Positions 1-64,000 of a stretch of DNA of 64,000 bases are shown piece after piece (position 1 is the first letter of the stretch; every line of letters starts with the position of its first letter). This DNA is from Rhodopseudomonas sp. P2A-2r (lineage in GTDB: Bacteria; Pseudomonadota; Alphaproteobacteria; Rhizobiales; Xanthobacteraceae), in NCBI RefSeq assembly GCF_026015985.1, contig NZ_CP110389.1, forward strand, positions 2,884,001 through 2,948,000, read 5' to 3'. The notes beneath the pieces were generated by a model, which saw nothing but the letters and a program-made list of their open reading frames with translations, did not search any database and was not told the origin of the DNA. Made by a program: the position numbers and the translations under genes.

Positions 1-238
1 ACTCGTTCATGAGGAAGCCGACGGTGCCGCGATGCATGCCGTAGATCGGCGTGCCCGAGCGCATGTGGTCGTGCAGCGTCTGCAGCATCAGCCCGTCGCC
101 GCCGAGCGCCACGATGACGTCGGCATCATTGGCGTCGCGGTTGCCGTATTGCGCGGTGAGCTGCGCCAGCGCCGCCTCGGCCTCCGGGCTGTGGCTGGCG
201 ACGAAGGCGATCCGCTCGTAACGCTTGGACGGGGTCAT
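1..238 (-). CDS. nadK: NAD kinase, N-terminal part
   Basis: Partial gene running off the left edge of the window; 79 residues are visible from the ATG at 238. The GGDG motif at residues 46-49 (context [14 protein letters not shown]) is the nucleotide-binding signature of ATP-NAD kinases. Residues 60-79 ([20 protein letters not shown]) match the next conserved block, which binds NAD. The enzyme phosphorylates NAD+ to NADP+ in the cytoplasm. No operon partner is visible: the next gene upstream on this strand starts some 300 bp away behind non-coding DNA. The family assignment is firm; the rest of the gene lies outside the window. Confidence 0.9.
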
Positions 239-543
239 GGGATCGCGGGCCTTTGCGGCGACGGAGGAGGGCGATGGCGCGGGGCGTCGTCTAGCGGCGT
301 TGACGCGGCTTGTCGAGCCGGCAGTTAAGGGCGTGCCGGGCAGGGTGTCGAGCGCGCGGGCGCAGGATGGTTAGCGGGCGGGCTGAAGGCGGCGCGGCCC
401 TCTCAATTGTCGTCGCCCGGCCTGCGCGCAATTGCGCGCCAGGACCGGGCGATCCAGTATTCCGCGGCGCCGGTGATGGCGCCGTGGCGTCGGCGTTTAC
501 TGGGTCACCCGCATGCGCGGGTGACGACAGCTGCGTGTTTTTC

Positions 544-1086
544 TCAGTACACCAGTCCGTTGCCCGGAGCCTGCGCCAGCGCGGCCTGCAGCGACTTGTA
601 TTCGGCGGAGTCGGTGCCGGCCAGCGCGCCGATCCGGCCCAGGTGATATTGCGCCTGGTCGCGGTTGCCCTGTTCGAGCTGCCACAAGCCGTAATACTGC
701 CAGGTGCGGACGTGGTTGGGATCGGCCTTCAGCGCGCGCTCGTACCAGGCCTGCGAGACCTGATAGTTGCCAAGCTTGCGATAGGAATAGCCGATCAGGT
801 TGGCGACGTCGGCGCGGTCGTCGGCATCAAGCGCCTTGAGCTGCGCGATCGCCGCGGCGTAGTCGTTTTTGTCGTAGATGGTGGCATAGGCCGTGCGATA
901 GCCCTTGATGAAAGCGGGATCCTCGAGGCCCGAGCTCTTCTTCTTGTCCTTGGTGGACTTGCCGTCGGACGCCGGCGGCGAGGACGGCGTATCGCCGCCT
1001 GCCGCGAACACGGTGGACAAAGGTGCGGCGGCCAGCGCCGCGGAAAACATCGCCAGTGTGGTCAGCCTGATCGCGAAACGGGTCAT
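544..1086 (-). CDS. Secreted TPR-repeat protein
   Basis: 180-residue protein starting MTRFAIRLTT, chosen because the ATG at 1086 is preceded by an AGGGAG ribosome site; a longer upstream reading frame has no such site. Residues 1-28 form a signal peptide ending near VFAAGG. A short Ser/Pro/Lys-rich linker follows (KSTKDKKKSSG). The remainder holds two tetratricopeptide repeats; the clearest reads NYQVSQAWYERALKADPNH. Such repeats mediate protein-protein contacts, so this is probably a periplasmic scaffold. No enzymatic motif is visible and the partner is unknown. It appears monocistronic. Confidence 0.75.
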   Translation of the reverse strand: MTRFAIRLTTLAMFSAALAAAPLSTVFAAGGDTPSSPPASDGKSTKDKKKSSGLEDPAFIKGYRTAYATIYDKNDYAAAIAQLKALDADDRADVANLIGYSYRKLGNYQVSQAWYERALKADPNHVRTWQYYGLWQLEQGNRDQAQYHLGRIGALAGTDSAEYKSLQAALAQAPGNGLVY

Positions 1087-1356
1087 GGGTCGCTCCCTGG
1101 TTCGAGGCAGACAATCTGCCATGAAAGTCGTGGAAGACAAACCCCGCGAAACGCCCGGCATTCCCCGGCAGCGCAAATGCCGCCGGCCGTCCGCGTCACA
1201 TGACAGAGATGTCACCGACATGAACGAAGTCCGTCGCCGCGCTTCAGAATGGGTTCAGCGCGCCCCCGCTACGGTGGCTGCATGATCGACAAGCCCGGCC
1301 AACCCGACCGGTCAACTTCGTGATCGACATCGACAGGAGACGACCATGCTGAAAAA

Positions 1357-1710
1357 ATGTCTGCCGCGCTGATCCTCGCTTCCCTGCTCGCCGGCCCCGC
1401 CATGGCCGCCGGTCCGGTGCTCGACACCGGCAAGGATGTCGGCAAGACCGCGCCGAAGACCGAGACCGCCGCGCCGATGATCAAGTCGGATGCCAAGGTT
1501 GCCAAGCCCGACGTCAAGACCGAGGTCAAGCCGGTGGCCGACAGCAAGGTGCAGGCCAAGCCGTCGGTGCTCGATGCCAAGGCGCAGGCCGTGAAGCCGC
1601 ATCGCCGCCACATCCGGCATCACCATCGCTTCCACGAGAAGCTCGGCATGCACAAGACCTTCAAGCATACCGCTCACCGGGCCACGGTCGCGCACATCAA
1701 GCGCGGCTGA
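1357..1710 (+). CDS. Small secreted Lys/His-rich protein, start region possibly frameshifted
   Basis: 117 residues as read from the ATG at 1357: a hydrophobic signal segment (SAALILASLLAGPAMAA), then a Lys/Ala/Val-rich stretch and a basic His/Arg-rich tail (HRRHIRHHHRFH). A much better start is the ATG at 1346, which lies 5 nt after an AGGAGA ribosome site. From there the frame reads MLKK and then hits a stop. One extra A in the six-A run at 1352-1357 would give MLKKMSAALIL and join both parts. The gene is therefore a homopolymer frameshift (error or mutation), or it starts at 1357 with a poor site. Function unknown; the tail suggests an envelope or metal-binding role, but this is a guess. 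Confidence 0.55.
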   Translation: MSAALILASLLAGPAMAAGPVLDTGKDVGKTAPKTETAAPMIKSDAKVAKPDVKTEVKPVADSKVQAKPSVLDAKAQAVKPHRRHIRHHHRFHEKLGMHKTFKHTAHRATVAHIKRG

Positions 1711-1897
1711 GGGTGCGCCGCGGCCGCGGCTCATTAGCCCACCGCGGTCGCGGACATCGCCACCGGCCTGCTGCCATCCCCGGCAGCAGGCCGCGGTTGT
1801 TGAACGCAGACCCCGACGCCAATTCCATTTCCGCCGCGAACGGTCTAGGAAGGCGCCGTCGTCCGGCGCGCCGGACATCTCCGGAACGGGTAGAGCA

Positions 1898-2314
1898 TTG
1901 CGGAATTTTGCGAAGCGCGCGGCCATCGTGCTGCTGCCTCTGGCGCTGGCGTGTTGCGGCGGCATGGAGCGCGGCATCAGTTTCACCGACGACCAGGGTA
2001 CGGCCGCGCAGCCGGTGCCGAAGAACGCCAGAGCCGATCTGCTGTCGTTCTTCAGGACCTACATCAACAATCCCGTCGGCGTTCGCGATGCCGCGCTGGC
2101 CGAGCCGGTGCAGCGCACGGTGGGCGGCCGGCTGCGCTATGTCAGCTGCGTCCGCTACACCGCCCGCGATATGGACGGCAAGTATCAGGCGCCGCAGGAG
2201 CGCGGCGTGATGTTCGTCGACGGCCGTCTCGACCGCGTGATCGAGAACAGCAGCGACGCTTGCGCCGGCGCGACCTTTCAGCCGTTCCCCGAACTGCAGG
2301 CCATGACCCGCTGA
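1898..2314 (+). CDS. Putative lipoprotein
   Basis: 138 residues from a TTG start at 1898. The N-terminus has charged residues (RNFAKR), a hydrophobic core (AAIVLLPLALA) and a cysteine in a lipobox-like LALAC context, so lipid attachment at Cys19 is likely. The mature part is soluble and has no motif I recognise. It contains two cysteines (one in YVSCVRY, one in SDACAG) that could form a disulfide. Length and composition resemble small conserved lipoproteins of Bradyrhizobium relatives. No neighbour is close enough to be in the same operon. Confidence 0.6.
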   Translation: MRNFAKRAAIVLLPLALACCGGMERGISFTDDQGTAAQPVPKNARADLLSFFRTYINNPVGVRDAALAEPVQRTVGGRLRYVSCVRYTARDMDGKYQAPQERGVMFVDGRLDRVIENSSDACAGATFQPFPELQAMTR

Positions 2315-2564
2315 ACGCGGAACCCGCGCGCCACATCGCGACGCGATGATTCACACGCGCCGGGGAGAGATCGGTTCCGTCCGATCAAGTTGCCGTGAGC
2401 GGTGAACCATTCGCGAGTGAGATGACACGAAAACGCGATGGAACCCAATGTGTTGCTGCTTCATCACAGTTGCGGATTCATCGCTGCTGCGGCGTCGCCC
2501 GGAAGCAACCAAATTGCCGCCATGTTGTTTTTCGAATGTCAGTTAGAACAACAGGGGATCTACC

Positions 2565-3278
2565 ATGAAGAAGTTTCTGCTTGGGGCGACGGCTCTGGTC
2601 GCATTGACGGCCTCGGCATCTGCGGCCGATCTGCCGGCGCGCACCTATACGAAGGCGCCGGCCTACACCGCACCGGCTGCAGTTTATAACTGGACAGGCT
2701 TCTATATCGGCGGTCATCTCGGCGGCGCGTTCGGCGACTCGAGCAGCATCCAGGGCGACAGCGGTCGCTTCATGGGCGGTGTGCAGGGCGGCGCGGACTA
2801 TCAGTTCGCCACCAACTGGGTGATCGGTATCGAAGCCCAGTACAGCTGGATGAACAGCAACAACACCGGCCGGCTGTTCCCGAACGGCACGCTTGTGACC
2901 GCCAATAACGATCAGCTCGGCTCAGTCACCGGCCGTCTCGGTTATACTTGGGGTCCGGCGCTGCTCTACGCCAAGGGTGGTTATGCCTGGAAGGGCAGCA
3001 ACGATATCGGCGTGATCCCCGGCGCAGGATTGGCACCGGGATTCTCGACCTCGGGCAATTCGAAGGACGGCTACACCGTCGGCGCCGGTCTGGAATACAT
3101 GTTTGCACCCAACTGGTCGGCCAAGGTCGAATATCAGTATTATAACTTCGGAAACACCACCGTTACCGCAGCGTCTATTCCGGCGGGTTCGGCGAGCTAC
3201 AACAACGACGAGCACACCATCAAGGCTGGCCTGAACTACCGGTTCGGCTGGGGTGGCCCGGAAGTCGCGCGCTACTGA
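2565..3278 (+). CDS. Outer-membrane beta-barrel protein, Omp25/31 type
   Basis: 237 residues with a clear signal peptide (MKKFLLGATALVALTASASA, cut before AD). The mature start LPARTYTKAP and the block YNWTGFYIGGHLGGAFG are hallmarks of the rhizobial Omp25/Omp31 porin-like family (OMP_b-brl). Alternating amphipathic strands follow, and the protein ends in an aromatic-containing barrel tail (LNYRFGWGGPEVARY). The ATG at 2565 follows AGGGGAT. A strong terminator hairpin lies 35 bp after the stop, so the gene is monocistronic. The role is structural or transport across the outer membrane; substrate unknown. Confidence 0.85.
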   Translation: MKKFLLGATALVALTASASAADLPARTYTKAPAYTAPAAVYNWTGFYIGGHLGGAFGDSSSIQGDSGRFMGGVQGGADYQFATNWVIGIEAQYSWMNSNNTGRLFPNGTLVTANNDQLGSVTGRLGYTWGPALLYAKGGYAWKGSNDIGVIPGAGLAPGFSTSGNSKDGYTVGAGLEYMFAPNWSAKVEYQYYNFGNTTVTAASIPAGSASYNNDEHTIKAGLNYRFGWGGPEVARY

Positions 3279-3312
3279 GCCGACACAGACGACTGACGCC
3301 ATTGGCGTTCGC

Positions 3313-3340
3313 AAAGGCCGGCATTCGTGCCGGCCTTTTT
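3313..3340 (+). terminator. Intrinsic terminator after the Omp25/31-like gene
   Basis: Perfect 11-bp stem AAAGGCCGGCA / TGCCGGCCTTT with a TTCG tetraloop, running into a T tract. It lies 35 bp downstream of the porin stop. Confidence 0.85.
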
Positions 3341-3476
3341 GCGTCGGTACGTGCCGGCGGAGTGGGCGGGGAGCCGGGACGGCCGGGGGCGGGAATCGAA
3401 AGTAAACGAGTCCTGAATCAGCCGGAAAATAAGTTCCGAGACTCTCTTGCCAGAATCGCCCGATGTTCCCTGCGTC

Positions 3477-3584
3477 ATGGATACGCTGTTCAAAACCGGG
3501 ATCGACGGGGTGCAGGCGGGGCTGGCGGTCGCGCTGCTCGCCGCTTGCGCCATTAATGCCCTGCTGGTGTGGGCGTGGCTGTGA
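3477..3584 (+). CDS. Possible 35-residue membrane microprotein
   Basis: Short open frame from ATG 3477 to TGA 3582-3584 encoding 35 residues. The first eleven are polar (MDTLFKTGIDG) and the rest is one continuous hydrophobic helix (LAVALLAACAINALLVWAWL), as in single-span membrane microproteins. No convincing ribosome site lies just upstream. It sits between a terminator and a convergent flavin-reductase gene. Support is compositional only, so it may be chance. Confidence 0.3.
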   Translation: MDTLFKTGIDGVQAGLAVALLAACAINALLVWAWL

Positions 3585-3588
3585 GGCG

Positions 3589-4194
3589 CTATGGCCTGGT
3601 CAGCTGGAACAGGTCGGTCGAGCGCGCATACCAGCCGCTGCCGTGCATGCGGCCGATCAGGTCGAGCGCCGGCGTGTCGATATGGCCGCGGCTGGCGTCG
3701 ATGACGAAAGCTTCGGCGATATGGGCGCACAGCACCTGGCCGATCACCACCGACTGAAGCGGGCCGGTGAGGACGGTAGCGATGCTGCGGCATTCGAAGC
3801 CCACCGGACTGTCGGCAATGCGCGGCGGGGCAACCTTGAGTGACGGCACGGTGTTCAACCCGGCGAGCAGCAGTTCGTCGGTGGCCGGCGGCGCGTCGAT
3901 ACAGGTGACGTTCATGGCGTCGGCCATGGCCGACGGCACCAGATTCACCACGAACTCCCCGGTCGAGACGATGTTCTGCGCGGTGTCCTTGAAGCCGCGC
4001 TGCGGATGCCGCAGCAGGCCGATGGCCACGGTCGGCGGCTCGTGGCCCATGACGTTAAAGAAGCTGAACGGGGCGGCATTGCGGATGCCGTCCGGCGATT
4101 GCGTGGTGATCCAGGCGATCGGGCGCGGCGTCACCGTCGCGGTCAGGATCTTGTAGGTCACGTCCGCGGGGAGTTCTGACATGTCGAACAGCAT
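3589..4194 (-). CDS. Flavin reductase-like FMN-binding protein
   Basis: 201 residues, starting at ATG 4194 (a second ATG four codons in is possible). Residues 10-50 contain the start of the flavin-reductase-like split barrel: TVTPRPIAWITTQSPDG, then NAAPFSFFNVMGHEPPTVA, which contacts FMN. A matching second half includes FVVNLVPSAMADAMN. Members of this family use NAD(P)H to reduce flavin, or bind flavin in small oxidoreductases. The gene lies downstream of a frameshifted MFS gene on the same strand, with a terminator hairpin between them, and an IclR regulator is divergent. A small catabolic cassette under IclR control is inferred; substrate unknown. Confidence 0.8.
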   Translation of the reverse strand: MLFDMSELPADVTYKILTATVTPRPIAWITTQSPDGIRNAAPFSFFNVMGHEPPTVAIGLLRHPQRGFKDTAQNIVSTGEFVVNLVPSAMADAMNVTCIDAPPATDELLLAGLNTVPSLKVAPPRIADSPVGFECRSIATVLTGPLQSVVIGQVLCAHIAEAFVIDASRGHIDTPALDLIGRMHGSGWYARSTDLFQLTRP

Positions 4195-4221
4195 GAGGGA
4201 CTTCTATTGTGATGGCGAATG

Positions 4222-4246
4222 AAAACGGGCTGCCGAAGCAGCCCGT
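4222..4246 (-). terminator. Intrinsic terminator after the MFS gene
   Basis: On the minus strand: stem ACGGGCTGC, loop TTCG, stem GCAGCCCGT, followed by TTTT. It lies between the MFS stop (4269) and the flavin-reductase start (4194), so the two genes are probably not on one full-strength transcript. Confidence 0.75.
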
Positions 4247-4268
4247 GGGGAAGGCGGGGAGGGCGGAA

Positions 4269-5901
4269 TTACTCCGCCGTCAAGGCCGGTTTGCTCGGCA
4301 GGACGATGGTGCCGATCACCATGGTGACCGCGGTGATCACCACGGGATACCAGAGGCCGGCGAACACATCGCCGACGGCCAGTGACAGGTAGGTCGCCAT
4401 GAACGGCAGGAAGCCGCCGAGGATGCCGGCCCCGATGTGATACGGGAACGACAGCGCGGTGTAGCGGATGTTGGCCGGGAACAGCTCCACCAGGAACGAG
4501 GCCACCGGGCCGTACACCATCGCTACCATGACGGTCATCGCCACCAGCAGCAGCACGATGGTGACCGAGGAGATCCGGGCCGGGTCCGCCTTGGCGGGGT
4601 AGCCGGCGTCGGCCAGCGCCTTGCGGTATTCGGCTGGAGCGAAGCCGGCAATCGTCTTGCCCTGCACCGACATCGACACCGCCTGGCCCGGGATGGGCGG
4701 GGCGTAGCTGAAGTTGATGCCGCTGGAGATCAGCAGCTTCTTGGCCTGCACGCAGGGCTTCAGGTGGTCGCTGTGGGTACCGACCAGGGCCGCGATCAGG
4801 CCGAGATCCGCAGGCGTCGCTGGCGGTGTCGGCATGCACGGTGACCGGCGCGCTGCGGGTCACCGCCACCAGCTGGGGATTGGCGGCTTCGAGCAGGGCG
4901 GCGAACATTGGACGGTAGCATATTGCCGCCAGCAGCAGCCCGGTCATCATCAGCCACTTGCGGCCGATACGGTCGGACAGCCAGCCGAACAACACGAAGC
5001 TCGGCGCGCCGATGATCAGGCCTGTGGCCATCAGCATATACGACGTCTGCAGGTCGATCTTGGCCACCTGCTGCATGAAGATCATGACGTAGAACTGGCC
5101 GGTGAAGTAGGTCGACCCCATGCCGGCGGTGACGCCGAACAGGGCAATCAGGATCAGCCGCAGGCTGGACCAGCGGGCAAAAGCATCCCGCACCGGCTGC
5201 TTCGACAACTTCCTGTCGGCCTTGAGTCGCGCGAACACTGGCGACTCATGCAGCTTGGCGCGGACATAGACCGAGAACGCCAGCATCACGATCGACACGA
5301 TGAACGGCACGCGCCAGCCCCATGCCTTGAAGTCGGCATCGGACATGACGGCCTGGGTGCCAAGGATCACCACGATGGACAGAGCCAGTCCCATCGACGA
5401 GGTGATCTGGATCCAGCCAGTGAGCAGGCCGCGCCGGTTCGGGCGCGAGTGCTCGGCGACGTAAATAACTGCGCCGCCATATTCACCGCCGACGGCGAGT
5501 CCCTGGATCAGGCGCAGCGCCACCAGCGAAATCCAGGCGGCGTTGCCGACCGACGCGTAGGACGGCAGGAAGCCGATCAGTGCGGTGCTGCCGCCCATCA
5601 TCACGATGGTGATCAGGAAGGTGTACTTGCGACCGACGGTATCGCCGATGCGGCCGAACAGGATCGCGCCGATCGGGCGGATCACAAAGCCCGCGGCCAG
5701 CGCTCCCAGCGAGGCAAGCAGCGCAGCGGTCGGGTTATCCGGCGGAAACAACACCGAACTCATGAACACGGCAAGCGAGCCGTAGATGAAGAAGTCGTAC
5801 CACTCGAAGATCGTGCCGAGCGTCGACGCCAGCACCACCTGCTTTTCCTCGCTCCTGGTCAGATCGCGTTCCGCGTCCGCTGCCAGCGAAATTGTACTCA
5901 T
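4269..5901 (-). pseudogene. MFS transporter of the MHS type, frameshifted
   Basis: Two adjoining frames make one transporter. The first, from ATG 5901 (MSTISLAADAE), carries the N-terminal helices with the signature GRIGDTVGRKYTF and GLAVGGEYGGAVIY, then the mid-protein repeat FGWLSDRIGRKWLM. The second begins near 4835 and carries the last helices to the stop at 4269 (LPSKPALTAE). The frame changes near 4810-4845, after VTVHADTA. MHS-family members are 12-helix proton symporters for carboxylates such as shikimate, ketoglutarate or citrate. The break lies in the periplasmic loop between helices, so function is lost if it is real. It is divergent from an IclR regulator. Confidence 0.8.
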
Positions 5902-5952
5902 GATCTCAGCCCCCATTGCAGGGGCCGGCGCGACGAAACTGCGGACCCCAGA

Positions 5953-5967
5953 TATGACATGGTCATA
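5953..5967. promoter_or_regulatory. Candidate IclR operator palindrome
   Basis: Perfect inverted repeat TATGAC-atg-GTCATA in the 163-bp gap between the divergent MFS and IclR genes, followed by AT-rich sequence (ATATGATATTATCA) that could hold promoter elements. IclR proteins commonly bind palindromes of about 15 bp between themselves and their target. The assignment rests on position and symmetry only. Confidence 0.5.
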
Positions 5968-6064
5968 CTGATATGATATTATCAAACATCGCAAGCTTGA
6001 AAAACTTGCCCGAACAGCCCAACAATGGGGCAGCCGGAATCCGCCCGCAAACTGCTGATTTTCA

Positions 6065-6979
6065 ATGATTTTTGTGAAACCCTCAGACACCCGCAAAGCC
6101 GGAGCGGTCGCGAAAAAGGCGGCTGCGAGCACGGCGGCCGGCAAGACGACAGCCAAGCCGGCCAAACTGCTAAAGGCTGAACGGCCCGGCCGACGCGGCA
6201 TCCAATCGATCGAGATCGGCTTCCGGATTCTCGATTTCCTGCGCACCGAACTGCGCCCGGTGCCGCTGAAGCGGATCGCTGCCAGCACCGGCATGTCGGC
6301 GGCGAACGTGCATTACTACCTCGTCAGCTTTCAGGCTGTCGGCATCGTCCGGCAGGAGGTGGACACCGGCTGCTATGCGCTGGGTCCTTACGCGCTGAAA
6401 CTCGGGATGGCGGCCATCGAACAGTTCGACGTGTTCACCGCGGCGCGTCCAGTGATGGCCGAGCTGGCGGGCACGGTCGGCCATACCGTGTTTCTCGGGG
6501 TCTGGGGCAATCGCGGGCCGACCATCATCTACCGCGTTGAAGGTGGCGGCAGCCGTTCGATCATAGAACTGCGGGTCGGCAGCGTCCTGAGCCTGTTGCG
6601 CTCGGCGCTGGGCCGCAATTTCCTGGCGCATCTTCCCGGCGATATTACCGAGTCAATGCTGCATCAGGAGCTCAAGGAAGAACGCGCCCGCGCGGGCGCC
6701 ACCTCGGACGATACGCCGGCGAACCGGGTGGAGGTCGACGACATGCAGCGCACGATCCGTCAGAACGGCATCAGCCGCTGCCGCGACGCGCTGTTGCCGA
6801 ACTTCACCTCGATCTCGGCGCCGATCTTCGACCAGACCGGCTTCATGATCGCGGCCATCACCATGATGGGCCCGATCGGAATTCTGGACGATGCGCTATC
6901 GGGAGACACGGCGCAGGCGCTGCGCCAAAAAGCCGCCGCCATCTCGGCTACTGCGGGCTGGGTGGCTGGTGCCGGTTGA
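6065..6979 (+). CDS. IclR-family transcriptional regulator
   Basis: 304 residues. The first 45 are a Lys/Ala-rich extension (KKAAASTAAGKTTAKPAK), longer than usual. The winged helix-turn-helix spans about residues 47-100 (IEIGFRILDFL through MSAANVHYYLVSF), and the IclR effector domain follows (FLGVWGNRGPTIIYRVEG, then RDALLPNFTSISAPIFD). It probably controls the divergent MFS gene and perhaps the flavin reductase beyond it. The last four codons lie inside the convergent tRNA-Thr gene, so the C-terminal GAG residues are dictated by tRNA acceptor sequence. Confidence 0.85.
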   Translation: MIFVKPSDTRKAGAVAKKAAASTAAGKTTAKPAKLLKAERPGRRGIQSIEIGFRILDFLRTELRPVPLKRIAASTGMSAANVHYYLVSFQAVGIVRQEVDTGCYALGPYALKLGMAAIEQFDVFTAARPVMAELAGTVGHTVFLGVWGNRGPTIIYRVEGGGSRSIIELRVGSVLSLLRSALGRNFLAHLPGDITESMLHQELKEERARAGATSDDTPANRVEVDDMQRTIRQNGISRCRDALLPNFTSISAPIFDQTGFMIAAITMMGPIGILDDALSGDTAQALRQKAAAISATAGWVAGAG

Positions 6980-7041
6980 GAGGATTGAACTCCCGACCTT
7001 CGGTTTACAAAACCGCTGCTCTACCGCTGAGCTAAACCGGC
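6967..7041 (-). tRNA. tRNA-Thr (UGU)
   Basis: Cloverleaf on the minus strand: acceptor GCCGGTT / AACCGGC, D arm GCTC..GAGC, anticodon loop TTTGTAA with anticodon TGT, T arm GGGAG TTCAATC CTCTC, and encoded CCA (6967-6969). Its 3' end overlaps the stop region of the convergent IclR gene. Confidence 0.95.
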
Positions 7042-7229
7042 AATAAGATCAATGCGTTGTGCATTGCAGCCGCGACCGCGCTGATTCCGCCGCCGTGCTG
7101 CGCCGTCGAATATCAGAGTTGCAGCGGAGAGGCTACTCAGTCGTTGCTCAGCAGCACGCGGAGATTTGGCCCCGAAGCCTCGTGTCGCAGCCAGTCAATC
7201 GCCAGCCGCGCCGCCAGGCCCTCGATCTC

Positions 7230-7490
7230 TCAATTGCAGGGATGCGCGCGGCCGTTCTGACCGCGATAGGCGGCGGCGGACTGGTCGCAGCGCACGCGCA
7301 GCGGGCCGTCGTAATAGGCGAAGGTGCCGGGCAGCAGGCCCGGTCCGTAATTATGCCCGAAGTCGATGCGGTAGGGCTCGCCCGGCGCCTTGTAGGCGAA
7401 GGTCTCGTGGCGCGGATGTTTCCAGTGCCGCGCCATCGCGGGCGTCGCCGCGAGCATCGACAGGATCAGGGCTGCACTGAGAAATCTCAT
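7230..7490 (-). CDS. Small secreted protein
   Basis: 86 residues from ATG 7490, chosen over a longer frame because a GGAGAG ribosome site precedes it. A signal peptide (MRFLSAALILSMLAATPAMA) is cut before RHWKHPRH. The mature part is Tyr/Gly/His-rich and ends with a cysteine (HPCN); another cysteine lies in RVRCDQSA, so one disulfide is likely. Function unknown. A similar ending (a cysteine after a GQNGR/GEDGR-like block) occurs in the secreted protein encoded at 17292-17690, suggesting the two are distant relatives. Confidence 0.6.
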   Translation of the reverse strand: MRFLSAALILSMLAATPAMARHWKHPRHETFAYKAPGEPYRIDFGHNYGPGLLPGTFAYYDGPLRVRCDQSAAAYRGQNGRAHPCN

Positions 7491-7752
7491 TGTCGTCTCT
7501 CCGCAAAGTGTGAGTTGCAAACACCCGGCATGGACTTGAGTTCCGGCCATTGCATCACGCGCGCCCATGGCCCGCAAGCGTCCGGGCGCGCAGCGGCAGG
7601 ACGGACGACGTTAACGTTTCCGTCCTGCCGCTGCAGGCAATTGAACGACCTTGCATGCTTACGCGTTAGGCTTACCGGCAGTTTACAACCGCGCCTTAAC
7701 CCATCCTGCCAAGGCTTCGATTATCCTAACGCCAGATTGCAGGATATTGCCC

Positions 7753-8220
7753 ATGCGCTTCATTGCAGCACTGCTGACCACCATCGCCACGACTCTGCCG
7801 GCCTTCGCGGGCGACGGATTCAATATCGTGATCCCCGGCCGGCCCGGCGTGCCGATCATCATCAATGGCGTCAACGCGTCTTACGCGGTGGTGGAAGGCG
7901 ACTGGGGTCTGGCGCGTGGCATCCACGTTCAGCCGACGGTCTATGGTGGCCGTTATGTCGATCCGGAGCCGAACGTCGGGCATTACTACCCGAGCGCCGG
8001 TCGCACCCCGGGCTACGGTCGCCTTGAAATCGAGCCCCCGAAAAATCGTAAATTGCCGGAGCCCGCGGCCAGCTACCACGACTCGTGGTCGGCGCAATCC
8101 GCGCCGCCGGCGCCGCAGCAGGTGCCCATGTATCCGCCAGCGGTGATCGAACTGCCGCGCGATGGCGGCGGTCTGCTCCCACAGAATCCAGGTCCACCGA
8201 TCCGGAAAAACCGCAACTAG
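7753..8220 (+). CDS. Secreted proline-rich protein
   Basis: 155 residues from ATG 7753, preceded by AGGATATTG. A signal peptide (MRFIAALLTTIATTLPAFA) is followed by GDGFNIVIPGRPGVPIIING and then a Pro/Tyr/Gly-rich body with no enzymatic motif. The next gene starts 31 bp downstream and encodes another Tyr-rich secreted protein, so the two may be cotranscribed. Likely an envelope-associated protein of unknown role. Confidence 0.65.
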   Translation: MRFIAALLTTIATTLPAFAGDGFNIVIPGRPGVPIIINGVNASYAVVEGDWGLARGIHVQPTVYGGRYVDPEPNVGHYYPSAGRTPGYGRLEIEPPKNRKLPEPAASYHDSWSAQSAPPAPQQVPMYPPAVIELPRDGGGLLPQNPGPPIRKNRN

Positions 8221-8251
8221 ACCAACCAAAAAACACCCACAGGAGAGCGTA

Positions 8252-8893
8252 ATGCGTCAGATGATTTGGAAATTGGCGGCGGCTGTTGCCGTTGTCACAG
8301 CGGCCAGTGCTGCGCCCGCCATGGCTTGCGGCGGCGGCCTGTTTTCGAGCGGTTGCTCGCCGTGCGGCCAGGCCTATGTCAGCCCGTGCGGACAGGGCTA
8401 CGGCCAAGGTTATAGCCAGGGGTATGGCTATGGCGGCGTTGCCAGCTATCAGCGGCTGCCCGATCCGGCCCACCAGTATTACTACGTCAACCAGAGTCCA
8501 ACCTTCAGCGGTCCGGGCAACTTTGCGCCGGAACCGACCTATCAGGAGACCTCGACGCCCGGCTGGACCGGCTATGAGCGCGGCGATGGCGACTTTGGTA
8601 GCCGCGGCTATGCCAGCGCTGGCTATGCCAACGGATATTCCTATGCGCAGCCCTATGCCCATGCGCGCGTCGAGTACAGCTATCAGCCGCGCGTGCGGCC
8701 GAGCTATCGCTACGGCTACAGCATGCGTCCGCAAGTTCGCTATGGCTACGCAACGCGCAGCTACGCGCCGCGCTACGGCTATCACCATCGCCGCTTCGCC
8801 GGTCCGCGCGTGATGTATGCGCCGCGCTACGGGATGTCGCACCACGGCTATCGCCACATGCAGTATCAGCGCCCGCTGCGTCGGGCGTACTGA
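8252..8893 (+). CDS. Secreted Tyr/Gly-rich low-complexity protein
   Basis: 213 residues from ATG 8252 behind AGGAGAG. Signal peptide with cleavage near APAMA. Four cysteines follow soon after (CGGG, GCSPCGQ, SPCGQ), then a long Tyr/Gly/Ser/Arg-rich region with repeated motifs such as GYGQGYSQGYGYG and RYGYATRSY. Composition resembles structural surface or biofilm-matrix proteins. A strong terminator follows, shared with the convergent rlmB. Function not known. Confidence 0.65.
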   Translation: MRQMIWKLAAAVAVVTAASAAPAMACGGGLFSSGCSPCGQAYVSPCGQGYGQGYSQGYGYGGVASYQRLPDPAHQYYYVNQSPTFSGPGNFAPEPTYQETSTPGWTGYERGDGDFGSRGYASAGYANGYSYAQPYAHARVEYSYQPRVRPSYRYGYSMRPQVRYGYATRSYAPRYGYHHRRFAGPRVMYAPRYGMSHHGYRHMQYQRPLRRAY

Positions 8894-8913
8894 TCGCCGA
8901 AAGGCTGACGAAG

Positions 8914-8945
8914 ACGCCCGCCCGCGCGATGCGGGCGGGCGTTTT
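8914..8945. terminator. Bidirectional terminator hairpin
   Basis: 12-bp GC-rich stem ACGCCCGCCCGC / GCGGGCGGGCGT with a 5-nt loop and a T run after it on the plus strand. It lies between the convergent Tyr-rich protein gene and rlmB. Confidence 0.8.
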
Positions 8946-8954
8946 CGTATGGCC

Positions 8955-9794
8955 CTAGTTCATCAGGCCGAGCTTGCTGGCGCCGATATACAGGGCCAGC
9001 ACGGCGGCATTGGAGACATTCAGGCTCTTGATCGCGCCGGGCATGTCGAGCCGCGCGACCACGCTGCAGGTGTCGCGGGTCAGCCGGCGCAGCCCGCTGC
9101 CCTCGGCGCCCAGCACCAGCGCCAGCGGCTGGTGCAGCGGCACCGCGCCGAGCGTGGCATCGCCCTCGCTGTCGAGCCCGACGGTGAGGAAGCCGAGGTC
9201 GTTGAGTTCGCTCAGCGCGCGCGCCAGGTTCGGCACGGTCACCACCGGCACCAGTTCCAGCGCGCCCGAGGCGGATTTTGCCAGAACCCCGGTGGCTTCC
9301 GGGCTGTGCCGGTGCGTGGTGACGATCGCCTTGACGCCGAAGGCCGCGGCCGAACGCATGATCGCGCCGACATTGTGCGGGTCGGTGATCTGGTCGAGCA
9401 CCAGCACGATGCCGTCCTGCGGCAGTTCGTCGAGGGCCGGGCCGTCCAGCGGATCGGCCTCGGCGAGCAGCCCCTGATGCACCGCCTCGGGGCCGAGCAT
9501 GGTGTCGAGTTCGCGCGGCGGCACGATGATCGGATCGATGCGGGTGTCGATCTTGTCGTCGGCCAGCCGACGCGCGGCATTCTCGGTCAGCCACAGCTTG
9601 CGGATCACCCGCTGCGGATTGGCCAGCGCCGCCACCACGGTGTGCCAGCCATAAAGGATCGCCACGCCGTCGCCGCGCGATTCGCGCCCGCCACGGTCCG
9701 GCCGGCCGCCTCTGGAATGCGGTTTGGACGGGCCTTTGGCGCCAGGCTTGTCGCGCCCGCGGGCGAATCGCGGCTTGCGGTCTCGATCGGTCAT
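8955..9794 (-). CDS. rlmB: 23S rRNA 2'-O-ribose methyltransferase RlmB
   Basis: 279 residues from ATG 9794 (an alternative start lies eight codons upstream). A basic N-terminal tail precedes the L30e-like substrate-binding domain (GWHTVVAALANPQRVIRKLW). The SpoU/TrmH knotted methyltransferase domain shows all three motifs: motif 1 ITDPHNVGAIMRSA, motif 2 VLGAEGSGLRRLT and motif 3 SLNVSNAAVLALY. The enzyme uses S-adenosylmethionine to methylate the ribose of G2251 (E. coli numbering) in the ribosomal P loop. The next gene toward higher coordinates is a mobile-element fragment, so local gene order has been disturbed. Confidence 0.9.
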   Translation of the reverse strand: MTDRDRKPRFARGRDKPGAKGPSKPHSRGGRPDRGGRESRGDGVAILYGWHTVVAALANPQRVIRKLWLTENAARRLADDKIDTRIDPIIVPPRELDTMLGPEAVHQGLLAEADPLDGPALDELPQDGIVLVLDQITDPHNVGAIMRSAAAFGVKAIVTTHRHSPEATGVLAKSASGALELVPVVTVPNLARALSELNDLGFLTVGLDSEGDATLGAVPLHQPLALVLGAEGSGLRRLTRDTCSVVARLDMPGAIKSLNVSNAAVLALYIGASKLGLMN

Positions 9795-9891
9795 GATGGC
9801 TTGTCTCACGGGTCCCAAGCGATGGCAATTTGCCGTTCCGCAACGCCCGGAAAATCTTGCAGAAACCCGGGCAGGGCCGCCCCGCAGGGCT

Positions 9892-10131
9892 AGGGTCCGG
9901 ACCCAATAACCGGATTCCCCTGGCAGCCTGATCGTGATTCACTGCCTCATCGAGGAGGCGGTGAGATGGGTGATTTCTTTTGGTTTTCCGATGCGCAGTG
10001 GGCTCGAATTGAGCCGCTGCTTCCGACCGGCGTGCGCGGCAAGCCCCGGGTAGATGATCGTCGTGTGCTAAGCGGGATCGTCCATGCCCTGCGCTGTGGC
10101 GGCCGTTGGGCCGACTGCGCCGACGTCTACC
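9892..10131 (+). mobile_element. IS5-family element, left-end remnant
   Basis: The frame from ATG 9966 reads GDFFWFSDAQWARIEPLLP and then RVDDRRVLSGIVHALRCGGR, the N-terminus of an IS5-family (DUF4096-type) transposase. Homology stops after CADVY near 10131, where the expected GPRKTLYNRF-like block is missing. No catalytic residues remain. The flanking GGGTCCGGACCC sequence near 9893 could be the outer inverted repeat. A dead truncated copy. Confidence 0.75.
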
Positions 10132-10483
10132 AGTGCTCGACTTCGGCGCCGACGCCGTGCGCGCACAAGAGAAGACGGTGACCTGCAGCAACTGGCTCTT
10201 CCACAACGGCCGCGCCGGCGACCAGCACCGCAACGTGAACACCTTGAACAAGTTGCTCGACGCGCTGCCCGGCGTCGACTGGTCGCCGCATGCGCCGCGC
10301 TATGCGCTCGCGGATTTCGTGGTCACGCTGCAGGGCTTCGAGAAATCCGATGTCAATCGGCCCTTTAATTGCGGGCTGTTGTCAAGCACCCGTATGGCCG
10401 CGCTCAGCAAAGCGGTAGCGGTCGCCCCATCGAAACTGGATGGGGTTGTGGAGATGGGGCGAGAGCGGCCGGCGATACGATAG
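10132..10483 (+). pseudogene. Unrecognised gene fragment joined to the IS5 remnant
   Basis: Immediately after the IS5 remnant an open frame continues to 10483. The part up to about 10355 looks like real protein (SNWLFHNGRAGDQHRN, then LPGVDWSPHAPRYALADFV). I do not recognise the family. It has no plausible start of its own, and the end of the frame reads as non-coding. It is probably the tail of a gene cut by the mobile element. From 10484 to 10727 there is no gene, only the flank of the IS110 transposase. Confidence 0.4.
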
Positions 10484-10727
10484 CCGGTCAGCGTTGGATT
10501 TTCGTTTGCCGAACAATCTTAGCGCGGTAGCTTTGATGCCATCGCCAGGGTCATGGTCCTTTCCGAGGTCGCCAGGCGCCTCATGATGATGTCCGGGGCG
10601 GGTGCCTCAACGTGTACAGCGGAGTACGGACAAGCCGCCACCAGCCGATTGACCGAGGTCACCGCGACCACCGTCCCAGCGGGACATCGTCAGCCCGGCG
10701 GACCAGGCCAGAAACTTCAGGATGCCT

Positions 10728-11756
10728 TTAGGCCGGGGTTGCATGGCCCCAGTCGAATGAGGTGCCATCCACCCAAATGCAGTGAAGGATGACGGCGATC
10801 TTTCTGGCAATAGCGACCTTCGCCTTCTTCATACCTATCCGCTTTGCGAGCTTCATTCCCCAGACCTTGAGGGAGGACCATTTTTTGGTCCGATAAAGCA
10901 GGGCAGTCGCCGCCTCGAACAGGTAGGTTCGGAGAAGACGGTCGCCCCATCGCGATATCTTGCCGCTCGTATCGGTTTCTCCAGATTGGTTGCGCCGAGG
11001 CGTAAGGCCGAGATAGGCGCCGACCGTAGAGGCCGATCGGAAGCGGGACGGATCGTCGATCGTATGGCGGAACGTGAGGGCCGTCACCACTCCGACGCCT
11101 GGAACGGTCATCAGGCGCCGCGTCGTCTCGTCTGACTTCGCCAATCGGCGGACCTCATCGTCAAACTTGCTCTGCTGCTGACAGATATGCTCATGAATCG
11201 ACAGGAGCGGCGCGGTCACGCTGAGAAGCTGGTGATCGTTGCCGAGTAGCTCGCTGACCTGATTGCGGAACTGTTGGCCGATGGCGCGAGGGAATAGCAA
11301 TCCATATTCCTTGATCAGACTGCGGACTTGGTTCTCAATGTCCCGGCGCATGGATACGAGTCGGGATCGCGCGACGAGTATCGCGCGGACCTTTTGACTT
11401 TCCTCGCTCTTAATTTTCACTTCTCGATACCAACCGACCCGTACCAGTTCGGCAAGACCTCGAGCGTCATTTTGATCACTCTTGTTCATACGTACCGACA
11501 GTGCCGCGTGTGCATGCCGCGCATCGATGCAAACGACAGGTAGATCGACCCTACGAAGTTCGTGCCAAAGCCAGCTTGACATCGCGCCGGTCTCAAAACC
11601 AATGCGCTCCGCCAGTGGCGCATGTTTACGAAGCAGGTCAGTCAGAGCGCCGGGATCTGACTTAGCCTTTCCCTCGAAGATTAATTGGCCAGTTTCGCTG
11701 ACCACGCACACTGCGGTTTCTCTTTGCGAGACATCCAGACCGACGTATTGCTTCAT
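10728..11756 (-). CDS. IS110-family transposase
   Basis: 342 residues, full length for the family. The N-terminal DEDD domain starts [16 protein letters not shown], with [16 protein letters not shown] and [15 protein letters not shown] carrying the acidic residues. The C-terminal Tnp_20 domain carries [17 protein letters not shown] and [15 protein letters not shown] with the usual serine. IS110 elements have no inverted repeats and use a non-coding bridge RNA from one flank. Only 86 bp separate the start codon from the adjoining IS21, while about 240 bp of non-coding DNA lie after the stop. The exact element ends are not visible. Confidence 0.9.
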
Positions 11757-11831
11757 GACGGTTCCTCCGAATCGGTTGATTGCGAGGGCTCGATGCTAAC
11801 GGATCTTTCGTGCCACGAGCGCTGACCGCAA

Positions 11832-12698
11832 TTACGTCATCGTGTTCAAATTTGACCCCGTATCGGCTTCCAATTTTGACCCCCTTGAGCGGCTCGGTTT
11901 GGCGGTAGCGCTCGTCTCGTCGGAGCTGGCCGGGATTGCGGAGACGAGACGAGCGCGGGTGGCATGATCATCGTCGCGGCTCTTGAAGCGCCAGCTGTCG
12001 TTGCCGGTCTCGACGATGTCGCAGTGGTGCGTCAGGCGATCGAGAAGCGCGGTGGTCATCTTTGCGTCGCCGAACACGCTGGGCCATTCGCCAAACGCCA
12101 GATTAGTGGTGACGACGACGGATGTGCGCTCGTAGAGCCGGCTGACGAGGTGGAACAGCAACTGACCGCCGGATTGCGCGAACGGCAGGTAGCCGAGTTC
12201 GTCGAGAACGATGAAGTCCAGCCGGGTCAAATGCTCGGCGATCCGGCCCTGCCGTCCGGTCCGGGTCTCGATCTCCAGACGGTTGACGAGGTCGACCACG
12301 TTGTAGAAGCGGCCGCGCGCGCCGGATCGGATGCAGCTTCGGGCAATGGCGATGGCCAGATGGGTCTTGCCGGTGCCGGTGCCGCCGATCAGGACGGCAT
12401 TGCGTTGCTGAGCGATGAAGCCGCCGCCGGCGAGGTCATTGACCAGCGTCTGGTTGATGGGGGTGCCAACGAACTGGAAGTCGTCGAGATCCTTGGCGAG
12501 CGGTAGCTTGGCGATGGTGAGCTGGTACTTGATTGAGCGGGCCTGCTTCTCGTTGATCTCGGCGTTGAGCAAGTCGCCGACAATGCGCTGGGGTTCGTGC
12601 TGACGCTTGACGGCGGTCGTCATGATCTCGTCGAAGGCGGCCTTCATGCCGTAGAGCTTGAGTTCGCCCATGAGGTCGAACAGTTGAGTACGTTCCAT
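11832..12698 (-). CDS. istB: IstB, IS21 helper ATPase
   Basis: 288 residues. AAA+ ATPase related to DnaC, with Walker [16 protein letters not shown] and Walker [16 protein letters not shown]. It partners IstA in target selection and strand transfer. The ATG overlaps the istA stop (TGATG), indicating coupled translation. Its reading frame runs through both left terminal repeats (the C-terminus [13 protein letters not shown] is encoded by them) and stops at 11832, just outside the apparent element end. The native stop was probably lost or the stop is supplied by target DNA. Confidence 0.9.
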
Positions 12699-14297
12699 CA
12701 GATGGTTCTCCTGAGGTTGTCGTAACGGGCACAGTCGGCGATCGGAGCGTGGCGCAACGTCAGCGCAGCCGGCGTCATGATGTTGGCGGGTGGGGCGGGC
12801 TCGCGTTGCCGGGCCAGGATATTGAGCACGACATCGGCGGAATGGACGCCCTGGGCGATCGCCTCGGCACAGGCCGCCTCGACAGCGGGCAGACCGTCGG
12901 TCAGAACCGCGTTGAGGATGTCGACCATCTGACGGTTGCCATCCTCGGCGCCGGCAAGCTTGCGCCGTATGCGCTCGATCGTGGCCGGCAGCACCCAGTC
13001 CTTGAAGGGAGCACCGTTGCGCAAGGCGCCGGGTTTGCGCGCCAACACCGGCACGTAATGCCAGGGGTCATAGGTGGTCTCGCCGCGGCCGAAGGCGCGC
13101 GGATGTTCGGCAACGATACGTCCGTCCTGGCGGATCACGATGCGGTCGGCATAGGCATGAACCTCGACCGGCCGCCCGACGGCGCTGGCCGCGACCGAGT
13201 ACTTGTTGTTGTCGAAGCGGACCAGGCAGGTCTTCGAGACCGATGCCGGCACCGCATGGAATCCATCGAACCGGCCCGCATAGGGAACGAGCTTTGGCCG
13301 TTCGGCTTCGAACACCTGCCAGATCGTCTGCTCGGTCAGTTCCGGATGACGGTGGGCCTTGGTGTAGGCAATGCACTTGTCCAGCAGCCAGGCATTCAAC
13401 TCGTCGAGGGTTTTGAACCGCAGCCGCGGTGTGAAGAAGCGCTCGCGGACAAGCCCTACCTGGTTCTCGACCTGGCCTTTCTCCCAGCCTGACGCCGGCG
13501 TGCAGGCGACCGGGTCGACGAGGTAATGGCTGCACATCTGCATGAAGCGGCGATTGTAGAGACGGCCTTTGCCGACGAAGATCGTCTCGACTGCGGTCTT
13601 CATGTTGTCGTAGATGCCGCGACCGCAGGTGCCCTTGAACAGCGCGAACGCCCGGTCGTGGGCGTCGAACACCATCTCCTGCGTCTCGCGCGGGTAGCAC
13701 CGCACAAACAGCATGCGGCTGTGGCACAGCCGGACGTGGGCCGCCTTGACCATCACCGTCACGCCATTGAGCAGAACCACTTCGTGGCTCCAGTCGAACT
13801 GGTAGGCTTCGCCGGGCGCAAAGCTCAGCGGGACGTAGGCCGCAGCCGTCGATTGTCCACGGTCCGTACTCCATCGTCTGGCGTAACGCCGCACGGCATC
13901 GTAGCCACCGTCGTAACCGCGGCCGCGCAGTTCTTCGAAGATCCGGATCAGCGTCAGTTGCTCGCGAGCGGCCTTGGTCGCATTGGCCGCCAGCACCCTG
14001 TCGAGCTCTGCTGCCCATCGTCCCAGCTTCGGACGCGGCTGAACCGCACGCTCATACTCGAACGATGTCTCGCCCGACCTCAGCACCTTCCGCACCGTGT
14101 TCCGAGATACCTTCAGGTCCCGGGCGATCTCCTTGATCGTCTTGCCCTTGATGAAATGCTCGCGCCGTATCCGGGCAATCGTCTCCACGATCAGCATCTC
14201 CGACCACCTGCTTTGTTAAGAAGCAGGCAGCGCAACAGACCAACATTAGGGGGTCAATTTTAGACGCCGATCCCCCGGCTTAGGGGGCAATATTGCA
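11843..14297 (-). mobile_element. IS21-family insertion sequence
   Basis: Complete istA-istB pair bounded by the multiple terminal repeats typical of IS21. On the left are two copies of a TTTGACCCC-type repeat (11845-11859 and about 11871-11882) separated by TATCGGCTTCC. On the right, in inverted orientation, there are two copies (about 14249-14260 and 14282-14297) separated by GACGCCGAT. The termini read TG...CA. I could not see a clear target duplication, so the outer ends are good to a few bases only. The element abuts the IS110 copy on the left and a coding frame on the right. Confidence 0.8.
12698..14197 (-). CDS. istA: IstA, IS21 transposase
   Basis: 499 residues. The N-terminal helix-turn-helix ([21 protein letters not shown]) is followed by the DDE integrase core; [14 protein letters not shown] holds the first aspartate, IYDNMKTAV the second, and the block [16 protein letters not shown] ([14 protein letters not shown]) the glutamate. 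A C-terminal beta-barrel domain ([16 protein letters not shown]) completes the family architecture. Length is normal and no frame break is seen, so the protein should be active. First gene of the IS21 operon. Confidence 0.92.
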
Positions 14298-14303
14298 AGC
14301 CGA

Positions 14304-14813
14304 ATGACAGTCGATTCCAAGACCTACGGTCTCGACACCCTGCGGGATGCCGCGAAGAAGGCCATGTGCTCTCAGGCCGATATCGCCAGGTTCATCGTCG
14401 ACGGTCGCCTCCAATGCGTGGCGACGCTGAAGGGCAATAGGGATTACGGGTCGATCCTCGTCGATGAGTCGGAGGTCCGGACCCTCCTCTACGGCGTCGA
14501 CGCCACCACGCTTTCGCTCCCCGATTTCGCTGAGCGTGGAGGCTTCGGAAGGCAGGCCGCCCAAGCCCTGGTCAAATACGGACACGTCGAATCTGTCTCC
14601 GTGGTGTGTTCCGGGCACCGCACCGCGCGGATCTCGCTTTCGGCGGCAACGGCCTTCGAGGAGCGCTACGTATCGCTGGGAAAGCTGTCGCGCGAGCGGG
14701 GCGAACACTTCAAGACCGTTTGGAAGGCGCTCAAGGAGCAGGGCGTGCGACCGGCGTTCGACCCCGTGGAGGTATTCGCTCGTTTCTACCGGCGGTCCGA
14801 TCTTCAGGCCTGA
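14304..14813 (+). CDS. Unknown protein, 5' end probably cut by IS21
   Basis: 169 residues from an ATG only 7 bp after the IS21 end. The frame is open back to the element, so the real protein probably began further upstream. Visible blocks are YGLDTLRDAAKKAMCSQAD and LKGNRDYGSILVDESEVRTL, then a helix-rich region (GFGRQAAQALVKYGHVESV) that resembles a DNA-binding fold. The end, HFKTVWKALKEQGVRPAFD, looks like a short helical tail. The overall pattern is reminiscent of the C-terminal part of TniQ/TnsD-type transposition proteins, but this is a weak resemblance. Treat as unknown, probably truncated. Confidence 0.45.
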   Translation: MTVDSKTYGLDTLRDAAKKAMCSQADIARFIVDGRLQCVATLKGNRDYGSILVDESEVRTLLYGVDATTLSLPDFAERGGFGRQAAQALVKYGHVESVSVVCSGHRTARISLSAATAFEERYVSLGKLSRERGEHFKTVWKALKEQGVRPAFDPVEVFARFYRRSDLQA

Positions 14814-15126
14814 AGGCGGTGGCGATCCACCTCGATCGTTCGACGGGACGAGACGCCGGCGTCACCTTGTCCCGTGAGCGCAACGTAGATAGCCACCACG
14901 CCGGTCATTCCTATCGGAAGCGCTTGGGGCGCCAAGGGGTCAGTGCACGCGGATTTTCGGGGTGAAGTCGATTTGCGGGCGTACTATGCCTCCGGATACG
15001 GGCGAAAGCTGTTACAGAAGATAGAATTTCTTCAATAGTATCAGAAGCGAAAAATCAGGTTTGCGGGCTTTGTATGGGTCGGTTTGCAATGGCGGTCGGC
15101 GCCATCAATGACACGGAGGAGACGTC
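14814..15126 (+). other. Non-coding stretch before the antitoxin gene
   Basis: 313 bp without a convincing gene. GC content falls near 15000-15060 (AAGATAGAATTTCTTCAATAG), where a promoter for the following gene pair could lie. An ACGGAGGAG ribosome site ends the stretch at about 15121. Confidence 0.4.
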
Positions 15127-15318
15127 ATGACGCCCCCCAAGAAGCTCCAGGCCCGATCCGACGCCGTCCGCTTCGCTGTGACCAACACCGCCATCGAGGG
15201 CGGGCAAGTCCTGCCGGAGACCGAGTCGGCGCTGGACGAGTGGGCGCACGGAGAAATCGACGACGCCGAGCTGATGGAACAGACGCTCAGGAAATTTGGG
15301 AAGGGAGGGACGTCATGA
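15127..15318 (+). CDS. VbhA-like antitoxin
   Basis: 63 residues behind a strong GGAGGAG ribosome site. The block RSDAVRFAVTNTAIEGG corresponds to the inhibitory helix of VbhA/FicA antitoxins, ending in the E-G pair that reaches into the Fic active site. The following ALDEWAHGEIDDAELMEQ matches the family's closing GEI..dE segment. Such proteins normally precede a fic toxin gene and block its adenylyltransferase activity. Here the next gene, coupled by an ATGA overlap, is not Fic, so the antitoxin is orphaned or its partner is new. VbhA genes are common on conjugative elements. Confidence 0.65.
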   Translation: MTPPKKLQARSDAVRFAVTNTAIEGGQVLPETESALDEWAHGEIDDAELMEQTLRKFGKGGTS

Positions 15319-15626
15319 CGGACGACATCATCGACTGGAGCGAGAAGCACACCAAGCTGCCTGCCAGCGACTGCAAGCCCATGGAGCTGACCCCGTTGCA
15401 CCGGGAGATTCTCCGTCGCCTGAAGCACCACAACTGCGTCATCGTTCGGCAAGGACTGGGGCGCGGATTCGTTTGCGGAAACTATCGCCCGGCCCAGACA
15501 GGCTCCCAGGTTCCAGAATCCGCGCCCAACGGGATGCGATTCTGGATGACCAGGCTGAGCGGCCCGAGCCGCGAGTTGTCCACAGCCGACCTGCTGCCAG
15601 TTTCAGGAAATCTGACCCAAAGCTGA
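15315..15626 (+). CDS. Small protein coupled to the VbhA-like antitoxin
   Basis: 103 residues; its ATG overlaps the upstream stop (ATGA). No Fic motif (HPFxxGNG) or other recognisable domain is present. The middle ELTPLHREILRRLKHHNCV looks like a helical DNA- or protein-binding segment, and VRQGLGRGFVCGN follows. The end (VSGNLTQS) runs into three CTGACCCA repeats, so the original C-terminus may have been replaced. It occupies the position of a toxin, but toxicity is not demonstrated by sequence. Confidence 0.5.
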   Translation: MTDDIIDWSEKHTKLPASDCKPMELTPLHREILRRLKHHNCVIVRQGLGRGFVCGNYRPAQTGSQVPESAPNGMRFWMTRLSGPSRELSTADLLPVSGNLTQS

Positions 15627-15667
15627 CCCAGCGCCTAATCTGACCCAGAAAAGGGCTCTAAAATCAG

Positions 15668-15686
15668 AGGCCCCGAAGGGCTTTTT
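15668..15686 (+). terminator. Intrinsic terminator after the antitoxin pair
   Basis: Short GCCC-CGAA-GGGC hairpin with flanking A-T and G-T pairs, followed by TTTTT, between the plus-strand gene pair and tRNA-Tyr. Confidence 0.6.
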
Positions 15687-15703
15687 CTTCAATGAAAACA
15701 GGA

Positions 15704-15789
15704 TGGTGGGGGAAGAAGGACTCGAACCTTCGAAGTCATAAGACGGCTGATTTACAGTCAGCTCCCTTTGCCACTCGGGACACTCCCCG
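15704..15789 (-). tRNA. tRNA-Tyr (GUA)
   Basis: Class II tRNA on the minus strand: D arm TCCC..GGGA, anticodon stem-loop CTGACTGTAAATCAG with anticodon GTA, a long variable arm, T arm GAAGG TTCGAGT CCTTC and encoded CCA (15704-15706). The acceptor reads CGGGGAG against TTCCCCC, giving a C1:C72 mismatch where bacterial tRNA-Tyr has G1:C72. Confidence 0.92.
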
Positions 15790-15799
15790 CTCCACGCCA

Positions 15800-16139
15800 T
15801 CGAACCTCATTCCGCCCCTGAGAGCGGCTGGCCGGCCGATGATGACGTTAAAACGTGCGCCCAGTGATGGGCTCCCGGTTCGGCGCGTTTATGACGGAAG
15901 CGGTAGGGCAAAGTCAACCGACGGAGGGACGATTATCCGCTTCATCGGTCACGCCGCGATGACAGCCCGGGTTCCATGCCGCCCGGCGGCGCGGGGGACC
16001 ATGCGCGACGGATCACCCGAATCAGGGCTGATGACGGCTCGTGAGGGGGCGCCCGGCGCCGCAGGCATGCTGGCTGGCAAAATTCCGCGGGATCCCACGG
16101 GTTGAGACCGGCCCGGCACCATGCTAGGTGAACGCCAGC
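15800..16139. other. Spacer between tRNA-Tyr and tRNA-Gly
   Basis: 340 bp between two divergent tRNA genes with no supportable gene. It must hold both tRNA promoters, but I could not pick them out with confidence. Confidence 0.4.
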
Positions 16140-16213
16140 GCGGGTGTAGCTCAATGGTAGAGCAGCAGCCTTCCAAGCTGAATACGAGGGTTCGATTCCC
16201 TCCACCCGCTCCA
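16140..16213 (+). tRNA. tRNA-Gly (UCC)
   Basis: Cloverleaf with acceptor GCGGGTG / CACCCGC, D arm GCTC..GAGC, anticodon loop CTTCCAA (anticodon TCC), T arm GAGGG TTCGATT CCCTC, discriminator T and encoded CCA. Confidence 0.95.
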
Positions 16214-16535
16214 CTCTCTAGATTATTGTTATTACACACTTATTTTGCTTTAGCGCGAGCGTGTGCTATCTTTTTCAGAAAAGCTCATACAGCGTTCGTA
16301 CAACGTTAGACCCCGAATCCATACAACGGATCCTATCTACTTTCCGCTTTCGTCCGCCCGAGGCCCCCACAAATGTGCGGGGAGGGCGCGCAATGTGGCG
16401 TGTGAGATAGGGAGGCAGGAGCGCAATTCTCTGCCAACTGTGTAATCGTAGGGTGGCCGATGTCGCGAGACGGAGTGGTCGAGTGCCCTTGGAAGCGCTG
16501 ATGTACCGCATGGTGACTCCCGCTCCGGAAGACCA
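16214..16535. other. AT-richer stretch downstream of tRNA-Gly
   Basis: About 320 bp without a gene. It begins with an AT-rich segment (ATTATTGTTATTACACACTTATTTTG), a sharp composition change at the tRNA 3' end. No copy of the tRNA 3' end was seen elsewhere in the window. Confidence 0.4.
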
Positions 16536-16766
16536 TTAGAAATCCGAAATAAGCCAGAAGTCACTGAGCACAGCGCATCGAGGCTCGATCTTGGCCCGAT
16601 GTTTTAAAGCCCAAGCCAATAGAACTGCCGATGCGGCATCGCCGAGCAGGGCGTAGGCCAGAGTTGCCGAAACAGCGAGGTCCACCTCAGTGGCAATGAT
16701 CGGGTGCTTCTTGATCTGGCGAACACATATTCCGATCGCGACCGCGGCGAGCGCTTTGCCGATCAC
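16536..16766 (-). CDS. Small membrane protein
   Basis: 76 residues with two hydrophobic segments (MIGKALAAVAIGICV, then VDLAVSATLAYALLGDAASA and LLAWAL) separated by a basic loop (RQIKKHP). No family is recognised. It lies in a decayed region directly downstream of an acyltransferase fragment on the same strand. Membrane character is the only support. Confidence 0.4.
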   Translation of the reverse strand: MIGKALAAVAIGICVRQIKKHPIIATEVDLAVSATLAYALLGDAASAVLLAWALKHRAKIEPRCAVLSDFWLISDF

Positions 16767-16784
16767 GACAATTGTTTACCCACG

Positions 16785-17066
16785 CTATCGCGCTGGGTAG
16801 CCAAGCGAGAATGAGATATTCCTGCGTGTCAACGATGTGGCCAAATGGGTCATCAGCCCTACGTCTTGCCAGGCGCAGAATAGGTCGAAGCCGAACCATC
16901 GCTGGCTGTCCACGATCGGAAAGACCAGCCAGAGATAAGGCGCGCTGTCGAAGGGATACGGGGCGGTTGGCAGGGAAGCGAGGTAGGGGAGGACGGAGTG
17001 GAACGCCAGCACGATGATGATGACGGCAGCCCGAAGGTTGACGAGAGCAATGCTTGATCTGCTCAT
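16785..17066 (-). pseudogene. Acyltransferase-3 family protein, N-terminal fragment
   Basis: The first 65 residues (MSRSSIALVNLRAAVIIIVL, FHSVLPYLASLPTAPYPFD, VDSQRWFGFDLFCAWQDV) match the start of integral-membrane acyltransferases (acyltransferase 3/OpgC-like), whose first helices precede a catalytic histidine region. After WQDVGLM the similarity stops and about 25 unrelated residues lead to a stop codon. A full protein would have about 380 residues and ten helices. A remnant. Confidence 0.6.
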
Positions 17067-17291
17067 TGTCGTGCTGGCCCCGTGTCAATCCGCAAAATGC
17101 CACCGAGTGGGTATTTACGTCCCACGCCACCAGCACGACCAGCGTCTCAATGCCAGTCTGAGCCCGTTCGATAGTTCAATTGTTCTAGTCCACCTTAAGG
17201 CTGTCTTTGCGAGCGACCGTGTCGCCGCTTGCAATATTGTGGTGATGGACGGATGCTTGAAAAAGCGCCGCCTAGGCGCTTCTAAAATTCA

Positions 17292-17690
17292 TTACTGGCA
17301 AAGATGGTTGCGGCCATCCTCGCCACGGAACACTGTTCCTGGCTGACAGACGAAGCCATTGCGAATGGCATACCCGGGATCGTAAGGAGGCGCGACGTTG
17401 TAGCCCGGCCCATAATAGCCGGGCGGGTAGCCGTTGTAGACGTAGGGCTGCGTTGCTGCACCAATCATCGCCCCACCGATCAGTGCGCCTGCGATGCCAA
17501 GGCCAATTCCCGCGCCGCCATGATAGCCGCCGTGCCGGCCGCGGCGATACTGTATGGTCTCTGCCGACGAACCCACCTTCTGTTGCAGCATCAGTGGCAA
17601 CCCGATCGGCGCCGCTGCGGCAGGTACAACGACCCAAGGCCCGAAGGCTATAGCCAGCGCGGTGACGAGAACTCTAGACGATTTATTCAT
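17292..17690 (-). CDS. Secreted glycine-rich protein
   Basis: 132 residues from ATG 17690. A signal peptide (MNKSSRVLVTALAIAFGP, cut near AAAA) is followed by a polar part, then a glycine-rich hydrophobic hairpin (GAGIGLGIAGALIGGAMIG) that could insert in a membrane, and a Tyr/Pro/Gly tail (NGYPPGYYGPGYN). It ends with a two-cysteine block (FVCQPGTVFRGEDGRNHLC). Several unlinked small secreted proteins of this lineage share the tail design. Function unknown; the gene appears intact and monocistronic. Confidence 0.6.
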   Translation of the reverse strand: MNKSSRVLVTALAIAFGPWVVVPAAAAPIGLPLMLQQKVGSSAETIQYRRGRHGGYHGGAGIGLGIAGALIGGAMIGAATQPYVYNGYPPGYYGPGYNVAPPYDPGYAIRNGFVCQPGTVFRGEDGRNHLCQ

Positions 17691-17699
17691 TTCAATAAC

Positions 17700-18349
17700 T
17701 CCCAAATATCTGAGCAAGGAGAAGCGCAATGATTAGGCGCGAAGGGCTGCATGTGATTGATTTAGCTCAATAGGGAAATCGGATGAGCTTCGCGGATTAG
17801 GATACATGCTGCGCCGTTTCACACATCAACGCGAGCTTCAGAATTAGCCCAACTTGAAATTATGCGCGATTGCGACAGTGGAATTGATCTTGATCAAATT
17901 GAACGCCGGATTTGCCAAACGCTTGGCGTCGATCTCGTTGGAGACGCTCTTGTCTGTCTCGGAGACGGCGCCCGCGACGGGGTGAACCCTGTTCCCATGG
18001 TTCGGCCAGCAATCCTTCGAGAATACTGCCGAGCGTTAGATCATCGGCATGTCCGAAACGCTGGACGCGGTGCGAGCTGTTGGGTCGGTGGCGACGATTG
18101 TCGGCGTGCTCTGCAGTTCTGATGACGCATCGTTGTTAGGGAGCTCGATTTAATGAATTAGCTCAATAGCCCGGCTGCCAAGAACAGGAAACGCCGTGAC
18201 GCGTGTTATTCGCGCTTCCGTCAGCTGCACCATATCCGAAAACGGAGAGTCACTTCAAAGGGATCGGCCACTGCGGCTTTTCAGCGCGAGTCTCCGTCAT
18301 CAAAATTGCGACAAAGCCAAATTTGAAGGCCGATTTGACACTCTGTTTC
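17700..18349. other. Long stretch without a convincing gene
   Basis: About 650 bp with only short frames of no recognisable similarity. It includes a 34-codon frame at 18049-18153 that I could not support. Probably decayed sequence leading into the LOG remnant. Confidence 0.4.
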
Positions 18350-18490
18350 AGCTTTCATTATTGCGCCTTGCGCAAGCTGCATTTTCTCCTTCGGGCCAAG
18401 ACACTCGTGGCGTTTCCTAGTGGTTATGGCACGTTCGACGAATTGTTCGAGGTTCTAACTCTCATTCAGACACGGAATATCAAAGCTAAT
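18350..18490 (+). pseudogene. LOG-family (lysine decarboxylase-like) remnant
   Basis: The segment FHYCALRKLHFLLRAKTLVA followed by FPSGYGTFDELFEVLTLIQT matches the nucleotide-binding core of LOG/PpnN proteins, in which PGGxGTxxE is the signature. Here the first glycine has become serine (PSGYGT). Flanking sequence on both sides is unrelated, so only about 45 residues of a roughly 200-290 residue enzyme remain. Confidence 0.65.
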
Positions 18491-18561
18491 TCCCGTTGTG
18501 CTGGTGAGCAAAGCCTATTGACGTCGTGCCGTCGACATAGAGTTCCTGGTCGATGAAGGTA

Positions 18562-19308
18562 TCATCGATGCTCCGTTGCGGAATGGCTGCCGTCTGCCGG
18601 CGCCAGTACTACGGGCGGGCCGTCCCCGACATCTTCAAAGGCGATATCCGCCAGCACCGGCAGATGGTCCGAATACGTCCGCGCCTCGCGGTCAGTCCAT
18701 GCCTTCACGATGGTTGCGTTTCGCGTGGCGTAGATGCGGTCGAGCCGTAGCATGGGAAGCCGCGCCGGAAACGTCCGCAACCGCGTCCGCACCGGGCAGC
18801 GCGAGGCCAGCCCCCGCCGCACCGACTTGACCCAGAACCAATCGTTGAAGTCACCGATGACCAGAGTCCGCGGCGCAACCACGAGGGCGGCGAGCGCCTG
18901 CGCCTGCGCCTGGCGCTCGTGGATGCTGAGGCCAAGATGCGTCGCCACCACCGTCACCTCGCCGATCGGGAAACGTATCGCTGCGGAGATCGCCCGACGG
19001 GGCTCCCTCTCCTGATAGGAAACGTCGGTCACCTCGGGCGCGCCGGCGAACGGCCAGCGGCTGAGTAGCACCTGCCCGTAGTCGCCGTCTTCGGTGACGA
19101 TCGAACGGGCCTCGACGCGATGTTCGCCGACGGCGTCCGCCAGCCTGGCGAATACATCGTCCTTGCGTCCGCGCGAGTCAATTTCCTGCAGGGCGACCAC
19201 ATCGGGCGACCACTTATCAATGATCGAGCAAACGCCTTCCAGGTCGAAATCCGGATTAAGATTGAACGTGCCGTGCACGTTCCATGTCATGATGCGGATC
19301 GTCTCCAT
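18562..19308 (-). CDS. Endonuclease/exonuclease/phosphatase-family hydrolase
   Basis: 248 residues from ATG 19308, which shares its A with the stop of the upstream phospholipase gene (TGATG). The EEP fold is shown by IRIMTWNVHGTF at the N-terminus, PDVVALQEID (metal-binding glutamate), LVIGDFNDWFW (catalytic D and N) and YSDHLPVLADI (catalytic D-H pair) at the C-terminus. These residues act on phosphodiesters. Coupling to a phospholipase D-type protein suggests joint action on phospholipids or their head groups, as in a common two-gene arrangement where an EEP protein follows a PLD/VTT fusion. No signal peptide is visible. Confidence 0.85.
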   Translation of the reverse strand: METIRIMTWNVHGTFNLNPDFDLEGVCSIIDKWSPDVVALQEIDSRGRKDDVFARLADAVGEHRVEARSIVTEDGDYGQVLLSRWPFAGAPEVTDVSYQEREPRRAISAAIRFPIGEVTVVATHLGLSIHERQAQAQALAALVVAPRTLVIGDFNDWFWVKSVRRGLASRCPVRTRLRTFPARLPMLRLDRIYATRNATIVKAWTDREARTYSDHLPVLADIAFEDVGDGPPVVLAPADGSHSATEHR

Positions 19309-21296
19309 CACGTGCGGCGTCCGCTCCACCACGTCACTACGAATTGAACCGCGAGACAGACGACAATCCACAGCAGGATGGTGAGGCCGAGCGGCACCGC
19401 GTTCGACCAGGAGGCATTTTTGGCGAAGTCCGCGATCTGCGCGCCCAGCGCAGCCATGGTGACAATGCCGGGCGCCATTCCCAGCACCGTCCCGATCAGA
19501 AAATCACCCAGCCGCAACTGGCTGGCGCCGGCCAACACGTTGACGAGTGAGAACGGCGCGACCGGTACCATCCGGATCATCGACACGGCAACGACGCCCT
19601 TGCCGACGATGCGGTTCTGAACGCGCAAGGCGCGCGCTCCAAGCAGCGATTGCAGCCGCCTGTGGCCGAGAAGACGGCCGATCATGAACAGCACGAACGA
19701 GCTTGCCATTACGCCGGCCGTGGCGCTGATCGCGCCCATCAAGGGCCCCAGCGCCGCCGCCGTCGCGGCAATCATGACGGTCACGGGGAATACGACCAGC
19801 CCTCCCAGCACGAAGATCGCGACTGCAAACAGTGGTGCCCATGCCGACTGTGAATGCCTTGCGATGAAGGATGCGACGTAGCCAATATCGGTGTAATCGC
19901 TCAGCGACGTCGTGCGCCACGCCAGCGCGAGGCCAGTGAGCGCGACCACAGTACCGCCCACCGCCAGCAGCGTGCGCGGGGTCCACATCCGCCGCGCCGC
20001 GCGCTGCAGATTGAGCGGCTGCTTCGGATCGGCGATCGGCTGGATGATGTCGGTCATCCCAACGACCGGCGTCCTTTCTTCATCAATCGGCAGCAAGGCC
20101 CGGTCGGCTCCGCTCTGTGCATGGCGATCGATGAATCTAAGCAGGTCGTCTTCGTGGTCCGCGATGGTGGCCTCATCCACTCCACAGAAATGTCCGATCA
20201 GCCGGCGCCGCAGGTCGCAGATGAATTCCCGATGATCTTCCGTCGTTGCCTCGAATGCCAGATCGCATTCGGTGTCCGCCCCCATCGAGCGGTTGTTGAT
20301 GTTGGCCGAGCCGACCCGCAGGAACCGGTCATCGACGATCATGACTTTGCTGTGAATCATCACCGCGGCCGAGGATTCCTTGCCTTTTACCGAAGGATAG
20401 AGAATGCGCAGCTGGTCGGCTACGCCGGCCGCGACGAACGGATGCATGAAGCCGCCGCGGCCGGCCTGCATCGCCTGCGATTCCAGCCATGACGAATGCG
20501 CCTTAGGCGTCACGATGAGCACGTGCAGCGACGGCACGTCAGCCATCCGCTGCGCCAGCGCCTCCGCGATCCCGGTGGCGCTGGCAAACTGGTTTTCGAT
20601 ATAGATGAAGCGGCTTGCGGCACCGATCGACGCCTCGAACAGCCGGGCCACCTCGTCGACCCCGTCCTGCGACGCGGTTCTGAGTTCGGTCCGCGCGATG
20701 CCAGTCTGGATCTGCCTTGCTCCTGCCGGCACGGATGCAGGCCAGCGATCGCACGCAACAGCTTCGCAATCTTCCGCTGTGCAACCGGCAGCCGCCCATC
20801 GCTCGAACGCGATCTCGCCGAGTGCTGCCGCGGCCTGGCCCTCGACCATGCACTGCACGTCGTGGAACGGCGGGTATGGCTTTCCGGCGGGGTCGCGACG
20901 AAGCGGATGCTCGGCTAGATGCTCACTGGTGTCCCAGCGCCGGATCGTCAGGTCCAGCCCGCCGACAAACGCAACCGCGTTGTCTATCACCACGATCTTC
21001 TGATGCTGGGACGATCCGAGGGGAAGGCTGGAGTCCAGACAAAACTGAATTCGGCCGTCACTTCCTGTCGTGAACTTGTCGGCGGAATTCCATTCCCGCT
21101 CGGCAGCATACAACGCCGCGAAATCCCAGCTTAAAATGTTAATCTGAAGCGCGGGTTTTGCTTTGAGCAATCTTCTCAGGAAAGGACCAAGCTCGGTCGG
21201 AAATCCGTCGTCAGCCCAGCCGGTTGATCCGACCAGCAGCGTTTTGCTGTGAATGTCCCAGCCAAGGATATACACTTGTCGCTCGGCCAGCAGCAA
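19308..21296 (-). CDS. Phospholipase D domain fused to a VTT/TVP38 membrane domain
   Basis: At least 662 residues. Two HKD motifs mark the phospholipase D superfamily: SQHQKIVVIDNAVAFVGG and MIHSKVMIVDDRFLRVGS, the second followed by NINNRSMGADTECD. The last 230 residues are a SNARE-associated/VTT membrane domain (VVFPVTVMIAATAAALG, SSFVLFMIGRLLG). The frame opens at a TTG at 21296, but coding similarity seems to continue upstream to about 21413 (AVFNDAAEYFGALRDALLLA) without an ATG, GTG or TTG, so the true start is missing or is a CTG. Likely a cardiolipin synthase-like or phospholipid-hydrolysing inner-membrane protein. Confidence 0.85.
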   Translation of the reverse strand: MLLAERQVYILGWDIHSKTLLVGSTGWADDGFPTELGPFLRRLLKAKPALQINILSWDFAALYAAEREWNSADKFTTGSDGRIQFCLDSSLPLGSSQHQKIVVIDNAVAFVGGLDLTIRRWDTSEHLAEHPLRRDPAGKPYPPFHDVQCMVEGQAAAALGEIAFERWAAAGCTAEDCEAVACDRWPASVPAGARQIQTGIARTELRTASQDGVDEVARLFEASIGAASRFIYIENQFASATGIAEALAQRMADVPSLHVLIVTPKAHSSWLESQAMQAGRGGFMHPFVAAGVADQLRILYPSVKGKESSAAVMIHSKVMIVDDRFLRVGSANINNRSMGADTECDLAFEATTEDHREFICDLRRRLIGHFCGVDEATIADHEDDLLRFIDRHAQSGADRALLPIDEERTPVVGMTDIIQPIADPKQPLNLQRAARRMWTPRTLLAVGGTVVALTGLALAWRTTSLSDYTDIGYVASFIARHSQSAWAPLFAVAIFVLGGLVVFPVTVMIAATAAALGPLMGAISATAGVMASSFVLFMIGRLLGHRRLQSLLGARALRVQNRIVGKGVVAVSMIRMVPVAPFSLVNVLAGASQLRLGDFLIGTVLGMAPGIVTMAALGAQIADFAKNASWSNAVPLGLTILLWIVVCLAVQFVVTWWSGRRT

Positions 21297-21593
21297 CGCG
21301 TCCCTCAGCGCGCCAAAGTATTCGGCAGCGTCATTAAAGACGGCGAGCCTGGATGCTTCGCAACGCCTCCAGACGGTCTGGCCGGGGATCAGAATGGATG
21401 AACTGTTGAGCAGTCGTCACCTTGGACCTGGGGTAAATCCCGTTAATAATCGACGATAGGGGATCAGTACCCTCAAACGCCTCGGCTCTTAGTCGGTTCC
21501 ACAGGACGCCGACAAAACGCACTCGTCTCTGAGGCGAGGTGCAATTCCATTCTGTGCCACGAAGAGAATCATGCACTGCAACAAAAAACAACC

Positions 21594-21827
21594 TTATGGA
21601 TGCGCTGCCTGCAGACGCCGCACCGTGAATTCGATCTGTCCGTCCGGCAGTTGTCGCCAATGTTCAACAATCGCCATGTAGTCGCCCTGCGGGAACTGGT
21701 CGAGAACCTCGCGAGCCTTAAGGCGAGCCGCTTCGACCGGCAATGTGAATGTCTCTCGCAACAATCCTTTGTCCGGCTCGCGGCTGTTAGATAGCCGGGC
21801 GGCAAGATCACTGGGTTGACTGGGCAT
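21594..21827 (-). CDS. Small conserved-looking protein of unknown function
   Basis: 77 residues from ATG 21827 (MPSQPSDLAARLSN). A helical segment with alternating charge (VEAARLKAREVLDQFPQGDY) is followed by VEHWRQLPDGQIEFTVRRL, a pattern typical of small rhizobial proteins of unknown role. No membrane segment or signal peptide. It lies about 300 bp from the 5' end of the phospholipase gene with no obvious link. Confidence 0.5.
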   Translation of the reverse strand: MPSQPSDLAARLSNSREPDKGLLRETFTLPVEAARLKAREVLDQFPQGDYMAIVEHWRQLPDGQIEFTVRRLQAAHP

Positions 21828-22204
21828 GTCACGACTCCGAGCAACCACCGCGTAATATAGCGGGTGACTAAAACGATTTCAGTGAAACGGCAGACACTTT
21901 CCACGATCACCGCGGCGGAACCGACGATGTGAGAACGGTGGTCGTAGGGATTAGTGTAGACGATACGCTGCCTCGTGTTTTCCTGAACCATGACAGCCGA
22001 CCAACCGCACAAATCCTTGCGGATACATCTCATGACCGTGAGAGCCTACGGCGTCTTGCTCTGACATCGGGCCGTGGCCACCGCTGTCGGCAAGCACATC
22101 TCTTCTCTTTTGCGGAAATTCAGCAGGTGCCGCGCCCACTCTACGAGAGATCATGGACAGCTCCTTTGCATCGTAAGTTGACTAGAATAATTTAGGACGA
22201 AAAT
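21828..22204. other. Stretch without a recognised gene
   Basis: About 375 bp in a decayed region; frames here are short and unlike proteins. Nothing supportable seen. Confidence 0.35.
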
Positions 22205-22486
22205 TTACGGATTGAATTGATGCGGATCAATTCTGGAGCGACCAAGGTCCCATGAGGGCGGCCTTACCGAGCTTTCGGTATCTCTTCGGCTCGACATAGC
22301 CTCCACATACATCTCCATCGATCCCATCACAGCATGTCCGAGCATCGCGTGAACCGAACTCGGGTCGGCGCCGTTCTGCAGCAGATGCGCTCCGAAGGCA
22401 TGCCGTAGCGTTTTCGGCGAAATTTTGTCGGCTTCCGGAATACCGGCCAGACTCGGCAGTCTCTTTGATCTCTTGGAAGGCAGCAT
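22205..22486 (-). pseudogene. Tyrosine recombinase, C-terminal fragment
   Basis: ISPKTLRHAFGAHLLQNGAD followed by VHAMLGHAVMGSMEMYVEA is the XerC/D-type catalytic end. It has the second arginine in the LRHAF block and the H-box histidine in LGHA; the nucleophilic tyrosine is probably Y of MEMYVEA. The N-terminal core-binding domain and the first catalytic arginine are missing, and the tail after the tyrosine is longer than usual. It cannot be active. It may be the relic of the integrase that brought in the surrounding region. Confidence 0.7.
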
Positions 22487-22787
22487 TCCTTCCCAGATGG
22501 TCTTCTACTTGCCTAATCGAGTGAAATGCCCAGGCGGACGAGGGCTCCTCGACGGCTAAGCGGCTAAACGAACGCTCACGCAGCGAGCCATAGAGCAGCA
22601 GAATACGCGGCCGATGGTTGATGGCGGAATTCTAGCTCAAGAGGGCCGCGTCTGGAACGTGGAAGGCGGCCGGGTCAATGTTCGGAAGGTTAGCCTGCAT
22701 CGATGATCTCGCGGCCTTCTTTGACGCGCTGACCGATGTGCGGATTCGGCAGGATGATCAACAGCTCCTCCGATGGTCAGCAGAGTC
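22487..22787. other. Decayed sequence between recombinase and MFS remnants
   Basis: About 300 bp. A minus-strand frame ending near 22690 reads ELLIILPNPHIGQRVKEG and looks like the tail of a real protein, but it is too short to name. Otherwise nothing. Confidence 0.35.
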
Positions 22788-23035
22788 TCACGCGCTTGAG
22801 CTCTCCGCAACGGGAACAGGATGTAGCGGAATGAGGAACGTGATGAAGCAGCAGAGCAGCAGCATGATCGCCGAGCCGACGAGGCATCCGGTGATGCCGC
22901 TGGCCTGATAGAGAACGCCCGACAATGTGATGCCGAGCAGGCGACCGGCCGCGTTGGCGGCGTAATAGAAGTCGACATCTTCGGCGGCGTTTTCCGACCC
23001 GGCATAGGCTAGGATCAGATAGGAATGAAGCGACG
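22788..23035 (-). pseudogene. MFS transporter C-terminal remnant, ArsJ-like
   Basis: Minus-strand frame reading YLILAYAGSENAAEDVDFYY, AANAAGRLLGITLSGVLYQ and GCLVGSAIMLLLCCFITFLI, then a stop at 22788. This order (acidic loop, FYYxANAxGRL, last helix) matches the C-terminal end of ArsJ-type MFS exporters of organoarsenicals. Upstream helices are absent and no ars genes lie nearby. About 80 of 400 residues remain. The ArsJ label is tentative; an MFS tail is clear. Confidence 0.55.
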
Positions 23036-23116
23036 AGAAGCGTAATCGTTACAGGTGGCAGCGACAAGGCCGGCGGGACGAAGCTCCGTGAGCTTCCCGA
23101 CCATGGCTATCGTCCG

Positions 23117-24882
23117 CTATAGCGTTGGGAACAGTGACTCCATCTTCGCCTTCATCGTAGCGCTCAATGTCTTCACAAGCTCAGCGTTGTACGAGCCGGT
23201 CGGCATCGGCTCTATGGTCGGATCATTGGTTGGATTAGATATATATATATCCGCATGGACGATCTGCTGCGCCGCGATCGCATATTTACGCGACGTCGCA
23301 GCGGGCGTTCCGTCCTCGACCGCTGGATCAACGTCGGTCGCAACGATTGAAATTGTATAGTCGCTGTTGAGGTAGATCTCAAAAGTGCGGAACTGCTGCG
23401 GAAAATCCCTTAACGATGACGTCTCGACGTGCCAGAAGCTTTTTTCAGGAGCGTTGACCGGATCAGGCGATATGAATGCCTTGACGGTATTCAAATGACG
23501 ATGCCCCGCAACCCACATGATCAAATTCGGATGGCTGTGAAGTTCAGCAACTAGATCCGGCAGGGTGACAGCATTTTGTGGATCGGTCCACCAACCCATT
23601 TCGGACGCAGGTGAGGTCACTTCAACGCCGATCGGGACGTGCGCGGCAATGATCATCATCTGACCGGCGGCATCGCCATCTGCAAGTTCCGTTTTTAGCC
23701 AGCTCCATCGTGCCTGGTCGAGAAAACCATGCCCATGGATGTCGGTAGAGCTATCGTCTTCGCTTTGTGTGTCGTCGAGCACGACAACCTTGATCGGTAT
23801 CGCCGACTTCGGCACAAAACTGAAACAGGCAAAGCCGTTTCTGGCGTCAGTCAAATTGAAGCCGTGGCCGACCGGACTTGATGATGTCGTAAAAAATTCC
23901 TTCATCCACTCCGTTCTCAAAAGTGAACGGCGGTCCGGGTCGGCGATAACCTTCGGCGGGCTCCTGAAGTCCGGGGCAGGCCCCGCGTATTTGATGTCAC
24001 CGTAGGGAGTCGAGCCGTCGATTACGCCCATATAGTAAATATGGTCCCTTATTTGTGCGGGGTTGGCGAGGACATCTCCCGTGGCGAAGACTTCGTCGGA
24101 AATGAATGACTGTCGAAGATCGGTTCTAAGGCTATAGTCCACGGGGATCGAACCGATCCAGAAATGATCGTGATTGCCGAGAGTCTGATACCAGGGAATC
24201 GTCTTGTCGAGCCCCGCGGCCTTGAACGATTTCTGATAATCGATCGTTTCGGTTCCGAGATGAGCCCCGGAACTTGGGCTGATAACCTTGCCGTCGAGGA
24301 CGTCAATATACCACCTCAGCTCGTTGTACTGCGTGCTGTTGCAGGCATCGCCCAGAGAGATGCCGAAATCGAACGGTTCCTTCTTATGAAGGGCGTTAAT
24401 CGTCTGAACAGCCGCATCGAGAACATGCGTCGTATACAGCATGATTCCCGAATAGAGCGAAGCGCTGACCGGCAATGTCTTGTGTAGGCGTTGAAGATAG
24501 ATCAATTGATTGGGAGATTCCTTGTCGGTGATATGGATGTCGCTGATGGTAAAGAACGTCAACAGTTTTGCTTTTTGGTGACTGTTGAACCGTCATAGCG
24601 CGCCGGCATGATATCGGTCCGCGTGACGGATTTGAGAGGATCGCCAAACGCCCAGTTGCCGAAGCCGTATTGCTTGTATTTCGAAAGCTCATGAAGCTCG
24701 ATCTTCGCCGAAGGCGTTGGGCCAGGCACCACCGTCCTCCGCAGTGTTGTGGAAACATCCGACGCAATCGGATAGCCTTCGAGCTGACTTTGACTCGTTG
24801 CGCGGGCCTTGCGGAAGGTGAAGGTGGAAACAGCCAGTGCTCCGACGCTTACCCCAAAATCACGACGTGAAATCCTGGTCAT
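23117..24882 (-). pseudogene. TIGR03768-type metallophosphoesterase, frameshifted
   Basis: Two overlapping frames form one protein of about 585 residues. The first, from ATG 24882, has a twin-arginine signal (SRRDFGVSVGALAVS) and ends at KKQNC near 24559. The second continues with LTFFTISDIHITDKESPNQL (metal ligands D and H), then GISLGDACN, TLGNHDHFWIG and WVAGHRHLNTVKAF, the full metallophosphoesterase motif set, to the stop at 23117. One extra A in the run opposite T 24572-24576 would join TVTKK to AKLLTFF. Tat export of a folded metal enzyme to the periplasm is inferred. Possibly a sequence error rather than true decay. Confidence 0.75.
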
Positions 24883-25310
24883 GCCCTGCCTCCTGATTTT
24901 CCCTGTCGACGATCACGGCGGCCCGCTGGCGTGTCCCAAAAGGAAGGCCCGCTGATGATTGTGGCGCGCCGAGCTGAATTCGCCGATTACTAGAACGATA
25001 CCCTGATCCCGCTATTGACCGCTAAGCCGTTGCCGCCGTCGCGCGCGAGGGTGGTTGCAGATACTACAGCGAAGAACGCCCACAGGGGGCAATCGGGCAA
25101 AGAGCCCCGACTACGTTGCAAAACCATGATGGCGTAACCAGCCCGCCATCATGACAGAGCCGGAAAACTCTAACCGCCGGTGGTCCACTTTCGTAGCCGA
25201 TGATGCTGTTTTCCCATGGAGATCTTCTCTTTCCTGAGGCGCGTCTACATTGACAGCGCTGCGACCGTGCGGGACAAACTCTAGTCTGGCTTCCAAAGCA
25301 TGGCAGCATC
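24883..25310. other. Stretch with only a porin-tail relic
   Basis: About 430 bp without an intact gene. The minus strand at 24990-25079 keeps a 29-codon outer-membrane protein tail, described separately; the rest is featureless. Confidence 0.35.
24990..25079 (-). pseudogene. Outer-membrane protein C-terminal relic
   Basis: 29 codons ending in a stop: AFFAVVSATTLARDGGNGLA then VNSGIRVSF. The final phenylalanine and alternating pattern are the barrel-assembly signal of outer-membrane proteins. Nothing upstream continues it. Confidence 0.4.
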
Positions 25311-25520
25311 ATGGCGCGCACAAAGGTTCAGGTGATCGTGCCCGATCATGCCGGCTATGGCGCGTCAGGCAAGCTGACGGTGCCCTTTAGCGTTGCCGCG
25401 CTCGCGGACGATATCGAAACACTGCTCGCTCATCTGGATATAAGCTCTGTCGATCTGGTTGGCCTCTCCCTGGGTGGCATGATCGCGCTGGAGTTTGCGC
25501 TCCCAGACGTAACCACTTGA
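25311..25520 (+). pseudogene. Alpha/beta hydrolase fragment
   Basis: About 69 residues: VIVPDHAGYGASGK (strand and oxyanion region), ADDIETLLAHLDI, then the nucleophile elbow GLSLGGMIALEFAL with the serine in G-L-S-L-G. The frame then reads PDVTT and stops. The acid, histidine and lid are missing, and the N-terminal strand is also cut. A remnant of a roughly 270-residue enzyme. Confidence 0.7.
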
Positions 25521-25862
25521 ACATGAGAGTAGCCAGCGGCAGTGCACTTGCAAATTCGAATGTCGAAGAGGAGCACATTATGCAGCATTCCGGCTCTCCC
25601 CTTGATCCCGAACGGAGCCCCCATGCTCTGGCCGTTTCTTCCGCGAGACGACGACGCGCGGATGACACTCGCGCTCGAGGCATGCGAGGCGCGAGACAGG
25701 AGCCTGAGACGACCCGTCGTCAATCTCTCAGAGATAATATTGAGAATTTCTGGAGGCTCTCAAGGAAGCCGATCGTGAAAAACGACCTCCGATTTTTTGG
25801 CGATTCCGAAAAAGCGATACTGATCGCACCGCCCCCTCGACCGGATGGACGGAGGTCGTCGA
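25521..25862. other. Region with no recognised gene
   Basis: About 340 bp. A 51-codon frame beginning at about 25623 (MLWPFLPRDDDARMTLALEA) looks somewhat protein-like but has no family and no clear ribosome site. Confidence 0.35.
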
Positions 25863-26291
25863 ATGATTTGGTTGCCAGACGCTCTCGCGCGCATCCGCGG
25901 CAGCATTTTCAAATCCCGATCGACACGACTTGAGAAAGGCCAGGTCAATCCAGCACTGAATCAACGAATCAAAATCAATGGAAGGTATTCTTGGACTTTT
26001 GAACAAGCGGCATACGCGCTTCGCCAGTATTCTATCAATCACGACGATCCAGATGGATGGCGTATTTCGCGCATGTTACGCGATGCGGATGAGCCTCTTC
26101 GAGCCCGGCTTGCTGAAGCAAAGCTCCACAGCTGGATCCGATCGCGAATGGACATGACCTTAGCGGTTGACCCTGAATTCGCGGATCGGGGGCCGCCTGC
26201 GTCGGAAACGGATCCGTCTTGCAGCGCGCTCGACAATCCAGCGCCAGGCCAGGCCGGACCGACGACTACCGAACCAGACGATCCCGATTGA
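25863..26291 (+). CDS. Unknown protein with disordered C-terminus
   Basis: 142 residues from ATG 25863 (MIWLPDALARIRGSIFKSRS). The central part looks folded (YSWTFEQAAYALRQYSINHD, then RISRMLRDADEPLRARLAEA), helical and charged. The last 40 residues are Pro/Asp/Thr-rich and probably disordered. No known motif. Codon use is plausible but the region is full of fragments, so it may itself be a truncated gene. Confidence 0.4.
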   Translation: MIWLPDALARIRGSIFKSRSTRLEKGQVNPALNQRIKINGRYSWTFEQAAYALRQYSINHDDPDGWRISRMLRDADEPLRARLAEAKLHSWIRSRMDMTLAVDPEFADRGPPASETDPSCSALDNPAPGQAGPTTTEPDDPD

Positions 26292-26367
26292 CCTGCTCCG
26301 ATAGGGCGCGGCTTTCGGCAGATGACACAGTCCGTCGAAGACGCTGAAGTCGCAACGAGTTCGGCAA

Positions 26368-26490
26368 TCAGGCGAGCACCGCTGTGGCGGGCGCCAGTTC
26401 GGGGCCTCCGGCTTCGGGAGTCAGGAAGTCCTCGATCCGGTCACGTCCATTGGTCTTGGCTAGGTGCATCGCTTTGTCCGCCACGGTGAT
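26368..26490 (-). pseudogene. GGDEF (diguanylate cyclase) C-terminal remnant
   Basis: The segment ITVADKAMHLAKTNGRDRIE matches the closing helix of GGDEF domains (ADxAxxxAKxxGRNRV). It is followed by a 17-residue tail and a stop. The GGDEF active loop is absent. Confidence 0.6.
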
Positions 26491-26568
26491 ATGGCTCTCT
26501 CCGAGCGGCGGTATCGCACTTTGGTCGCGGCGGCACCGTGGAGGCGATGATGGCGCGTCGCCCCCTGA

Positions 26569-26688
26569 CGCGAGGCGCTTCGTCTCAACGTGGCCTTGGC
26601 CGAGGCGGGGAAAGGAACAGGTTACGATCCGACCGCTGTGGACGCCTGCATCAACCTGTTCCGCAACAAGGGATTCCGCCTGAAATGA
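26569..26688 (+). pseudogene. Possible HD-GYP phosphodiesterase C-terminal remnant
   Basis: Forty codons reading EALRLNVALAEAGKGTGYDP then DACINLFRNKGFRLK and stop. The G-x-x-Y/F-D-P pattern near the end resembles the last part of HD-GYP or other HD domains (hGxHFDPxxVxxF). Too short for certainty. Confidence 0.45.
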
Positions 26689-26907
26689 ACCGGAGGAGGG
26701 AGCCGTAAGGGTTGTGCTTGGTAGCATTTTGGCCCTGTACGGTCATTTGCGAGCGCCAACTGTGCGACGTAGAATAACAAAACGGCAATATTTTATACGG
26801 CGGACAGGCCGGCCTTTTGAGGAGGATCAACGTACACGAAAGCGAAAGGCGTATTGAAAACCATGATATAGTTGTTGAATCGTTCTCGCACGGTGCCCGG
26901 GGGTGTC

Positions 26908-28705
26908 ATGAAACACGTTTTACTTGGTGGCGTCGTTTTTGTTGCTCTACTTAAGGCGTCGGTTGGCGGGCAGGTAGCTAACGCTGCGGACATGCCCGTC
27001 AAAGCCGTGCCCTATGTGGCGCCGTGGAGTTGGACCGGCTTCTATATTGGTGCACACGTCGGCGGTGCCGTGGGCACGACCAACTTTTCCGATTCCTTCG
27101 GCCCTTCGATATTCGGCAAGGTCAGGTCTCCCGGTTTTTTCGGCGGCGTTCAGGCTGGCTACAATTGGGAGGCACCGGGATCGCCCTGGGTGTTCGGCGT
27201 TGAGGCCGACATTAGTATGTTAGATTCTGGACGGCACCATCACGTGCTTTGCGTCGGCGGGCGACGCGTTTAACTCAACCTGCCGAGTGCGTAAGGATGC
27301 GACGGGTACTTTGACCGGCCGGATTGGATACGCAGCTGGCCCGCAAGGGCATACTCTGGTCTATGCAAAGGGTGGTTTCGCGTGGGCGCATGACAAGATT
27401 GATATGGCAACAAATAACTATCTTGCTCCCGGTACTGGGTTCGGGCCCAGTGGACCCGCCATCGCGTCGAATAGCTCCAGATACAATACGTTCGGCGGGA
27501 CTGTCGGTGCTGGCGTCGAGCAGGCTTTGTCGCCAGCCTGGTCGCTGAAACTTGAGTATGACTACCTCGGTTTTGGCAGTTTCAACGTCGCAAATATTGG
27601 CAGCACCACGATTAACGGAGCGGGCGCGATCACGGCAGTTGTTCCTCCTGGTACATCCGGCGTAGCGCAGGGCATCCACGAATTCAAAGTCGGATTAAAT
27701 TACAAGTGGGGCGCAGACCCGGGGGCAAGCTGGGCCTTTGGTTCGCTTGGCTACCCTATGAAGGCTGCCTACAAGGCGCCGCCGCTTGTAAACTCGGCTG
27801 GCGGCTGGGCAGTGGAAGTTGGCGGTCGCTATGTGGCTGGTTGGAGCCAGTTCCAATATGGCTTGGGGCAACCGGAGGCCAATCCACTATCAAGCATCTC
27901 GCGACTGACCTACGACGATTTGATAACGAGTTCAGGCGAGGTGTTCGCGCGCGTGGATATGCCGATGAATTGGTTCGTAAAAGGGTTCGTAGGTGGCGGA
28001 ACTATAAAGAATGGTCATATAAACGACGAGGATTTCGGCATCGACCCGACTATGGCCTATACAAATACGAATTCTCCGGAAGTGAACGGGCGTTCTAGAT
28101 ACGCAGTAGTCGATGCTGGATACGATTTTCTACGGGGCCCTGCGTACAAGGTCGGAGCGTTTGCCGGCTACTTCTATTACCAACAAAAACTGAATGCTTA
28201 TGGCTGCACCCAAATAGCCAGCCCGGCCAATCCTGCCGCCCCTTGTGCCCCAGGAAACCCAGGGTTTCAGTCCGTCCCACCTACAGGCAGTGCAATCCTT
28301 ACTGAATACGACAAATGGCAGGCGTTACGTTTGGGAATCGCCGGAGAGATGATGCTGACTGATCGTATCAAGCTTAGTGGTGAAGCCGCGTATTTGCCCT
28401 ATGTAAAGTTCAACGGCGAAGACAACCATTTCTTCGGGAACAGCGGCGTACTCGCAAGCGTAGACCCGCAGTGGGGCCATGGCAGAGGCGTGCAGTTTGA
28501 GTCCATTCTGTCCTATATGGTTACTGACCAGTTCAGCATTGGTGTGGGAGGCCGATACTGGGGTATGTGGACGACGGACGCACAGAAAACACGAGTCATT
28601 GCTGAGGGTGCTCCCATTGTAGCTCCGCCACCGATTCCCTTTAGAGCAGCTGTTGAGCAATCCGGAGTGTTTGTGCAGGCGTCATACAAGTTTAACGGTA
28701 GCTAA
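26908..28705 (+). pseudogene. Outer-membrane protein, Omp25-like barrel plus second barrel domain, frameshifted
   Basis: One gene in two frames. The first (ATG 26908) has a signal peptide and the Omp25/31 block WSWTGFYIGAHVGGAVG, ending near VFGVEADISML. The second resumes at about 27231 with DGTITCFASAGDAFN and completes an Omp25-type barrel (RIGYAAGPQGHTLVYAKGGF, FKVGLNYKWG). It then adds about 300 residues forming another barrel-like domain (GGRYVAGWSQFQYGLG to GVFVQASYKF). The frame break is one base at about 27224-27231. The fusion of an Omp25-like barrel with a second omptin-like barrel is seen in relatives of this group (inference). Confidence 0.7.
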
Positions 28706-28739
28706 TCGCTTCGATTGAATCTGCGAGTTTTGGCAACTT

Positions 28740-28767
28740 AGCCCCGGGCGGGTCCCCGCCCGGGGCT
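28740..28767 (+). terminator. Strong GC hairpin after the outer-membrane protein gene
   Basis: Near-perfect inverted repeat AGCCCCGGGCGGG / CCGCCCGGGGCT, 35 bp after the stop. No T run follows, so it may act as a Rho-assisted terminator or mRNA-stabilising hairpin. Confidence 0.6.
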
Positions 28768-28942
28768 ATCGGCTAGCTGACCTACTGTCATTCGGCCTGC
28801 AATATTGGCTCTGACTCATATGTGGAACGGCCCGATCGGCAAAGGGTTTTTCACAAGTTTTGAAGAGCGCAGGACGGTGCGGTCATATGTTCGGCCTTGG
28901 TTGCGGTTATGACCGCTGGCCATGATGAATTCCCGCGACTGA

Positions 28943-29097
28943 CGTGGATCCACAGGCCTGGCTCGCCTATGTCCTGGCCCGCTGGGCACCCCGTCCAAAG
29001 GCTCGACGACCTGTTGCCGTGGAATTGGCGCGACAGTAGCCGGCAGGTGGATCAGGCAGCTTGAGTGAGCGCCACGCGGTCCTCAGCGGATGCTTAC
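28943..29097 (+). mobile_element. IS66-family right-end remnant
   Basis: Two short frames read VDPQAWLAYVLARW and RLDDLLPWNWRDS, the last residues of an IS66 TnpC transposase with a frame break between them. They are followed by GCGGTCCTCAGCGGATGCTTAC, which closely matches the right end of the complete IS66 at 37682-40846. The element ends at 29097, exactly where a nuclease gene fragment begins. Confidence 0.7.
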
Positions 29098-29378
29098 GAT
29101 GAACAGCTCTGATCTTCTTGATCGGCACGCCGGGCTCCGGTTTCGCGTGGGGAGAACTGGGCCACAGGACAGTGGCCGAAATTGCATCTCGCCATCTCTC
29201 CCAACCGGCGACCGCAGAAGTCCGGGACCTTCTTGGTGAAGGCCCGCACGCGATGGCTGAAGTGTCCGTCTGGGCGGACGCAATCAGAGAAGAAGACAGG
29301 CCGGAAACCTACGATTGGCACGTCGTCGAAATCGCGCCCGATCGCATTCGTTATGACCGAGCCCGGGACTGCAAATAG
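29098..29378 (+). pseudogene. S1/P1 nuclease, N-terminal fragment
   Basis: The frame reads LIGTPGSGFAWGELGHRTVA then EIASRHLSQPATAEV, MAEVSVWADAIREED and TYDWHVVEIAPDRIRYDRAR, closing at DCK. This matches the first 85 residues of S1/P1-type secreted nucleases. The tryptophan of AWG after the signal peptide and the WADxIR, WH and D-C positions are conserved zinc and structural sites. The signal peptide's first half is cut by the IS66 remnant and the C-terminal two thirds are gone. Confidence 0.7.
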
Positions 29379-29478
29379 GTCGCGGTCGTTTGCTTCGTGA
29401 GATTCATAAGATGTTCCCTTGAGCGCCTAGCCTACCTGCCTCCGATCGAGTTTCATCGCACCGCCACAGAAAACCATC

Positions 29479-29488
29479 AATATAGATA
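29479..29488. promoter_or_regulatory. Shared upstream 10-mer (copy 1)
   Basis: AATATAGATA within an AT-rich promoter-like stretch 85 bp before the HTH gene at 29573. The same 10-mer occurs inverted upstream of the paralogous HTH gene (47231-47240). A TTGACA hexamer at 29505-29510 may be a -35 element. Proposed regulator binding site. Confidence 0.4.
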
Positions 29489-29572
29489 TATAGGATATCG
29501 CTTGTTGACATTAATACATTGTTTGAGAATGATGCTAGGCATTCTTCCGAAATCCCGCGGTGGGGCAATCCG

Positions 29573-29893
29573 ATGATCACAGCGGCTCAATTGGGGGCTG
29601 GCTGTGTGCTTGTCGGCATTGGTCAGCGCCAGCTCGCAGAATTGTCCGGGCTTTCCGTGCCTACCATTCAACAAATGGAGGCGAGTGAGACAATGGTTCG
29701 GGGTAATGCCGATTCACTGGCGAACCTTATTTCTGTATTCGACGTAGCGGTGATCGAGATGGTCGACGAAGGCGCCGTCGGGCCTCCATCGAGGCGTGGT
29801 GCGAGGCAGAAGATCAACTCGGGTTCGGCCGAGACCTGTCTGCACAATCAAGCCGAAAACAGAGCGGCGTGCGGTAAAAGGGTGGGCACGTGA
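29573..29893 (+). CDS. XRE-type helix-turn-helix regulator leading the hyf-like operon
   Basis: 106 residues from ATG 29573. The helix-turn-helix lies in GIGQRQLAELSGLSVPTIQQ followed by MEAS, as in Cro/CI-type proteins, with the rest small and polar. Its stop overlaps the start of the hyfB-like gene (TGATG), so it is translationally coupled to a membrane-complex operon. The protein encoded at 47272-47592 has the same length and about half-identical first 68 residues, diverging only in the tail. An autoregulatory role over the operon is inferred. Confidence 0.75.
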   Translation: MITAAQLGAGCVLVGIGQRQLAELSGLSVPTIQQMEASETMVRGNADSLANLISVFDVAVIEMVDEGAVGPPSRRGARQKINSGSAETCLHNQAENRAACGKRVGT

Positions 29894-31907
29894 TGCCTGC
29901 TGTCGTTTTACAAATGTCGTGTGTCGCAGGATTATTGGGAGTTGCTGTTCTTGCGATAGCTCTGGGTCGTTCGAAAAGCTCCACAGCAGTGGTCTACAGC
30001 GCTACATTCGCGGTGTGTGTGGTTGCATTGTTCGGGTCTATTCGCGGGCTGGTTGGCGGCACGGTGACCGCCTCCGACCTGACGCTTCCGATTGGATTGC
30101 CTTGGCTCGGGGCGCATTTCCGGCTCGACGCACTGGCCGCTTTTTTCCTAGTCGTCGTCAATCTCGGGGGAGCTGCGGCAAGCCTTTACGGCATGGGCTA
30201 CGGTCATCACGAGCCGGCGCCGCACCGCGTGCTGCCTTTTTCCCCGCCTTTTTAGCGGGCATGAACCTTGTCGTGATGGCGAGCGACGCGTTTTCATACT
30301 TGCTTTGCTGGGAGTTCATGTCGCTGGCATCCTGGGCGCTCGTTATGACGCATCACCGGGTGAAGGCCAATGCGAAGGCCGGTTACGTCTATCTCGTTAT
30401 GGCAAGCTTCGGCACGCTCGCGCTCCTGCTTGCCTTCGGCCTCCTTGCTGGCCCCGCTGGAAGTTATGAATTCGATGCAATTCGGGCTGCTCAGCACACG
30501 CCCTACGTGGCGACGTCGGTCTTGATCCTGATGCTGCTTGGGGCCGGTTCCAAGGCTGGCCTTGTGCCGCTTCACGTTTGGTTGCCGCTTGCTCATCCAG
30601 CTGCTCCCAGCCACGTCTCGGCGCTGATGAGCGGCGTCATGACGAAGGTGGCTATCTATGGTTTTATTCGGGTCGTATTCGATCTGTTGGGACAGCCGAC
30701 CTGGTCGGCGAGCGTCATCGTGCTCTTCCTCGGCGGGATCAGCGCCGTGATGGGAATCCTGTACGCGTTGATGGAAAACGACCTCAAGCGCCTACTGGCC
30801 TACAGCACGATCGAAAATGTCGGCATCATCTTCGTCGGTCTCGGGCTTGCCTTGGCATTTCAGGCAAATGGAATGAAACCCGCGGCCGCGCTCGCCTTCA
30901 CGGCAGCGCTGTTTCACGTGCTCAACCACTCTTTCTTCAAGAGCCTGCTGTTCTTCGGGGCAGGCGCCGTCCTGAATTCGACGGGCGAACGTGACATGGA
31001 CAGACTGGGCGGCCTCATCCACCGGATGCCGTTCACCAGCATCGTCTTTCTCATCGGCTGCATCGCAATCTCAGCGCTTCCGCCGTTCAACGGGTTCGTC
31101 TCGGAATGGCTCATCTTTCAGGCCATTCTGCAAAGTCCCGAATTGCCGCAATGGGGCCTGAAGATCATGGTGCCCGCAGTCGGCGCCGTCATGGCCTTGG
31201 CGGCGGCCTTGGCTGCAGCATGTTTCGTCAAGGTATTTGGCATCACGTTCCTCGGGCGGCCCCGCAGCCCGGCTGCGGAACATGCCGTAGAAGCCGACCG
31301 ATATTCGCTTTCGGCAATGGCAATCCTCGCCACGCTTTGTCTGTCCGCCGGAATTCTGCCGGGCCTGGTGATCGACGCCCTTTCGCCGATCGCCACGGCG
31401 ATCCTCGGCGCCCGCATGCCGATGCAGGCAGACATGCCGTGGCTGTCGATCGTGCCGATCGCGGAACGCCGGGGCTCCTACAACGGCATGCTTGTGATGG
31501 TGTTCGTCGCAGTATCGGCATCGCTTGCCGTCTATTTCATTCACCGCTTCGCCTCTCACGCGTTGCGGCGTGCGCCAGCGTGGGGTTGTGGCTTCGCCGA
31601 CCCGACCCCTGCGGCTCAGTATTCGGGCGGAAGCTTCGCTCAACCAATCCGTCGGATTTTCGGCACCGTTGTTTTTCGCGCCAGCGACCATGTCGATATG
31701 CCGGCGCCAGGAGATCCTCGGCCAGCGCAGCTCAGGATCGAACTGCATGATCTCGTCTGGGAGCGCATGTACATTCCCATCGTGGGCGCTGTCGGATACG
31801 CGGCGGACCGGCTCAATCGCCTGCAGTTCCTTACCATCCGTCGATATCTCAGCCTCGTCTTTGCCACCCTCGTCACGCTGCTCCTGGTGCTCGCGATATG
31901 GTCGTGA
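29893..31907 (+). pseudogene. hyfB: HyfB-like antiporter subunit, frameshifted
   Basis: A NuoL/M-like proton-pumping subunit of about 670 residues in two frames. The first (from about 29893) ends at HRVLPFSPPF; the second resumes AFFPAFLAGMNLVVMASDAF and runs to 31907. One more T in the run at 30237-30241 restores HRVLPFFPAFLAGM. Conserved features are the glutamate in CWEFMSLASW, the lysine in GAGSKAGLVPLHVWLPLAHP, and SALMSGVMTKVAIYGF. Hydrogenase-4 subunit B-type residues such as the C-terminal ERMYIPIVG are also present. It would form the distal proton channel of the complex. Probably intact if the T run is a sequence error. Confidence 0.85.
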
Positions 31908-32854
31908 TCTCCGACATCCTCGTTCAAGCTATCCAGATGGCGCTGGTGCTCCTGCTTGCGCCGTTGCTCACCGGTTTCATACGCAAGATCAAAGCTCGGT
32001 TGGTGCGTCGCAAAGGAGCCTCGATCCTTCAGCCGTACCGAGATCTACTGCGCCTTCTCAGGAAAGAGGTCGTCCTGGCCGACAACGCGTCGTGGCTATT
32101 CCGCGTGACGCCGTATGTGACATTTGCCGCGACTTGGGTCGCCGCCGCCCTGGTACCGACCTTCGCGACAGGACTCCTGTTCAATTGGACGGCGGATCTG
32201 ATTGCCATCGTGGCGTTGTTGGGAAGTGGGCGCTTCTTTCTGGCGCTTGCCGGGATGGACGTCGGCACAAGTTTTGGCGGCATCGGTTCAAGCCGGGAAG
32301 TCATGATCGCAGCCCTCGCCGAGCCGGCGATGCTGCTGATCATATTCTGCATGGCGCTGGTCGCGGGTTCCACCCAGCTTTCGACGGTCGCGGATTTCAT
32401 GGGGTCGTCCAACGTCGGCCTGCGGGTATCGCTCGGCATGGCGCTGGTCGCGCTGATCATGGTCGCTCTCGCTGAGAACGCCAGAATCCCGGTCGACAAT
32501 CCCGCGACCCACCTCGAACTCACCATGGTGCATGAGGCGATGGTGCTTGAATATTCGGGGCGCCACCTCGCCATGATCGAATTCGGCGCGTTTCTCAAGC
32601 TCCTGCTCTACATCTCGCTCATCGCCTGCGTCTTCTTCCCTTGGAAGATCGCCCTGTTCGGCGCCGGACCGCTGGCCTACGCTATCGGCGCGGGCGCTTA
32701 CATCATCAAGATTTCGGTCGCCGGCTTTCTGCTCGCGATGTTCGAGACGGCGACCGCCAAGATGCGCGTGTTTCGCGTTCCGCAGTTTCTCGGCGCCGCG
32801 CTCATGCTCGGCCTGCTCGGGACGCTCCTGCTGTTCGTATCGAGGAGTTTCTGA
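31898..32854 (+). CDS. hyfC: HyfC-like membrane subunit (NuoH family)
   Basis: 318 residues overlapping the hyfB end by 10 bp. A NuoH/HycD-family subunit with about eight helices. Conserved blocks are ILQPYRDLLRLLRKE near the N-terminus, the loop ENARIPVDNPATHLELTMVHE (which joins the membrane arm to the large subunit), and EYSGRHLAMIEF. It anchors the peripheral hydrogenase-like module to the antiporter modules and forms the quinone or proton entry path. The overlap and common orientation place it in the same operon. Confidence 0.9.
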   Translation: MVVISDILVQAIQMALVLLLAPLLTGFIRKIKARLVRRKGASILQPYRDLLRLLRKEVVLADNASWLFRVTPYVTFAATWVAAALVPTFATGLLFNWTADLIAIVALLGSGRFFLALAGMDVGTSFGGIGSSREVMIAALAEPAMLLIIFCMALVAGSTQLSTVADFMGSSNVGLRVSLGMALVALIMVALAENARIPVDNPATHLELTMVHEAMVLEYSGRHLAMIEFGAFLKLLLYISLIACVFFPWKIALFGAGPLAYAIGAGAYIIKISVAGFLLAMFETATAKMRVFRVPQFLGAALMLGLLGTLLLFVSRSF

Positions 32855-33522
32855 TGCAGATGCACAGCCTCGCCTTCGACATCTCCCATACGCTTGCCGG
32901 CGGACTCGTCCTCATCAGCTTCATGATGCTGTATCAGGACCGGCTCTATTCGCTGCTCAACGTATTCGCGGCGCACGCTCTGCTGCTCGCCCTTTCCGTC
33001 GCCTGGCAAGCCTACATCCAGGATGCGCCTCATCTCTACGTGACCGCGGCAATCGCGCTGGTCTTCAAGGCGATCATCATCCCGGTGGCGCTGCACCGCA
33101 TCGTCAAGCAGCTCGGCATTCACCGCGATATCGAGTCCGCCGTCGGCATTGGCTCAACGATGCTGGCGGGAATGGGTCTGGTCGCGCTGTCGATGGTATT
33201 GATGCTGCGGGTCACCGCGGAAGCCGATCCGCTGGCGCGGGAGGATATCGCTTTCGCCCTGTCGGTGGTGCTGCTCGGTCTTATGGTCATGGTGACGCGC
33301 CGCAACGCAGTCAGTCAGGTCGTGGGCTTTATGTCGCTCGAGAACGGATTGGTGCTGGCAGCCACAGGCGCCAAGGGCATGCCGCTCGTCGTCGAGATCA
33401 GCGTGGCCTTCTCCATCCTCATCGCCTTCATCGTCATCGGCATCTTCCTGTTCCGAATCCGCGAGCGCTTCGATTCGGTGGACATTTCCGCGCTGGACGA
33501 CTACCGGGACGGGCGACGATGA
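32854..33522 (+). CDS. hyfE: HyfE-like membrane subunit (NuoK-like)
   Basis: 222 residues; its ATG overlaps the hyfC stop (TGATG). Six or more hydrophobic helices include LAGGLVLISFMMLY and YVTAAIALVFKAIIIPVALH, and a NuoK-type part carries VVGFMSLENGLVLAATG with the conserved glutamate in a helix. The charged tail FRIRERFDSVDISALDD faces the cytoplasm. It is specific to hydrogenase-4-type complexes and connects the HyfB and HyfF antiporters. Confidence 0.88.
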   Translation: MQMHSLAFDISHTLAGGLVLISFMMLYQDRLYSLLNVFAAHALLLALSVAWQAYIQDAPHLYVTAAIALVFKAIIIPVALHRIVKQLGIHRDIESAVGIGSTMLAGMGLVALSMVLMLRVTAEADPLAREDIAFALSVVLLGLMVMVTRRNAVSQVVGFMSLENGLVLAATGAKGMPLVVEISVAFSILIAFIVIGIFLFRIRERFDSVDISALDDYRDGRR

Positions 33523-34970
33523 ACATCGATCACTTCAATCCGGTGGTGGCGGTCCTGCTCATCCCCATCGGGGCGGCGGCGGCGCTGGCCGTGCTGCCCG
33601 GCTACCGGCTGACGGCACGGCTCAACGTGGCGGCAAGTCTGGCGACATTCATTTCGGCGCTCTCGCTGCTCGCGATCGATCGCCCGCAGCCTGAGCAATA
33701 CGTGCTGATCGACGATTTGAACATCGTGTTCATCGTGCTCAACACCTTCGTGGGCTTCACCACATCCATCTTCAGCGCGAGCTACATCGCCCATGAACTC
33801 GAGACCGGCCGGCTGACGCCCGCATACTTGCGATTCTATCACGCGATGTATCAGATCATGATGTTCGGCATGAATCTCGCATTCGTATCGAACAATATTG
33901 GCCTGATGTGGGTGGCGGTCGAAATCGCGACGCTGAGCACGGTGCTGATGGTCGGCATCTATCGCACCCACGCCGCCCTCGAAGCGGCGTGGAAGTACTT
34001 CATCCTCGGCAGCGTTGGCATCGCCTTCGCGCTGTTCGGCACCATCCTGGTCTACATGGCGGCGCGACCGGTTGTCGGAGAGGGCCAGGACGCCATGGTC
34101 TGGACGCTCCTGGTCCAGCATGCGGCGGATTTCGACTCCGCCCTTCTGAACGTCGCTTTCATATTCCTGTTTCTCGGTTACGGCACCAAAGTCGGCCTGG
34201 CGCCGCTGCATGCATGGCTTCCCGACGCGCACGCCGAAGGTCCGACGCCGATATCGGCCGTGCTGTCGGGGCTGCTCCTGAATGTCGCGCTCTATGCGCT
34301 ATTGCGCTTCAAGATACTGCTTGCCGTCAATCCGAACGCGATCGCGCCCGGTCCACTGATGATGACGATGGGGTTGCTTTCGCTCGTCTTCGCAGCCTTC
34401 ATGCTCTACCGCCGCCGCGACATCAAGCGCCTGTTCGCCTATTCCTCGATCGAGCACATGGGCATCATCGTCTTTGCGTTCGGCATGGGCGGCCCGCTCG
34501 CGAACTTCGCGGGGCTGCTGCACATGGTCATGCACAGCCTGACCAAGTCGGCGATCTTCTATGCCGTCGGCCACATCTCGCAGGTCAAGGGAACCCAGCG
34601 AATTGCCCGGATCCGGGGGTTGACGGAGAGCCATCCCATGCTCGGCTGGGGTCTGGTGGTCGGTGTCGCCGCGATCGCGGGACTGCCGCCTCTCGGGATC
34701 TTCATGAGCGAATTCCTCGTCGTGAGCTCCACCTTCGCGCGGCAGCCGTTGCTCGCGATCATACTCGTCTTCGGAATTTTGCTGGCCTTCGGTGCGTTGA
34801 TGCTGCGGCTCACAAGCGTCGCGTTCGGCGATCCTCGCGGCAGCCTCGCCCCTTCAAACGCTTCCTATGTTCCGATGGTTGCGCATCTCTCGTTGGTCTT
34901 GATCGCGGGCGTATATCTTCCGTCGCCGCTCGTCGTCTGGTTCCAGCATGTCGCAAATCTTCTCGGATAG
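33519..34970 (+). CDS. hyfF: HyfF-like antiporter subunit
   Basis: 483 residues; ATGA overlap with hyfE. A second NuoL/M/N-like subunit with about 13 helices. Key lysine and histidine region GYGTKVGLAPLHAWLPDAHA, then EGPTPISAVLSGLLLNVALY, and the proton-path block SSIEHMGIIVFAFGMGG. HMVMHSLTKSAIFYAVGHIS carries another conserved lysine. Having both HyfB and HyfF antiporters implies two to three coupling sites per turnover. Length and motifs are normal. Confidence 0.9.
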   Translation: MNIDHFNPVVAVLLIPIGAAAALAVLPGYRLTARLNVAASLATFISALSLLAIDRPQPEQYVLIDDLNIVFIVLNTFVGFTTSIFSASYIAHELETGRLTPAYLRFYHAMYQIMMFGMNLAFVSNNIGLMWVAVEIATLSTVLMVGIYRTHAALEAAWKYFILGSVGIAFALFGTILVYMAARPVVGEGQDAMVWTLLVQHAADFDSALLNVAFIFLFLGYGTKVGLAPLHAWLPDAHAEGPTPISAVLSGLLLNVALYALLRFKILLAVNPNAIAPGPLMMTMGLLSLVFAAFMLYRRRDIKRLFAYSSIEHMGIIVFAFGMGGPLANFAGLLHMVMHSLTKSAIFYAVGHISQVKGTQRIARIRGLTESHPMLGWGLVVGVAAIAGLPPLGIFMSEFLVVSSTFARQPLLAIILVFGILLAFGALMLRLTSVAFGDPRGSLAPSNASYVPMVAHLSLVLIAGVYLPSPLVVWFQHVANLLG

Positions 34971-34987
34971 CGTGAGGACAGAGGGCG

Positions 34988-36496
34988 ATGCCGTCGTTGA
35001 CCAATCTCTTGCAGGAAGGATGCCCAGTCCAGCACAGCCCATGGCCGCGATCCGCGGTCGATGCCTCCGTCTGGAAACGTGCAGCAGACGAACTGGCGCA
35101 CGGCAACTGGAATCTGCTCGGCCTGTGGGCGGAACCTTCGACGGTACATATGGCCTTGATGGACGAGAAGACGGCAGAAATCGGTGTCATCAGCCTTGAT
35201 TGTCCCGATCGCAGTTATCCGTCAGTCAGCAAGCATCATCCGCCGGCGGTTCGATTGGAGCGCGCCATCCGCGACCTGTTCGGACTGTCGGCAGAGGGCT
35301 TGCCCGATCCGCGTCCGTGGCTCGACCATGACCGTTGGGACGTGCGCTTCCCGTTGGGAGATCGCCTGGACGGCCTTTCGCAGCTATCGCCCTATCCCTT
35401 CCTGCCTGTGAAAGGCGATAGCCTGAACCAGATCGCCGTCGGTCCGGTGCACGCGGGTATCATCGAGCCCGGACATTTTCGATTCACAGCAAGCGGGGAG
35501 ACCATAGTCCGACTGGAACAACGGCTGGGCTATGCGCACAAAGGTGTCGAGGGACTCATGCTTGGCGCCAGTCTCGAGCGGGCCGTCCGACTGGCTGGAC
35601 GCGTATCGGGCGACAGCACTGTCGCCTATGCCTATGCGTTTTCGAGAGCGGTAGAAGCGGCCCTTGACCTAGTCGCACCTGATCGCGCGGTCTGGCTGCG
35701 CGCGTTGCTGGCGGAACTCGAGCGGCTTGCCAACCATCTCGGCGACTTCGGCGCCATCTGCAACGACGCCTCGTTCGGCTTGATTCACGCGCATACCAGC
35801 GTGCTACGCGAGAGCATACTGCGCGCTGCCGGTACCGCATTCGGTCACCGCCTGATGCGGGACATCATCCTACCCGGGGGTGTTGCCTGTGACCTAAGCG
35901 ACGGCGGGAGAGGGGCGATCCTGACCGCGGTCCACGACGTCTCTCTCCGTTTACCCGCGCTGGTCGAACTTTACGACAATACAGCATCCCTGCAGGATCG
36001 TACGGTTGATACGGGTTTGCTCAAGCCCGCATTGGCCAAACAATATGCAGCAGGGGGTTACATAGGTCGCGCTTCCGGAAGATCCTTCGATGCGCGGCGG
36101 TCCCTTGCCTATCCGCCCTATGATAGCCTGCGCTTCGAGGTGCCGACCCTGCATGAGGGGGATGTCAATGCGCGCGTGTGGATCCGTGTGCGGGAAGTCG
36201 AGCAGTCTCTTTCACTAATTGACGAGATACTGACCCGGCTTCCCCGGGGCCCGACGGGCGAGCATGTCGGGAGCCAGCGCGAGGTACGCGAAGGCATGGC
36301 GATCGTCGAGGGGTTCCGCGGCGACATCCTTGTCTGGCTTCGCTTGCGCGAGGGGCAGGTCGAAAGATGTCATCTGCGCGACCCGTCGTGGTTTCAGTGG
36401 CCACTTCTTGAGGCCGCAATTGAAGGCAATATCGCCGCCGACTTCCCGCTTTGCAACAAATCCTTCAACTGCTCCTATTCAGGCCACGATCTCTGA
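34988..36496 (+). CDS. hyfG: Hydrogenase-4-like large subunit (HyfG/HycE-NuoCD type) without NiFe cysteines
   Basis: 502 residues. The N-terminal 150 form a NuoC-like domain (WDVRFPLGDR). The large-subunit core follows with NQIAVGPVHAGIIEPGHFRF and RLGYAHKGVEGLM. At residues 205-210, where group 4 hydrogenases have RVCGICG, the sequence is RVSGDS, so both L1 cysteines are gone. At the C-terminus, where DPCxxC is expected, it ends LCNKSFNCSYSGHDL; two cysteines occur but not in the L2 pattern. There is no protease-cleaved tail. A NiFe site therefore cannot form, and the subunit resembles those of energy-converting hydrogenase-related (Ehr) complexes. Confidence 0.85.
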   Translation: MPSLTNLLQEGCPVQHSPWPRSAVDASVWKRAADELAHGNWNLLGLWAEPSTVHMALMDEKTAEIGVISLDCPDRSYPSVSKHHPPAVRLERAIRDLFGLSAEGLPDPRPWLDHDRWDVRFPLGDRLDGLSQLSPYPFLPVKGDSLNQIAVGPVHAGIIEPGHFRFTASGETIVRLEQRLGYAHKGVEGLMLGASLERAVRLAGRVSGDSTVAYAYAFSRAVEAALDLVAPDRAVWLRALLAELERLANHLGDFGAICNDASFGLIHAHTSVLRESILRAAGTAFGHRLMRDIILPGGVACDLSDGGRGAILTAVHDVSLRLPALVELYDNTASLQDRTVDTGLLKPALAKQYAAGGYIGRASGRSFDARRSLAYPPYDSLRFEVPTLHEGDVNARVWIRVREVEQSLSLIDEILTRLPRGPTGEHVGSQREVREGMAIVEGFRGDILVWLRLREGQVERCHLRDPSWFQWPLLEAAIEGNIAADFPLCNKSFNCSYSGHDL

Positions 36497-36509
36497 GGAA
36501 TAGCACAAG

Positions 36510-37016
36510 ATGCGCAAGCTGCTTTTTGAAAGCCTGTTTCGCCGGCCGTTCACCGAAAAGGCGCCGTCTGGAGACGATGAAGCGCAGGCCCAACTGGCAA
36601 GGGCTGTGGGCATTGCCGCGCGAAAGCGTCTCGGAAAGAGCCTCTCTATACGAGAAGTCGATGCCGGCTCCTGCAATGGGTGCGAACTTGAAATTCATGC
36701 GTTGAACAACGCATACTATGATGTGGAGCGCTTCGGATTCCGGTTCGTAGCGTCGCCACGTCATGCCGATCTGATGTTGGTAACCGGACCGGTGACGAAG
36801 AATATGCGCCAGGCGTTAGAGCTTACTTACCATGCAATTCCCAATCCGAAATGGGTCGTCTCCGTAGGCGATTGCGGCCGAGATGGCGGCTGCTTTGCTG
36901 GAAGCTATGCTGTGGTCGGAGGTGTTTCGCAAGTAATTCCTGTCGATCTTCATATTCCCGGTTGTCCTCCGCCGCCGATCAAGATTTTACGGGGCCTGCT
37001 TGCATTGTTCGATTGA
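36510..37016 (+). CDS. hyfI: HyfI/HycG-like small subunit (NuoB family)
   Basis: 168 residues, 13 bp after the large subunit. All four ligands of the proximal [4Fe-4S] cluster are present: Cys55 and Cys58 (GSCNGCELEIHAL), Cys122 (VGDCGRDGGC) and Cys152 (PGCPPPP). The fold is that of NuoB. It would pass electrons next to the large subunit and the NuoH-like membrane subunit. Last gene of the complex. No ferredoxin-like subunits (HyfA/HyfH), formate dehydrogenase or hyp maturation genes follow. Confidence 0.9.
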   Translation: MRKLLFESLFRRPFTEKAPSGDDEAQAQLARAVGIAARKRLGKSLSIREVDAGSCNGCELEIHALNNAYYDVERFGFRFVASPRHADLMLVTGPVTKNMRQALELTYHAIPNPKWVVSVGDCGRDGGCFAGSYAVVGGVSQVIPVDLHIPGCPPPPIKILRGLLALFD

Positions 37017-37251
37017 AGGCACGATTCGGACTATCTCGATCCGTTATTCGCAAGGGCCGAAAGGCGTTTCTCACATCGTAGGTGAAGCGCTTAACCTTGC
37101 CCTGAATTCTATCGCGATGTTCTCGATATCGACTTTGACCACAAAGTCTTCTCTCGTAATGGCACGATCTATAAATAGCGAGTATGATTTGCGGCGCTAG
37201 GGATTGGCCCATTCTTTTCGATGGGTAGACGTTCGGTCAGGCGATAGCGCC

Positions 37252-37437
37252 ATGATATCAAAAGATAACGACGCGAATGAATCGTTCGGAAGTATTGTAA
37301 TTCGAAGCGCGTTTTCAGCCGTGCTCACTTTCATCGTGGGGGCGATCTTGTACGCAATTTTTGGCCCATCCGCCGTCGGCGCGATATTGTTCGCGGTGGC
37401 CTGTGGCGTCATTTCGATCGCTTCAGCCTACATTTGA
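37252..37437 (+). CDS. Small two-helix membrane protein
   Basis: 61 residues: polar N-terminus (MISKDNDANESFG), then two hydrophobic helices (FSAVLTFIVGAILYAIFG and AILFAVACGVISIASAYI) with a short turn. It lies 235 bp after the last complex subunit, on the same strand, but the gap is AT-rich and gene-free, so membership in the operon is uncertain. No family recognised. Confidence 0.45.
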   Translation: MISKDNDANESFGSIVIRSAFSAVLTFIVGAILYAIFGPSAVGAILFAVACGVISIASAYI

Positions 37438-37673
37438 TCTCGCATAGGTTTCTGTCGATCGGCGTTTCGTAGAGGAAGTTGGGCGACTTTTCGCGGATCG
37501 GGCTCTTGAGAAAAATCGTCAGAGCCTTGCGCCCAACGCCTGTTTGAGACCGCCGTGCAGTCTGAGCTGCAGGCGCTCCTCGACATCCAAAGCCGCAGCT
37601 TCTTGTAGTTGATGAGGGCGCCTGCGATGCGCCACATCTGGACCGGCGGCGATAGCCAAAGCGGCGCTGGTCG

Positions 37674-37681
37674 GATGCTCG
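37674..37681 (+). repeat. Target-site duplication, left of IS66
   Basis: GATGCTCG immediately outside the left inverted repeat; an identical copy lies at 40847-40854. Confidence 0.85.
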
Positions 37682-37740
37682 GTATCCCTCCGCCGTGGGC
37701 CGCCTTGCGAGATGTATGGGGACGGTGAAGACATAGGCGT

Positions 37741-38181
37741 ATGACTAGTCATACGCCTATTCCGAAGATTTCCCGTCTCGACGTCGTTGCGACGGGGGCG
37801 CGGCGGCGCTGGACGCTTGAGGAGAAGCAACGGGTCGTTGCGGAGAGCTATGCCGGCCCGCGGCTGGTGTCGGCGACAGCGCGTCGGAACGGCTTGTCTG
37901 CGAGCCAGCTGTTCACATGGCGGCGGTTGGCCCGGGATGGCCGACTGGCGGAAGCGGATGAGATGACGACTTTTGCATCGGCGATCATCGGCGACAATGG
38001 TGCGTCGCCCATGCCGGAACGACTTGATGCCATGCGACGGAGTGAGCTACCTCAGCCATGCGGGGGTGCGACGCCGGGAGGGATTGAGATCGTGCTAGTG
38101 CGCGGGCATCGGGTGATTGTCGACCATGGCGTCGATGTGACGGTGCTGGCGCGGGTTCTGGCGTTGCTGGAACGGCCATGA
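37741..38181 (+). CDS. tnpA: IS66 TnpA accessory protein
   Basis: 146 residues. The helix-turn-helix of the transposase_8 type is seen in RRRWTLEEKQRVVAESYAGP and GLSASQLFTWRRLARDG. The C-terminal part (IEIVLVRGHRVIVDHGVDV) is the usual small beta domain of IS66 Orf1. It is needed together with TnpB for transposition. Its stop overlaps the tnpB start (ATGA). Confidence 0.88.
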   Translation: MTSHTPIPKISRLDVVATGARRRWTLEEKQRVVAESYAGPRLVSATARRNGLSASQLFTWRRLARDGRLAEADEMTTFASAIIGDNGASPMPERLDAMRRSELPQPCGGATPGGIEIVLVRGHRVIVDHGVDVTVLARVLALLERP

Positions 38182-38525
38182 TCCCGATGCCGGGCAATGT
38201 GCGGGTGTGGCTGGCGACCGGGCACACCGACATGCGGAAGGGCTTTGCCAGCCTGTCGCTTCAGGTGCAGGAGGTGCTGCGGCGGGATCCGCTGAGCGGG
38301 CACCTGTTTTGCTTCCGCGGTCGCAGCGGCAATCTTTTGAAGGTGATCTGGCATGACGGCCAGGGCGCATGCCTGTTCACGAAGCGGTTGGAGCGCGGGC
38401 GTTTCCTCTGGCCAAGCCAGGCCGACGGTGCGGTGACGATCTCGCCCGCCCAGCTCAGTTATCTTCTGTCTGGAATTGACTGGCGCCATCCGCAGGAAAC
38501 CTGGCGTCCGACCTCGGTCGGCTGA
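38178..38525 (+). CDS. tnpB: IS66 TnpB accessory protein
   Basis: 115 residues; ATGA overlap with tnpA. Typical IS66 Orf2 blocks are VWLATGHTDMRKGFASLSLQ, HLFCFRGRSGNLLKVIWHDG and GACLFTKRLERGRFLWP, ending with LSYLLSGIDWRHP. Function is unknown at the biochemical level but conserved in IS66 elements. Confidence 0.9.
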   Translation: MIPMPGNVRVWLATGHTDMRKGFASLSLQVQEVLRRDPLSGHLFCFRGRSGNLLKVIWHDGQGACLFTKRLERGRFLWPSQADGAVTISPAQLSYLLSGIDWRHPQETWRPTSVG

Positions 38526-38568
38526 AATTGGGCTTGCAGATGGCGGCGGATGTGATTCCATCATTGCC

Positions 38569-40228
38569 ATGAAAGACGCTTATGAACCGCTTCCATCGGA
38601 TCTTGCCGCTGCCCATGCGATGATCATCGCGGAGCGCGCTGCGCGTCTTGAAGCTGAGAGCAATGCTGCGATCGCCAAGGCCGAGGCGGCCAATGCGCAG
38701 GCGGATCTTTCCAGCAGCGAAGCCCTGATCGCCCATCTCGAACTGGCAATCGAGAAGCTGCGCCGCGAGCTTTACGGCAGCCGTTCGGAGCGCAAGGCGC
38801 GGCTGCTTGAGCAGATGGAATTGCAGCTGGAAGATCTCGAGGCTGCGGCGACCGAGGATGAACTGGCGGCTGAACAGGCGGCCGCCCGGGCGCAAACGAT
38901 CCAATCATTCCAACGCAAGCGGCCGTCGCGCAAACCCTTCCCTGATCATCTGCCGCGCGAGCGTGTGGTGATCGCCGCACCGCAGAGCTGTCCGTGCTGT
39001 GGGTCCTTGAGGCTGTCGAAATTGGGCGAGGACGTCACCGAGACGCTGGAAGTGATCCCGCGGCAATGGAAGGTGATCCAGACAGTGCGGGAGAGGTTCT
39101 CGTGCCGAAACTGCGAGATCATCACGCAACCGCTGCGCCGTTCCATGTGACGCCACGCGGCTTCGCCGGGCCGAATTTGCTGGCGATGATCCTGTTCGAG
39201 AAGTTCGGTCAGCATCAGCCGTTGAACCGGCAGAGCGAGCGCTACCGGCGCGAGGGCATTGACCTCGGGGTCTCGACGCTGGCCGACCAGGTTGGTACCT
39301 GCACGATGGTGCTGCAGCCCCTGCATGCGCTGATCGAGGCCCATGTCCTTGCAGCCGAACGTCTACATGGCGACGACACCACTGTGCCGATCCTGGCGAA
39401 AGGTAAGACGGTCACCGGCCATATCTGGACCTATGTCCGCGACGATCGTCCGTTTGGCAGTTGCGCGCCGCCGGCGGCGCTTTATTACGCATCACGGGAT
39501 CGAAGGCATGAACACCCCTCGGGCATCTTCAAGGCTTCGCCGGCATTCTGCAGGCTGACGCCTATGGCGGGTATAACGGACTTTACGAGCCGTCTCGTTC
39601 GCCGGGACCGATCACGTCGGCGCTATGCTGGAGCCATGCAAGATGTCAGTTCTTCGAACTGGCCGATATCGCTGCCAATGCCCGTCGCGGCAAGAACGCG
39701 CCGGCGATCTCGCCGATTGCGCTGGAGGCGGTCAAGCGCATCGACGCGCTGTTCGACATCGAGCGCGGCCTCAATGGCCTGAGCGCCGATGAATGCCTGC
39801 GGGTGCGCCGGCAACAGAGTGCGCCGCTGCTGGCTGCTCTGGAAGCATGGCTGCGCGACGAGCGGTCTCGCCTGTCACGATCGGCCTCTGTCGCCAAGCC
39901 GATCGACTACATGCTCAAGCGTTGGGGCCGGTTCGCTCACTTCGTCGACGATGGCCGGATCTGTCTGACAAATAATGCGGCTGAGAGGGCGCTTCGTGGA
40001 TTTGCACTGGGGCGCAAGTCGTGGCTGTTTGCCGGCTCGGAACGCGGTGCCGACCGAGCGGCGGCCATGGCCACGCTGATCATGACGGCGAAGCTCAACG
40101 ACGTCGATCCGCAGGCCTGGCTTGCCGACGTTCTGGCCCGCATCAACGACCACAGCAGCGCTGATCTCGCCGCGCTGCTACCGTGGCACTGGGCGGCGGC
40201 CCGCGAGCGTCGTACAATGGCGGCATGA
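38569..40228 (+). pseudogene. tnpC: IS66 TnpC transposase with two frameshifts
   Basis: Three frames give one TnpC of about 550 residues. The first (from ATG 38569) has the leucine-rich coiled coil and the zinc-finger-like CPCCGSLRLSKLGED, ending at QPLRRSM near 39150. The second continues at about 39135 with PFHVTPRGFAGPNLLAMILF and HGDDTTVPILAKGKT (first catalytic D). The third from about 39530 has DAYGGYNGLYEPSRSPG (second D) and LTNNAAERALRGFALGRKSW (catalytic E), to the stop at 40228. The two breaks disable the transposase unless they are sequence errors. Confidence 0.85.
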
Positions 40229-40821
40229 CCGCCGATACCATCGCCCGTCTCAAGATCACGCTCGACGATGTCGAGCCCGCGGTGCTGCGCCGTGTCGAGG
40301 TTCCGTTCGACATTCGGCTGGACCGCCTGCATCTGATAGTGCAGGCAGCGATGGGTTGGACCAACAGCCATCTCTATGAAATCCGCGCCGGCGGCGCTGG
40401 CTGGGGACAGCCCGATCCAGATTGGCCCGACGGCCCGCTCGACGCCCGCAAGGCGCGGCTCGACGATATTATCGAAGACACCGGAACCAGAACCCTGCGC
40501 TATCTCTATGACTTCGGCGATGGTTGGGACCACACCATCAAGATCGAGCGGCTGATCGATCCGGAATTTGGCATCCGCTATCCGCGCCTCCTGGAGGCCG
40601 TTGGGCGCTGCCCTCCGGAAGATGTGGGTGGTCCAATCGGCTACGCCGAAGCCCTCGAGGCCATCAGCGATCCGAAGCACGAGCGCCATGAAGAGTGCAA
40701 GGAATGGATGCCGGAAAACTTTGATCCGTCCGTCGTCAATCCCGAGTGGCTGGCGGACGAACTTATGATTCTCGCCAAGCGCTGGTCCCGGACGACTGCC
40801 AAGCGCCCAAAAGCAACATAG
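40225..40821 (+). CDS. Plasmid pRiA4b ORF-3 family protein, IS66 passenger
   Basis: 198 residues; its ATG overlaps the tnpC stop (ATGA). The family pattern is clear: RLKITLDDVEPAVLRRVEVP, FDIRLDRLHLIVQAAMGW, LRYLYDFGDGWDHTIKIERL and CPPEDVGGPIGYAEALEAI. Proteins of this family occur on IS66-type and Agrobacterium plasmid elements as passengers. Their role is unknown. The gene is intact and lies wholly inside the IS66 element, so it moves with it. Confidence 0.85.
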   Translation: MTADTIARLKITLDDVEPAVLRRVEVPFDIRLDRLHLIVQAAMGWTNSHLYEIRAGGAGWGQPDPDWPDGPLDARKARLDDIIEDTGTRTLRYLYDFGDGWDHTIKIERLIDPEFGIRYPRLLEAVGRCPPEDVGGPIGYAEALEAISDPKHERHEECKEWMPENFDPSVVNPEWLADELMILAKRWSRTTAKRPKAT

Positions 40822-40846
40822 CCTGCGGTCTTCGGCGGATGGTTAC

Positions 40847-40854
40847 GATGCTCG
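40847..40854 (+). repeat. Target-site duplication, right of IS66
   Basis: GATGCTCG directly after the right end of the element, identical to 37674-37681. Confidence 0.85.
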
Positions 40855-41164
40855 CGCGACGCAGCTGGGTTCGGAGTGGTGTTCGGCGCTCCGAACGATG
40901 GCGCCATCGTCGCGGTTGACGTGTTGACGATCAGCCGGATGCAGACGAAACGGCTGGCGACATGCCCGACGGCGGCAATGGGGGCTGACGTTGCTCTGCC
41001 TGGGGCATCGGGCATTGTCTGGAAGATCAGTATCGCCAGCGCGTTAACAAAGCCAGTCGTCGCTGAGCGTGACACAAATTTCATGAGGGGGCCGAGCCTC
41101 AGGGTCGCGGCGGCGATCTGGATGAAACCCATATGAACAGTTGATGCGAACAGATATTGCAGGC
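40855..41164 (-). pseudogene. SulP-family anion transporter remnant
   Basis: Minus-strand frame LQYLFASTVHMGFIQIAAAT then LRLGPLMKFVSRSATTGFVN and ALAILIFQ. This is the conserved helix pair of SulP sulfate/bicarbonate transporters (QYLFA..GxIQ, RLGxLxxFVPRSVMxGFVNA). After PDAPG the sequence degenerates, and no other part of the transporter is present. About 50 of 500 residues are recognisable. Confidence 0.6.
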
Positions 41165-41570
41165 CGTTGTCTCACACCCAATGTTATCTTCAGTATCGCG
41201 GCGGACGCAGTCGGTGCCGAGATCGACCTGAAAAGCGGGGAGAGATTTCTGCTATTTCATGAGGGGGTCCGGGGATAGGCGCCTGATCGAGCGCCCCACA
41301 AATCGGCTCCAGCGGAGCCTCGATGTTGACCTCGCCGCAGTGCGAAATCCCGTCTTTCCGGTGCGTCGCAGCGTGTACTTTTGATAATCGGACACTGGAA
41401 TGTCGACGGCAGATGGGATATATTAAACGTGAATAGAAACATATCAAGCATTATTTAGACTGTAAGAGGCATGACATGTGCCGTTTTGGGGGGTATAATT
41501 TGTGGGCGGTCTATGCCGTCGGCATGTCGTTTGACGGTTTCTGGAACTCTTTGTTTCGGGCATCTGCTCT
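41165..41570. other. Gene-free stretch
   Basis: About 400 bp without a supportable gene. The last 150 bp are AT-richer (ATATATTAAACGTGAATAG) and may contain the promoter of the following small membrane protein. Confidence 0.35.
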
Positions 41571-42068
41571 TTGAAAACTGCATCGCATTTGCCGTTGGTC
41601 CGCGCGGGTATCTCCGGAGCAATTATGCAAGGCGTGGCGATATCGCTTTCGACACCTTTCGTCATTGCACTCATCCAACCCGGGTTTGATCGGAACGACC
41701 TCTCTTTTGATGTCGTTCATCTACTTAAGCTGACGTACCTGTTGCTCGCCGTGGGGGTAGCCCTTACAAAAAACCGGTTTGTGGAATCTACGGCCGCTGC
41801 TATCGCTACCGCATCCCGAAAAATGAACCGTTCGGAGCCGGCGGCTGCGGCCAGCACACTGCTCCTCTGCCTCTGGATCTGCACGGTTGGACTGGCTGCA
41901 ATGACAATTGCTACTTCGCCAACGGCGGTCCCTGTAGACTTGTGGCAGTTGGGTCCTTTCGGAACCGGACAGGTACTGTGGTCCGCCACTACCAGCATCG
42001 GTGTCGCGGCTTTCGGGGCCAATGCCCAGGCAGCGAACCAGGCGCAGGACAAAGCCAGCCGCGGGTGA
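41571..42068 (+). CDS. Small multi-span membrane protein
   Basis: 165 residues with four hydrophobic segments (GISGAIMQGVAISLSTPFVI, LLKLTYLLLAVGVAL, TLLLCLWICTVGLAAMTIA and LWSATTSIGVAAFGA) separated by polar loops. No known family or motif. The ATG at 41571 has no strong ribosome site. First of a row of small genes of similar appearance. Confidence 0.45.
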   Translation: MKTASHLPLVRAGISGAIMQGVAISLSTPFVIALIQPGFDRNDLSFDVVHLLKLTYLLLAVGVALTKNRFVESTAAAIATASRKMNRSEPAAAASTLLLCLWICTVGLAAMTIATSPTAVPVDLWQLGPFGTGQVLWSATTSIGVAAFGANAQAANQAQDKASRG

Positions 42069-42148
42069 AGCGAATTCTGGCGGTGTTTGCTGGCTGTTCG
42101 AGGGCTCGCCCGCCAAGTCGGAGAACGAAGGAAGGGGTTGGGACATCC

Positions 42149-42376
42149 ATGCAGGTCATCTACACCAGCGACGTGAGTGAAGCCCGACTCTGCCGAAGGG
42201 CGCAGTATTCGGGAGCGATCACGGCCGTTTCCGTCGGCGACATTGTAGCGACGGGTATCGTCCATTCGGTCATGGAAGAGAAGTCCAGCGAGTCCCAACG
42301 CTGGACCATCAAGATCATTCCCAAGGAAATTCCGAACTTTAAGCCTGCGCTCCCTCGCTGTACCCCAAGCGGCTGA
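42149..42376 (+). CDS. Small soluble protein of unknown function
   Basis: 75 residues from ATG 42149, about 11 bp after GGAAGGGG. The fold looks like a small beta barrel: RRAQYSGAITAVSVGDIVAT then GIVHSVMEEKSSESQRWTIK. No catalytic motif, signal peptide or membrane segment. Similar short beta proteins are scattered in rhizobial genomes. Confidence 0.5.
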   Translation: MQVIYTSDVSEARLCRRAQYSGAITAVSVGDIVATGIVHSVMEEKSSESQRWTIKIIPKEIPNFKPALPRCTPSG

Positions 42377-42479
42377 ATATTGGTCAATTCTTATAGCGAT
42401 CCAATTGGCGCAATTGCTTGCGGCTTCGTCGATCGCCCGGGCGAAACATCAGACCCCCGCTTGAGTTCAGGAGGCTATC

Positions 42480-42689
42480 GTGGACGGCAATATATTTAAC
42501 AGTGCGGGGACGCAGGTCGGCGTGGTTCGGGGCGGGAACGCCTTCAACCTCAAGGGCGAGAAACTCTATCGCATCAAGGGTGCCAACATCTATACACTAA
42601 CGGGGGCGCTCGTCGGCCATTTGGCCGATGCTCGGAGCTCCGAACGGCACCTAGTTAAAGCGACGGACAAACTGTTTTCCGCCGTTTGA
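42480..42689 (+). CDS. Small beta-repeat protein of unknown function
   Basis: 69 residues from GTG 42480, behind an excellent AGGAGG site. Four short repeated strand-turn units are visible: MDGNIFNSAGTQVGVVRGG, NAFNLKGEKLYRIKG and ANIYTLTGALVGHLAD, each with a G-x-x-x-[YF/V] pattern. It resembles four-stranded repeat proteins found widely in this lineage. Function unknown; the strong ribosome site supports real expression. Confidence 0.6.
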   Translation: MDGNIFNSAGTQVGVVRGGNAFNLKGEKLYRIKGANIYTLTGALVGHLADARSSERHLVKATDKLFSAV

Positions 42690-42805
42690 CGAAATCATAA
42701 CGTCGAGGGCTGAACCACGGACGGGGTTCGTGGAGATGCAGGGGCCGGATCACAGCGAGGTTCGACATGCCCGGGATTCGAAATTCTGTGGAACCGTAGC
42801 CAGTG

Positions 42806-42961
42806 TCAATGATCGGCGGCATCGACCAATTTTAGCCATTCCGATGCCATTCCTCGCAAAATTTCCCGGCACTCCATGTCCGTCGCGCGTTTTGCCAGAA
42901 TAACGCAGTACTCAGCGTACCCGACGTATTGCTCGCGCTTTTCGATAGTCATGATTTTCAT
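42806..42961 (-). CDS. Small helical protein of unknown function
   Basis: 51 residues from ATG 42961, directly after AAGGAGCAAGGA. The sequence IEKREQYVGYAEYCVILAKR followed by ECREILRGMASEWLKLVDAA is helical, and many small Bradyrhizobium proteins share this YAEYCxxLA...MAxEWLKLA pattern. A longer upstream frame lacks a ribosome site. Function unknown. Confidence 0.6.
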   Translation of the reverse strand: MKIMTIEKREQYVGYAEYCVILAKRATDMECREILRGMASEWLKLVDAADH

Positions 42962-43062
42962 TCCTTGCTCCTTGCCGCCGTCCGCAATGATGGTGCGGCC
43001 GATCGGGGACGTATTGGCCGCCATTCTTGGCCGAGCGATGGACCGGCAGTTCAATCTCAATA

Positions 43063-43254
43063 TCAAGGTTCCATGGGCGTAAGAGCGACGTGAAGCATGT
43101 CATTGTGGCAGATCGAATTCAGGATTCCGTCGTTGTCCCAACGTATCTTCACCGCGCTCCAACCGTTTTCGACAACTTGGCCGCGATCACTCGCCCGACC
43201 TTGCCAGTACACGTCTTCCCCAACCTTCAGCCGCCTGGATCGATCGCCGCTCAT
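43063..43254 (-). CDS. Small SH3-like/beta protein of unknown function
   Basis: 63 residues: RLKVGEDVYWQGRASDRGQV then VENGWSAVKIRWDNDGILNS, probably a small barrel. It lies about 100 bp before the 51-residue gene on the same strand. No motif beyond the barrel-like pattern. Confidence 0.5.
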   Translation of the reverse strand: MSGDRSRRLKVGEDVYWQGRASDRGQVVENGWSAVKIRWDNDGILNSICHNDMLHVALTPMEP

Positions 43255-43291
43255 TGCAATGCCTCATCTCTTGAACTGAAAGGGGAGGGCG

Positions 43292-43672
43292 CTACGCCAG
43301 CATCATCTCTTGCAGCGCCTGGATCATTTGCAGCGACCGGAATGGCTTGCTGAAAAAGCGGCTATCGGCGGGCATGTCGCTCTCTGCCGCTTCGACGCCT
43401 CCAGACACCAAGATAATCTTGATGCGCGGCCAACGGCGTCGGACGGTTGCGGCGAGTTCCAGGCCATCCATGCTACCCGGCATCTGGATATCGGTAAGCA
43501 GTAGCGCGATGTCTGACCGACTCTCGAGTATGGCCACCGCTTCGTCGGCATTCGCTGCTTCGACGGGGGCGAAGCCGGCGTCGGAGACTATATCGGCCGA
43601 ACACATGCGCAATACTTCATCATCTTCCACCACAAGCACTGTGGCTGCACGGCAATCTCGGAGCAACAGCAT
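43292..43672 (-). CDS. Single-domain response regulator (CheY-like)
   Basis: 126 residues. The receiver domain spans almost the entire protein: acidic pair in VLVVEDDEVLRM, phosphorylation aspartate in LLLTDIQMPGSMDGLELA, conserved Ser in IILVSGG and lysine in FFSKPFRSLQMI. No output domain follows, so it acts through protein contacts, or as a phosphate sink for a histidine kinase that is not in this window. It is followed by a 38-bp gap to small hypothetical genes. No coupling to the ketosynthase operon upstream is evident apart from shared strand. Confidence 0.88.
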   Translation of the reverse strand: MLLLRDCRAATVLVVEDDEVLRMCSADIVSDAGFAPVEAANADEAVAILESRSDIALLLTDIQMPGSMDGLELAATVRRRWPRIKIILVSGGVEAAESDMPADSRFFSKPFRSLQMIQALQEMMLA

Positions 43673-43721
43673 GTCGACCTGGCGCTTTCTCGCATTTACA
43701 TTCGACGCGGCCTTGTTCAGT

Positions 43722-45038
43722 TCAGTTTAGATCCCGTCTCATGATCAGCGACACATTCTGGCCGCCGAAGCCGAATGAATTCGACATGCCTGTCGTAAGC
43801 CGCGCGTCTCGCGCTTTGTTGGGCACGACGTCGAATAGAATTCCGGGGTCGGGGGCATCATAGTTGATGGTGGGCGGGATCCGCTGGTGTTCCAACGTCA
43901 ACAGCGTAAATATCGCCTCGATGATGCCGGCAGCAGAAAGCGTGTGGCCGATCATGGATTTATTGGAGGAAACAGGGATCTTGCGGATACGGTCGCCGAA
44001 CACTGCGGCAGTGCCAAGATATTCCATCTTATCATTTTCAACGGTGCTGGTGCCATGGGCGTTGATATAGTCGATCTGGTCGATGGTCAGGTCCGCGTCG
44101 ATGAGCGCTTTGCGGATGCAATCCGCGATCGGTTTGCCGTCCGGTTTCGGACGGGTACGATGAAATGTGTCCGCCAACTCGCCGCAACCGGCGATCACTC
44201 CCAAAATTCGGGCTCCGCGGGCCCTTGCGGCCTCAAGGCTTTCGAGAACGAGTGCACCCGCACCCTCTGCCATTACGAAGCCTTCGCGGTCTTTCGAGAA
44301 GGGCCTCGATGCACCGCAGGGATCATCGTTATGTGTCGACAGCGCGGACAGCAGGGAAAAACGTACCAGGGCCTCGGCGTTGACCGAGCCGTCAGTGGCT
44401 ATGCACAGCGCGGCATTGGTCTCGCCACACCTGATCGCCTCGACGCCAAGCTGGATTGCCGTCGCCCCGGACGCGCAGGCCGTCGAGACTGAGATGGGCG
44501 ATCCTTTTGTGCCGAACGTCTCGCAGACATGGTCGGCAACCGAACCGAAAAGATAGCGCGCATGGACATGGGCGAAACGACCGCTGGCGCTTGTTCGAAG
44601 CAATATATCGTAGTCTATCGTCCCGGTTTCTCCCGAGGCCAGGGCTATTTCTTCGCGTTGCGGCCATTCAACCTCGACCGGCGCCAATCCGAGGAACAGG
44701 GGGCCCGGGAAGTCTCCTTTTCTTCCAATCGCCGATTCGCCGATCGCCTCTTCGATCGCGATATCGGCTAGGCGTTCGGCCAGGGTTGTCGACGAGAACG
44801 GTTCGACTTTCACGAAGTCGATGCAGCCGGCGATGCGGGTCTTCAGGCCATGTGTGGCAAAGCGCCGGATGGTGCTGATGCCGGACACTCCGGTCGTCAG
44901 CTTGGCCCAATTCTCCGCTTTGCCTTGGCCGAGCGAGGTAACGACGCCCATGCCGGTGACGACGACGATCGGCCGTCCGCCGCTATCGAGGTAAAGGGAA
45001 GTGGCGCGGGGCGCCGCAGGATGTGTGCGCAGGTTCAT
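43722..45038 (-). CDS. Beta-ketoacyl-ACP synthase (FabF-type, catalytic)
   Basis: 438 residues from ATG 45038. The thiolase fold starts IVVVTGMGVVTSLG. Catalytic Cys188 lies in SVSTACASGATAIQLG; the two histidines are in YINAHGTSTVENDK and NKSMIGHTLSAAGIIEA, completing the Cys-His-His triad. It condenses malonyl-ACP with an acyl chain. It is the last gene of an operon with a cysteine-less ketosynthase and an aminopropyltransferase-like gene; the gap to its neighbour is 13 bp. The pairing of catalytic and non-catalytic ketosynthases recalls the KS-alpha/KS-beta pairs of type II polyketide and aryl polyene pathways. No ACP, ketoreductase or cyclase is nearby. Confidence 0.85.
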   Translation of the reverse strand: MNLRTHPAAPRATSLYLDSGGRPIVVVTGMGVVTSLGQGKAENWAKLTTGVSGISTIRRFATHGLKTRIAGCIDFVKVEPFSSTTLAERLADIAIEEAIGESAIGRKGDFPGPLFLGLAPVEVEWPQREEIALASGETGTIDYDILLRTSASGRFAHVHARYLFGSVADHVCETFGTKGSPISVSTACASGATAIQLGVEAIRCGETNAALCIATDGSVNAEALVRFSLLSALSTHNDDPCGASRPFSKDREGFVMAEGAGALVLESLEAARARGARILGVIAGCGELADTFHRTRPKPDGKPIADCIRKALIDADLTIDQIDYINAHGTSTVENDKMEYLGTAAVFGDRIRKIPVSSNKSMIGHTLSAAGIIEAIFTLLTLEHQRIPPTINYDAPDPGILFDVVPNKARDARLTTGMSNSFGFGGQNVSLIMRRDLN

Positions 45039-45051
45039 GATCGATTTTTCT

Positions 45052-46248
45052 TCAAGCGATGGCCTCGAGGAGCGCCATACCTTCGCCGCGCCAATGGCCG
45101 ACGCCGATGGCCACGACTCGAGACGGCTTTTCTTTCGTCTCGACCTCAAAACCGGACGGGTCGTTCGAAGGAAATAATTCGCCGCGCGATATGCTCAGCG
45201 CCGCCATCGCCATCGCCAGCGGAAATTGAGCTTCCACCAGATGTCCGAAGGAAGTTCCGACTGCGCGAACCGGAGTATCGGCATGGTCCGAAAGGAAGGC
45301 ACTTTCTTCAGCGGCCGCAGGGGACGCACCAGAGGCCGCGGTGACGATCGCCGATGGCTCTTCCTCGATTTCCAAAGCCTCCCACAGGCCTCCTAGAACG
45401 GCTTCCACCCCGCCAGCCGCAGAGCGAGAGGAGTGCGCGGAAACGACGTTGACGAGCCGCGCAAACGGCACCGCGCCGCGGGACTCGGCATGGGATCTGG
45501 ATTCGAGCACGAGAAATACTCCGCCGGACCCGAGAGCGAATCCACCACCGTTGCGGGACCAGACGGGAGACATCTTTTCCTTGAGATTGAAGCCCCCGCA
45601 TTCGTACAGCATCAGCATTTCTTTGCGCTCGGCGTTCTGAGCCGCGCCGACAAGCGCGATCTCGCTTTGGCCGGCCGCTATCTTTGCCCATGCGATTCGG
45701 ACGGCGTCTACACCGGCGGCTTCCTCGCCCATGAACGTCCGCGACGAGCCCGATACGCCGTGGACGACGGAAATGTTGCCTGCCAGCAGATTGGAAAGCT
45801 GCGCGAGAAATAGCGTCGGACGCAGGTCATTCATAAGCCGTTCGTTAAGCATTTCAGGCCCGGAATTCCCGCCGCCGCGCGCTGTCAGAATAGCGCTGTC
45901 GACCGCCAGGTCGCGTTCACCGCCGCCGGCCGCGACGATCATGTCCGTCCGCGCCAATATCTCGCTGTTGTCCTTGATGCCTGCGGAATCCAGGGCAAGG
46001 CCCGCCGCATAGGTGCCGATGCGCTGCCACGCCTGCATCTGGCGCTGGTCGCCCTTTTTGGGGATCTGAGCATCAAGTGCGAGCGGAACCAAAGGATGTA
46101 CCATCCAGGGAGCAAATGTTGTTTCATCCACATTGATGTGGCCCGTTTGGAGCGCGCGCCAAGTCGCTTCCAGCCCGTCTCCGAGGGACGAGACGATTCC
46201 AATGCCGGTGATCCAAGTCTCGCGGCGCTCCGGGGTGGACTTCTTCAT
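45052..46248 (-). CDS. Ketosynthase-like protein lacking the catalytic cysteine
   Basis: 398 residues from ATG 46248. The thiolase fold is recognised by WITGIGIVSSLGDGLEATW and the C-terminal AVGTSFGHLVEAQFPLAMA. Where the active-site cysteine should be, the sequence reads VVHGVSGSSRTFMGEEAAG, and the HGTST histidine block is replaced by TAASGASPA; only one histidine (SFGHL) remains. It therefore cannot condense and more likely shapes chain length or binds the partner ketosynthase, as KS-beta/CLF proteins do. ATGA overlap with the upstream gene; 13 bp before the catalytic ketosynthase. Confidence 0.75.
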   Translation of the reverse strand: MKKSTPERRETWITGIGIVSSLGDGLEATWRALQTGHINVDETTFAPWMVHPLVPLALDAQIPKKGDQRQMQAWQRIGTYAAGLALDSAGIKDNSEILARTDMIVAAGGGERDLAVDSAILTARGGGNSGPEMLNERLMNDLRPTLFLAQLSNLLAGNISVVHGVSGSSRTFMGEEAAGVDAVRIAWAKIAAGQSEIALVGAAQNAERKEMLMLYECGGFNLKEKMSPVWSRNGGGFALGSGGVFLVLESRSHAESRGAVPFARLVNVVSAHSSRSAAGGVEAVLGGLWEALEIEEEPSAIVTAASGASPAAAEESAFLSDHADTPVRAVGTSFGHLVEAQFPLAMAMAALSISRGELFPSNDPSGFEVETKEKPSRVVAIGVGHWRGEGMALLEAIA

Positions 46249-47030
46249 CTGCGCGCGCCACAGGCAACATCGCGGCTGCGCAGTCTTCCTCGGCGCAGCG
46301 ACCACTCTTCATGGTTGTTGCGCATAGCGTCCCTGAGGGAAACACGCCTAGTTATCTGCTTCTCCGGAACGCAGACGATAACTGCATTACGATCTTCAAT
46401 CCCTTGCTCGTCGACGATCCATGCATGCAGGCTGTCACCAGCCAGGCGCGCGGCGATCCGGTCCGGGATAGGGTCGATGTCGTTCGAGGCCGTGACGTTC
46501 ATCACGATCCGCCCGCCGGTGGCCAGTCGGGCGCGGATCGCGTCGCAAGTCTCAGCATCAAACTCCTCGTTGAAACGGAAGCCCGGGCCGCCCACGTCGA
46601 TTGCGATGCCGTCATACTGCGTGCGATCCTCGAAAACGTACTTTCGGAAGTCGGAGACCATGCAAGGCAGATCTTCGGGTAGCTTGAAAAACTGTTGCGC
46701 GATCACGAAGCTGATTGGATTGTTGTCGACGATCGTCAGTTGTTTCCCGAGCCCGGCCAGTTTGGTGGCAAGGTTTCCGCCGCCGCACCCCAGGACAAGA
46801 ATGTTATTCGACGTTCGCAGCAACTCTTCCATCAGCTTCACGTAGGTAAAGATGCTTTCGCCGTCGGGCGTCGCTTGGCTTTGCCGGACCCCTTCTTCGA
46901 AATACACACGCGTGCCGTCCGACGAATACTCGGCGATCTCGATCTCTCCGTTTCGCCCCAAGTAACGTCCTAACAATCGCACGGCGACACCATATAAGAG
47001 CCAAGGCATTAAATAACATGCATAAAACAT
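46245..47030 (-). CDS. Spermidine synthase-like SAM-dependent protein
   Basis: 261 residues. After a hydrophobic N-terminus (MFYACYLMPWLLYGVAVRLL) comes a Rossmann fold with ILVLGCGGGNLATKLAG (SAM-binding motif I), LTIVDNNPISFVIAQQFF (motif II aspartate) and YDGIAIDVGGPGF (motif IV-like). This order is that of aminopropyltransferases and related methyltransferases. The polyamine-binding residues are not obvious, so a methyltransferase role is equally possible. First gene of the ketosynthase operon, overlapping the next by ATGA, and divergent from an HTH regulator. Confidence 0.7.
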   Translation of the reverse strand: MFYACYLMPWLLYGVAVRLLGRYLGRNGEIEIAEYSSDGTRVYFEEGVRQSQATPDGESIFTYVKLMEELLRTSNNILVLGCGGGNLATKLAGLGKQLTIVDNNPISFVIAQQFFKLPEDLPCMVSDFRKYVFEDRTQYDGIAIDVGGPGFRFNEEFDAETCDAIRARLATGGRIVMNVTASNDIDPIPDRIAARLAGDSLHAWIVDEQGIEDRNAVIVCVPEKQITRRVSLRDAMRNNHEEWSLRRGRLRSRDVACGARR

Positions 47031-47207
47031 CTTTTATCACGTAATGTACAACATGCAAGCCAATTTGAATTGCGCGAATGGTGTTCGCAGGGACTGGCAG
47101 CTCGCTCGTCGGGGCGCCATTACATTGCAAGAGGCAAGGCTACCCCCGTCGATCTGGGAGATTGCACATAAAAACGGGAATGATATCTTGCGCATGTAAA
47201 TTGATGG

Positions 47208-47240
47208 TTGAAGCGCGGATTTGTATAGTGTATCTATATT
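47208..47240 (+). promoter_or_regulatory. Promoter and shared 10-mer (copy 2) before the HTH gene
   Basis: TTGAAG at 47208-47213 and TATCTA at 47231-47236 with 17-bp spacing form a sigma-70-like promoter 35 bp before the HTH start codon. The -10 box overlaps TATCTATATT, the reverse complement of the AATATAGATA found upstream of the paralogous HTH gene at 29479-29488. A protein bound there would block this promoter. Confidence 0.45.
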
Positions 47241-47271
47241 AGGCGAACATCGCACCGGAGGCCGACAGCTT

Positions 47272-47592
47272 ATGATTACCGCCAACCAACTCAGGGCCGC
47301 TCGCGCGTTGCTGAACATAGATCAGCGGCAAACGGCCGAACTGGCGGATCTTTCCGTGCCCACCATCCAGCGCATGGAGGCGAGCGACGGTGTTATTCGC
47401 GGCAACGTTGATTCCCTGATGAAGTTGGTCTCTGCGCTTGAAAGCGCCGGGGTCGAATTGATCAATCCCGACAGCACCAGTTCAGCCACAGGTCGGGGCG
47501 TCCGGCTAAGAGAGCATATCACGAAGCCGAAGATGAAGAACATCAAGCCGCCCAAGCCTTCAACTTCGCGAAGCCTGGAGCGCGCTCGATAG
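47272..47592 (+). CDS. XRE-type helix-turn-helix regulator, paralogue of the one at 29.6 kb
   Basis: 106 residues, the same length as the protein encoded at 29573-29893 and about half identical over the first 68. HTH in NIDQRQTAELADLSVPTIQR followed by MEASD and IRGNVDSLMKLVSALE. The tail is different and basic (PKMKNIKPPKPSTSRSLERA). It is divergent from the ketosynthase operon (243 bp gap) and 36 bp upstream of an SMP-30-like gene, so it could control either. Small one-domain regulators of this type often repress themselves. Confidence 0.78.
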   Translation: MITANQLRAARALLNIDQRQTAELADLSVPTIQRMEASDGVIRGNVDSLMKLVSALESAGVELINPDSTSSATGRGVRLREHITKPKMKNIKPPKPSTSRSLERAR

Positions 47593-47628
47593 CTACGGGG
47601 TGCTGCAACAACGATTGCCCGGCCGACA

Positions 47629-48507
47629 ATGACGAAAACTCTGAAGACAAGCCTGCTGGCGAGCGGCTTCTGGCGCCTGAAGGCACCCAGATGGCACTTG
47701 GGCGCCTTGTGGGTATCCGATACCCGCGCCGGAAAGGTCTTCCGGATCGATCTTAACGGCAAGGTCTCGGTTGCCGCGGACGTGCCAAGTCGCCCGTCCG
47801 GCTTGGGGTTCTTGCCTGGCGGAGACCTGCTGGTCGCGTCGATGAGCCAGCGAAAGATCCTGAACTTCGGGTCCGGGAACCAGATCGTCCACGCTGACAT
47901 GTCGGACCACGCAGCCGGATTCTTGCGCGACTTGGCGGTCGCGCGCGACGGAAACGCGTACGTGACTGCGTTCGACGCCGCCGCCGCCGGTCCCGACGGC
48001 TTCTCATCGGCTCGCGTGCTTCTGGCTACGACAGATGGTGCCGTTCGGTCGGTTGCACACGGGATGGCCCATCCGAGCGGATTGGCGATCACAAGCGCAC
48101 ATGACCTCCTTGTCTCGGAGACCCTCGGCAACCGCGTTCTCGCCTTTCAGATCGATGGCGATGGCGAATTGCTGCATAGAAAGGTCTTCGCGAATTTCGA
48201 GAGAATGAGCCCACTCGGCATCTGCGCGGATTCGGAGGGAGCTGTCTGGGCGGCGGCTGCGCGGCAGCCGCTTTTCGTGCGGATACTCCAAGGCGGGCGA
48301 GTCACCCATCGCGTCCACGTGCCAGGACGCCATGCGGTGGCCTGTCAGTTGGGTGGCCGCGACGGCCGGACGCTCTTCTGCCTGACGGTCGCCGCCAATG
48401 TGGCGGACTATCCCGACCGCCAGCAGACCGCGAGCGTCGAGACGGCCCTTGTCGACGTACCTTGCGCCGCGGTTTCCATTCGGCTCGCGGAAACTGGTTT
48501 CCATTAG
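47629..48507 (+). CDS. SMP-30/gluconolactonase-like beta-propeller protein
   Basis: 292 residues. Propeller blades are visible as repeated G-x-L-W-x-x-D patterns: LGALWVSDTRAGKVFRIDL, GLGFLPGGDLLVASMSQRKI, DLAVARDGNAYVTAF, GLAITSAHDLLVSETLGNRV and GICADSEGAVWAAAARQP. Metal ligands of gluconolactonases appear in the asparagine/aspartate positions of the fourth and fifth blades. A lactone-hydrolysing role is inferred from family. The N-terminus (MTKTLKTSLLASGFWRLKAP) is not a typical signal peptide and may be foreshortened. Confidence 0.72.
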   Translation: MTKTLKTSLLASGFWRLKAPRWHLGALWVSDTRAGKVFRIDLNGKVSVAADVPSRPSGLGFLPGGDLLVASMSQRKILNFGSGNQIVHADMSDHAAGFLRDLAVARDGNAYVTAFDAAAAGPDGFSSARVLLATTDGAVRSVAHGMAHPSGLAITSAHDLLVSETLGNRVLAFQIDGDGELLHRKVFANFERMSPLGICADSEGAVWAAAARQPLFVRILQGGRVTHRVHVPGRHAVACQLGGRDGRTLFCLTVAANVADYPDRQQTASVETALVDVPCAAVSIRLAETGFH

Positions 48508-48557
48508 CGAATCCGAAAATGGGCTGGCCGCCAGACGCGACCATCCGGAAAGTTGGA

Positions 48558-48956
48558 ATGAAATTCCTAGACAAGCAAGCTCCTGAGGGCATGCCGTCAC
48601 CATACCTGGCAGGCCTACTGTGCCGTTGTCCCCGATGCGGCAAGGGCAGGTTGTTCAGTGGATATCTGACCCTGAAACCTCAATGCGACGTGTGCGGCCT
48701 GGACTTCAGTTTCGCGGATTCGGGCGACGGGCCTGCTATATTTGTTATCATGATCGCAGGCGCAATCGTGGTCGGAGCGGCCTTGGTCACCGAGGTCAAA
48801 TACCAGCCTCCATACTGGCTACACGCGGCGCTGTGGGTTCCGATGATTCTCGCGTTGACCCTCTGGCCGCTGAGGGTCCTGAAAAGCCTTCTCATCGCCC
48901 TGCAGCACAATCACAGGGCGATGCAAGGGCGGTTGGTTCCCAGGATCCGGGATTGA
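48558..48956 (+). CDS. DUF983 family membrane protein
   Basis: 132 residues from ATG 48558, behind GGAAAG. Two CxxC pairs in LLCRCPRCGKGRLFSGYL and QCDVCGLDFSFADSGDG form the zinc-ribbon-like knuckle of DUF983. Two membrane helices follow (AIFVIMIAGAIVVGAALVTE and LHAALWVPMILALTLWPL), and the end is basic. The family is often near cytochrome oxidase and lipid genes. The gene ends just before the IS5 element, which did not interrupt it. Confidence 0.85.
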   Translation: MKFLDKQAPEGMPSPYLAGLLCRCPRCGKGRLFSGYLTLKPQCDVCGLDFSFADSGDGPAIFVIMIAGAIVVGAALVTEVKYQPPYWLHAALWVPMILALTLWPLRVLKSLLIALQHNHRAMQGRLVPRIRD

Positions 48957-48964
48957 GCCTCTAG

Positions 48965-50251
48965 CAGTCTGCTGAAAAACCCTAGATTTGAGAGTTTTCT
49001 TGTCTCTCTGCGGTCGTTATCGAAGTGGGGAGCGGTGAGGGAGCGCGCTTATCGGCGGGGTGCCGGGGTTGTCCCCGAAGCCGGTGGCCTATGCTGCGAG
49101 CAGTTTGGGGATGCGGATCAGATTGTAGGCGATCAGGTTAAGGAGAAAGTCGGCGGCGACGCGACCGATGCCGCGATGCTTGGTCTTGCGCATGGTGCCG
49201 TGTTGTTTGCCCCAGCCGAAGATGCACTCGATCATCGCTCGGCGTGATTGCGACATGCCATAGCCGGGATGTCGTGTGGTGCGATCGTCGATGGCGCTGG
49301 TGCGGGTCTTGCCGGCTTTGGTGACGGCGTTGTTTTGCGTCACATGCGGCGTCACGTCGATGGCGCGAAGCTTGGCCACATGATCGGCGGTGTCGTAGGC
49401 CTTGTCCTCACCGGCCGTGATGCGGCGGCGGGCCGTCTTGCGCCGAGCCTTCAACATCGTCTCCGAAGCGCGGCGCTCGGCCGTGCCATTGGCGTGCGTA
49501 ACCATGCCGGCGACTGCCAGGCCATGCCGGTTCTCCATGGTCGCGTGGCCCATATAGCAAAGCCTGGCCTCGCGCCCGGCCGCCTTGCGGTAGAGCCTGC
49601 TGTCGGGATCGCTGGTGCTGGCATGGGTGTCGTTCTTGCGCTTCTGGCCATGGAAATTGGCGCCGTTGTCATCGTCGCCACTGCCGTCCTTGGGACGAAA
49701 GCTCTTCTGCGAAGCCCAGGCTTCGATCAGCGTCCCGTCCACCGAAAAATGCTCGTTCGACAATAGCGGCCTGACCTGGGAATGGTTCAGGAGCCTGGCC
49801 ATGAACTTCGCAAACACCTCGCCGTTCTGCAGCCTGTCGCGGTTCTTGGTGAAGGTGGTCGGGTCCCAGACCGGATCGTCCGGTGAAAGCCCTACGAACC
49901 AGCGATATAAAAGATTATAGTTCAGCTGCTCCATCAGCTGGCGTTCCGAGCGGATGCCGTAGAACACCTGCAGCAACAGCGCGCTCAGTAATTGTTCGGG
50001 AGGAATCGAAGGACGTCCCTCGCTGGCGTAAAGCTTCGCCAGGCTACGGCTCAACTCACCCAGCACATCCCGGACAAGCTCGCGGATCTTCCTCAGAGGG
50101 TGGTTCGTCGGCACCCGCTTGTCTGGTGAAATGTACGAAAACAACCCGCCCTGATCCACAAAATTGCCGCGCATGCTCGTCTCCACCGATTCGAGATGAC
50201 AAAGTGAATCATCAAGAAAACCGCTTGGCGAGCTGGTTTTTCAGCAGACTG
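48965..50251 (-). mobile_element. Intact IS5-family insertion sequence
   Basis: 1287 bp with perfect terminal inverted repeats CAGTCTGCTGAAAAACC and a CTAG target duplication (48961-48964 and 50252-50255), matching the YTAR target of the IS5 group. One transposase gene fills it. The perfect ends and intact gene suggest recent insertion and current mobility. Confidence 0.88.
49089..50174 (-). CDS. IS5-family transposase
   Basis: 361 residues from ATG 50174. N-terminal DUF772-like domain (ASEGRPSIPPEQLLSALLLQ), then the DDE core: HFSVDGTLIEAWASQKSF (first D), GEDKAYDTADHVAKLR (second D) and RAMIECIFGWGKQHG (catalytic E). The tail is LNLIAYNLIRIPKLLAA. Length and residues are all in place, so active transposition is likely. 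Confidence 0.92.
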   Translation of the reverse strand: MRGNFVDQGGLFSYISPDKRVPTNHPLRKIRELVRDVLGELSRSLAKLYASEGRPSIPPEQLLSALLLQVFYGIRSERQLMEQLNYNLLYRWFVGLSPDDPVWDPTTFTKNRDRLQNGEVFAKFMARLLNHSQVRPLLSNEHFSVDGTLIEAWASQKSFRPKDGSGDDDNGANFHGQKRKNDTHASTSDPDSRLYRKAAGREARLCYMGHATMENRHGLAVAGMVTHANGTAERRASETMLKARRKTARRRITAGEDKAYDTADHVAKLRAIDVTPHVTQNNAVTKAGKTRTSAIDDRTTRHPGYGMSQSRRAMIECIFGWGKQHGTMRKTKHRGIGRVAADFLLNLIAYNLIRIPKLLAA

Positions 50252-50366
50252 CTAGGTTCTTGTTATGAAACGCTACTGCAGCGGCCTTACGATGGCCGGT
50301 GTGCGGAGCATGGCGGGGATGTCAGTCTCGGCCGCGATCGAACGTCAGACTGCTGCCGCGTACGTG

Positions 50367-51212
50367 CTACGAAGTCTGGGGAAAATCCGGCGCGTCCGGC
50401 CGCATGAAGGACTGTGACGGCTCCTCGTGCAATGCATAGGCATCGATCTCTCCTTCAACTCGCCTGTAGAGCTTCCTGACGAGAGGATCGTGGCCGGGAA
50501 TGATGCGGTCGGGGTGGCCTGCCAGGCGCTCGCAGATCGTCCAGCCGTTATGCATGTCGCCAATATTGTAGACGATCGGAAATGGGCTGCGGCGGTGCAT
50601 GTTCGCGAAGTAGTGCGAGGCGTCGGATGCCAATACGACGGGACCGCGCGCTGTCGCCACGCGGACCACCTGCAGCCCATCGGAGTGTCCGCCGACGCGA
50701 TGTAGCGTGACGCCGGGTGCGACCTCGCCGTCGCCATCATGAAAGATGACACGCTCATCGTAGACATGCCGCACCATCAGCGTGACGTCCTCCGCGGAGA
50801 AGGGATGTCGCAACACGCCGCTGCACATGCAGCGGCCCGTTGCATAGCTCATTTCCCGATCTTGCAGGTGGAACGTTGCACGGGGAAAACGATCCAGATT
50901 TCCGGCGTGATCATAGTGCAGGTGGGTAATGATGACGTCGCGCAAATTCTCGGCCTGGACGCCGAACCGGGCCAGCGCGTCCACCGGATTCATGTCGAGT
51001 GTCCGCTTGCGCGACTTCGACGCAGCCTCGTTGAAGCCGGTATCCACAAGAATATCGCGATCCTTGCCGCGGATCAGCCAGACGAAATAATCCAGATCGG
51101 CTGCTGTCGTCTCGTGCGGGTCCGGGGACAAATGATTCATCTGCGGCGTCCGGGCCGTCATGGTCGCGTAGCGGATCGCATAGATTTCGTAAGTCGGCTG
51201 TAGCGGCGTCAT
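50367..51212 (-). CDS. MBL-fold hydrolase, N-acyl homoserine lactonase family
   Basis: 281 residues from ATG 51212, after GGAAGAG. Metal-binding motif THLHYDHAGNLDRF, then HRVGGHSDGLQVVRV, ASDASHYFANM and the final IIPGHDPLV give the full zinc-ligand set of a metallo-beta-lactamase fold in the AiiA-like lactonase subfamily. It may quench acyl-homoserine lactones or open lactones made in the neighbouring catabolic pathway; the latter fits its place beside aldehyde dehydrogenase and carboxylate-binding proteins. Same strand as the aldehyde dehydrogenase gene, about 160 bp apart. Confidence 0.85.
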   Translation of the reverse strand: MTPLQPTYEIYAIRYATMTARTPQMNHLSPDPHETTAADLDYFVWLIRGKDRDILVDTGFNEAASKSRKRTLDMNPVDALARFGVQAENLRDVIITHLHYDHAGNLDRFPRATFHLQDREMSYATGRCMCSGVLRHPFSAEDVTLMVRHVYDERVIFHDGDGEVAPGVTLHRVGGHSDGLQVVRVATARGPVVLASDASHYFANMHRRSPFPIVYNIGDMHNGWTICERLAGHPDRIIPGHDPLVRKLYRRVEGEIDAYALHEEPSQSFMRPDAPDFPQTS

Positions 51213-51369
51213 CCCTCGTCTCTTCCTTCATTTTTGAATTGTTTGTCGGCGATCTGGTGCCTCGACCTCTTGGTCTTAACAGCGATCAGGACTCATCGCC
51301 AACGGTCCGAAGTGGCCGGCGCAGGGCGACGCCCGGTGGTGGCCGGGCAGAAGCCGCCTTTGCGCCGTC

Positions 51370-52794
51370 TCATGCAAACTTGTGCGAGACATTCTTGGTG
51401 ACGGTGTAGCAACCGAGACCCTCAATACCGCCTTCGCGACCGTAGCCGCTGTCCTTGACGCCGCCGAACGGGGTTTCCGCTGTCGAGGCGACGAAGTGGT
51501 TGATGGTGAGGTTGCCGGTTTCGACATCCTCGGACAGGCGCTGCACATTGCTCGCCGATGTCGTGAAGGCGTAAGCCGCAAGGCCGAACGGCAGGGCATT
51601 GGCTTTCGCGATCGCCTCGTCGAGATCACGCACTGGATTGATCAGCGCGAGCGGCCCGAACGGTTCATTGGTCATGGCCAGCGCATCGTCCGGCACGTCA
51701 GCCAGAACCGTGAGCGGATAGAAGTAGCCGCGATTGCCGACGCGCTCGCCGCCGGCGAGGACACGCGCGCCGCGCTGCCTGGCATCCGCGACCAGATGCT
51801 CCATCGCCGCGATGCGGCGCGGGTTCGCCAGTGGCCCGAGCTGGGTGGAGGGATCCATGCCATTGCCCATCTTCAAGCTCGCCGCGCCTTCGGCAAAGGT
51901 CTGCGCAAAGCTCTCGTAATGCTTTTCATGGACGAAGAATCGCGTCGGCGCGACGCAGACCTGGCCGGCATTGCGCGATTTGGTAATCACCGACGCCTTT
52001 GCGGTGGTCACGGGATCGGCATCGTCGCAGACGATCACCGGACCATGGCCGCCCAGTTCCATGATCGCCGGCTTCATGTGCTGGCCGGCCATCGCGGCGA
52101 GATGTTTGCCGATCGGCACCGAGCCGGTGAAGGTGATCAGCCGGATCGCTGGATGCGGCACCAGATAGCTGGAAATCTCCGCGGGGTCGCCGAAGACGAG
52201 ATTGAGCACGCCCGGGGGCAGGCCGGCATCGTGGAAGGCGCGGACCAGTTGCAGCGCGCCGGCCGGCGTCTCTTCCGAGGCTTTAAGGATGATCGAACAG
52301 CCCGACGCCAGCGCCCCGGCGACCTTGCGAGCCGGTGAGCTCATGGGAAAATTCCACGGCGAGAATGCCGCAACCGGGCCGATCGGCTGGCGATACACCG
52401 TGTGCTGCAGTTGAGGACCGGCTGGAATCACGCGGCCATAGATGCGCATGCCTTCGGTGGCGTCCCATTCGATGATCTCGCAGCCCCGCAAGACTTCAAG
52501 ACGGGCCTGATCGAGCGGTTTGCCTTGCTCAAGGACCATCGCCGTCGCCATCTCCTCGACGCGGGTACGGATCAGCGCAGCGGCACGGAGGATGATCTGC
52601 GCGCGCGCATTCGGCGCGGTCTTGCGCCATACCGCAAATCCACGAGTGGCGGCGTCGAGCGCATCGTCCAGATCGTTCCGGCTCGCATGCGGCACGGTGC
52701 CAAGCACGCTTTCGTCGGCGGGATTGATGATGGGCGTGCCGGATGCACGGCGCCAACCTCCGTCCACATACATCTCGATCTCTGGATAGGGCAT
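51370..52794 (-). CDS. NAD(P)-dependent aldehyde dehydrogenase
   Basis: 474 residues from ATG 52794 (a GTG four codons upstream is also possible). Cofactor-binding block VAAFSPWNFPMSSPARKVAG and TFTGSVPIGKHLA; catalytic glutamate in MELGGHGPVIVCDD, catalytic cysteine in SRNAGQVCVAPTRFFVH. EPFGPLALI closes the substrate site. The succinate-semialdehyde dehydrogenase-like subgroup is suggested by the order of these blocks. It is divergent from the TTT-type binding-protein gene, sharing a 194-bp promoter region. It probably oxidises a semialdehyde formed from the imported carboxylate. Confidence 0.9.
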   Translation of the reverse strand: MPYPEIEMYVDGGWRRASGTPIINPADESVLGTVPHASRNDLDDALDAATRGFAVWRKTAPNARAQIILRAAALIRTRVEEMATAMVLEQGKPLDQARLEVLRGCEIIEWDATEGMRIYGRVIPAGPQLQHTVYRQPIGPVAAFSPWNFPMSSPARKVAGALASGCSIILKASEETPAGALQLVRAFHDAGLPPGVLNLVFGDPAEISSYLVPHPAIRLITFTGSVPIGKHLAAMAGQHMKPAIMELGGHGPVIVCDDADPVTTAKASVITKSRNAGQVCVAPTRFFVHEKHYESFAQTFAEGAASLKMGNGMDPSTQLGPLANPRRIAAMEHLVADARQRGARVLAGGERVGNRGYFYPLTVLADVPDDALAMTNEPFGPLALINPVRDLDEAIAKANALPFGLAAYAFTTSASNVQRLSEDVETGNLTINHFVASTAETPFGGVKDSGYGREGGIEGLGCYTVTKNVSHKFA

Positions 52795-52988
52795 TGCAGC
52801 GTCCACTTCTGATTTCTTGGAGGGATTGAGGTCGCCTCACTTGCGCGGCATCCAATCATATGTTGATATAACAGAACAAGCATTCTGCTAGACAGAACAA
52901 TGCGGAATGGATCGGATCGGGGAGGGGCGTGTCGTCGCGCCGCGAACCTGCCGACCCAACGCCGCCAAAAGACGGATGGGAGAGAGAC

Positions 52989-54377
52989 ATGACAGCGGAC
53001 AAGATGGATAAGCGGTCGCCGACGCGGCGCTCGGTTGTAGCAGCGGCACTGCTGGCCATCGGTGCGACGGCTGTCGCGCCGTCGGCACGCGCATCCGACA
53101 GCTATCCGACCAAGATGATCCGACTGCTGGTGCCGTTTCCGGCGGGCAGCGCCACCGATGTGGAAGCACGCTTTCTTGCCGATAAGGTCGGCGCGGTGCT
53201 CGGCCAGAAAATCCTCGTCGACAACAAGCCGGGCGCCAACGCCAATATCGGCGCCGCGGAAGTCGCACGCGCGCCCGGCGACGGCTACACGCTCTATCTT
53301 GCGACCAACTCGACGCATTCGGCCAATGTGCATCTCTACAACAAGATGCCGTTCGACCCGGTGGCCGACTTCACGCCGATCGCGCGCCTGACGCGCAATC
53401 CGCTGGTCATGGTCGTGGCGAAGGATTTCCCGGCGAGCGACCTCAAGACGTTCATCGCCTATGCCAAGGCCAACCCCGGCAAGCTGAGCTACGGCTCGGG
53501 CAATACCGGCAGCATGGCGGCGGCGCAGCTCGTCAAGTCGATGGCGGGCATTGACGCCGTGCGCGTTTCCTATCCGGGCACGCCGCAAGCCATCACCGAT
53601 CTGCTCGGCGGCCGCATCGAATTCGTCATCACCGACGTGGCGGTGACCCGCGAATTCATCAACCAGGGCAGCCTGCGTGCACTCGGCGTCACGACTCTTG
53701 CCAAGGTTGCCTCGCTGCCCGAGGTGCCACCGATGGCCGAGGTCGGTCTGCCCGGCTACGACTTTGCCGCGTGGAGCGGCTTGTTCGGACCGAAGAACGT
53801 CCCGGCCGACGTCGTCGAAAAGCTCAACAAGGCTTTCCTCCAGGTGATGGCCACCGATGAGGCCGAGAAGTTCTTTGCCGGTATCGGCCTCGAGCCCGAT
53901 ACCAGCACGCCGCAAGGCCTTGCCGATCACGTCACCAAGCAGACCGAGCTATGGGGCCGCATCATCAAGGAATCCGGCCTTGAAAAATCTGACGACGACG
54001 TGGCCGCGGCCTTCGCGCGGCTTCCGGCCCTGCTCGACGGCGACGCCGCGCTGATCCAGCGCGGGCGTTTCCTCGATGTCGATTGTCTGCTCGGATCGAC
54101 CGAGCAGGCGTTTCACGTCGCTATCCACGCCGGGCGCATCGTCGACATGGCGCCGGCGCCAGTGTTGATGCGCTCCTGGACGTTCGGCTACCGGGCCACG
54201 CCCGCGGCATGGACCGCGTTCTGGCAACCGATGCCGAAGGCCGGATGGCACGATCTGCTTTCGCTGACCAAGCGCGGTGTGGCCACGCTCGACGGCGATA
54301 TCCGACCTTTCATGACCAACCTGCAATATTTCAAGGACCTGTTGGCTCTGCCGCGCGGGACGGGAGGCGCGGCATGA
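52989..54377 (+). CDS. TTT-type (Bug) solute-binding protein fused to an SCP2-like C-terminal domain
   Basis: 462 residues from ATG 52989, behind GGGAGAGAG. A Tat-like signal (TRRSVVAAALLAIGATAVAP) is followed by the Bug/TctC fold: IRLLVPFPAGSATDVEARFL, NKPGANANIGAAEVARAPGD, GSGNTGSMAAAQLV and LPGYDFAAWSGLFGPKNVPA. That fold normally ends about residue 338 (IIKESGLEKS). Here it runs straight into 125 extra residues (DDDVAAAFARLPALLDGD to MTNLQYFKDLLALP) resembling an SCP2-like lipid or acyl-binding domain. A small deletion may have fused two genes. No permease genes (tctAB) are present. Overlaps the next gene by ATGA. Confidence 0.8.
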   Translation: MTADKMDKRSPTRRSVVAAALLAIGATAVAPSARASDSYPTKMIRLLVPFPAGSATDVEARFLADKVGAVLGQKILVDNKPGANANIGAAEVARAPGDGYTLYLATNSTHSANVHLYNKMPFDPVADFTPIARLTRNPLVMVVAKDFPASDLKTFIAYAKANPGKLSYGSGNTGSMAAAQLVKSMAGIDAVRVSYPGTPQAITDLLGGRIEFVITDVAVTREFINQGSLRALGVTTLAKVASLPEVPPMAEVGLPGYDFAAWSGLFGPKNVPADVVEKLNKAFLQVMATDEAEKFFAGIGLEPDTSTPQGLADHVTKQTELWGRIIKESGLEKSDDDVAAAFARLPALLDGDAALIQRGRFLDVDCLLGSTEQAFHVAIHAGRIVDMAPAPVLMRSWTFGYRATPAAWTAFWQPMPKAGWHDLLSLTKRGVATLDGDIRPFMTNLQYFKDLLALPRGTGGAA

Positions 54378-55231
54378 CAGCTTACATTGAGCCGATGATC
54401 GGCCGCTACGTGCATGTCGATATCGACGGCATCACTCACCGAATCTATTTCGAGGAAGCCGGGCAGGGTATTCCGCTCGTCTGCCTGCACACCGCGGGCT
54501 CCGACGGGCGGCAGTGGCGCTATCTGCTCGCCGATCCCGAATTTACCAAACACTATCGAATCATCGCCTTCGACATGCCCTGGCACGGCAAGTCGAATCC
54601 GCCTGAGGCATGGGATGGCAGTGAATATCAGCTGACCACGGCGCGCTACACCGACACCATTCGTGCATTCTGCGCCGCGCTGGCGCTCGACAGACCGGTG
54701 GTCATGGGATGCTCGATCGGCGGCCGCATTGTGCTTAATCTCGCCATCGATCATGCCAGCGAATTCAGCGCGCTGATCGGTCTGGAAGCCGCGGATTTCC
54801 AGGCGCCGTGGTACGACACCGCCTGGCTGAACCGTCCGGACATTCACGGCGGCGAGGTTTGCGCGGCGCTGGTCTCCGGCCTGGTCGCGCCGCAAAGTCC
54901 GGCGGCGGCCCGGATGGAAACGCTGTGGGCCTACAAACAGGGCGGCCCCGGCGTGTTCAAGGGCGATCTTTATTTCTATCGCGTCGATGGCGACCTGCGC
55001 GGCCGCACCAACGCGATCGATACGAAGATCTGTCCGTTGTATCTGCTCACCGGCGAATACGATTTCTCCTGCATGCCGGAGGATACCGTGCGCACGGCCG
55101 AAAGCATTGACGGCGCGGACGTGACCATCATGGAGCAACTCGGCCATTTCCCGATGAGCGAAAATCCCGTGCAGTTCAGGCGCTACATCGCGCCGGTCCT
55201 CGCAGAGATCCTACAACAAAAAGCAACCTGA
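54374..55231 (+). CDS. Alpha/beta hydrolase
   Basis: 285 residues. IPLVCLHTAGSDGRQWRYLL (oxyanion loop), FDMPWHGKSNPPEAW, nucleophile elbow MGCSIGGRIVLNLA with the serine, LLTGEYDFSCMPED with the acid, and LGHFPMSENP with the histidine complete the triad. The G-C-S-I-G elbow is typical of carboxylester or C-C bond hydrolases. Its ATG overlaps the fused binding-protein gene, and an ABC-type binding protein follows 13 bp later, so it probably processes the imported compound. Confidence 0.88.
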   Translation: MTAYIEPMIGRYVHVDIDGITHRIYFEEAGQGIPLVCLHTAGSDGRQWRYLLADPEFTKHYRIIAFDMPWHGKSNPPEAWDGSEYQLTTARYTDTIRAFCAALALDRPVVMGCSIGGRIVLNLAIDHASEFSALIGLEAADFQAPWYDTAWLNRPDIHGGEVCAALVSGLVAPQSPAAARMETLWAYKQGGPGVFKGDLYFYRVDGDLRGRTNAIDTKICPLYLLTGEYDFSCMPEDTVRTAESIDGADVTIMEQLGHFPMSENPVQFRRYIAPVLAEILQQKAT

Positions 55232-55244
55232 GGAGGAGCATCAC

Positions 55245-56456
55245 ATGACGATCAAGGCATTTACGACAAGTCTCTATCTATCCGCTGCACTGCTGCTGTC
55301 GGTGCAAATCGCCGGCGCCGCCGAGACGATCAAGATCGGCGTCCTGAACGACCAATCCGGCGTGTTCGCAGACAACGGCGGCCCGGGTTCGGTGGCTGCC
55401 GCAAAGCTCGCGGCGGAAGATTTCGGCGGCGAGTTGCTCGGGCAAAAGATCGAGGTGATCTCGGCCGATCACCAGAACAAGGCGGACATCGCGGCATCCA
55501 CTGCGCGCCGCTGGTTCGACACCGAAGGCGTCGACATGATCGCCGACGGCGCGGCATCGTCCGCCGGCTTCGCCATCCTCGAAGTCGCCCGCCAGAAGAA
55601 CAAGATCTTCACCATCAGCGGCCCCGGCTCGTCGGACTTCACCGGCAAGTCCTGTTCGCCGATCTCGTTCCACTTTAATTACGACACCTACGCGCTGTCG
55701 AAGCTGACCAGCGAAGCGGTGACCAAGGCCGGAGGCCCGACCTGGTATTTCATCTCGGCGGACTACGCCTTCGGCCATGCACTGCAGCGCGACGCCACCA
55801 AGTTCATCGAGGCGGCCGGCGGCAAGGTGATCGGCTCGGCCGCGCATCCGCTGGGCACGACCGACATGGCGTCATTCCTGCTGCAGGCGCAGGGCTCGAA
55901 GGCCAAGGTGGTGGGACTTGCCACCTCCGGTGCGGACGTGCAGACCGCCATCAAGCAGGCCGGCGAATTCGGCATCGTCGAAAGCGGGCAGCAGCTCGCC
56001 GGTCTTCTGGTCTTCATTACCGACGTCAATGCGCTCGGCCTCAAGGCGACCCAGGGGTTGCAGGTGACGACCTCGTTCTATTGGGATCTCAACGATGAGA
56101 CCCGTGCCTGGACCAAGCGTTACCTGGCGCTGACTGGCGGCAAGGTGCCGAGCATGGTGCAGGCCGGCGTCTATAGCGGCGTACATCACTATCTTGCGGC
56201 GGTGAAGGCCGCCGGCACCAAGGACCCCGCCATCGTTGCCCAGAAGATGCACGAAATGAAGGTCAACGACATGTACAACAAGGATGTCGTCGTGCGTCCC
56301 GACGGGCGCGTGCTGCACACCATGTATCTGGTGCAGGTGAAGAAGCCCGAAGAGTCGAAATACAAATTTGACTACTATAAGGTGATCACGACCTCGCCGG
56401 GCGAACAGGCATTCCGGCCGATGAGCGAAGGCGGGTGCCCGCTGGCGAAGGGCTGA
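55245..56456 (+). CDS. ABC-type solute-binding protein (branched-chain amino-acid/urea family)
   Basis: 403 residues from ATG 55245, behind GAGGAGG. A signal peptide (MTIKAFTTSLYLSAALLLSV, cut near AGA) is followed by the Peripla_BP_6 fold: IKIGVLNDQSGVFADNGGPG, ADHQNKADIAASTARRWFD, SFHFNYDTYALSKLTSEAV and WYFISADYAFGHALQRDATK. C-terminal lobe ends GRVLHTMYLVQVKKPEESKY. Substrates of this family include branched amino acids and aromatic or aliphatic carboxylates. No ABC permease or ATPase genes occur in the window. A hairpin follows the gene. Confidence 0.88.
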   Translation: MTIKAFTTSLYLSAALLLSVQIAGAAETIKIGVLNDQSGVFADNGGPGSVAAAKLAAEDFGGELLGQKIEVISADHQNKADIAASTARRWFDTEGVDMIADGAASSAGFAILEVARQKNKIFTISGPGSSDFTGKSCSPISFHFNYDTYALSKLTSEAVTKAGGPTWYFISADYAFGHALQRDATKFIEAAGGKVIGSAAHPLGTTDMASFLLQAQGSKAKVVGLATSGADVQTAIKQAGEFGIVESGQQLAGLLVFITDVNALGLKATQGLQVTTSFYWDLNDETRAWTKRYLALTGGKVPSMVQAGVYSGVHHYLAAVKAAGTKDPAIVAQKMHEMKVNDMYNKDVVVRPDGRVLHTMYLVQVKKPEESKYKFDYYKVITTSPGEQAFRPMSEGGCPLAKG

Positions 56457-56470
56457 GCCGCCGCAAGATC

Positions 56471-56495
56471 GCGGGCGCAGCCCGGCTGCGCCCGC
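56471..56495 (+). terminator. Hairpin after the ABC binding-protein gene
   Basis: 10-bp stem GCGGGCGCAG / CTGCGCCCGC with a CCCGG loop, 15 bp after the stop, followed by TTCTC. It may reduce but not stop transcription into the next gene. Confidence 0.55.
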
Positions 56496-56529
56496 TTCTC
56501 AATTGAACTTGGAATAGAAGGAATACGGC

Positions 56530-57417
56530 ATGACGAATGCCATTGGTTTTATCGGTCTGGGCGTCATGGGCGAGCCGATGTGCCGCAATCTGGCACGCAA
56601 GTCGGGCCTGCCGGTCTACGGCTTCGACCGCGCCGATGCGCCGCTCGAACGGCTGGCGGAGGCCGGCGTCAAGCGCGCGGCAACGCTCGCCGAGCTGGCA
56701 AACAGCTGCGACGTGATCTTTATGGCGCTGCCGAGCGGCAAGCATGTTGCCGCGGTATGTGACGGCGACGATGGGCTGGTCGCCCATGCGCAGGCGCGCC
56801 ACACCATTGTCGATCTCGGCACCTCGCCGGTGGAAGCCAGCCGCGAACTCGCCAAGCGGTTCGCTGCCAAAGGTGCGGCCTATGCCGATGCGCCGATCGC
56901 GCGGACCCGGCAGGCTGCGGAAGAGGGCACGCTGAGCGTGATGGTCGGCGCCGATGCGGCGATCTTCGCGAAATTGCAGCCGCTGATCGCGACCTTCGCC
57001 ACCGACATCACTCATTGTGGCGCTGTCGGCGCCGGGCAGGTGGTCAAGATCCTCAACAACATGGTGCTGATGGAAACCGTCGTCGCGCTGGGCGAGGCGC
57101 TGGAAACGGCGAGGCGCGCCGGGCTCGATCCCAAAGTGGTCTTCGAGACGCTTGCCAAGGGGTCCGCCGACAGCTTTGCCCTGCGCAATCACGGCATGAA
57201 GGCGATGTTGCCGGACACCTTCCCGGAACGTGCCTTCTCGACCGAATATGCCCGCAAGGATATCAGCTACGCGCTCGATCTCGCCAAGTCCGTCGACATC
57301 AGGTTGCAGGGAGCGGAACTCGCCGACAAGTTGCTCGGCGAGGCGATTGACGCCGGGCATGGCGATCTCTACTGGCCAGTACTGGCGCGCGTGATCAAGG
57401 CGTCGCACACGGCCTGA
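56530..57417 (+). CDS. Beta-hydroxyacid dehydrogenase (3-hydroxyisobutyrate dehydrogenase family)
   Basis: 295 residues. The NAD(P)-binding motif IGFIGLGVMGEPMCRNLA opens the protein; DVIFMALPSGKHVAAV and DLGTSPVEASRELAKRFA (cofactor and substrate loop) follow, then ADAPIARTRQAAEEGTLSVM. Catalytic lysine lies in AGQVVKILNNMVLMETV. The C-terminal all-helical domain has NHGMKAMLPDTFPERAF and TEYARKDISYAL. Oxidises a beta-hydroxyacid to its semialdehyde, which the aldehyde dehydrogenase at 51.4 kb could take further. The IclR gene starts 9 bp later. Confidence 0.88.
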   Translation: MTNAIGFIGLGVMGEPMCRNLARKSGLPVYGFDRADAPLERLAEAGVKRAATLAELANSCDVIFMALPSGKHVAAVCDGDDGLVAHAQARHTIVDLGTSPVEASRELAKRFAAKGAAYADAPIARTRQAAEEGTLSVMVGADAAIFAKLQPLIATFATDITHCGAVGAGQVVKILNNMVLMETVVALGEALETARRAGLDPKVVFETLAKGSADSFALRNHGMKAMLPDTFPERAFSTEYARKDISYALDLAKSVDIRLQGAELADKLLGEAIDAGHGDLYWPVLARVIKASHTA

Positions 57418-57426
57418 CGGATACCC

Positions 57427-58179
57427 ATGAAGAAGCCCGCGCCCTCACAAGTGAAGCCCCAGCCGGCCGTTCGCGACGCCGGCGAGGGCGTGGCTGCGGT
57501 CGAGCGGGCACTGTCGATCGTGGCTGCGCTGGAAAGCGCCGACCAAACGATGACGTTGGCCGAACTGGCGGTGCGCACCGGCTTTTACAAGAGCACGATC
57601 CTGCGGCTGCTGGGATCACTGATCGCGAACGGCTATGTCACGCGGCTGCCTGACGGCAGCTACGACCTCGGGCCGGCGGCGTTCCGCCTTGGTGCAGCCT
57701 TCTCCCGCAAGAATGCGCTCGGGCATCACGTGGTGCCCGCGTTGCAGGAACTGGTCGATCGCGGCACCGAGAGCGCATCGTTCCATGTCCGGCAGGATGC
57801 CGATAACCGCCTCTGCCTGTACCGGGTCAATTCGCGCCATGCGACGCTCGATCGCGTCGAGGCCGGTCAGAGTTACGCGCTGCTGCGCGGTGCGGCCGGG
57901 CATATCATTCTGGCTTATGCCGGTAGCACCGGCCCACGTTACGACGCCATTCGCCGGGTCGGGTCGGATGTGTCGCTGGGCGAGCGCGATCCGAGCTGCG
58001 CGGCGGTGGCGGCGCCGGTGTTCGGCCCGCGCGGCATGCTAATCGGGGTGATCTCGCTGTCGGGGCCGCGCGAACGCTTCGGCGAAGCGGAGATCGCCGA
58101 AATGAAACGCGTGCTTGGCCCGGTGGCGCAGGCGCTCACGGTCAACCTCGGTGGAGAGTGGCCAGCCTATCGCGGCTGA
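57427..58179 (+). CDS. IclR-family regulator of the catabolic cluster
   Basis: 250 residues. Winged helix-turn-helix in VERALSIVAALESADQTMTL and KSTILRLLGSLIANGYVTRL; effector domain with ASFHVRQDADNRLCLYRVNS and RDPSCAAVAAPVFGPRGMLI. It lies between the hydroxyacid dehydrogenase and the TcuA-like gene, so it probably controls this cluster in response to the carboxylate substrate. Shorter N-terminus than the IclR protein at 6.1 kb, and not closely related to it. Confidence 0.88.
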   Translation: MKKPAPSQVKPQPAVRDAGEGVAAVERALSIVAALESADQTMTLAELAVRTGFYKSTILRLLGSLIANGYVTRLPDGSYDLGPAAFRLGAAFSRKNALGHHVVPALQELVDRGTESASFHVRQDADNRLCLYRVNSRHATLDRVEAGQSYALLRGAAGHIILAYAGSTGPRYDAIRRVGSDVSLGERDPSCAAVAAPVFGPRGMLIGVISLSGPRERFGEAEIAEMKRVLGPVAQALTVNLGGEWPAYRG

Positions 58180-58223
58180 CTGCATTGCTGACGATGGCAC
58201 ATTGCGAAGGGACTTCCTGATCC

Positions 58224-59672
58224 ATGGCAACAATCTCTGCACAGCCCGACGTGCTGGTGATCGGCGGCGGCAACGCGGCGCTGTGTTCGGCACTGATGGC
58301 GCGCGAGGCCGGCGCCTCGGTGCTGATGCTGGAATCGGCGCCGAAGGAATGGCGCGGTGGCAATTCCATGCATGTGCGCAACCTGCGCTGCATGCATGAC
58401 GAACCGCAGGACGTGCTGATCGAGGCCTATCCCGAAGAGGAATTCTGGCAGGATCTCCTGAAGGTCACCGGCGGCCTCACGGACGAGCCGCTGGCGCGGA
58501 TGGTCATCCGCCATTCGTCGCGCTGCCGGCCGTGGATGCGCAAGCATGGCGTGCATTTCCAGCCACCTCTGTCCGGTGCACTGCATGTGGCGAGGACCAA
58601 TGCGTTCTTCATGGGCGGCGGCAAGGCGCTGGTGAATGCGTATTATCGCAGCGCCGAAGCGCTTGGCGTGCAGATCCGTTACGATTCGCCGGTGAAGAGT
58701 CTTGAAGTGAAGGACGGCCGCTTCATCGCCGCCATCACCGAGGCCGGCGAGCGCATCGAGGCCAAGAGCTGCGTGCTCGGCTGCGGCGGCTTTGAGTCCA
58801 ATCTGGAATGGCAGCGCGAGGCCTGGGGCCAGAACGAGCGTGGCGAATGGACCGCGGAGAATTTCCTGATCCGCGGCACCCGCTTCAATCAGGGCGTCCT
58901 GCTGAAGTTCATGATCGACGCAGGCGCGGAAACCATCGGCGATCCCACCCAGGCGCACTGTGTCGCCATCGATGCCCGCGCGCCCCTGTACGACGGCGGC
59001 ATCTGCACGCGGATCGATTGCGTGTCGCTTGGCGTCGTCGTCAATCGCGACGCCGAACGCTTCTATGACGAAGGCGAAGACTTCTGGCCGAAGCGCTATG
59101 CGATCTGGGGCCGTCTGGTGGCACAGCAGCCCGGCCAGACGGCGTGGTCGATCATCGATCAGAAAGCCATCGGCCGCTTCATGCCGCCGGTGTTCGACGG
59201 CACCACGGCCAACACGCTGGAGGAGCTTGCGGTCAAGATCGGCGTCGATCCCGCGACCTTTGTCGCGACATTGGCCGCTTACAATTCAGCTTGCCGGCCC
59301 GGCACTTTCGATCACACCGCGCTCGATGATTGCCGCACCGAGGGGCTGACACCGGCCAAGACCCATTGGGCCCGGGTGATCGATACCGCACCGTTTTATG
59401 CCTATCCGCTCAGGCCCGGCATCACCTTCACCTATCTGGGCATGAAGACCGATGCCACCGCCGCCTGCCGGTTCGGCAACGCGCCGAGCGACAACCTGTT
59501 TGCCGCCGGCGAGATGGTTGCCGGCAATGTGCTCGGCAAGGGCTACACCGCCGGCGTCGGCATGAGCATCGGCACCGCCTTCGGCCGCATCGCCGGCGTC
59601 AACGCCGCCGCCAGCGCCGGCCATCGCCACCCCACATTCCACGAGGAGTTCAGCTATGCCGCCGGTCACTGA
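58224..59672 (+). CDS. tcuA: FAD-dependent tricarballylate dehydrogenase-like protein (TcuA)
   Basis: 482 residues. FAD-binding motif [20 protein letters not shown] and [13 protein letters not shown] near the N-terminus; [14 protein letters not shown] and the fumarate-reductase-like domain follow. The C-terminal FAD block [20 protein letters not shown] is typical of TcuA/fumarate reductase-type flavoproteins. In Salmonella TcuA oxidises tricarballylate to cis-aconitate and passes electrons to TcuB. The exact substrate here is not known. Overlaps tcuB by 17 bp. Confidence 0.88.
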
Positions 59673-60879
59673 GTTGGTCGCGCCCGTCGCCGGCGGCGCC
59701 TGCGAGGGCGGCGTCAACTTCGCCGTAGCAATGACGGCCGGCGAGGCCGAGGTCGCGCGGATCATGCAGATCTGCAATGCCTGCCGCTATTGCGAGGGAT
59801 TCTGCGCCGTGTTTCCGGCGATGACGCGGCGGCTCGATTTCAATGCCGCCGACACCCATTATCTCGCCAACCTCTGCCACAACTGCGGTTCGTGCCTCTA
59901 TGCGTGCCAATATGCGCCGCCGCACGAATTCGCCGTCAATGTCCCGCAGGCGATGGCCAAATTGCGGGTGCGCACCTATCAGGATTATGCGTGGCCGCGC
60001 GCCTTCGGGGCGCTCTATGAGCGCGCCGGCCTCACCGTCGCTTTCGCACTGTCCGGCGGTCTGGCACTGTTCATGATCCTGGTCATCGCGATGACGGGGC
60101 GGCTGATCCACGAGCCGCTGCAGGGCAATTTCTACGCGATCTTCCCGCATAATTTCCTGGCCGCGCTGTTCGGCATCGTGTTCCTGTTCGCCATCCTGGC
60201 GCTCGGCATCGGCGTCACCAAATTCTGGCGCGAAGTTTCGCCGACCAAGGGTGACCATCCAGCCGATATCGCCGCGGCCGCCAAGGCGCGGATGCCGGCG
60301 ATGGCCGAAGCGGTCACCGACGTCGCGCGATTGCGCTATCTCGGCGGTGGCCATGGCGAGGGCTGCAACGAGAATGACGACGCCTTCTCACTGTGGCGTC
60401 GCCGCTTCCATCAATTCACGCTGTACGGCTTCCTGTTGTGTTTTGCCGCCACCTGCGTGGCGACGCTGTATCACTATCTCTGGAACCTGCATGCGCCCTA
60501 TGCCTTCACCAGCGCGCCGGTCATTCTCGGCTCGCTTGGCGGCATCGGGCTGATCGTCGGGCCGATTGGCCTGCTCTGGCTGAATCTGCAGCGCGATGCG
60601 CTGCGCTCCGATGCCAATCAGAAGGCGATGGACCGCGGCTTCATCATGCTGTTGCTGCTGGTCAGCATCACCGGCTTTGCGCTCCTGCTGCTGCGCGACA
60701 CCGGTGCCATGGCGCTGTGGCTGGCGATTCATTTGGGAACCGTGATGGCGCTGTTCCTGACGCTGCCTTACGGCAAGTTCGCCCACGGCATCTTCCGCTC
60801 CGCCGCGCTGCTCAAGTTCAACATCGAGAAGCGGATGCCGAACAGGATCGGACTGGGGGAGAGTGATCCTTCCCTCTGA
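59656..60879 (+). CDS. tcuB: TcuB-like iron-sulfur membrane protein
   Basis: 407 residues. Two cysteine clusters, [20 protein letters not shown] and [17 protein letters not shown], bind [4Fe-4S] centres. The rest has about six helices ([51 protein letters not shown] and others) with histidines that could bind haem. It re-oxidises TcuA's FADH2 and passes electrons to quinone. Its start lies inside the tcuA end, so the two are coupled. No TcuC-type transporter follows. Confidence 0.88.
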
Positions 60880-60982
60880 ACGATGGCTTCTGGCGCATAG
60901 CTGACCGTGAGCGACGTCTAGCGCCAACAGTCAGCGACGACGTGTCTCTCGCGATCGGGGACGGAGGGCGCCATCCGGTGGG

Positions 60983-61180
60983 TCATGCGCGGTCTGCATA
61001 GGACGTCGCCGGCCCCCGACGAAGGCTTGCCCACTCGGTCGCACCGCCTGGCCCCTGCAAGTTCGATCTGATCTCGATCAGCGCGCGCCGTATCCAGGTC
61101 TTGATGGTGTTCACCGGAACGCCATAGCGTTCGGAGAGCCGGTCCCGGCTTTCGCCGTCGAGATAGGCGGCCATCACGAG
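60983..61180 (-). pseudogene. ECF sigma factor, region 4 stub
   Basis: About 64 residues: [40 protein letters not shown] and a short tail. This is sigma region 4 with its helix-turn-helix (recognition helix NTIKTWIRRAL). Region 2 and the linker are missing; the frame stops at the junction with a truncated hemA at about 61185. An inactive stub. Confidence 0.75.
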
Positions 61181-61187
61181 ACCACGC

Positions 61188-62126
61188 TTGGTGCTGCTGG
61201 AGCAGGAACTGGCCAGCCTTCATGGCAAGGAGTCCGCGCTGCTGTTCACCTCGGGCTATGTGTCCAACATGGCCTCGCTGAGCACGCTGGCCTCGCGGAT
61301 GCCTGGTTGCACCATTCTGTCGGACGAACTCAACCACGCCTCCATGATCGAGGGTATCCGGCACAGCCGCTGCGAGACCCGTGTCTTTGCCCATAACGAT
61401 CCGCGCGATCTCGAACGCAAGCTCAGCGATCTCGACCCGCACGCACCAAAGCTGGTCGCCTTCGAGTCGGTTTATTCGACGGACGGCGACATCGCGCCGA
61501 TCGCCGAACTCTGCGATGTGGCGGACGCCCACAACGCCATGACCTATCTGGATGAAGTCCATGGCGTCGGCCTGTACGGACCGAACGGTGGCGGCATCGC
61601 CGACCGCGAAGGGATCAGCCACCGTCTCGCGGTCATCGAGGGCACGCTGGCCAAGGCATTCGGCGTCATTGGAGGTTATGTCGCGGCATCGGCAACGATC
61701 TGCGACTTCATCCGCAGTTTCGCGTCCGGCTTTATCTTCACGACGTCGCTGCCGCCGGCGGTGGCGGCCGGAGCGCTGACCAGCATCCGTCATCTCAGGC
61801 AAAGCGCGGCGGAGCGCGAACGGCATCAGGACCGGGTGGCGCGACTGCGGCGGCGGCTCGATGAGAGCGGTGTCGCTCATCTCGACAACCCCAGCCACAT
61901 CGTGCCGGTCATGGTGGGCGATCCCGTGCTGTGCAAGCAGATCAGCGACGCCCTGATCGACCGCTACGGCATCTACGTGCAGCCGATCAACTATCCCACG
62001 GTGCCGCGCGGCACCGAACGCCTGCGCATTACCCCGTCGCCGCACCACAGCGACGACGATATCGAGCACCTGGTCCAGGCGCTGGTGGCAATCTGGGCCG
62101 AGGTGGGATTGGCCAAGGCGGCGTAA
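61188..62126 (+). pseudogene. hemA: 5-aminolevulinate synthase, N-terminally truncated
   Basis: 312 residues where the family has about 405. It begins [18 protein letters not shown], so roughly the first 100 residues are missing. The rest is complete: [41 protein letters not shown] lysine in [15 protein letters not shown], and [18 protein letters not shown]. The missing part contains glycine- and succinyl-CoA-binding residues, so it is unlikely to be active. It is head-to-head with a sigma-factor stub across a junction near 61185. A second full hemA must exist elsewhere if haem is made. Confidence 0.8.
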
Positions 62127-62142
62127 GCCGTCATGCTGATCG

Positions 62143-62838
62143 TCAGATCGCTGGCCCCCGCCATTCTTCGAGCAGCGCCTGCGCCAGCGGCTGCTGCGCA
62201 TCGGGCAGTCCGCGGTCGCGGGCCGCCTGTTCGAGCGCAGAGGTGGCTTCCAGATGGATGCGGAAATGCGCGGCGTTCTGCGCCACGCCGCCGGCGGATG
62301 GGTCGTTGCCGAACACCACCTGCTGGCAGCGCGGCAGCGAGGTCGAGGTGAAGGCGCGGCACGACAGCGGTCGCACCGCGTAGACCGTGCAGCGGTCGTC
62401 AGTGCCGAGCAGCGGGCAGCGCAGTCGTAATGCCGCCGGATCGGTGGCGGCGCCGAGCGTCGCTGCCGCCTCGGTCAGCCGGGCTTGCAGCGCCTCGCGC
62501 TCCATGGGCGTGAAGGTGGCGTCGATATGCGCCACCATCGACGCGGCGGTGCCGGGCGGCACCTGGACATAGAGATGGCAGCACGGGCTGCAGCCGCTGG
62601 CGCAGGCGAGGGCGGGCTGGTTGGGGATGTGGTCGCGGATCGCGGCGCTGGCGGCATCGGCGATGGCCGTGGCCTCTCGGGCGGCGTCGGCCATGGTCGC
62701 CGCCTGCGCCAGCGTCACCGCCAGCGCCGATCGCAAATTGGCGAAGATCGCCTCGTAGCGGCCGGACAGGTCGCGCATCAGCGCGCCGACCTCGGCGATG
62801 TCGTCGGTGACGAAGGCGATGGCTTGCTGCACGAGCAT
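62143..62838 (-). CDS. YkgJ-family cysteine-cluster protein
   Basis: 231 residues from ATG 62838. The N-terminal half is helical (SALAVTLAQAATMADAAREA). The YkgJ/Fe-S-like cluster follows: LACASGCSPCCHLYVQVPPG, LRCPLLGTDDRCTVYAVRPL and SCRAFTSTSLPRCQ, with eight cysteines that probably bind zinc or iron. The family is sometimes annotated as an Fe-S oxidoreductase; no enzymatic role is established. Convergent with the hemA remnant, 16 bp apart. Confidence 0.82.
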   Translation of the reverse strand: MLVQQAIAFVTDDIAEVGALMRDLSGRYEAIFANLRSALAVTLAQAATMADAAREATAIADAASAAIRDHIPNQPALACASGCSPCCHLYVQVPPGTAASMVAHIDATFTPMEREALQARLTEAAATLGAATDPAALRLRCPLLGTDDRCTVYAVRPLSCRAFTSTSLPRCQQVVFGNDPSAGGVAQNAAHFRIHLEATSALEQAARDRGLPDAQQPLAQALLEEWRGPAI

Positions 62839-62905
62839 GGGATCATTCCGGTCTGGCCCCGGCATACGCCGCGAGATCGCGCCGGCGCACGGTCGAAATT
62901 GGCGC

Positions 62906-63545
62906 TTAAGCCCGCGCCGCGGCCCGCCCGGTCAAAGCCATCACCGATACCGCGACCACCCGCTCGATGATGCCCTGGACATCGTCGAGGTCGCACAGGC
63001 CCTCCGACAATTTGTCGAGCCGCTCGCTGTCGCGGATGGTCTGGTGGGCCATGGCGAGGGCAAAATGAATGCCCCAGTAGATGTCGACCATGGCGTGGTC
63101 AGGCAGCGAGCGCTGCATCGCTGCGGCGAAGCGGCGGAGATGGCCGATCTCGCGGTTCTTGATCTTGCGGATCGGTGCGATCGACTCGATGGAGGCCCGG
63201 ATCATGAAGCGTGCGGCGTCGGAGCGCTGCTTGTCCGGCCCGAGGCAGCCGCGCAAGGTGGGGCCGACCAGGGCCCGCAGCACCGCGTCGACGGGCGCGC
63301 GACCGCCGCCTGCTTCCTCGGCTGCCTTCAGCAGGTTGAAGCGTTCGCGGTTGGTGACCAGGCTGCGGCTGACGAACAGTTCGGCGATCAATTCGTCCTT
63401 GCTGCCGAAATGATAGTTCACCGCGGCGAGGTTGACGTCGGCGGCGGCGACGATGTCGCGCAGAGTCACGTCGGCGAGATCCGCGTTCGGCATAGAGCCG
63501 CTCCGCCGCTGTCAGGATCGCCTGTCTGGTGTGGTCTGCCGCCAA
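62906..63545 (-). pseudogene. TetR-family regulator, frameshifted
   Basis: Two frames form one TetR protein. The first (ATG 63545) reads MAADHTRQAILTAAERLYAE. The second resumes with DVTLRDIVAAADVNLAAVNY and HFGSKDELIAELFVSRS, the HTH and its signature, and continues through a helical ligand-binding domain (YWGIHFALAMAHQTIRD, VVAVSVMALTGRA). The break is one base near 63478-63484. It is divergent from an acyl-CoA dehydrogenase gene, its likely target; the shared region is about 320 bp. Confidence 0.75.
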
Positions 63546-63869
63546 GGTTTTCGCCAGTCTGCTGTCTCAGGGTCAGATCTTACTTGCTTCACCTCTCCCC
63601 GCACAGCGAAGCGAAGCTTCGCGCGGCGGGGAGAGGGAACGGCTAGCCGTCTTGCAATTCAAACAGTTGTATGAAACTATCGTTTGACGGTGGGGAATTG
63701 TCAATGTGCCGTTCCGCGGCGCGGACATTTCCCGCAAGCACATGACCTGCGATCGCCGCAGCTGCGAGATGGATGACGCGCGACAACGCCCAAAAAATTC
63801 CCTTGCGGATGATGATCGGCAGGGAGACAGTGCCGCCAAAATCTTTCCCAAGAAAATGAGGAACGCTCC

Positions 63870-64000
63870 ATGGACTTCAACATGTCTGACCGCCAGCGCG
63901 AATGGCTCGATCGCGTGTCGTCCTTCATGGACAAGCACGTGCGCCCCGCCGTTCCCATCTATCGGCAGCAGGACGAGGCGGGTGAACGCTGGAAGGTGAT
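63870..64000 (+). CDS. Acyl-CoA dehydrogenase, N-terminal part
   Basis: Starts at ATG 63870 behind GAGGAACG and runs off the window. The first 43 residues read MDFNMSDRQREWLDRVSSFM, then DKHVRPAVPIYRQQDEAGER, the opening helices of the acyl-CoA dehydrogenase family (fatty-acid beta-oxidation, FAD-dependent). Divergent from the frameshifted TetR gene. The catalytic glutamate lies beyond the window, so the subfamily is not defined. Confidence 0.7.
   Translation, partial: MDFNMSDRQREWLDRVSSFMDKHVRPAVPIYRQQDEAGERWKV

Follow-up and report, generated by a model that had tools for sequence, protein, structure and literature searches.

A predicted six-subunit hydrogenase-related complex lacking NiFe ligands in Rhodopseudomonas sp. 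P2A-2r

Gene content and organization of the locus

The window analysed is a 64,000-nucleotide stretch of the Rhodopseudomonas sp. P2A-2r genome (contig NZ_CP110389.1). An earlier note, made from the DNA letters, had described six adjacent Hyf-type genes here; Pfam and NCBIfam searches recover plus-strand relatives of HyfB, HyfC, HyfE, HyfF, HyfG and HyfI at 29893-37016, although hyfB does not form one frame. Sequence relationships indicate that this block encodes, in operon order, a six-subunit complex from the superfamily of complex I and group 4 hydrogenases. The unit starts upstream of hyfB: a small HTH-like gene, probably the first of the unit, ends in a stop codon that overlaps the start of hyfB. 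The features are as follows, in window coordinates:

29505-29510, plus strand: TTGACA promoter-like hexamer, a consensus match only, in an AT-rich stretch 5' of the HTH gene
29573-29893, plus strand: small HTH-like gene (HTH_3, E 0.0016, below cut-off)
29893-31907, plus strand: hyfB, NuoL/Mrp-type antiporter-like subunit (NF005086, in two frames)
31898-32854, plus strand: hyfC, NuoH/HycD-like membrane anchor (PF00146, E 6.7e-39)
32854-33522, plus strand: hyfE, HyfE-type membrane subunit, distantly NuoK-like (weak matches to PF00420, E 5e-4, and NF008556, E 1.1e-21, both below cut-off)
33519-34970, plus strand: hyfF, antiporter-like subunit (NF005043, 921 bits; cut-off 533)
34988-36496, plus strand: hyfG, large subunit with a NuoC-like N-terminus and a NuoD/HycE-like domain
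36510-37016, plus strand: hyfI, small subunit with a CxxC...C...C set for one [4Fe-4S] cluster in hydrogenase spacing

The TTGACA hexamer is found in 30 of 85 upstream regions; FNR, sigma-54 and NifA motifs are scarce in the same regions (1, 2 and 8 of 85, respectively). Across 138 loci and 1187 neighbour ORFs, the HTH-like gene is the only widely recurrent neighbour, occurring in 80 loci and sitting immediately 5' of the block, in the same orientation, in 78; the remaining neighbour genes are limited to some lineages, clusters among these crudely called ORFs having been judged by eye.

A frame break near 30,240 divides hyfB into 29893-30255 and about 30,230-31907; the N-terminal frame corresponds to NF005086 positions 2-120 and the second, ending at 31907, to positions 116-668. 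Relatives at 140 loci were compared, 23 of which had no match to one hyfB half; in 116 of the 117 testable relatives hyfB is one open frame, the exception being L193. The same assembly contains a split ileS (the sole ileS found by a PF00133 search), a split nuoG and a nuoH fused to nuoI. Given that hyfB is open in nearly all relatives and that ileS and nuoG are also split, an assembly error is likelier than decay. That the operon in this strain is a decaying, non-functional import is unlikely: the split hyfB, the diverged HTH gene (59-66% identity to three relatives), dN/dS somewhat above that of a control pair in most genes, IS66 and other transposases close by and a GC dip all speak for it, but the ileS, nuoG and nuoH-nuoI defects suggest that frame breaks here are probably sequence errors, the five other hyf genes have intact frames, and dN/dS values are low, though only rough because dS is 0.8 or more.

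The operon was probably acquired horizontally by this bacterium. Similarity to a Bradyrhizobium plasmid covers window positions 29474-37001, including the HTH-like gene, and 36 plasmid records in PLSDB carry similar DNA, one of them covering at least 80% of the query. No island att repeats of at least 15 nt were found at tRNA ends. A related complex is encoded on plasmid pRL11 of R. johnstonii 3841, and the complex is present in well-studied rhizobia.

The large subunit and the absence of a NiFe site

As had been claimed, HyfG carries the motif RVSGDS at residues 205-210 and ends in LCNKSFNCSYSGHDL. Among the matches listed, RVSGDS recurs in 115 of the 120 nearest proteins and a C-terminus close to that of HyfG in all 120, and this retention indicates that neither feature is a product of chance. 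In an alignment with E. coli HycE, the Ni ligands C241, C244, C531 and C534 correspond to HyfG Ser207, Ser210, Ser496 and Gly499. Of the 147 rows in the wider alignment, 130 are energy-converting hydrogenase-related (Ehr), 5 FHL-type and 2 NuoD; 2 Ech-like rows have the Ni ligands, 7 further rows lack them, and L180 is the remaining row. The groups were set after inspection of the ligand columns, such that Ehr rows share at least 40% identity with HyfG and others at most 33%. None of the 130 Ehr rows has the NiFe ligand set, and three keep at most one Cys position; in these columns HyfG shows the state of Ehr complexes and lacks the L1/L2 cysteines of group 4a. The statement that the large subunit 'has lost the NiFe site' consequently holds at the level of the clade, but does not describe an event in this strain, as all 130 rows share the state. 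The possibility that the two C-terminal cysteines, C489 and C495, occupy true Ni positions was also considered and rejected: they fall on other columns (their counterparts in HycE are an Ile for C489 and Pro530 for C495) and both are absent from all 64 rows of the sister group.

Maturation was judged on HypD, which is absent from the whole genome. In a sample of 248 genomes from the host's family, comprising 99 with Ehr (taken by hand from a protein match listing at 50% identity or more, partial matches counted) and 149 others, HypD occurs in 42 and 23 genomes, respectively (odds ratio 4.0). This association runs opposite to naive expectation and probably reflects lineage effects. The chance that the complex is a real hydrogenase with unusual ligands is close to nil: its closest solved relative is HycE of the E. 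coli FHL and HypD accompanies many Ehr genomes, but all four Ni-ligand cysteines are missing from HyfG, this genome has no HypD and neither do 57 of the 99 Ehr genomes. Residue columns, controls and HypD absence rule this reading out.

A tree of 90 of the 147 rows (25 or fewer close rows, random or chosen, plus all distant rows), obtained by a quick search with SH-aLRT values only and with long-branch warnings, sets the Ehr clade apart from the FHL, Ech-like and NuoD rows. On this tree Ehr needs two changes, since L180, a very long branch, is placed within Ehr. HyfB and HyfF provide the Mrp/complex I antiporter-like subunits characteristic of Ehr. Taken with the residue columns, HypD absence and gene content, the tree supports the earlier proposal of an Ehr-type complex without NiFe ligands, and we regard it as nearly certain that the complex is an Ehr and carries out no H2 chemistry. 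Ehr is a class already known, for which Marreiros 2013 is reportedly the source, and its compact six-subunit form is found across Pseudomonadota.

A proposed re-tooled pocket

By its residue conservation, the NiFe site is replaced by another strictly conserved pocket. Asp209, Lys491, Asn494, Arg444, His250 and Gly499 are identical in 130/130 Ehr rows; in the sister group, the same residues are found in 64/64 rows, except for Lys491 (63/64). The proposed pocket consists of Ser207, Asp209, Ser210 and Ser496 with Asn494, Lys491, His250 and Arg444, whose mutual facing is taken from HycE homology; the HyfG structure model is weak at 498-502 and in the beta1-beta2 loop, and a model from 16 close sequences (pLDDT 46.7) was set aside. 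The canopy Asp, to which the available part of PMC9474812 ascribes strict conservation across FHL and complex I, is Asn494 in all 130 Ehr rows, and substrate protonation may accordingly differ from that in FHL and complex I. One conceivable but improbable extension is that the former NiFe site has been rebuilt as an oxygen-ligand pocket binding a hard metal ion or small polar substrate, with the pump coupled to a reaction new to the complex I superfamily.

It is possible, though doubtful, that the pocket is instead a quinone site as in complex I, making the complex a small donor:quinone oxidoreductase pump. Where complex I has its quinone-contacting His and Tyr, HyfG has Ile159 (129/130 Ehr rows) and Gly208 (128/130), and HyfI has a CxxC motif rather than the tandem CC of the complex I N2 cluster in NuoB.

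The small subunit and the predicted pump arm

HyfI retains C55, C58, C122 and C152, in agreement with the earlier note, and aligns with HycG without a gap at the proximal-cluster motif, which is hydrogenase spacing. It is very unlikely that this cluster itself reduces polysulfide in the manner of MBS. MBS belongs to the same superfamily and likewise has no NiFe site, but its Cys motif is three residues shorter and two ligand cysteines are kept, according to the portion of PMC7684303 available, whereas HyfI has the hydrogenase spacing and HyfG none of the four ligand cysteines; motif length thus disfavours MBS-like catalysis.

Most pump residues of complex I are kept in the membrane subunits. 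Changed columns include E. coli NuoH E36, E216, E218 and E241 (Ile/Val, Ala, His and Ala in HyfC), NuoK E36 and E72 (Met and Ile in HyfE) and NuoM K265, which is Asn in HyfF and also in E. coli HyfF. These changed charged columns in HyfC, HyfF and HyfE, together with the split hyfB, count against a pump scheme.

Search for redox partners

The block carries no HyfA/HyfH-type ferredoxin-subunit genes of the group 4a kind, as previously noted (Pfam; tblastn of loci). E. coli HyfA, HyfD, HyfH, HycB, NuoI and NuoJ queries found no match in the fetched stretches of 129 Ehr-type loci (tblastn, E 1e-6, a search that strongly diverged ferredoxins could escape); outside the hyf block, a HycF-like match lies in one locus (L008) and HyfR-like matches in two (L079, L184). 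The reported lack of a formate dehydrogenase gene is upheld by eight molybdopterin oxidoreductase queries from this genome, which gave no match in the window at E 1e-5 and matched one of the 129 loci (L079, 23% identity). Neither neighbourhood (138 loci) nor family co-occurrence (248 genomes) picked out a donor or acceptor gene; CoxL was above cut-off in 10/99 Ehr genomes and 29/149 others (p 0.05).

Co-occurrence also bears on a reverse machine, in which proton-motive force would be consumed to drive electrons uphill to a carrier of the ferredoxin type. The retention of most pump residues, the hydrogenase-type cluster motif, the presence of nifH in this genome (the only nifH-positive one of 18 in its genus) and in 37/99 Ehr genomes versus 20/149 others are in its favour. 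However, the nifH link is weak within genera (Mantel-Haenszel odds ratio 3.1, z 1.7) and 62 of the 99 Ehr genomes have no nifH, leaving this reading rather improbable.

Proposed mechanism and significance

The most likely reading is that of a redox-driven proton pump with an unlinked soluble donor and an acceptor reduced in the re-tooled pocket, where donor, acceptor and pumping are all inferred. The donor, probably of low potential (a ferredoxin or unlinked dehydrogenase), would dock on HyfI and reduce its cluster, from which electrons would reach a polar acceptor occupying what was the NiFe pocket of HyfG. Protonation of this acceptor, by way of Glu160 and the retained residues His250, Glu403, Arg361 and Arg444, would drive H+ translocation via HyfC, HyfB and HyfF, and the complex would neither make nor use H2. 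We judge the scheme as a whole, from donor through cluster and pocket to pump, to have an even chance of being correct.

Ehr complexes are widespread, and in the literature sections available their function is proposed at most; in the accessible portions of open-licence papers, no experimental work on the complex in Rhizobiales was found. Database names for the large subunit include 'Ni,Fe-hydrogenase III large subunit', 'hydrogenase expression protein HypE' and 'NADH-quinone oxidoreductase subunit C', and such names would mislead predictions of H2 metabolism. As a compact Ehr without a recognisable input subunit, and with an active-site signature precise enough for mutagenesis, the complex could reveal which components of the complex I machinery remain necessary in the absence of both NiFe and the known quinone contacts.

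Comparison with known systems

Published Ehr complexes, compared by description, share group 4 hydrogenase-like subunits without NiFe ligands and antiporter-like subunits; the present locus differs in being a compact HyfB-C-E-F-G-I set accompanied by an HTH-like gene, for which the searches gave no linked input subunit, whereas formate dehydrogenase and NuoE/NuoF-like partners are proposed for other Ehr in the part of PMC6349859 available. E. coli FHL-1 and FHL-2 (Hyc, Hyf; PDB 7z0s) are the closest solved relatives by sequence and fold, with shared genes in the same order, but here Ni ligands are absent and HyfA, HyfD and HyfH are missing from 129/129 related loci. P. furiosus MBS also joins a pump arm to a redox arm without NiFe. 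As described in the source portion consulted, it is defined by a shortened proximal-cluster motif that leaves one Fe without Cys, and has two ligand cysteines and the two-cluster subunit MbsN (PMC7684303); HyfI does not have the shortened motif. Complex I has homologous NuoB/CD/H/L/M-type subunits, but the block has no NuoE/F/G genes, HyfI has no tandem N2 cysteines and the quinone His/Tyr columns of HyfG are changed. By description only, M. tuberculosis rv0082-rv0087 is a six-gene hydrogenase-like operon, which the accessible text of PMC6901956 presents as an rv0081-regulated, putative [NiFe]-hydrogenase complex including hycD, hycP, hycQ and hycE.

Gene content and integrity of the hyf block

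Profile matches across the window confirmed the six hyf genes in the order previously claimed (hyfB, C, E, F, G and I; 29893-37016, plus strand), with a refined start for hyfE at 32854. The large subunit, HyfG, aligns over residues 69-499 with Escherichia coli HycE of the solved formate hydrogenlyase (FHL) complex (7z0s_E; E 3.1e-54). The complete B-C-E-F-G-I set occurs in 121 of 129 loci for energy-converting hydrogenase-related (Ehr) complexes, with at least one member missing from the fetched stretch in the other eight; HyfA, HyfD and HyfH were found in none of the 129 fetched stretches. A small helix-turn-helix (HTH)-like gene at 29573 is probably the first gene of the hyf unit, and is a recurrent neighbour (80 of 138 loci, directly upstream and on the same strand in 78 of them). 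A second HTH-like gene (47221-47592), 50% identical to the first over 78 residues, adjoins a methyltransferase-domain gene (46245-47030); in 27 other loci, relatives of the latter sit close to the hyf genes. This pattern suggests rearrangement. Two related loci (L195 and L201) have hyf blocks with a tandem pair of hyfB-like genes.

The earlier note described the block correctly but overlooked a frame break in hyfB, in which positions 2-120 of NCBIfam NF005086 match within 29893-30255 and positions 116-668 in the frame ending at 31907. A single open hyfB frame is present in 116 of 117 testable loci (140 related loci in all). In the P2A-2r assembly, nuoG is also broken into two frames and nuoI is fused to nuoH (G000:C1:4107809-4111441; L225 310-3942), and ileS too is broken into two frames (G000:C1:5445121-5448434; L236 1322-4635). 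The other long PF00133 protein of the genome is ValS, and the split ileS is the only detected isoleucyl-tRNA ligase gene. A cell could hardly live with that gene truly broken, so indel errors are very probably present in the assembly, and without resequencing the break in hyfB should not be read as biological. An outer-membrane beta-barrel gene (26872-28705; C-terminal part PF13505) is apparently split as well (26872-27273 and 27287-28705).

Loss of the NiFe site and family placement

HyfG has RVSGDS at residues 205-210 and LCNKSFNCSYSGHDL at its C-terminus, as reported from the sequence. Across 147 aligned large subunits (130 of them Ehr), the HycE nickel ligands C241, C244, C531 and C534 correspond to S207, S210, S496 and G499. 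All four columns hold cysteine in FHL-type (5/5) and Ech-like (2/2) rows, and a second alignment shows the same in all 15 of its HycE rows; among the 130 Ehr rows, cysteine occupies the first position in two, the second in one and the third and fourth in none. Asp209, between the first two former ligand positions, is invariant in Ehr rows. The C-terminal cysteines C489 and C495 were considered as nickel ligands and rejected: both lie outside the ligand columns, and a sister group in the second alignment, with Rubrivivax, Polaromonas and Methylibium among its named sources, lacks both in 64 of 64 rows. The alignment thus favours the proposed loss of the NiFe site.

In a tree that drew on 90 of the 147 aligned large subunits (SH-aLRT support only, long branches flagged), the Ehr rows and the very divergent L180 form one set (100%), which joins a second set without nickel ligands (97%), with FHL, Ech-like and NuoD rows apart. 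The window complex belongs to the already known Ehr class; two of its features deserve follow-up, namely the Ser/Ser/Ser/Gly plus Asn signature shared across the clade and the lack of a recognisable input subunit. Five further hydrogenase-like clusters without nickel ligands (L203, L204, L205, L208 and L211), with Gly or Trp in the Asp529 column, form a separate, second Ehr-like group, in which L208 and L211 each carry the large subunit twice.

Distribution and probable horizontal acquisition

Ehr HyfG occurs in 99 of 248 Xanthobacteraceae genomes. The nearest named relatives are mostly from Bradyrhizobium. A genome search found no HypD in P2A-2r; HypD is present in 42 of the 99 Ehr genomes (57 without), versus 23 of 149 genomes without Ehr. 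Ehr HyfG is absent from all 17 congeners, of which 12 are at least 94% complete. The block lies in an island-like stretch (16000-48000) with a GC dip (16-48 kb), in a region with the following features:

16140-16213, tRNA-Gly, left edge of the island-like stretch
22205-22486, integrase fragment
37.7-40.2 kb, IS66 pieces
49089-50186, DUF772 transposase

An IS110-family transposase and a Mu-type transposase, presumably IS21-like, also lie around the block. Similar DNA occurs in 36 plasmid records (20 predicted conjugative, one covering at least 80% of the query). Loss from the congeners rather than gain by P2A-2r is a less simple reading of this distribution; horizontal acquisition is the simplest. 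P2A-2r is also the only nifH-positive of 18 genomes in the genus, with two copies (G000:C1:1280878-1281696 and 1311691-1312509).

Proposed mechanism and comparison with known systems

Proton pumping is plausible because of the residue columns in the membrane subunits. Each of the NuoL E144, K229, K305 and K399 columns (K399 as Glu) is conserved in 122 or 123 of the 123 HyfB rows, and each of the NuoM E144, K234 and E407 columns in 128 or 129 of the 129 HyfF rows, with Asn at K265 as in E. coli HyfF. HyfC keeps the NuoH E157, D213, E220 and E228 columns (124/124), with mostly Ala and His at E216 and E218 and non-acidic residues at E36 and E241; HyfE, like E. coli HyfE, lacks both NuoK glutamates. 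Sequence comparison shows homology, altered ligand columns, the cluster motif, most pump residues and HypD absence. A donor may dock on the small subunit HyfI and pass electrons through a single cluster to an acceptor that would be reduced and protonated in the HyfG pocket, with coupling via HyfC to HyfB and HyfF.

PMC10284858 calls the function of comammox Nitrospira Ehr unknown; formate dehydrogenase partners are proposed for other Ehr complexes in PMC6349859, and Ehr subunits of Geobacter sulfurreducens are more abundant with formate according to PMC7894505. In the Pyrococcus furiosus MBS complex, as stated in PMC7684303, the cluster motif is shortened by three residues and two of the ligand cysteines are retained; the window complex has neither trait. 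Among the proton-handling residues named for HycE in PMC9474812, which gives canopy Asp529 as strictly conserved, Glu193 is kept as Glu160 in 129/130 Ehr rows and His284, Arg395, Glu437 and Arg478 in 130/130; Asp192 is replaced by Ile159 and Ser283 by Asn249 (129/130 each), and Asp529 by Asn494 (130/130). Where complex I has its quinone-site His and Tyr, HyfG has Ile159 and Gly208, and HyfI carries the hydrogenase-type CxxC...C...C set, in contrast to the tandem cysteines of complex I NuoB.
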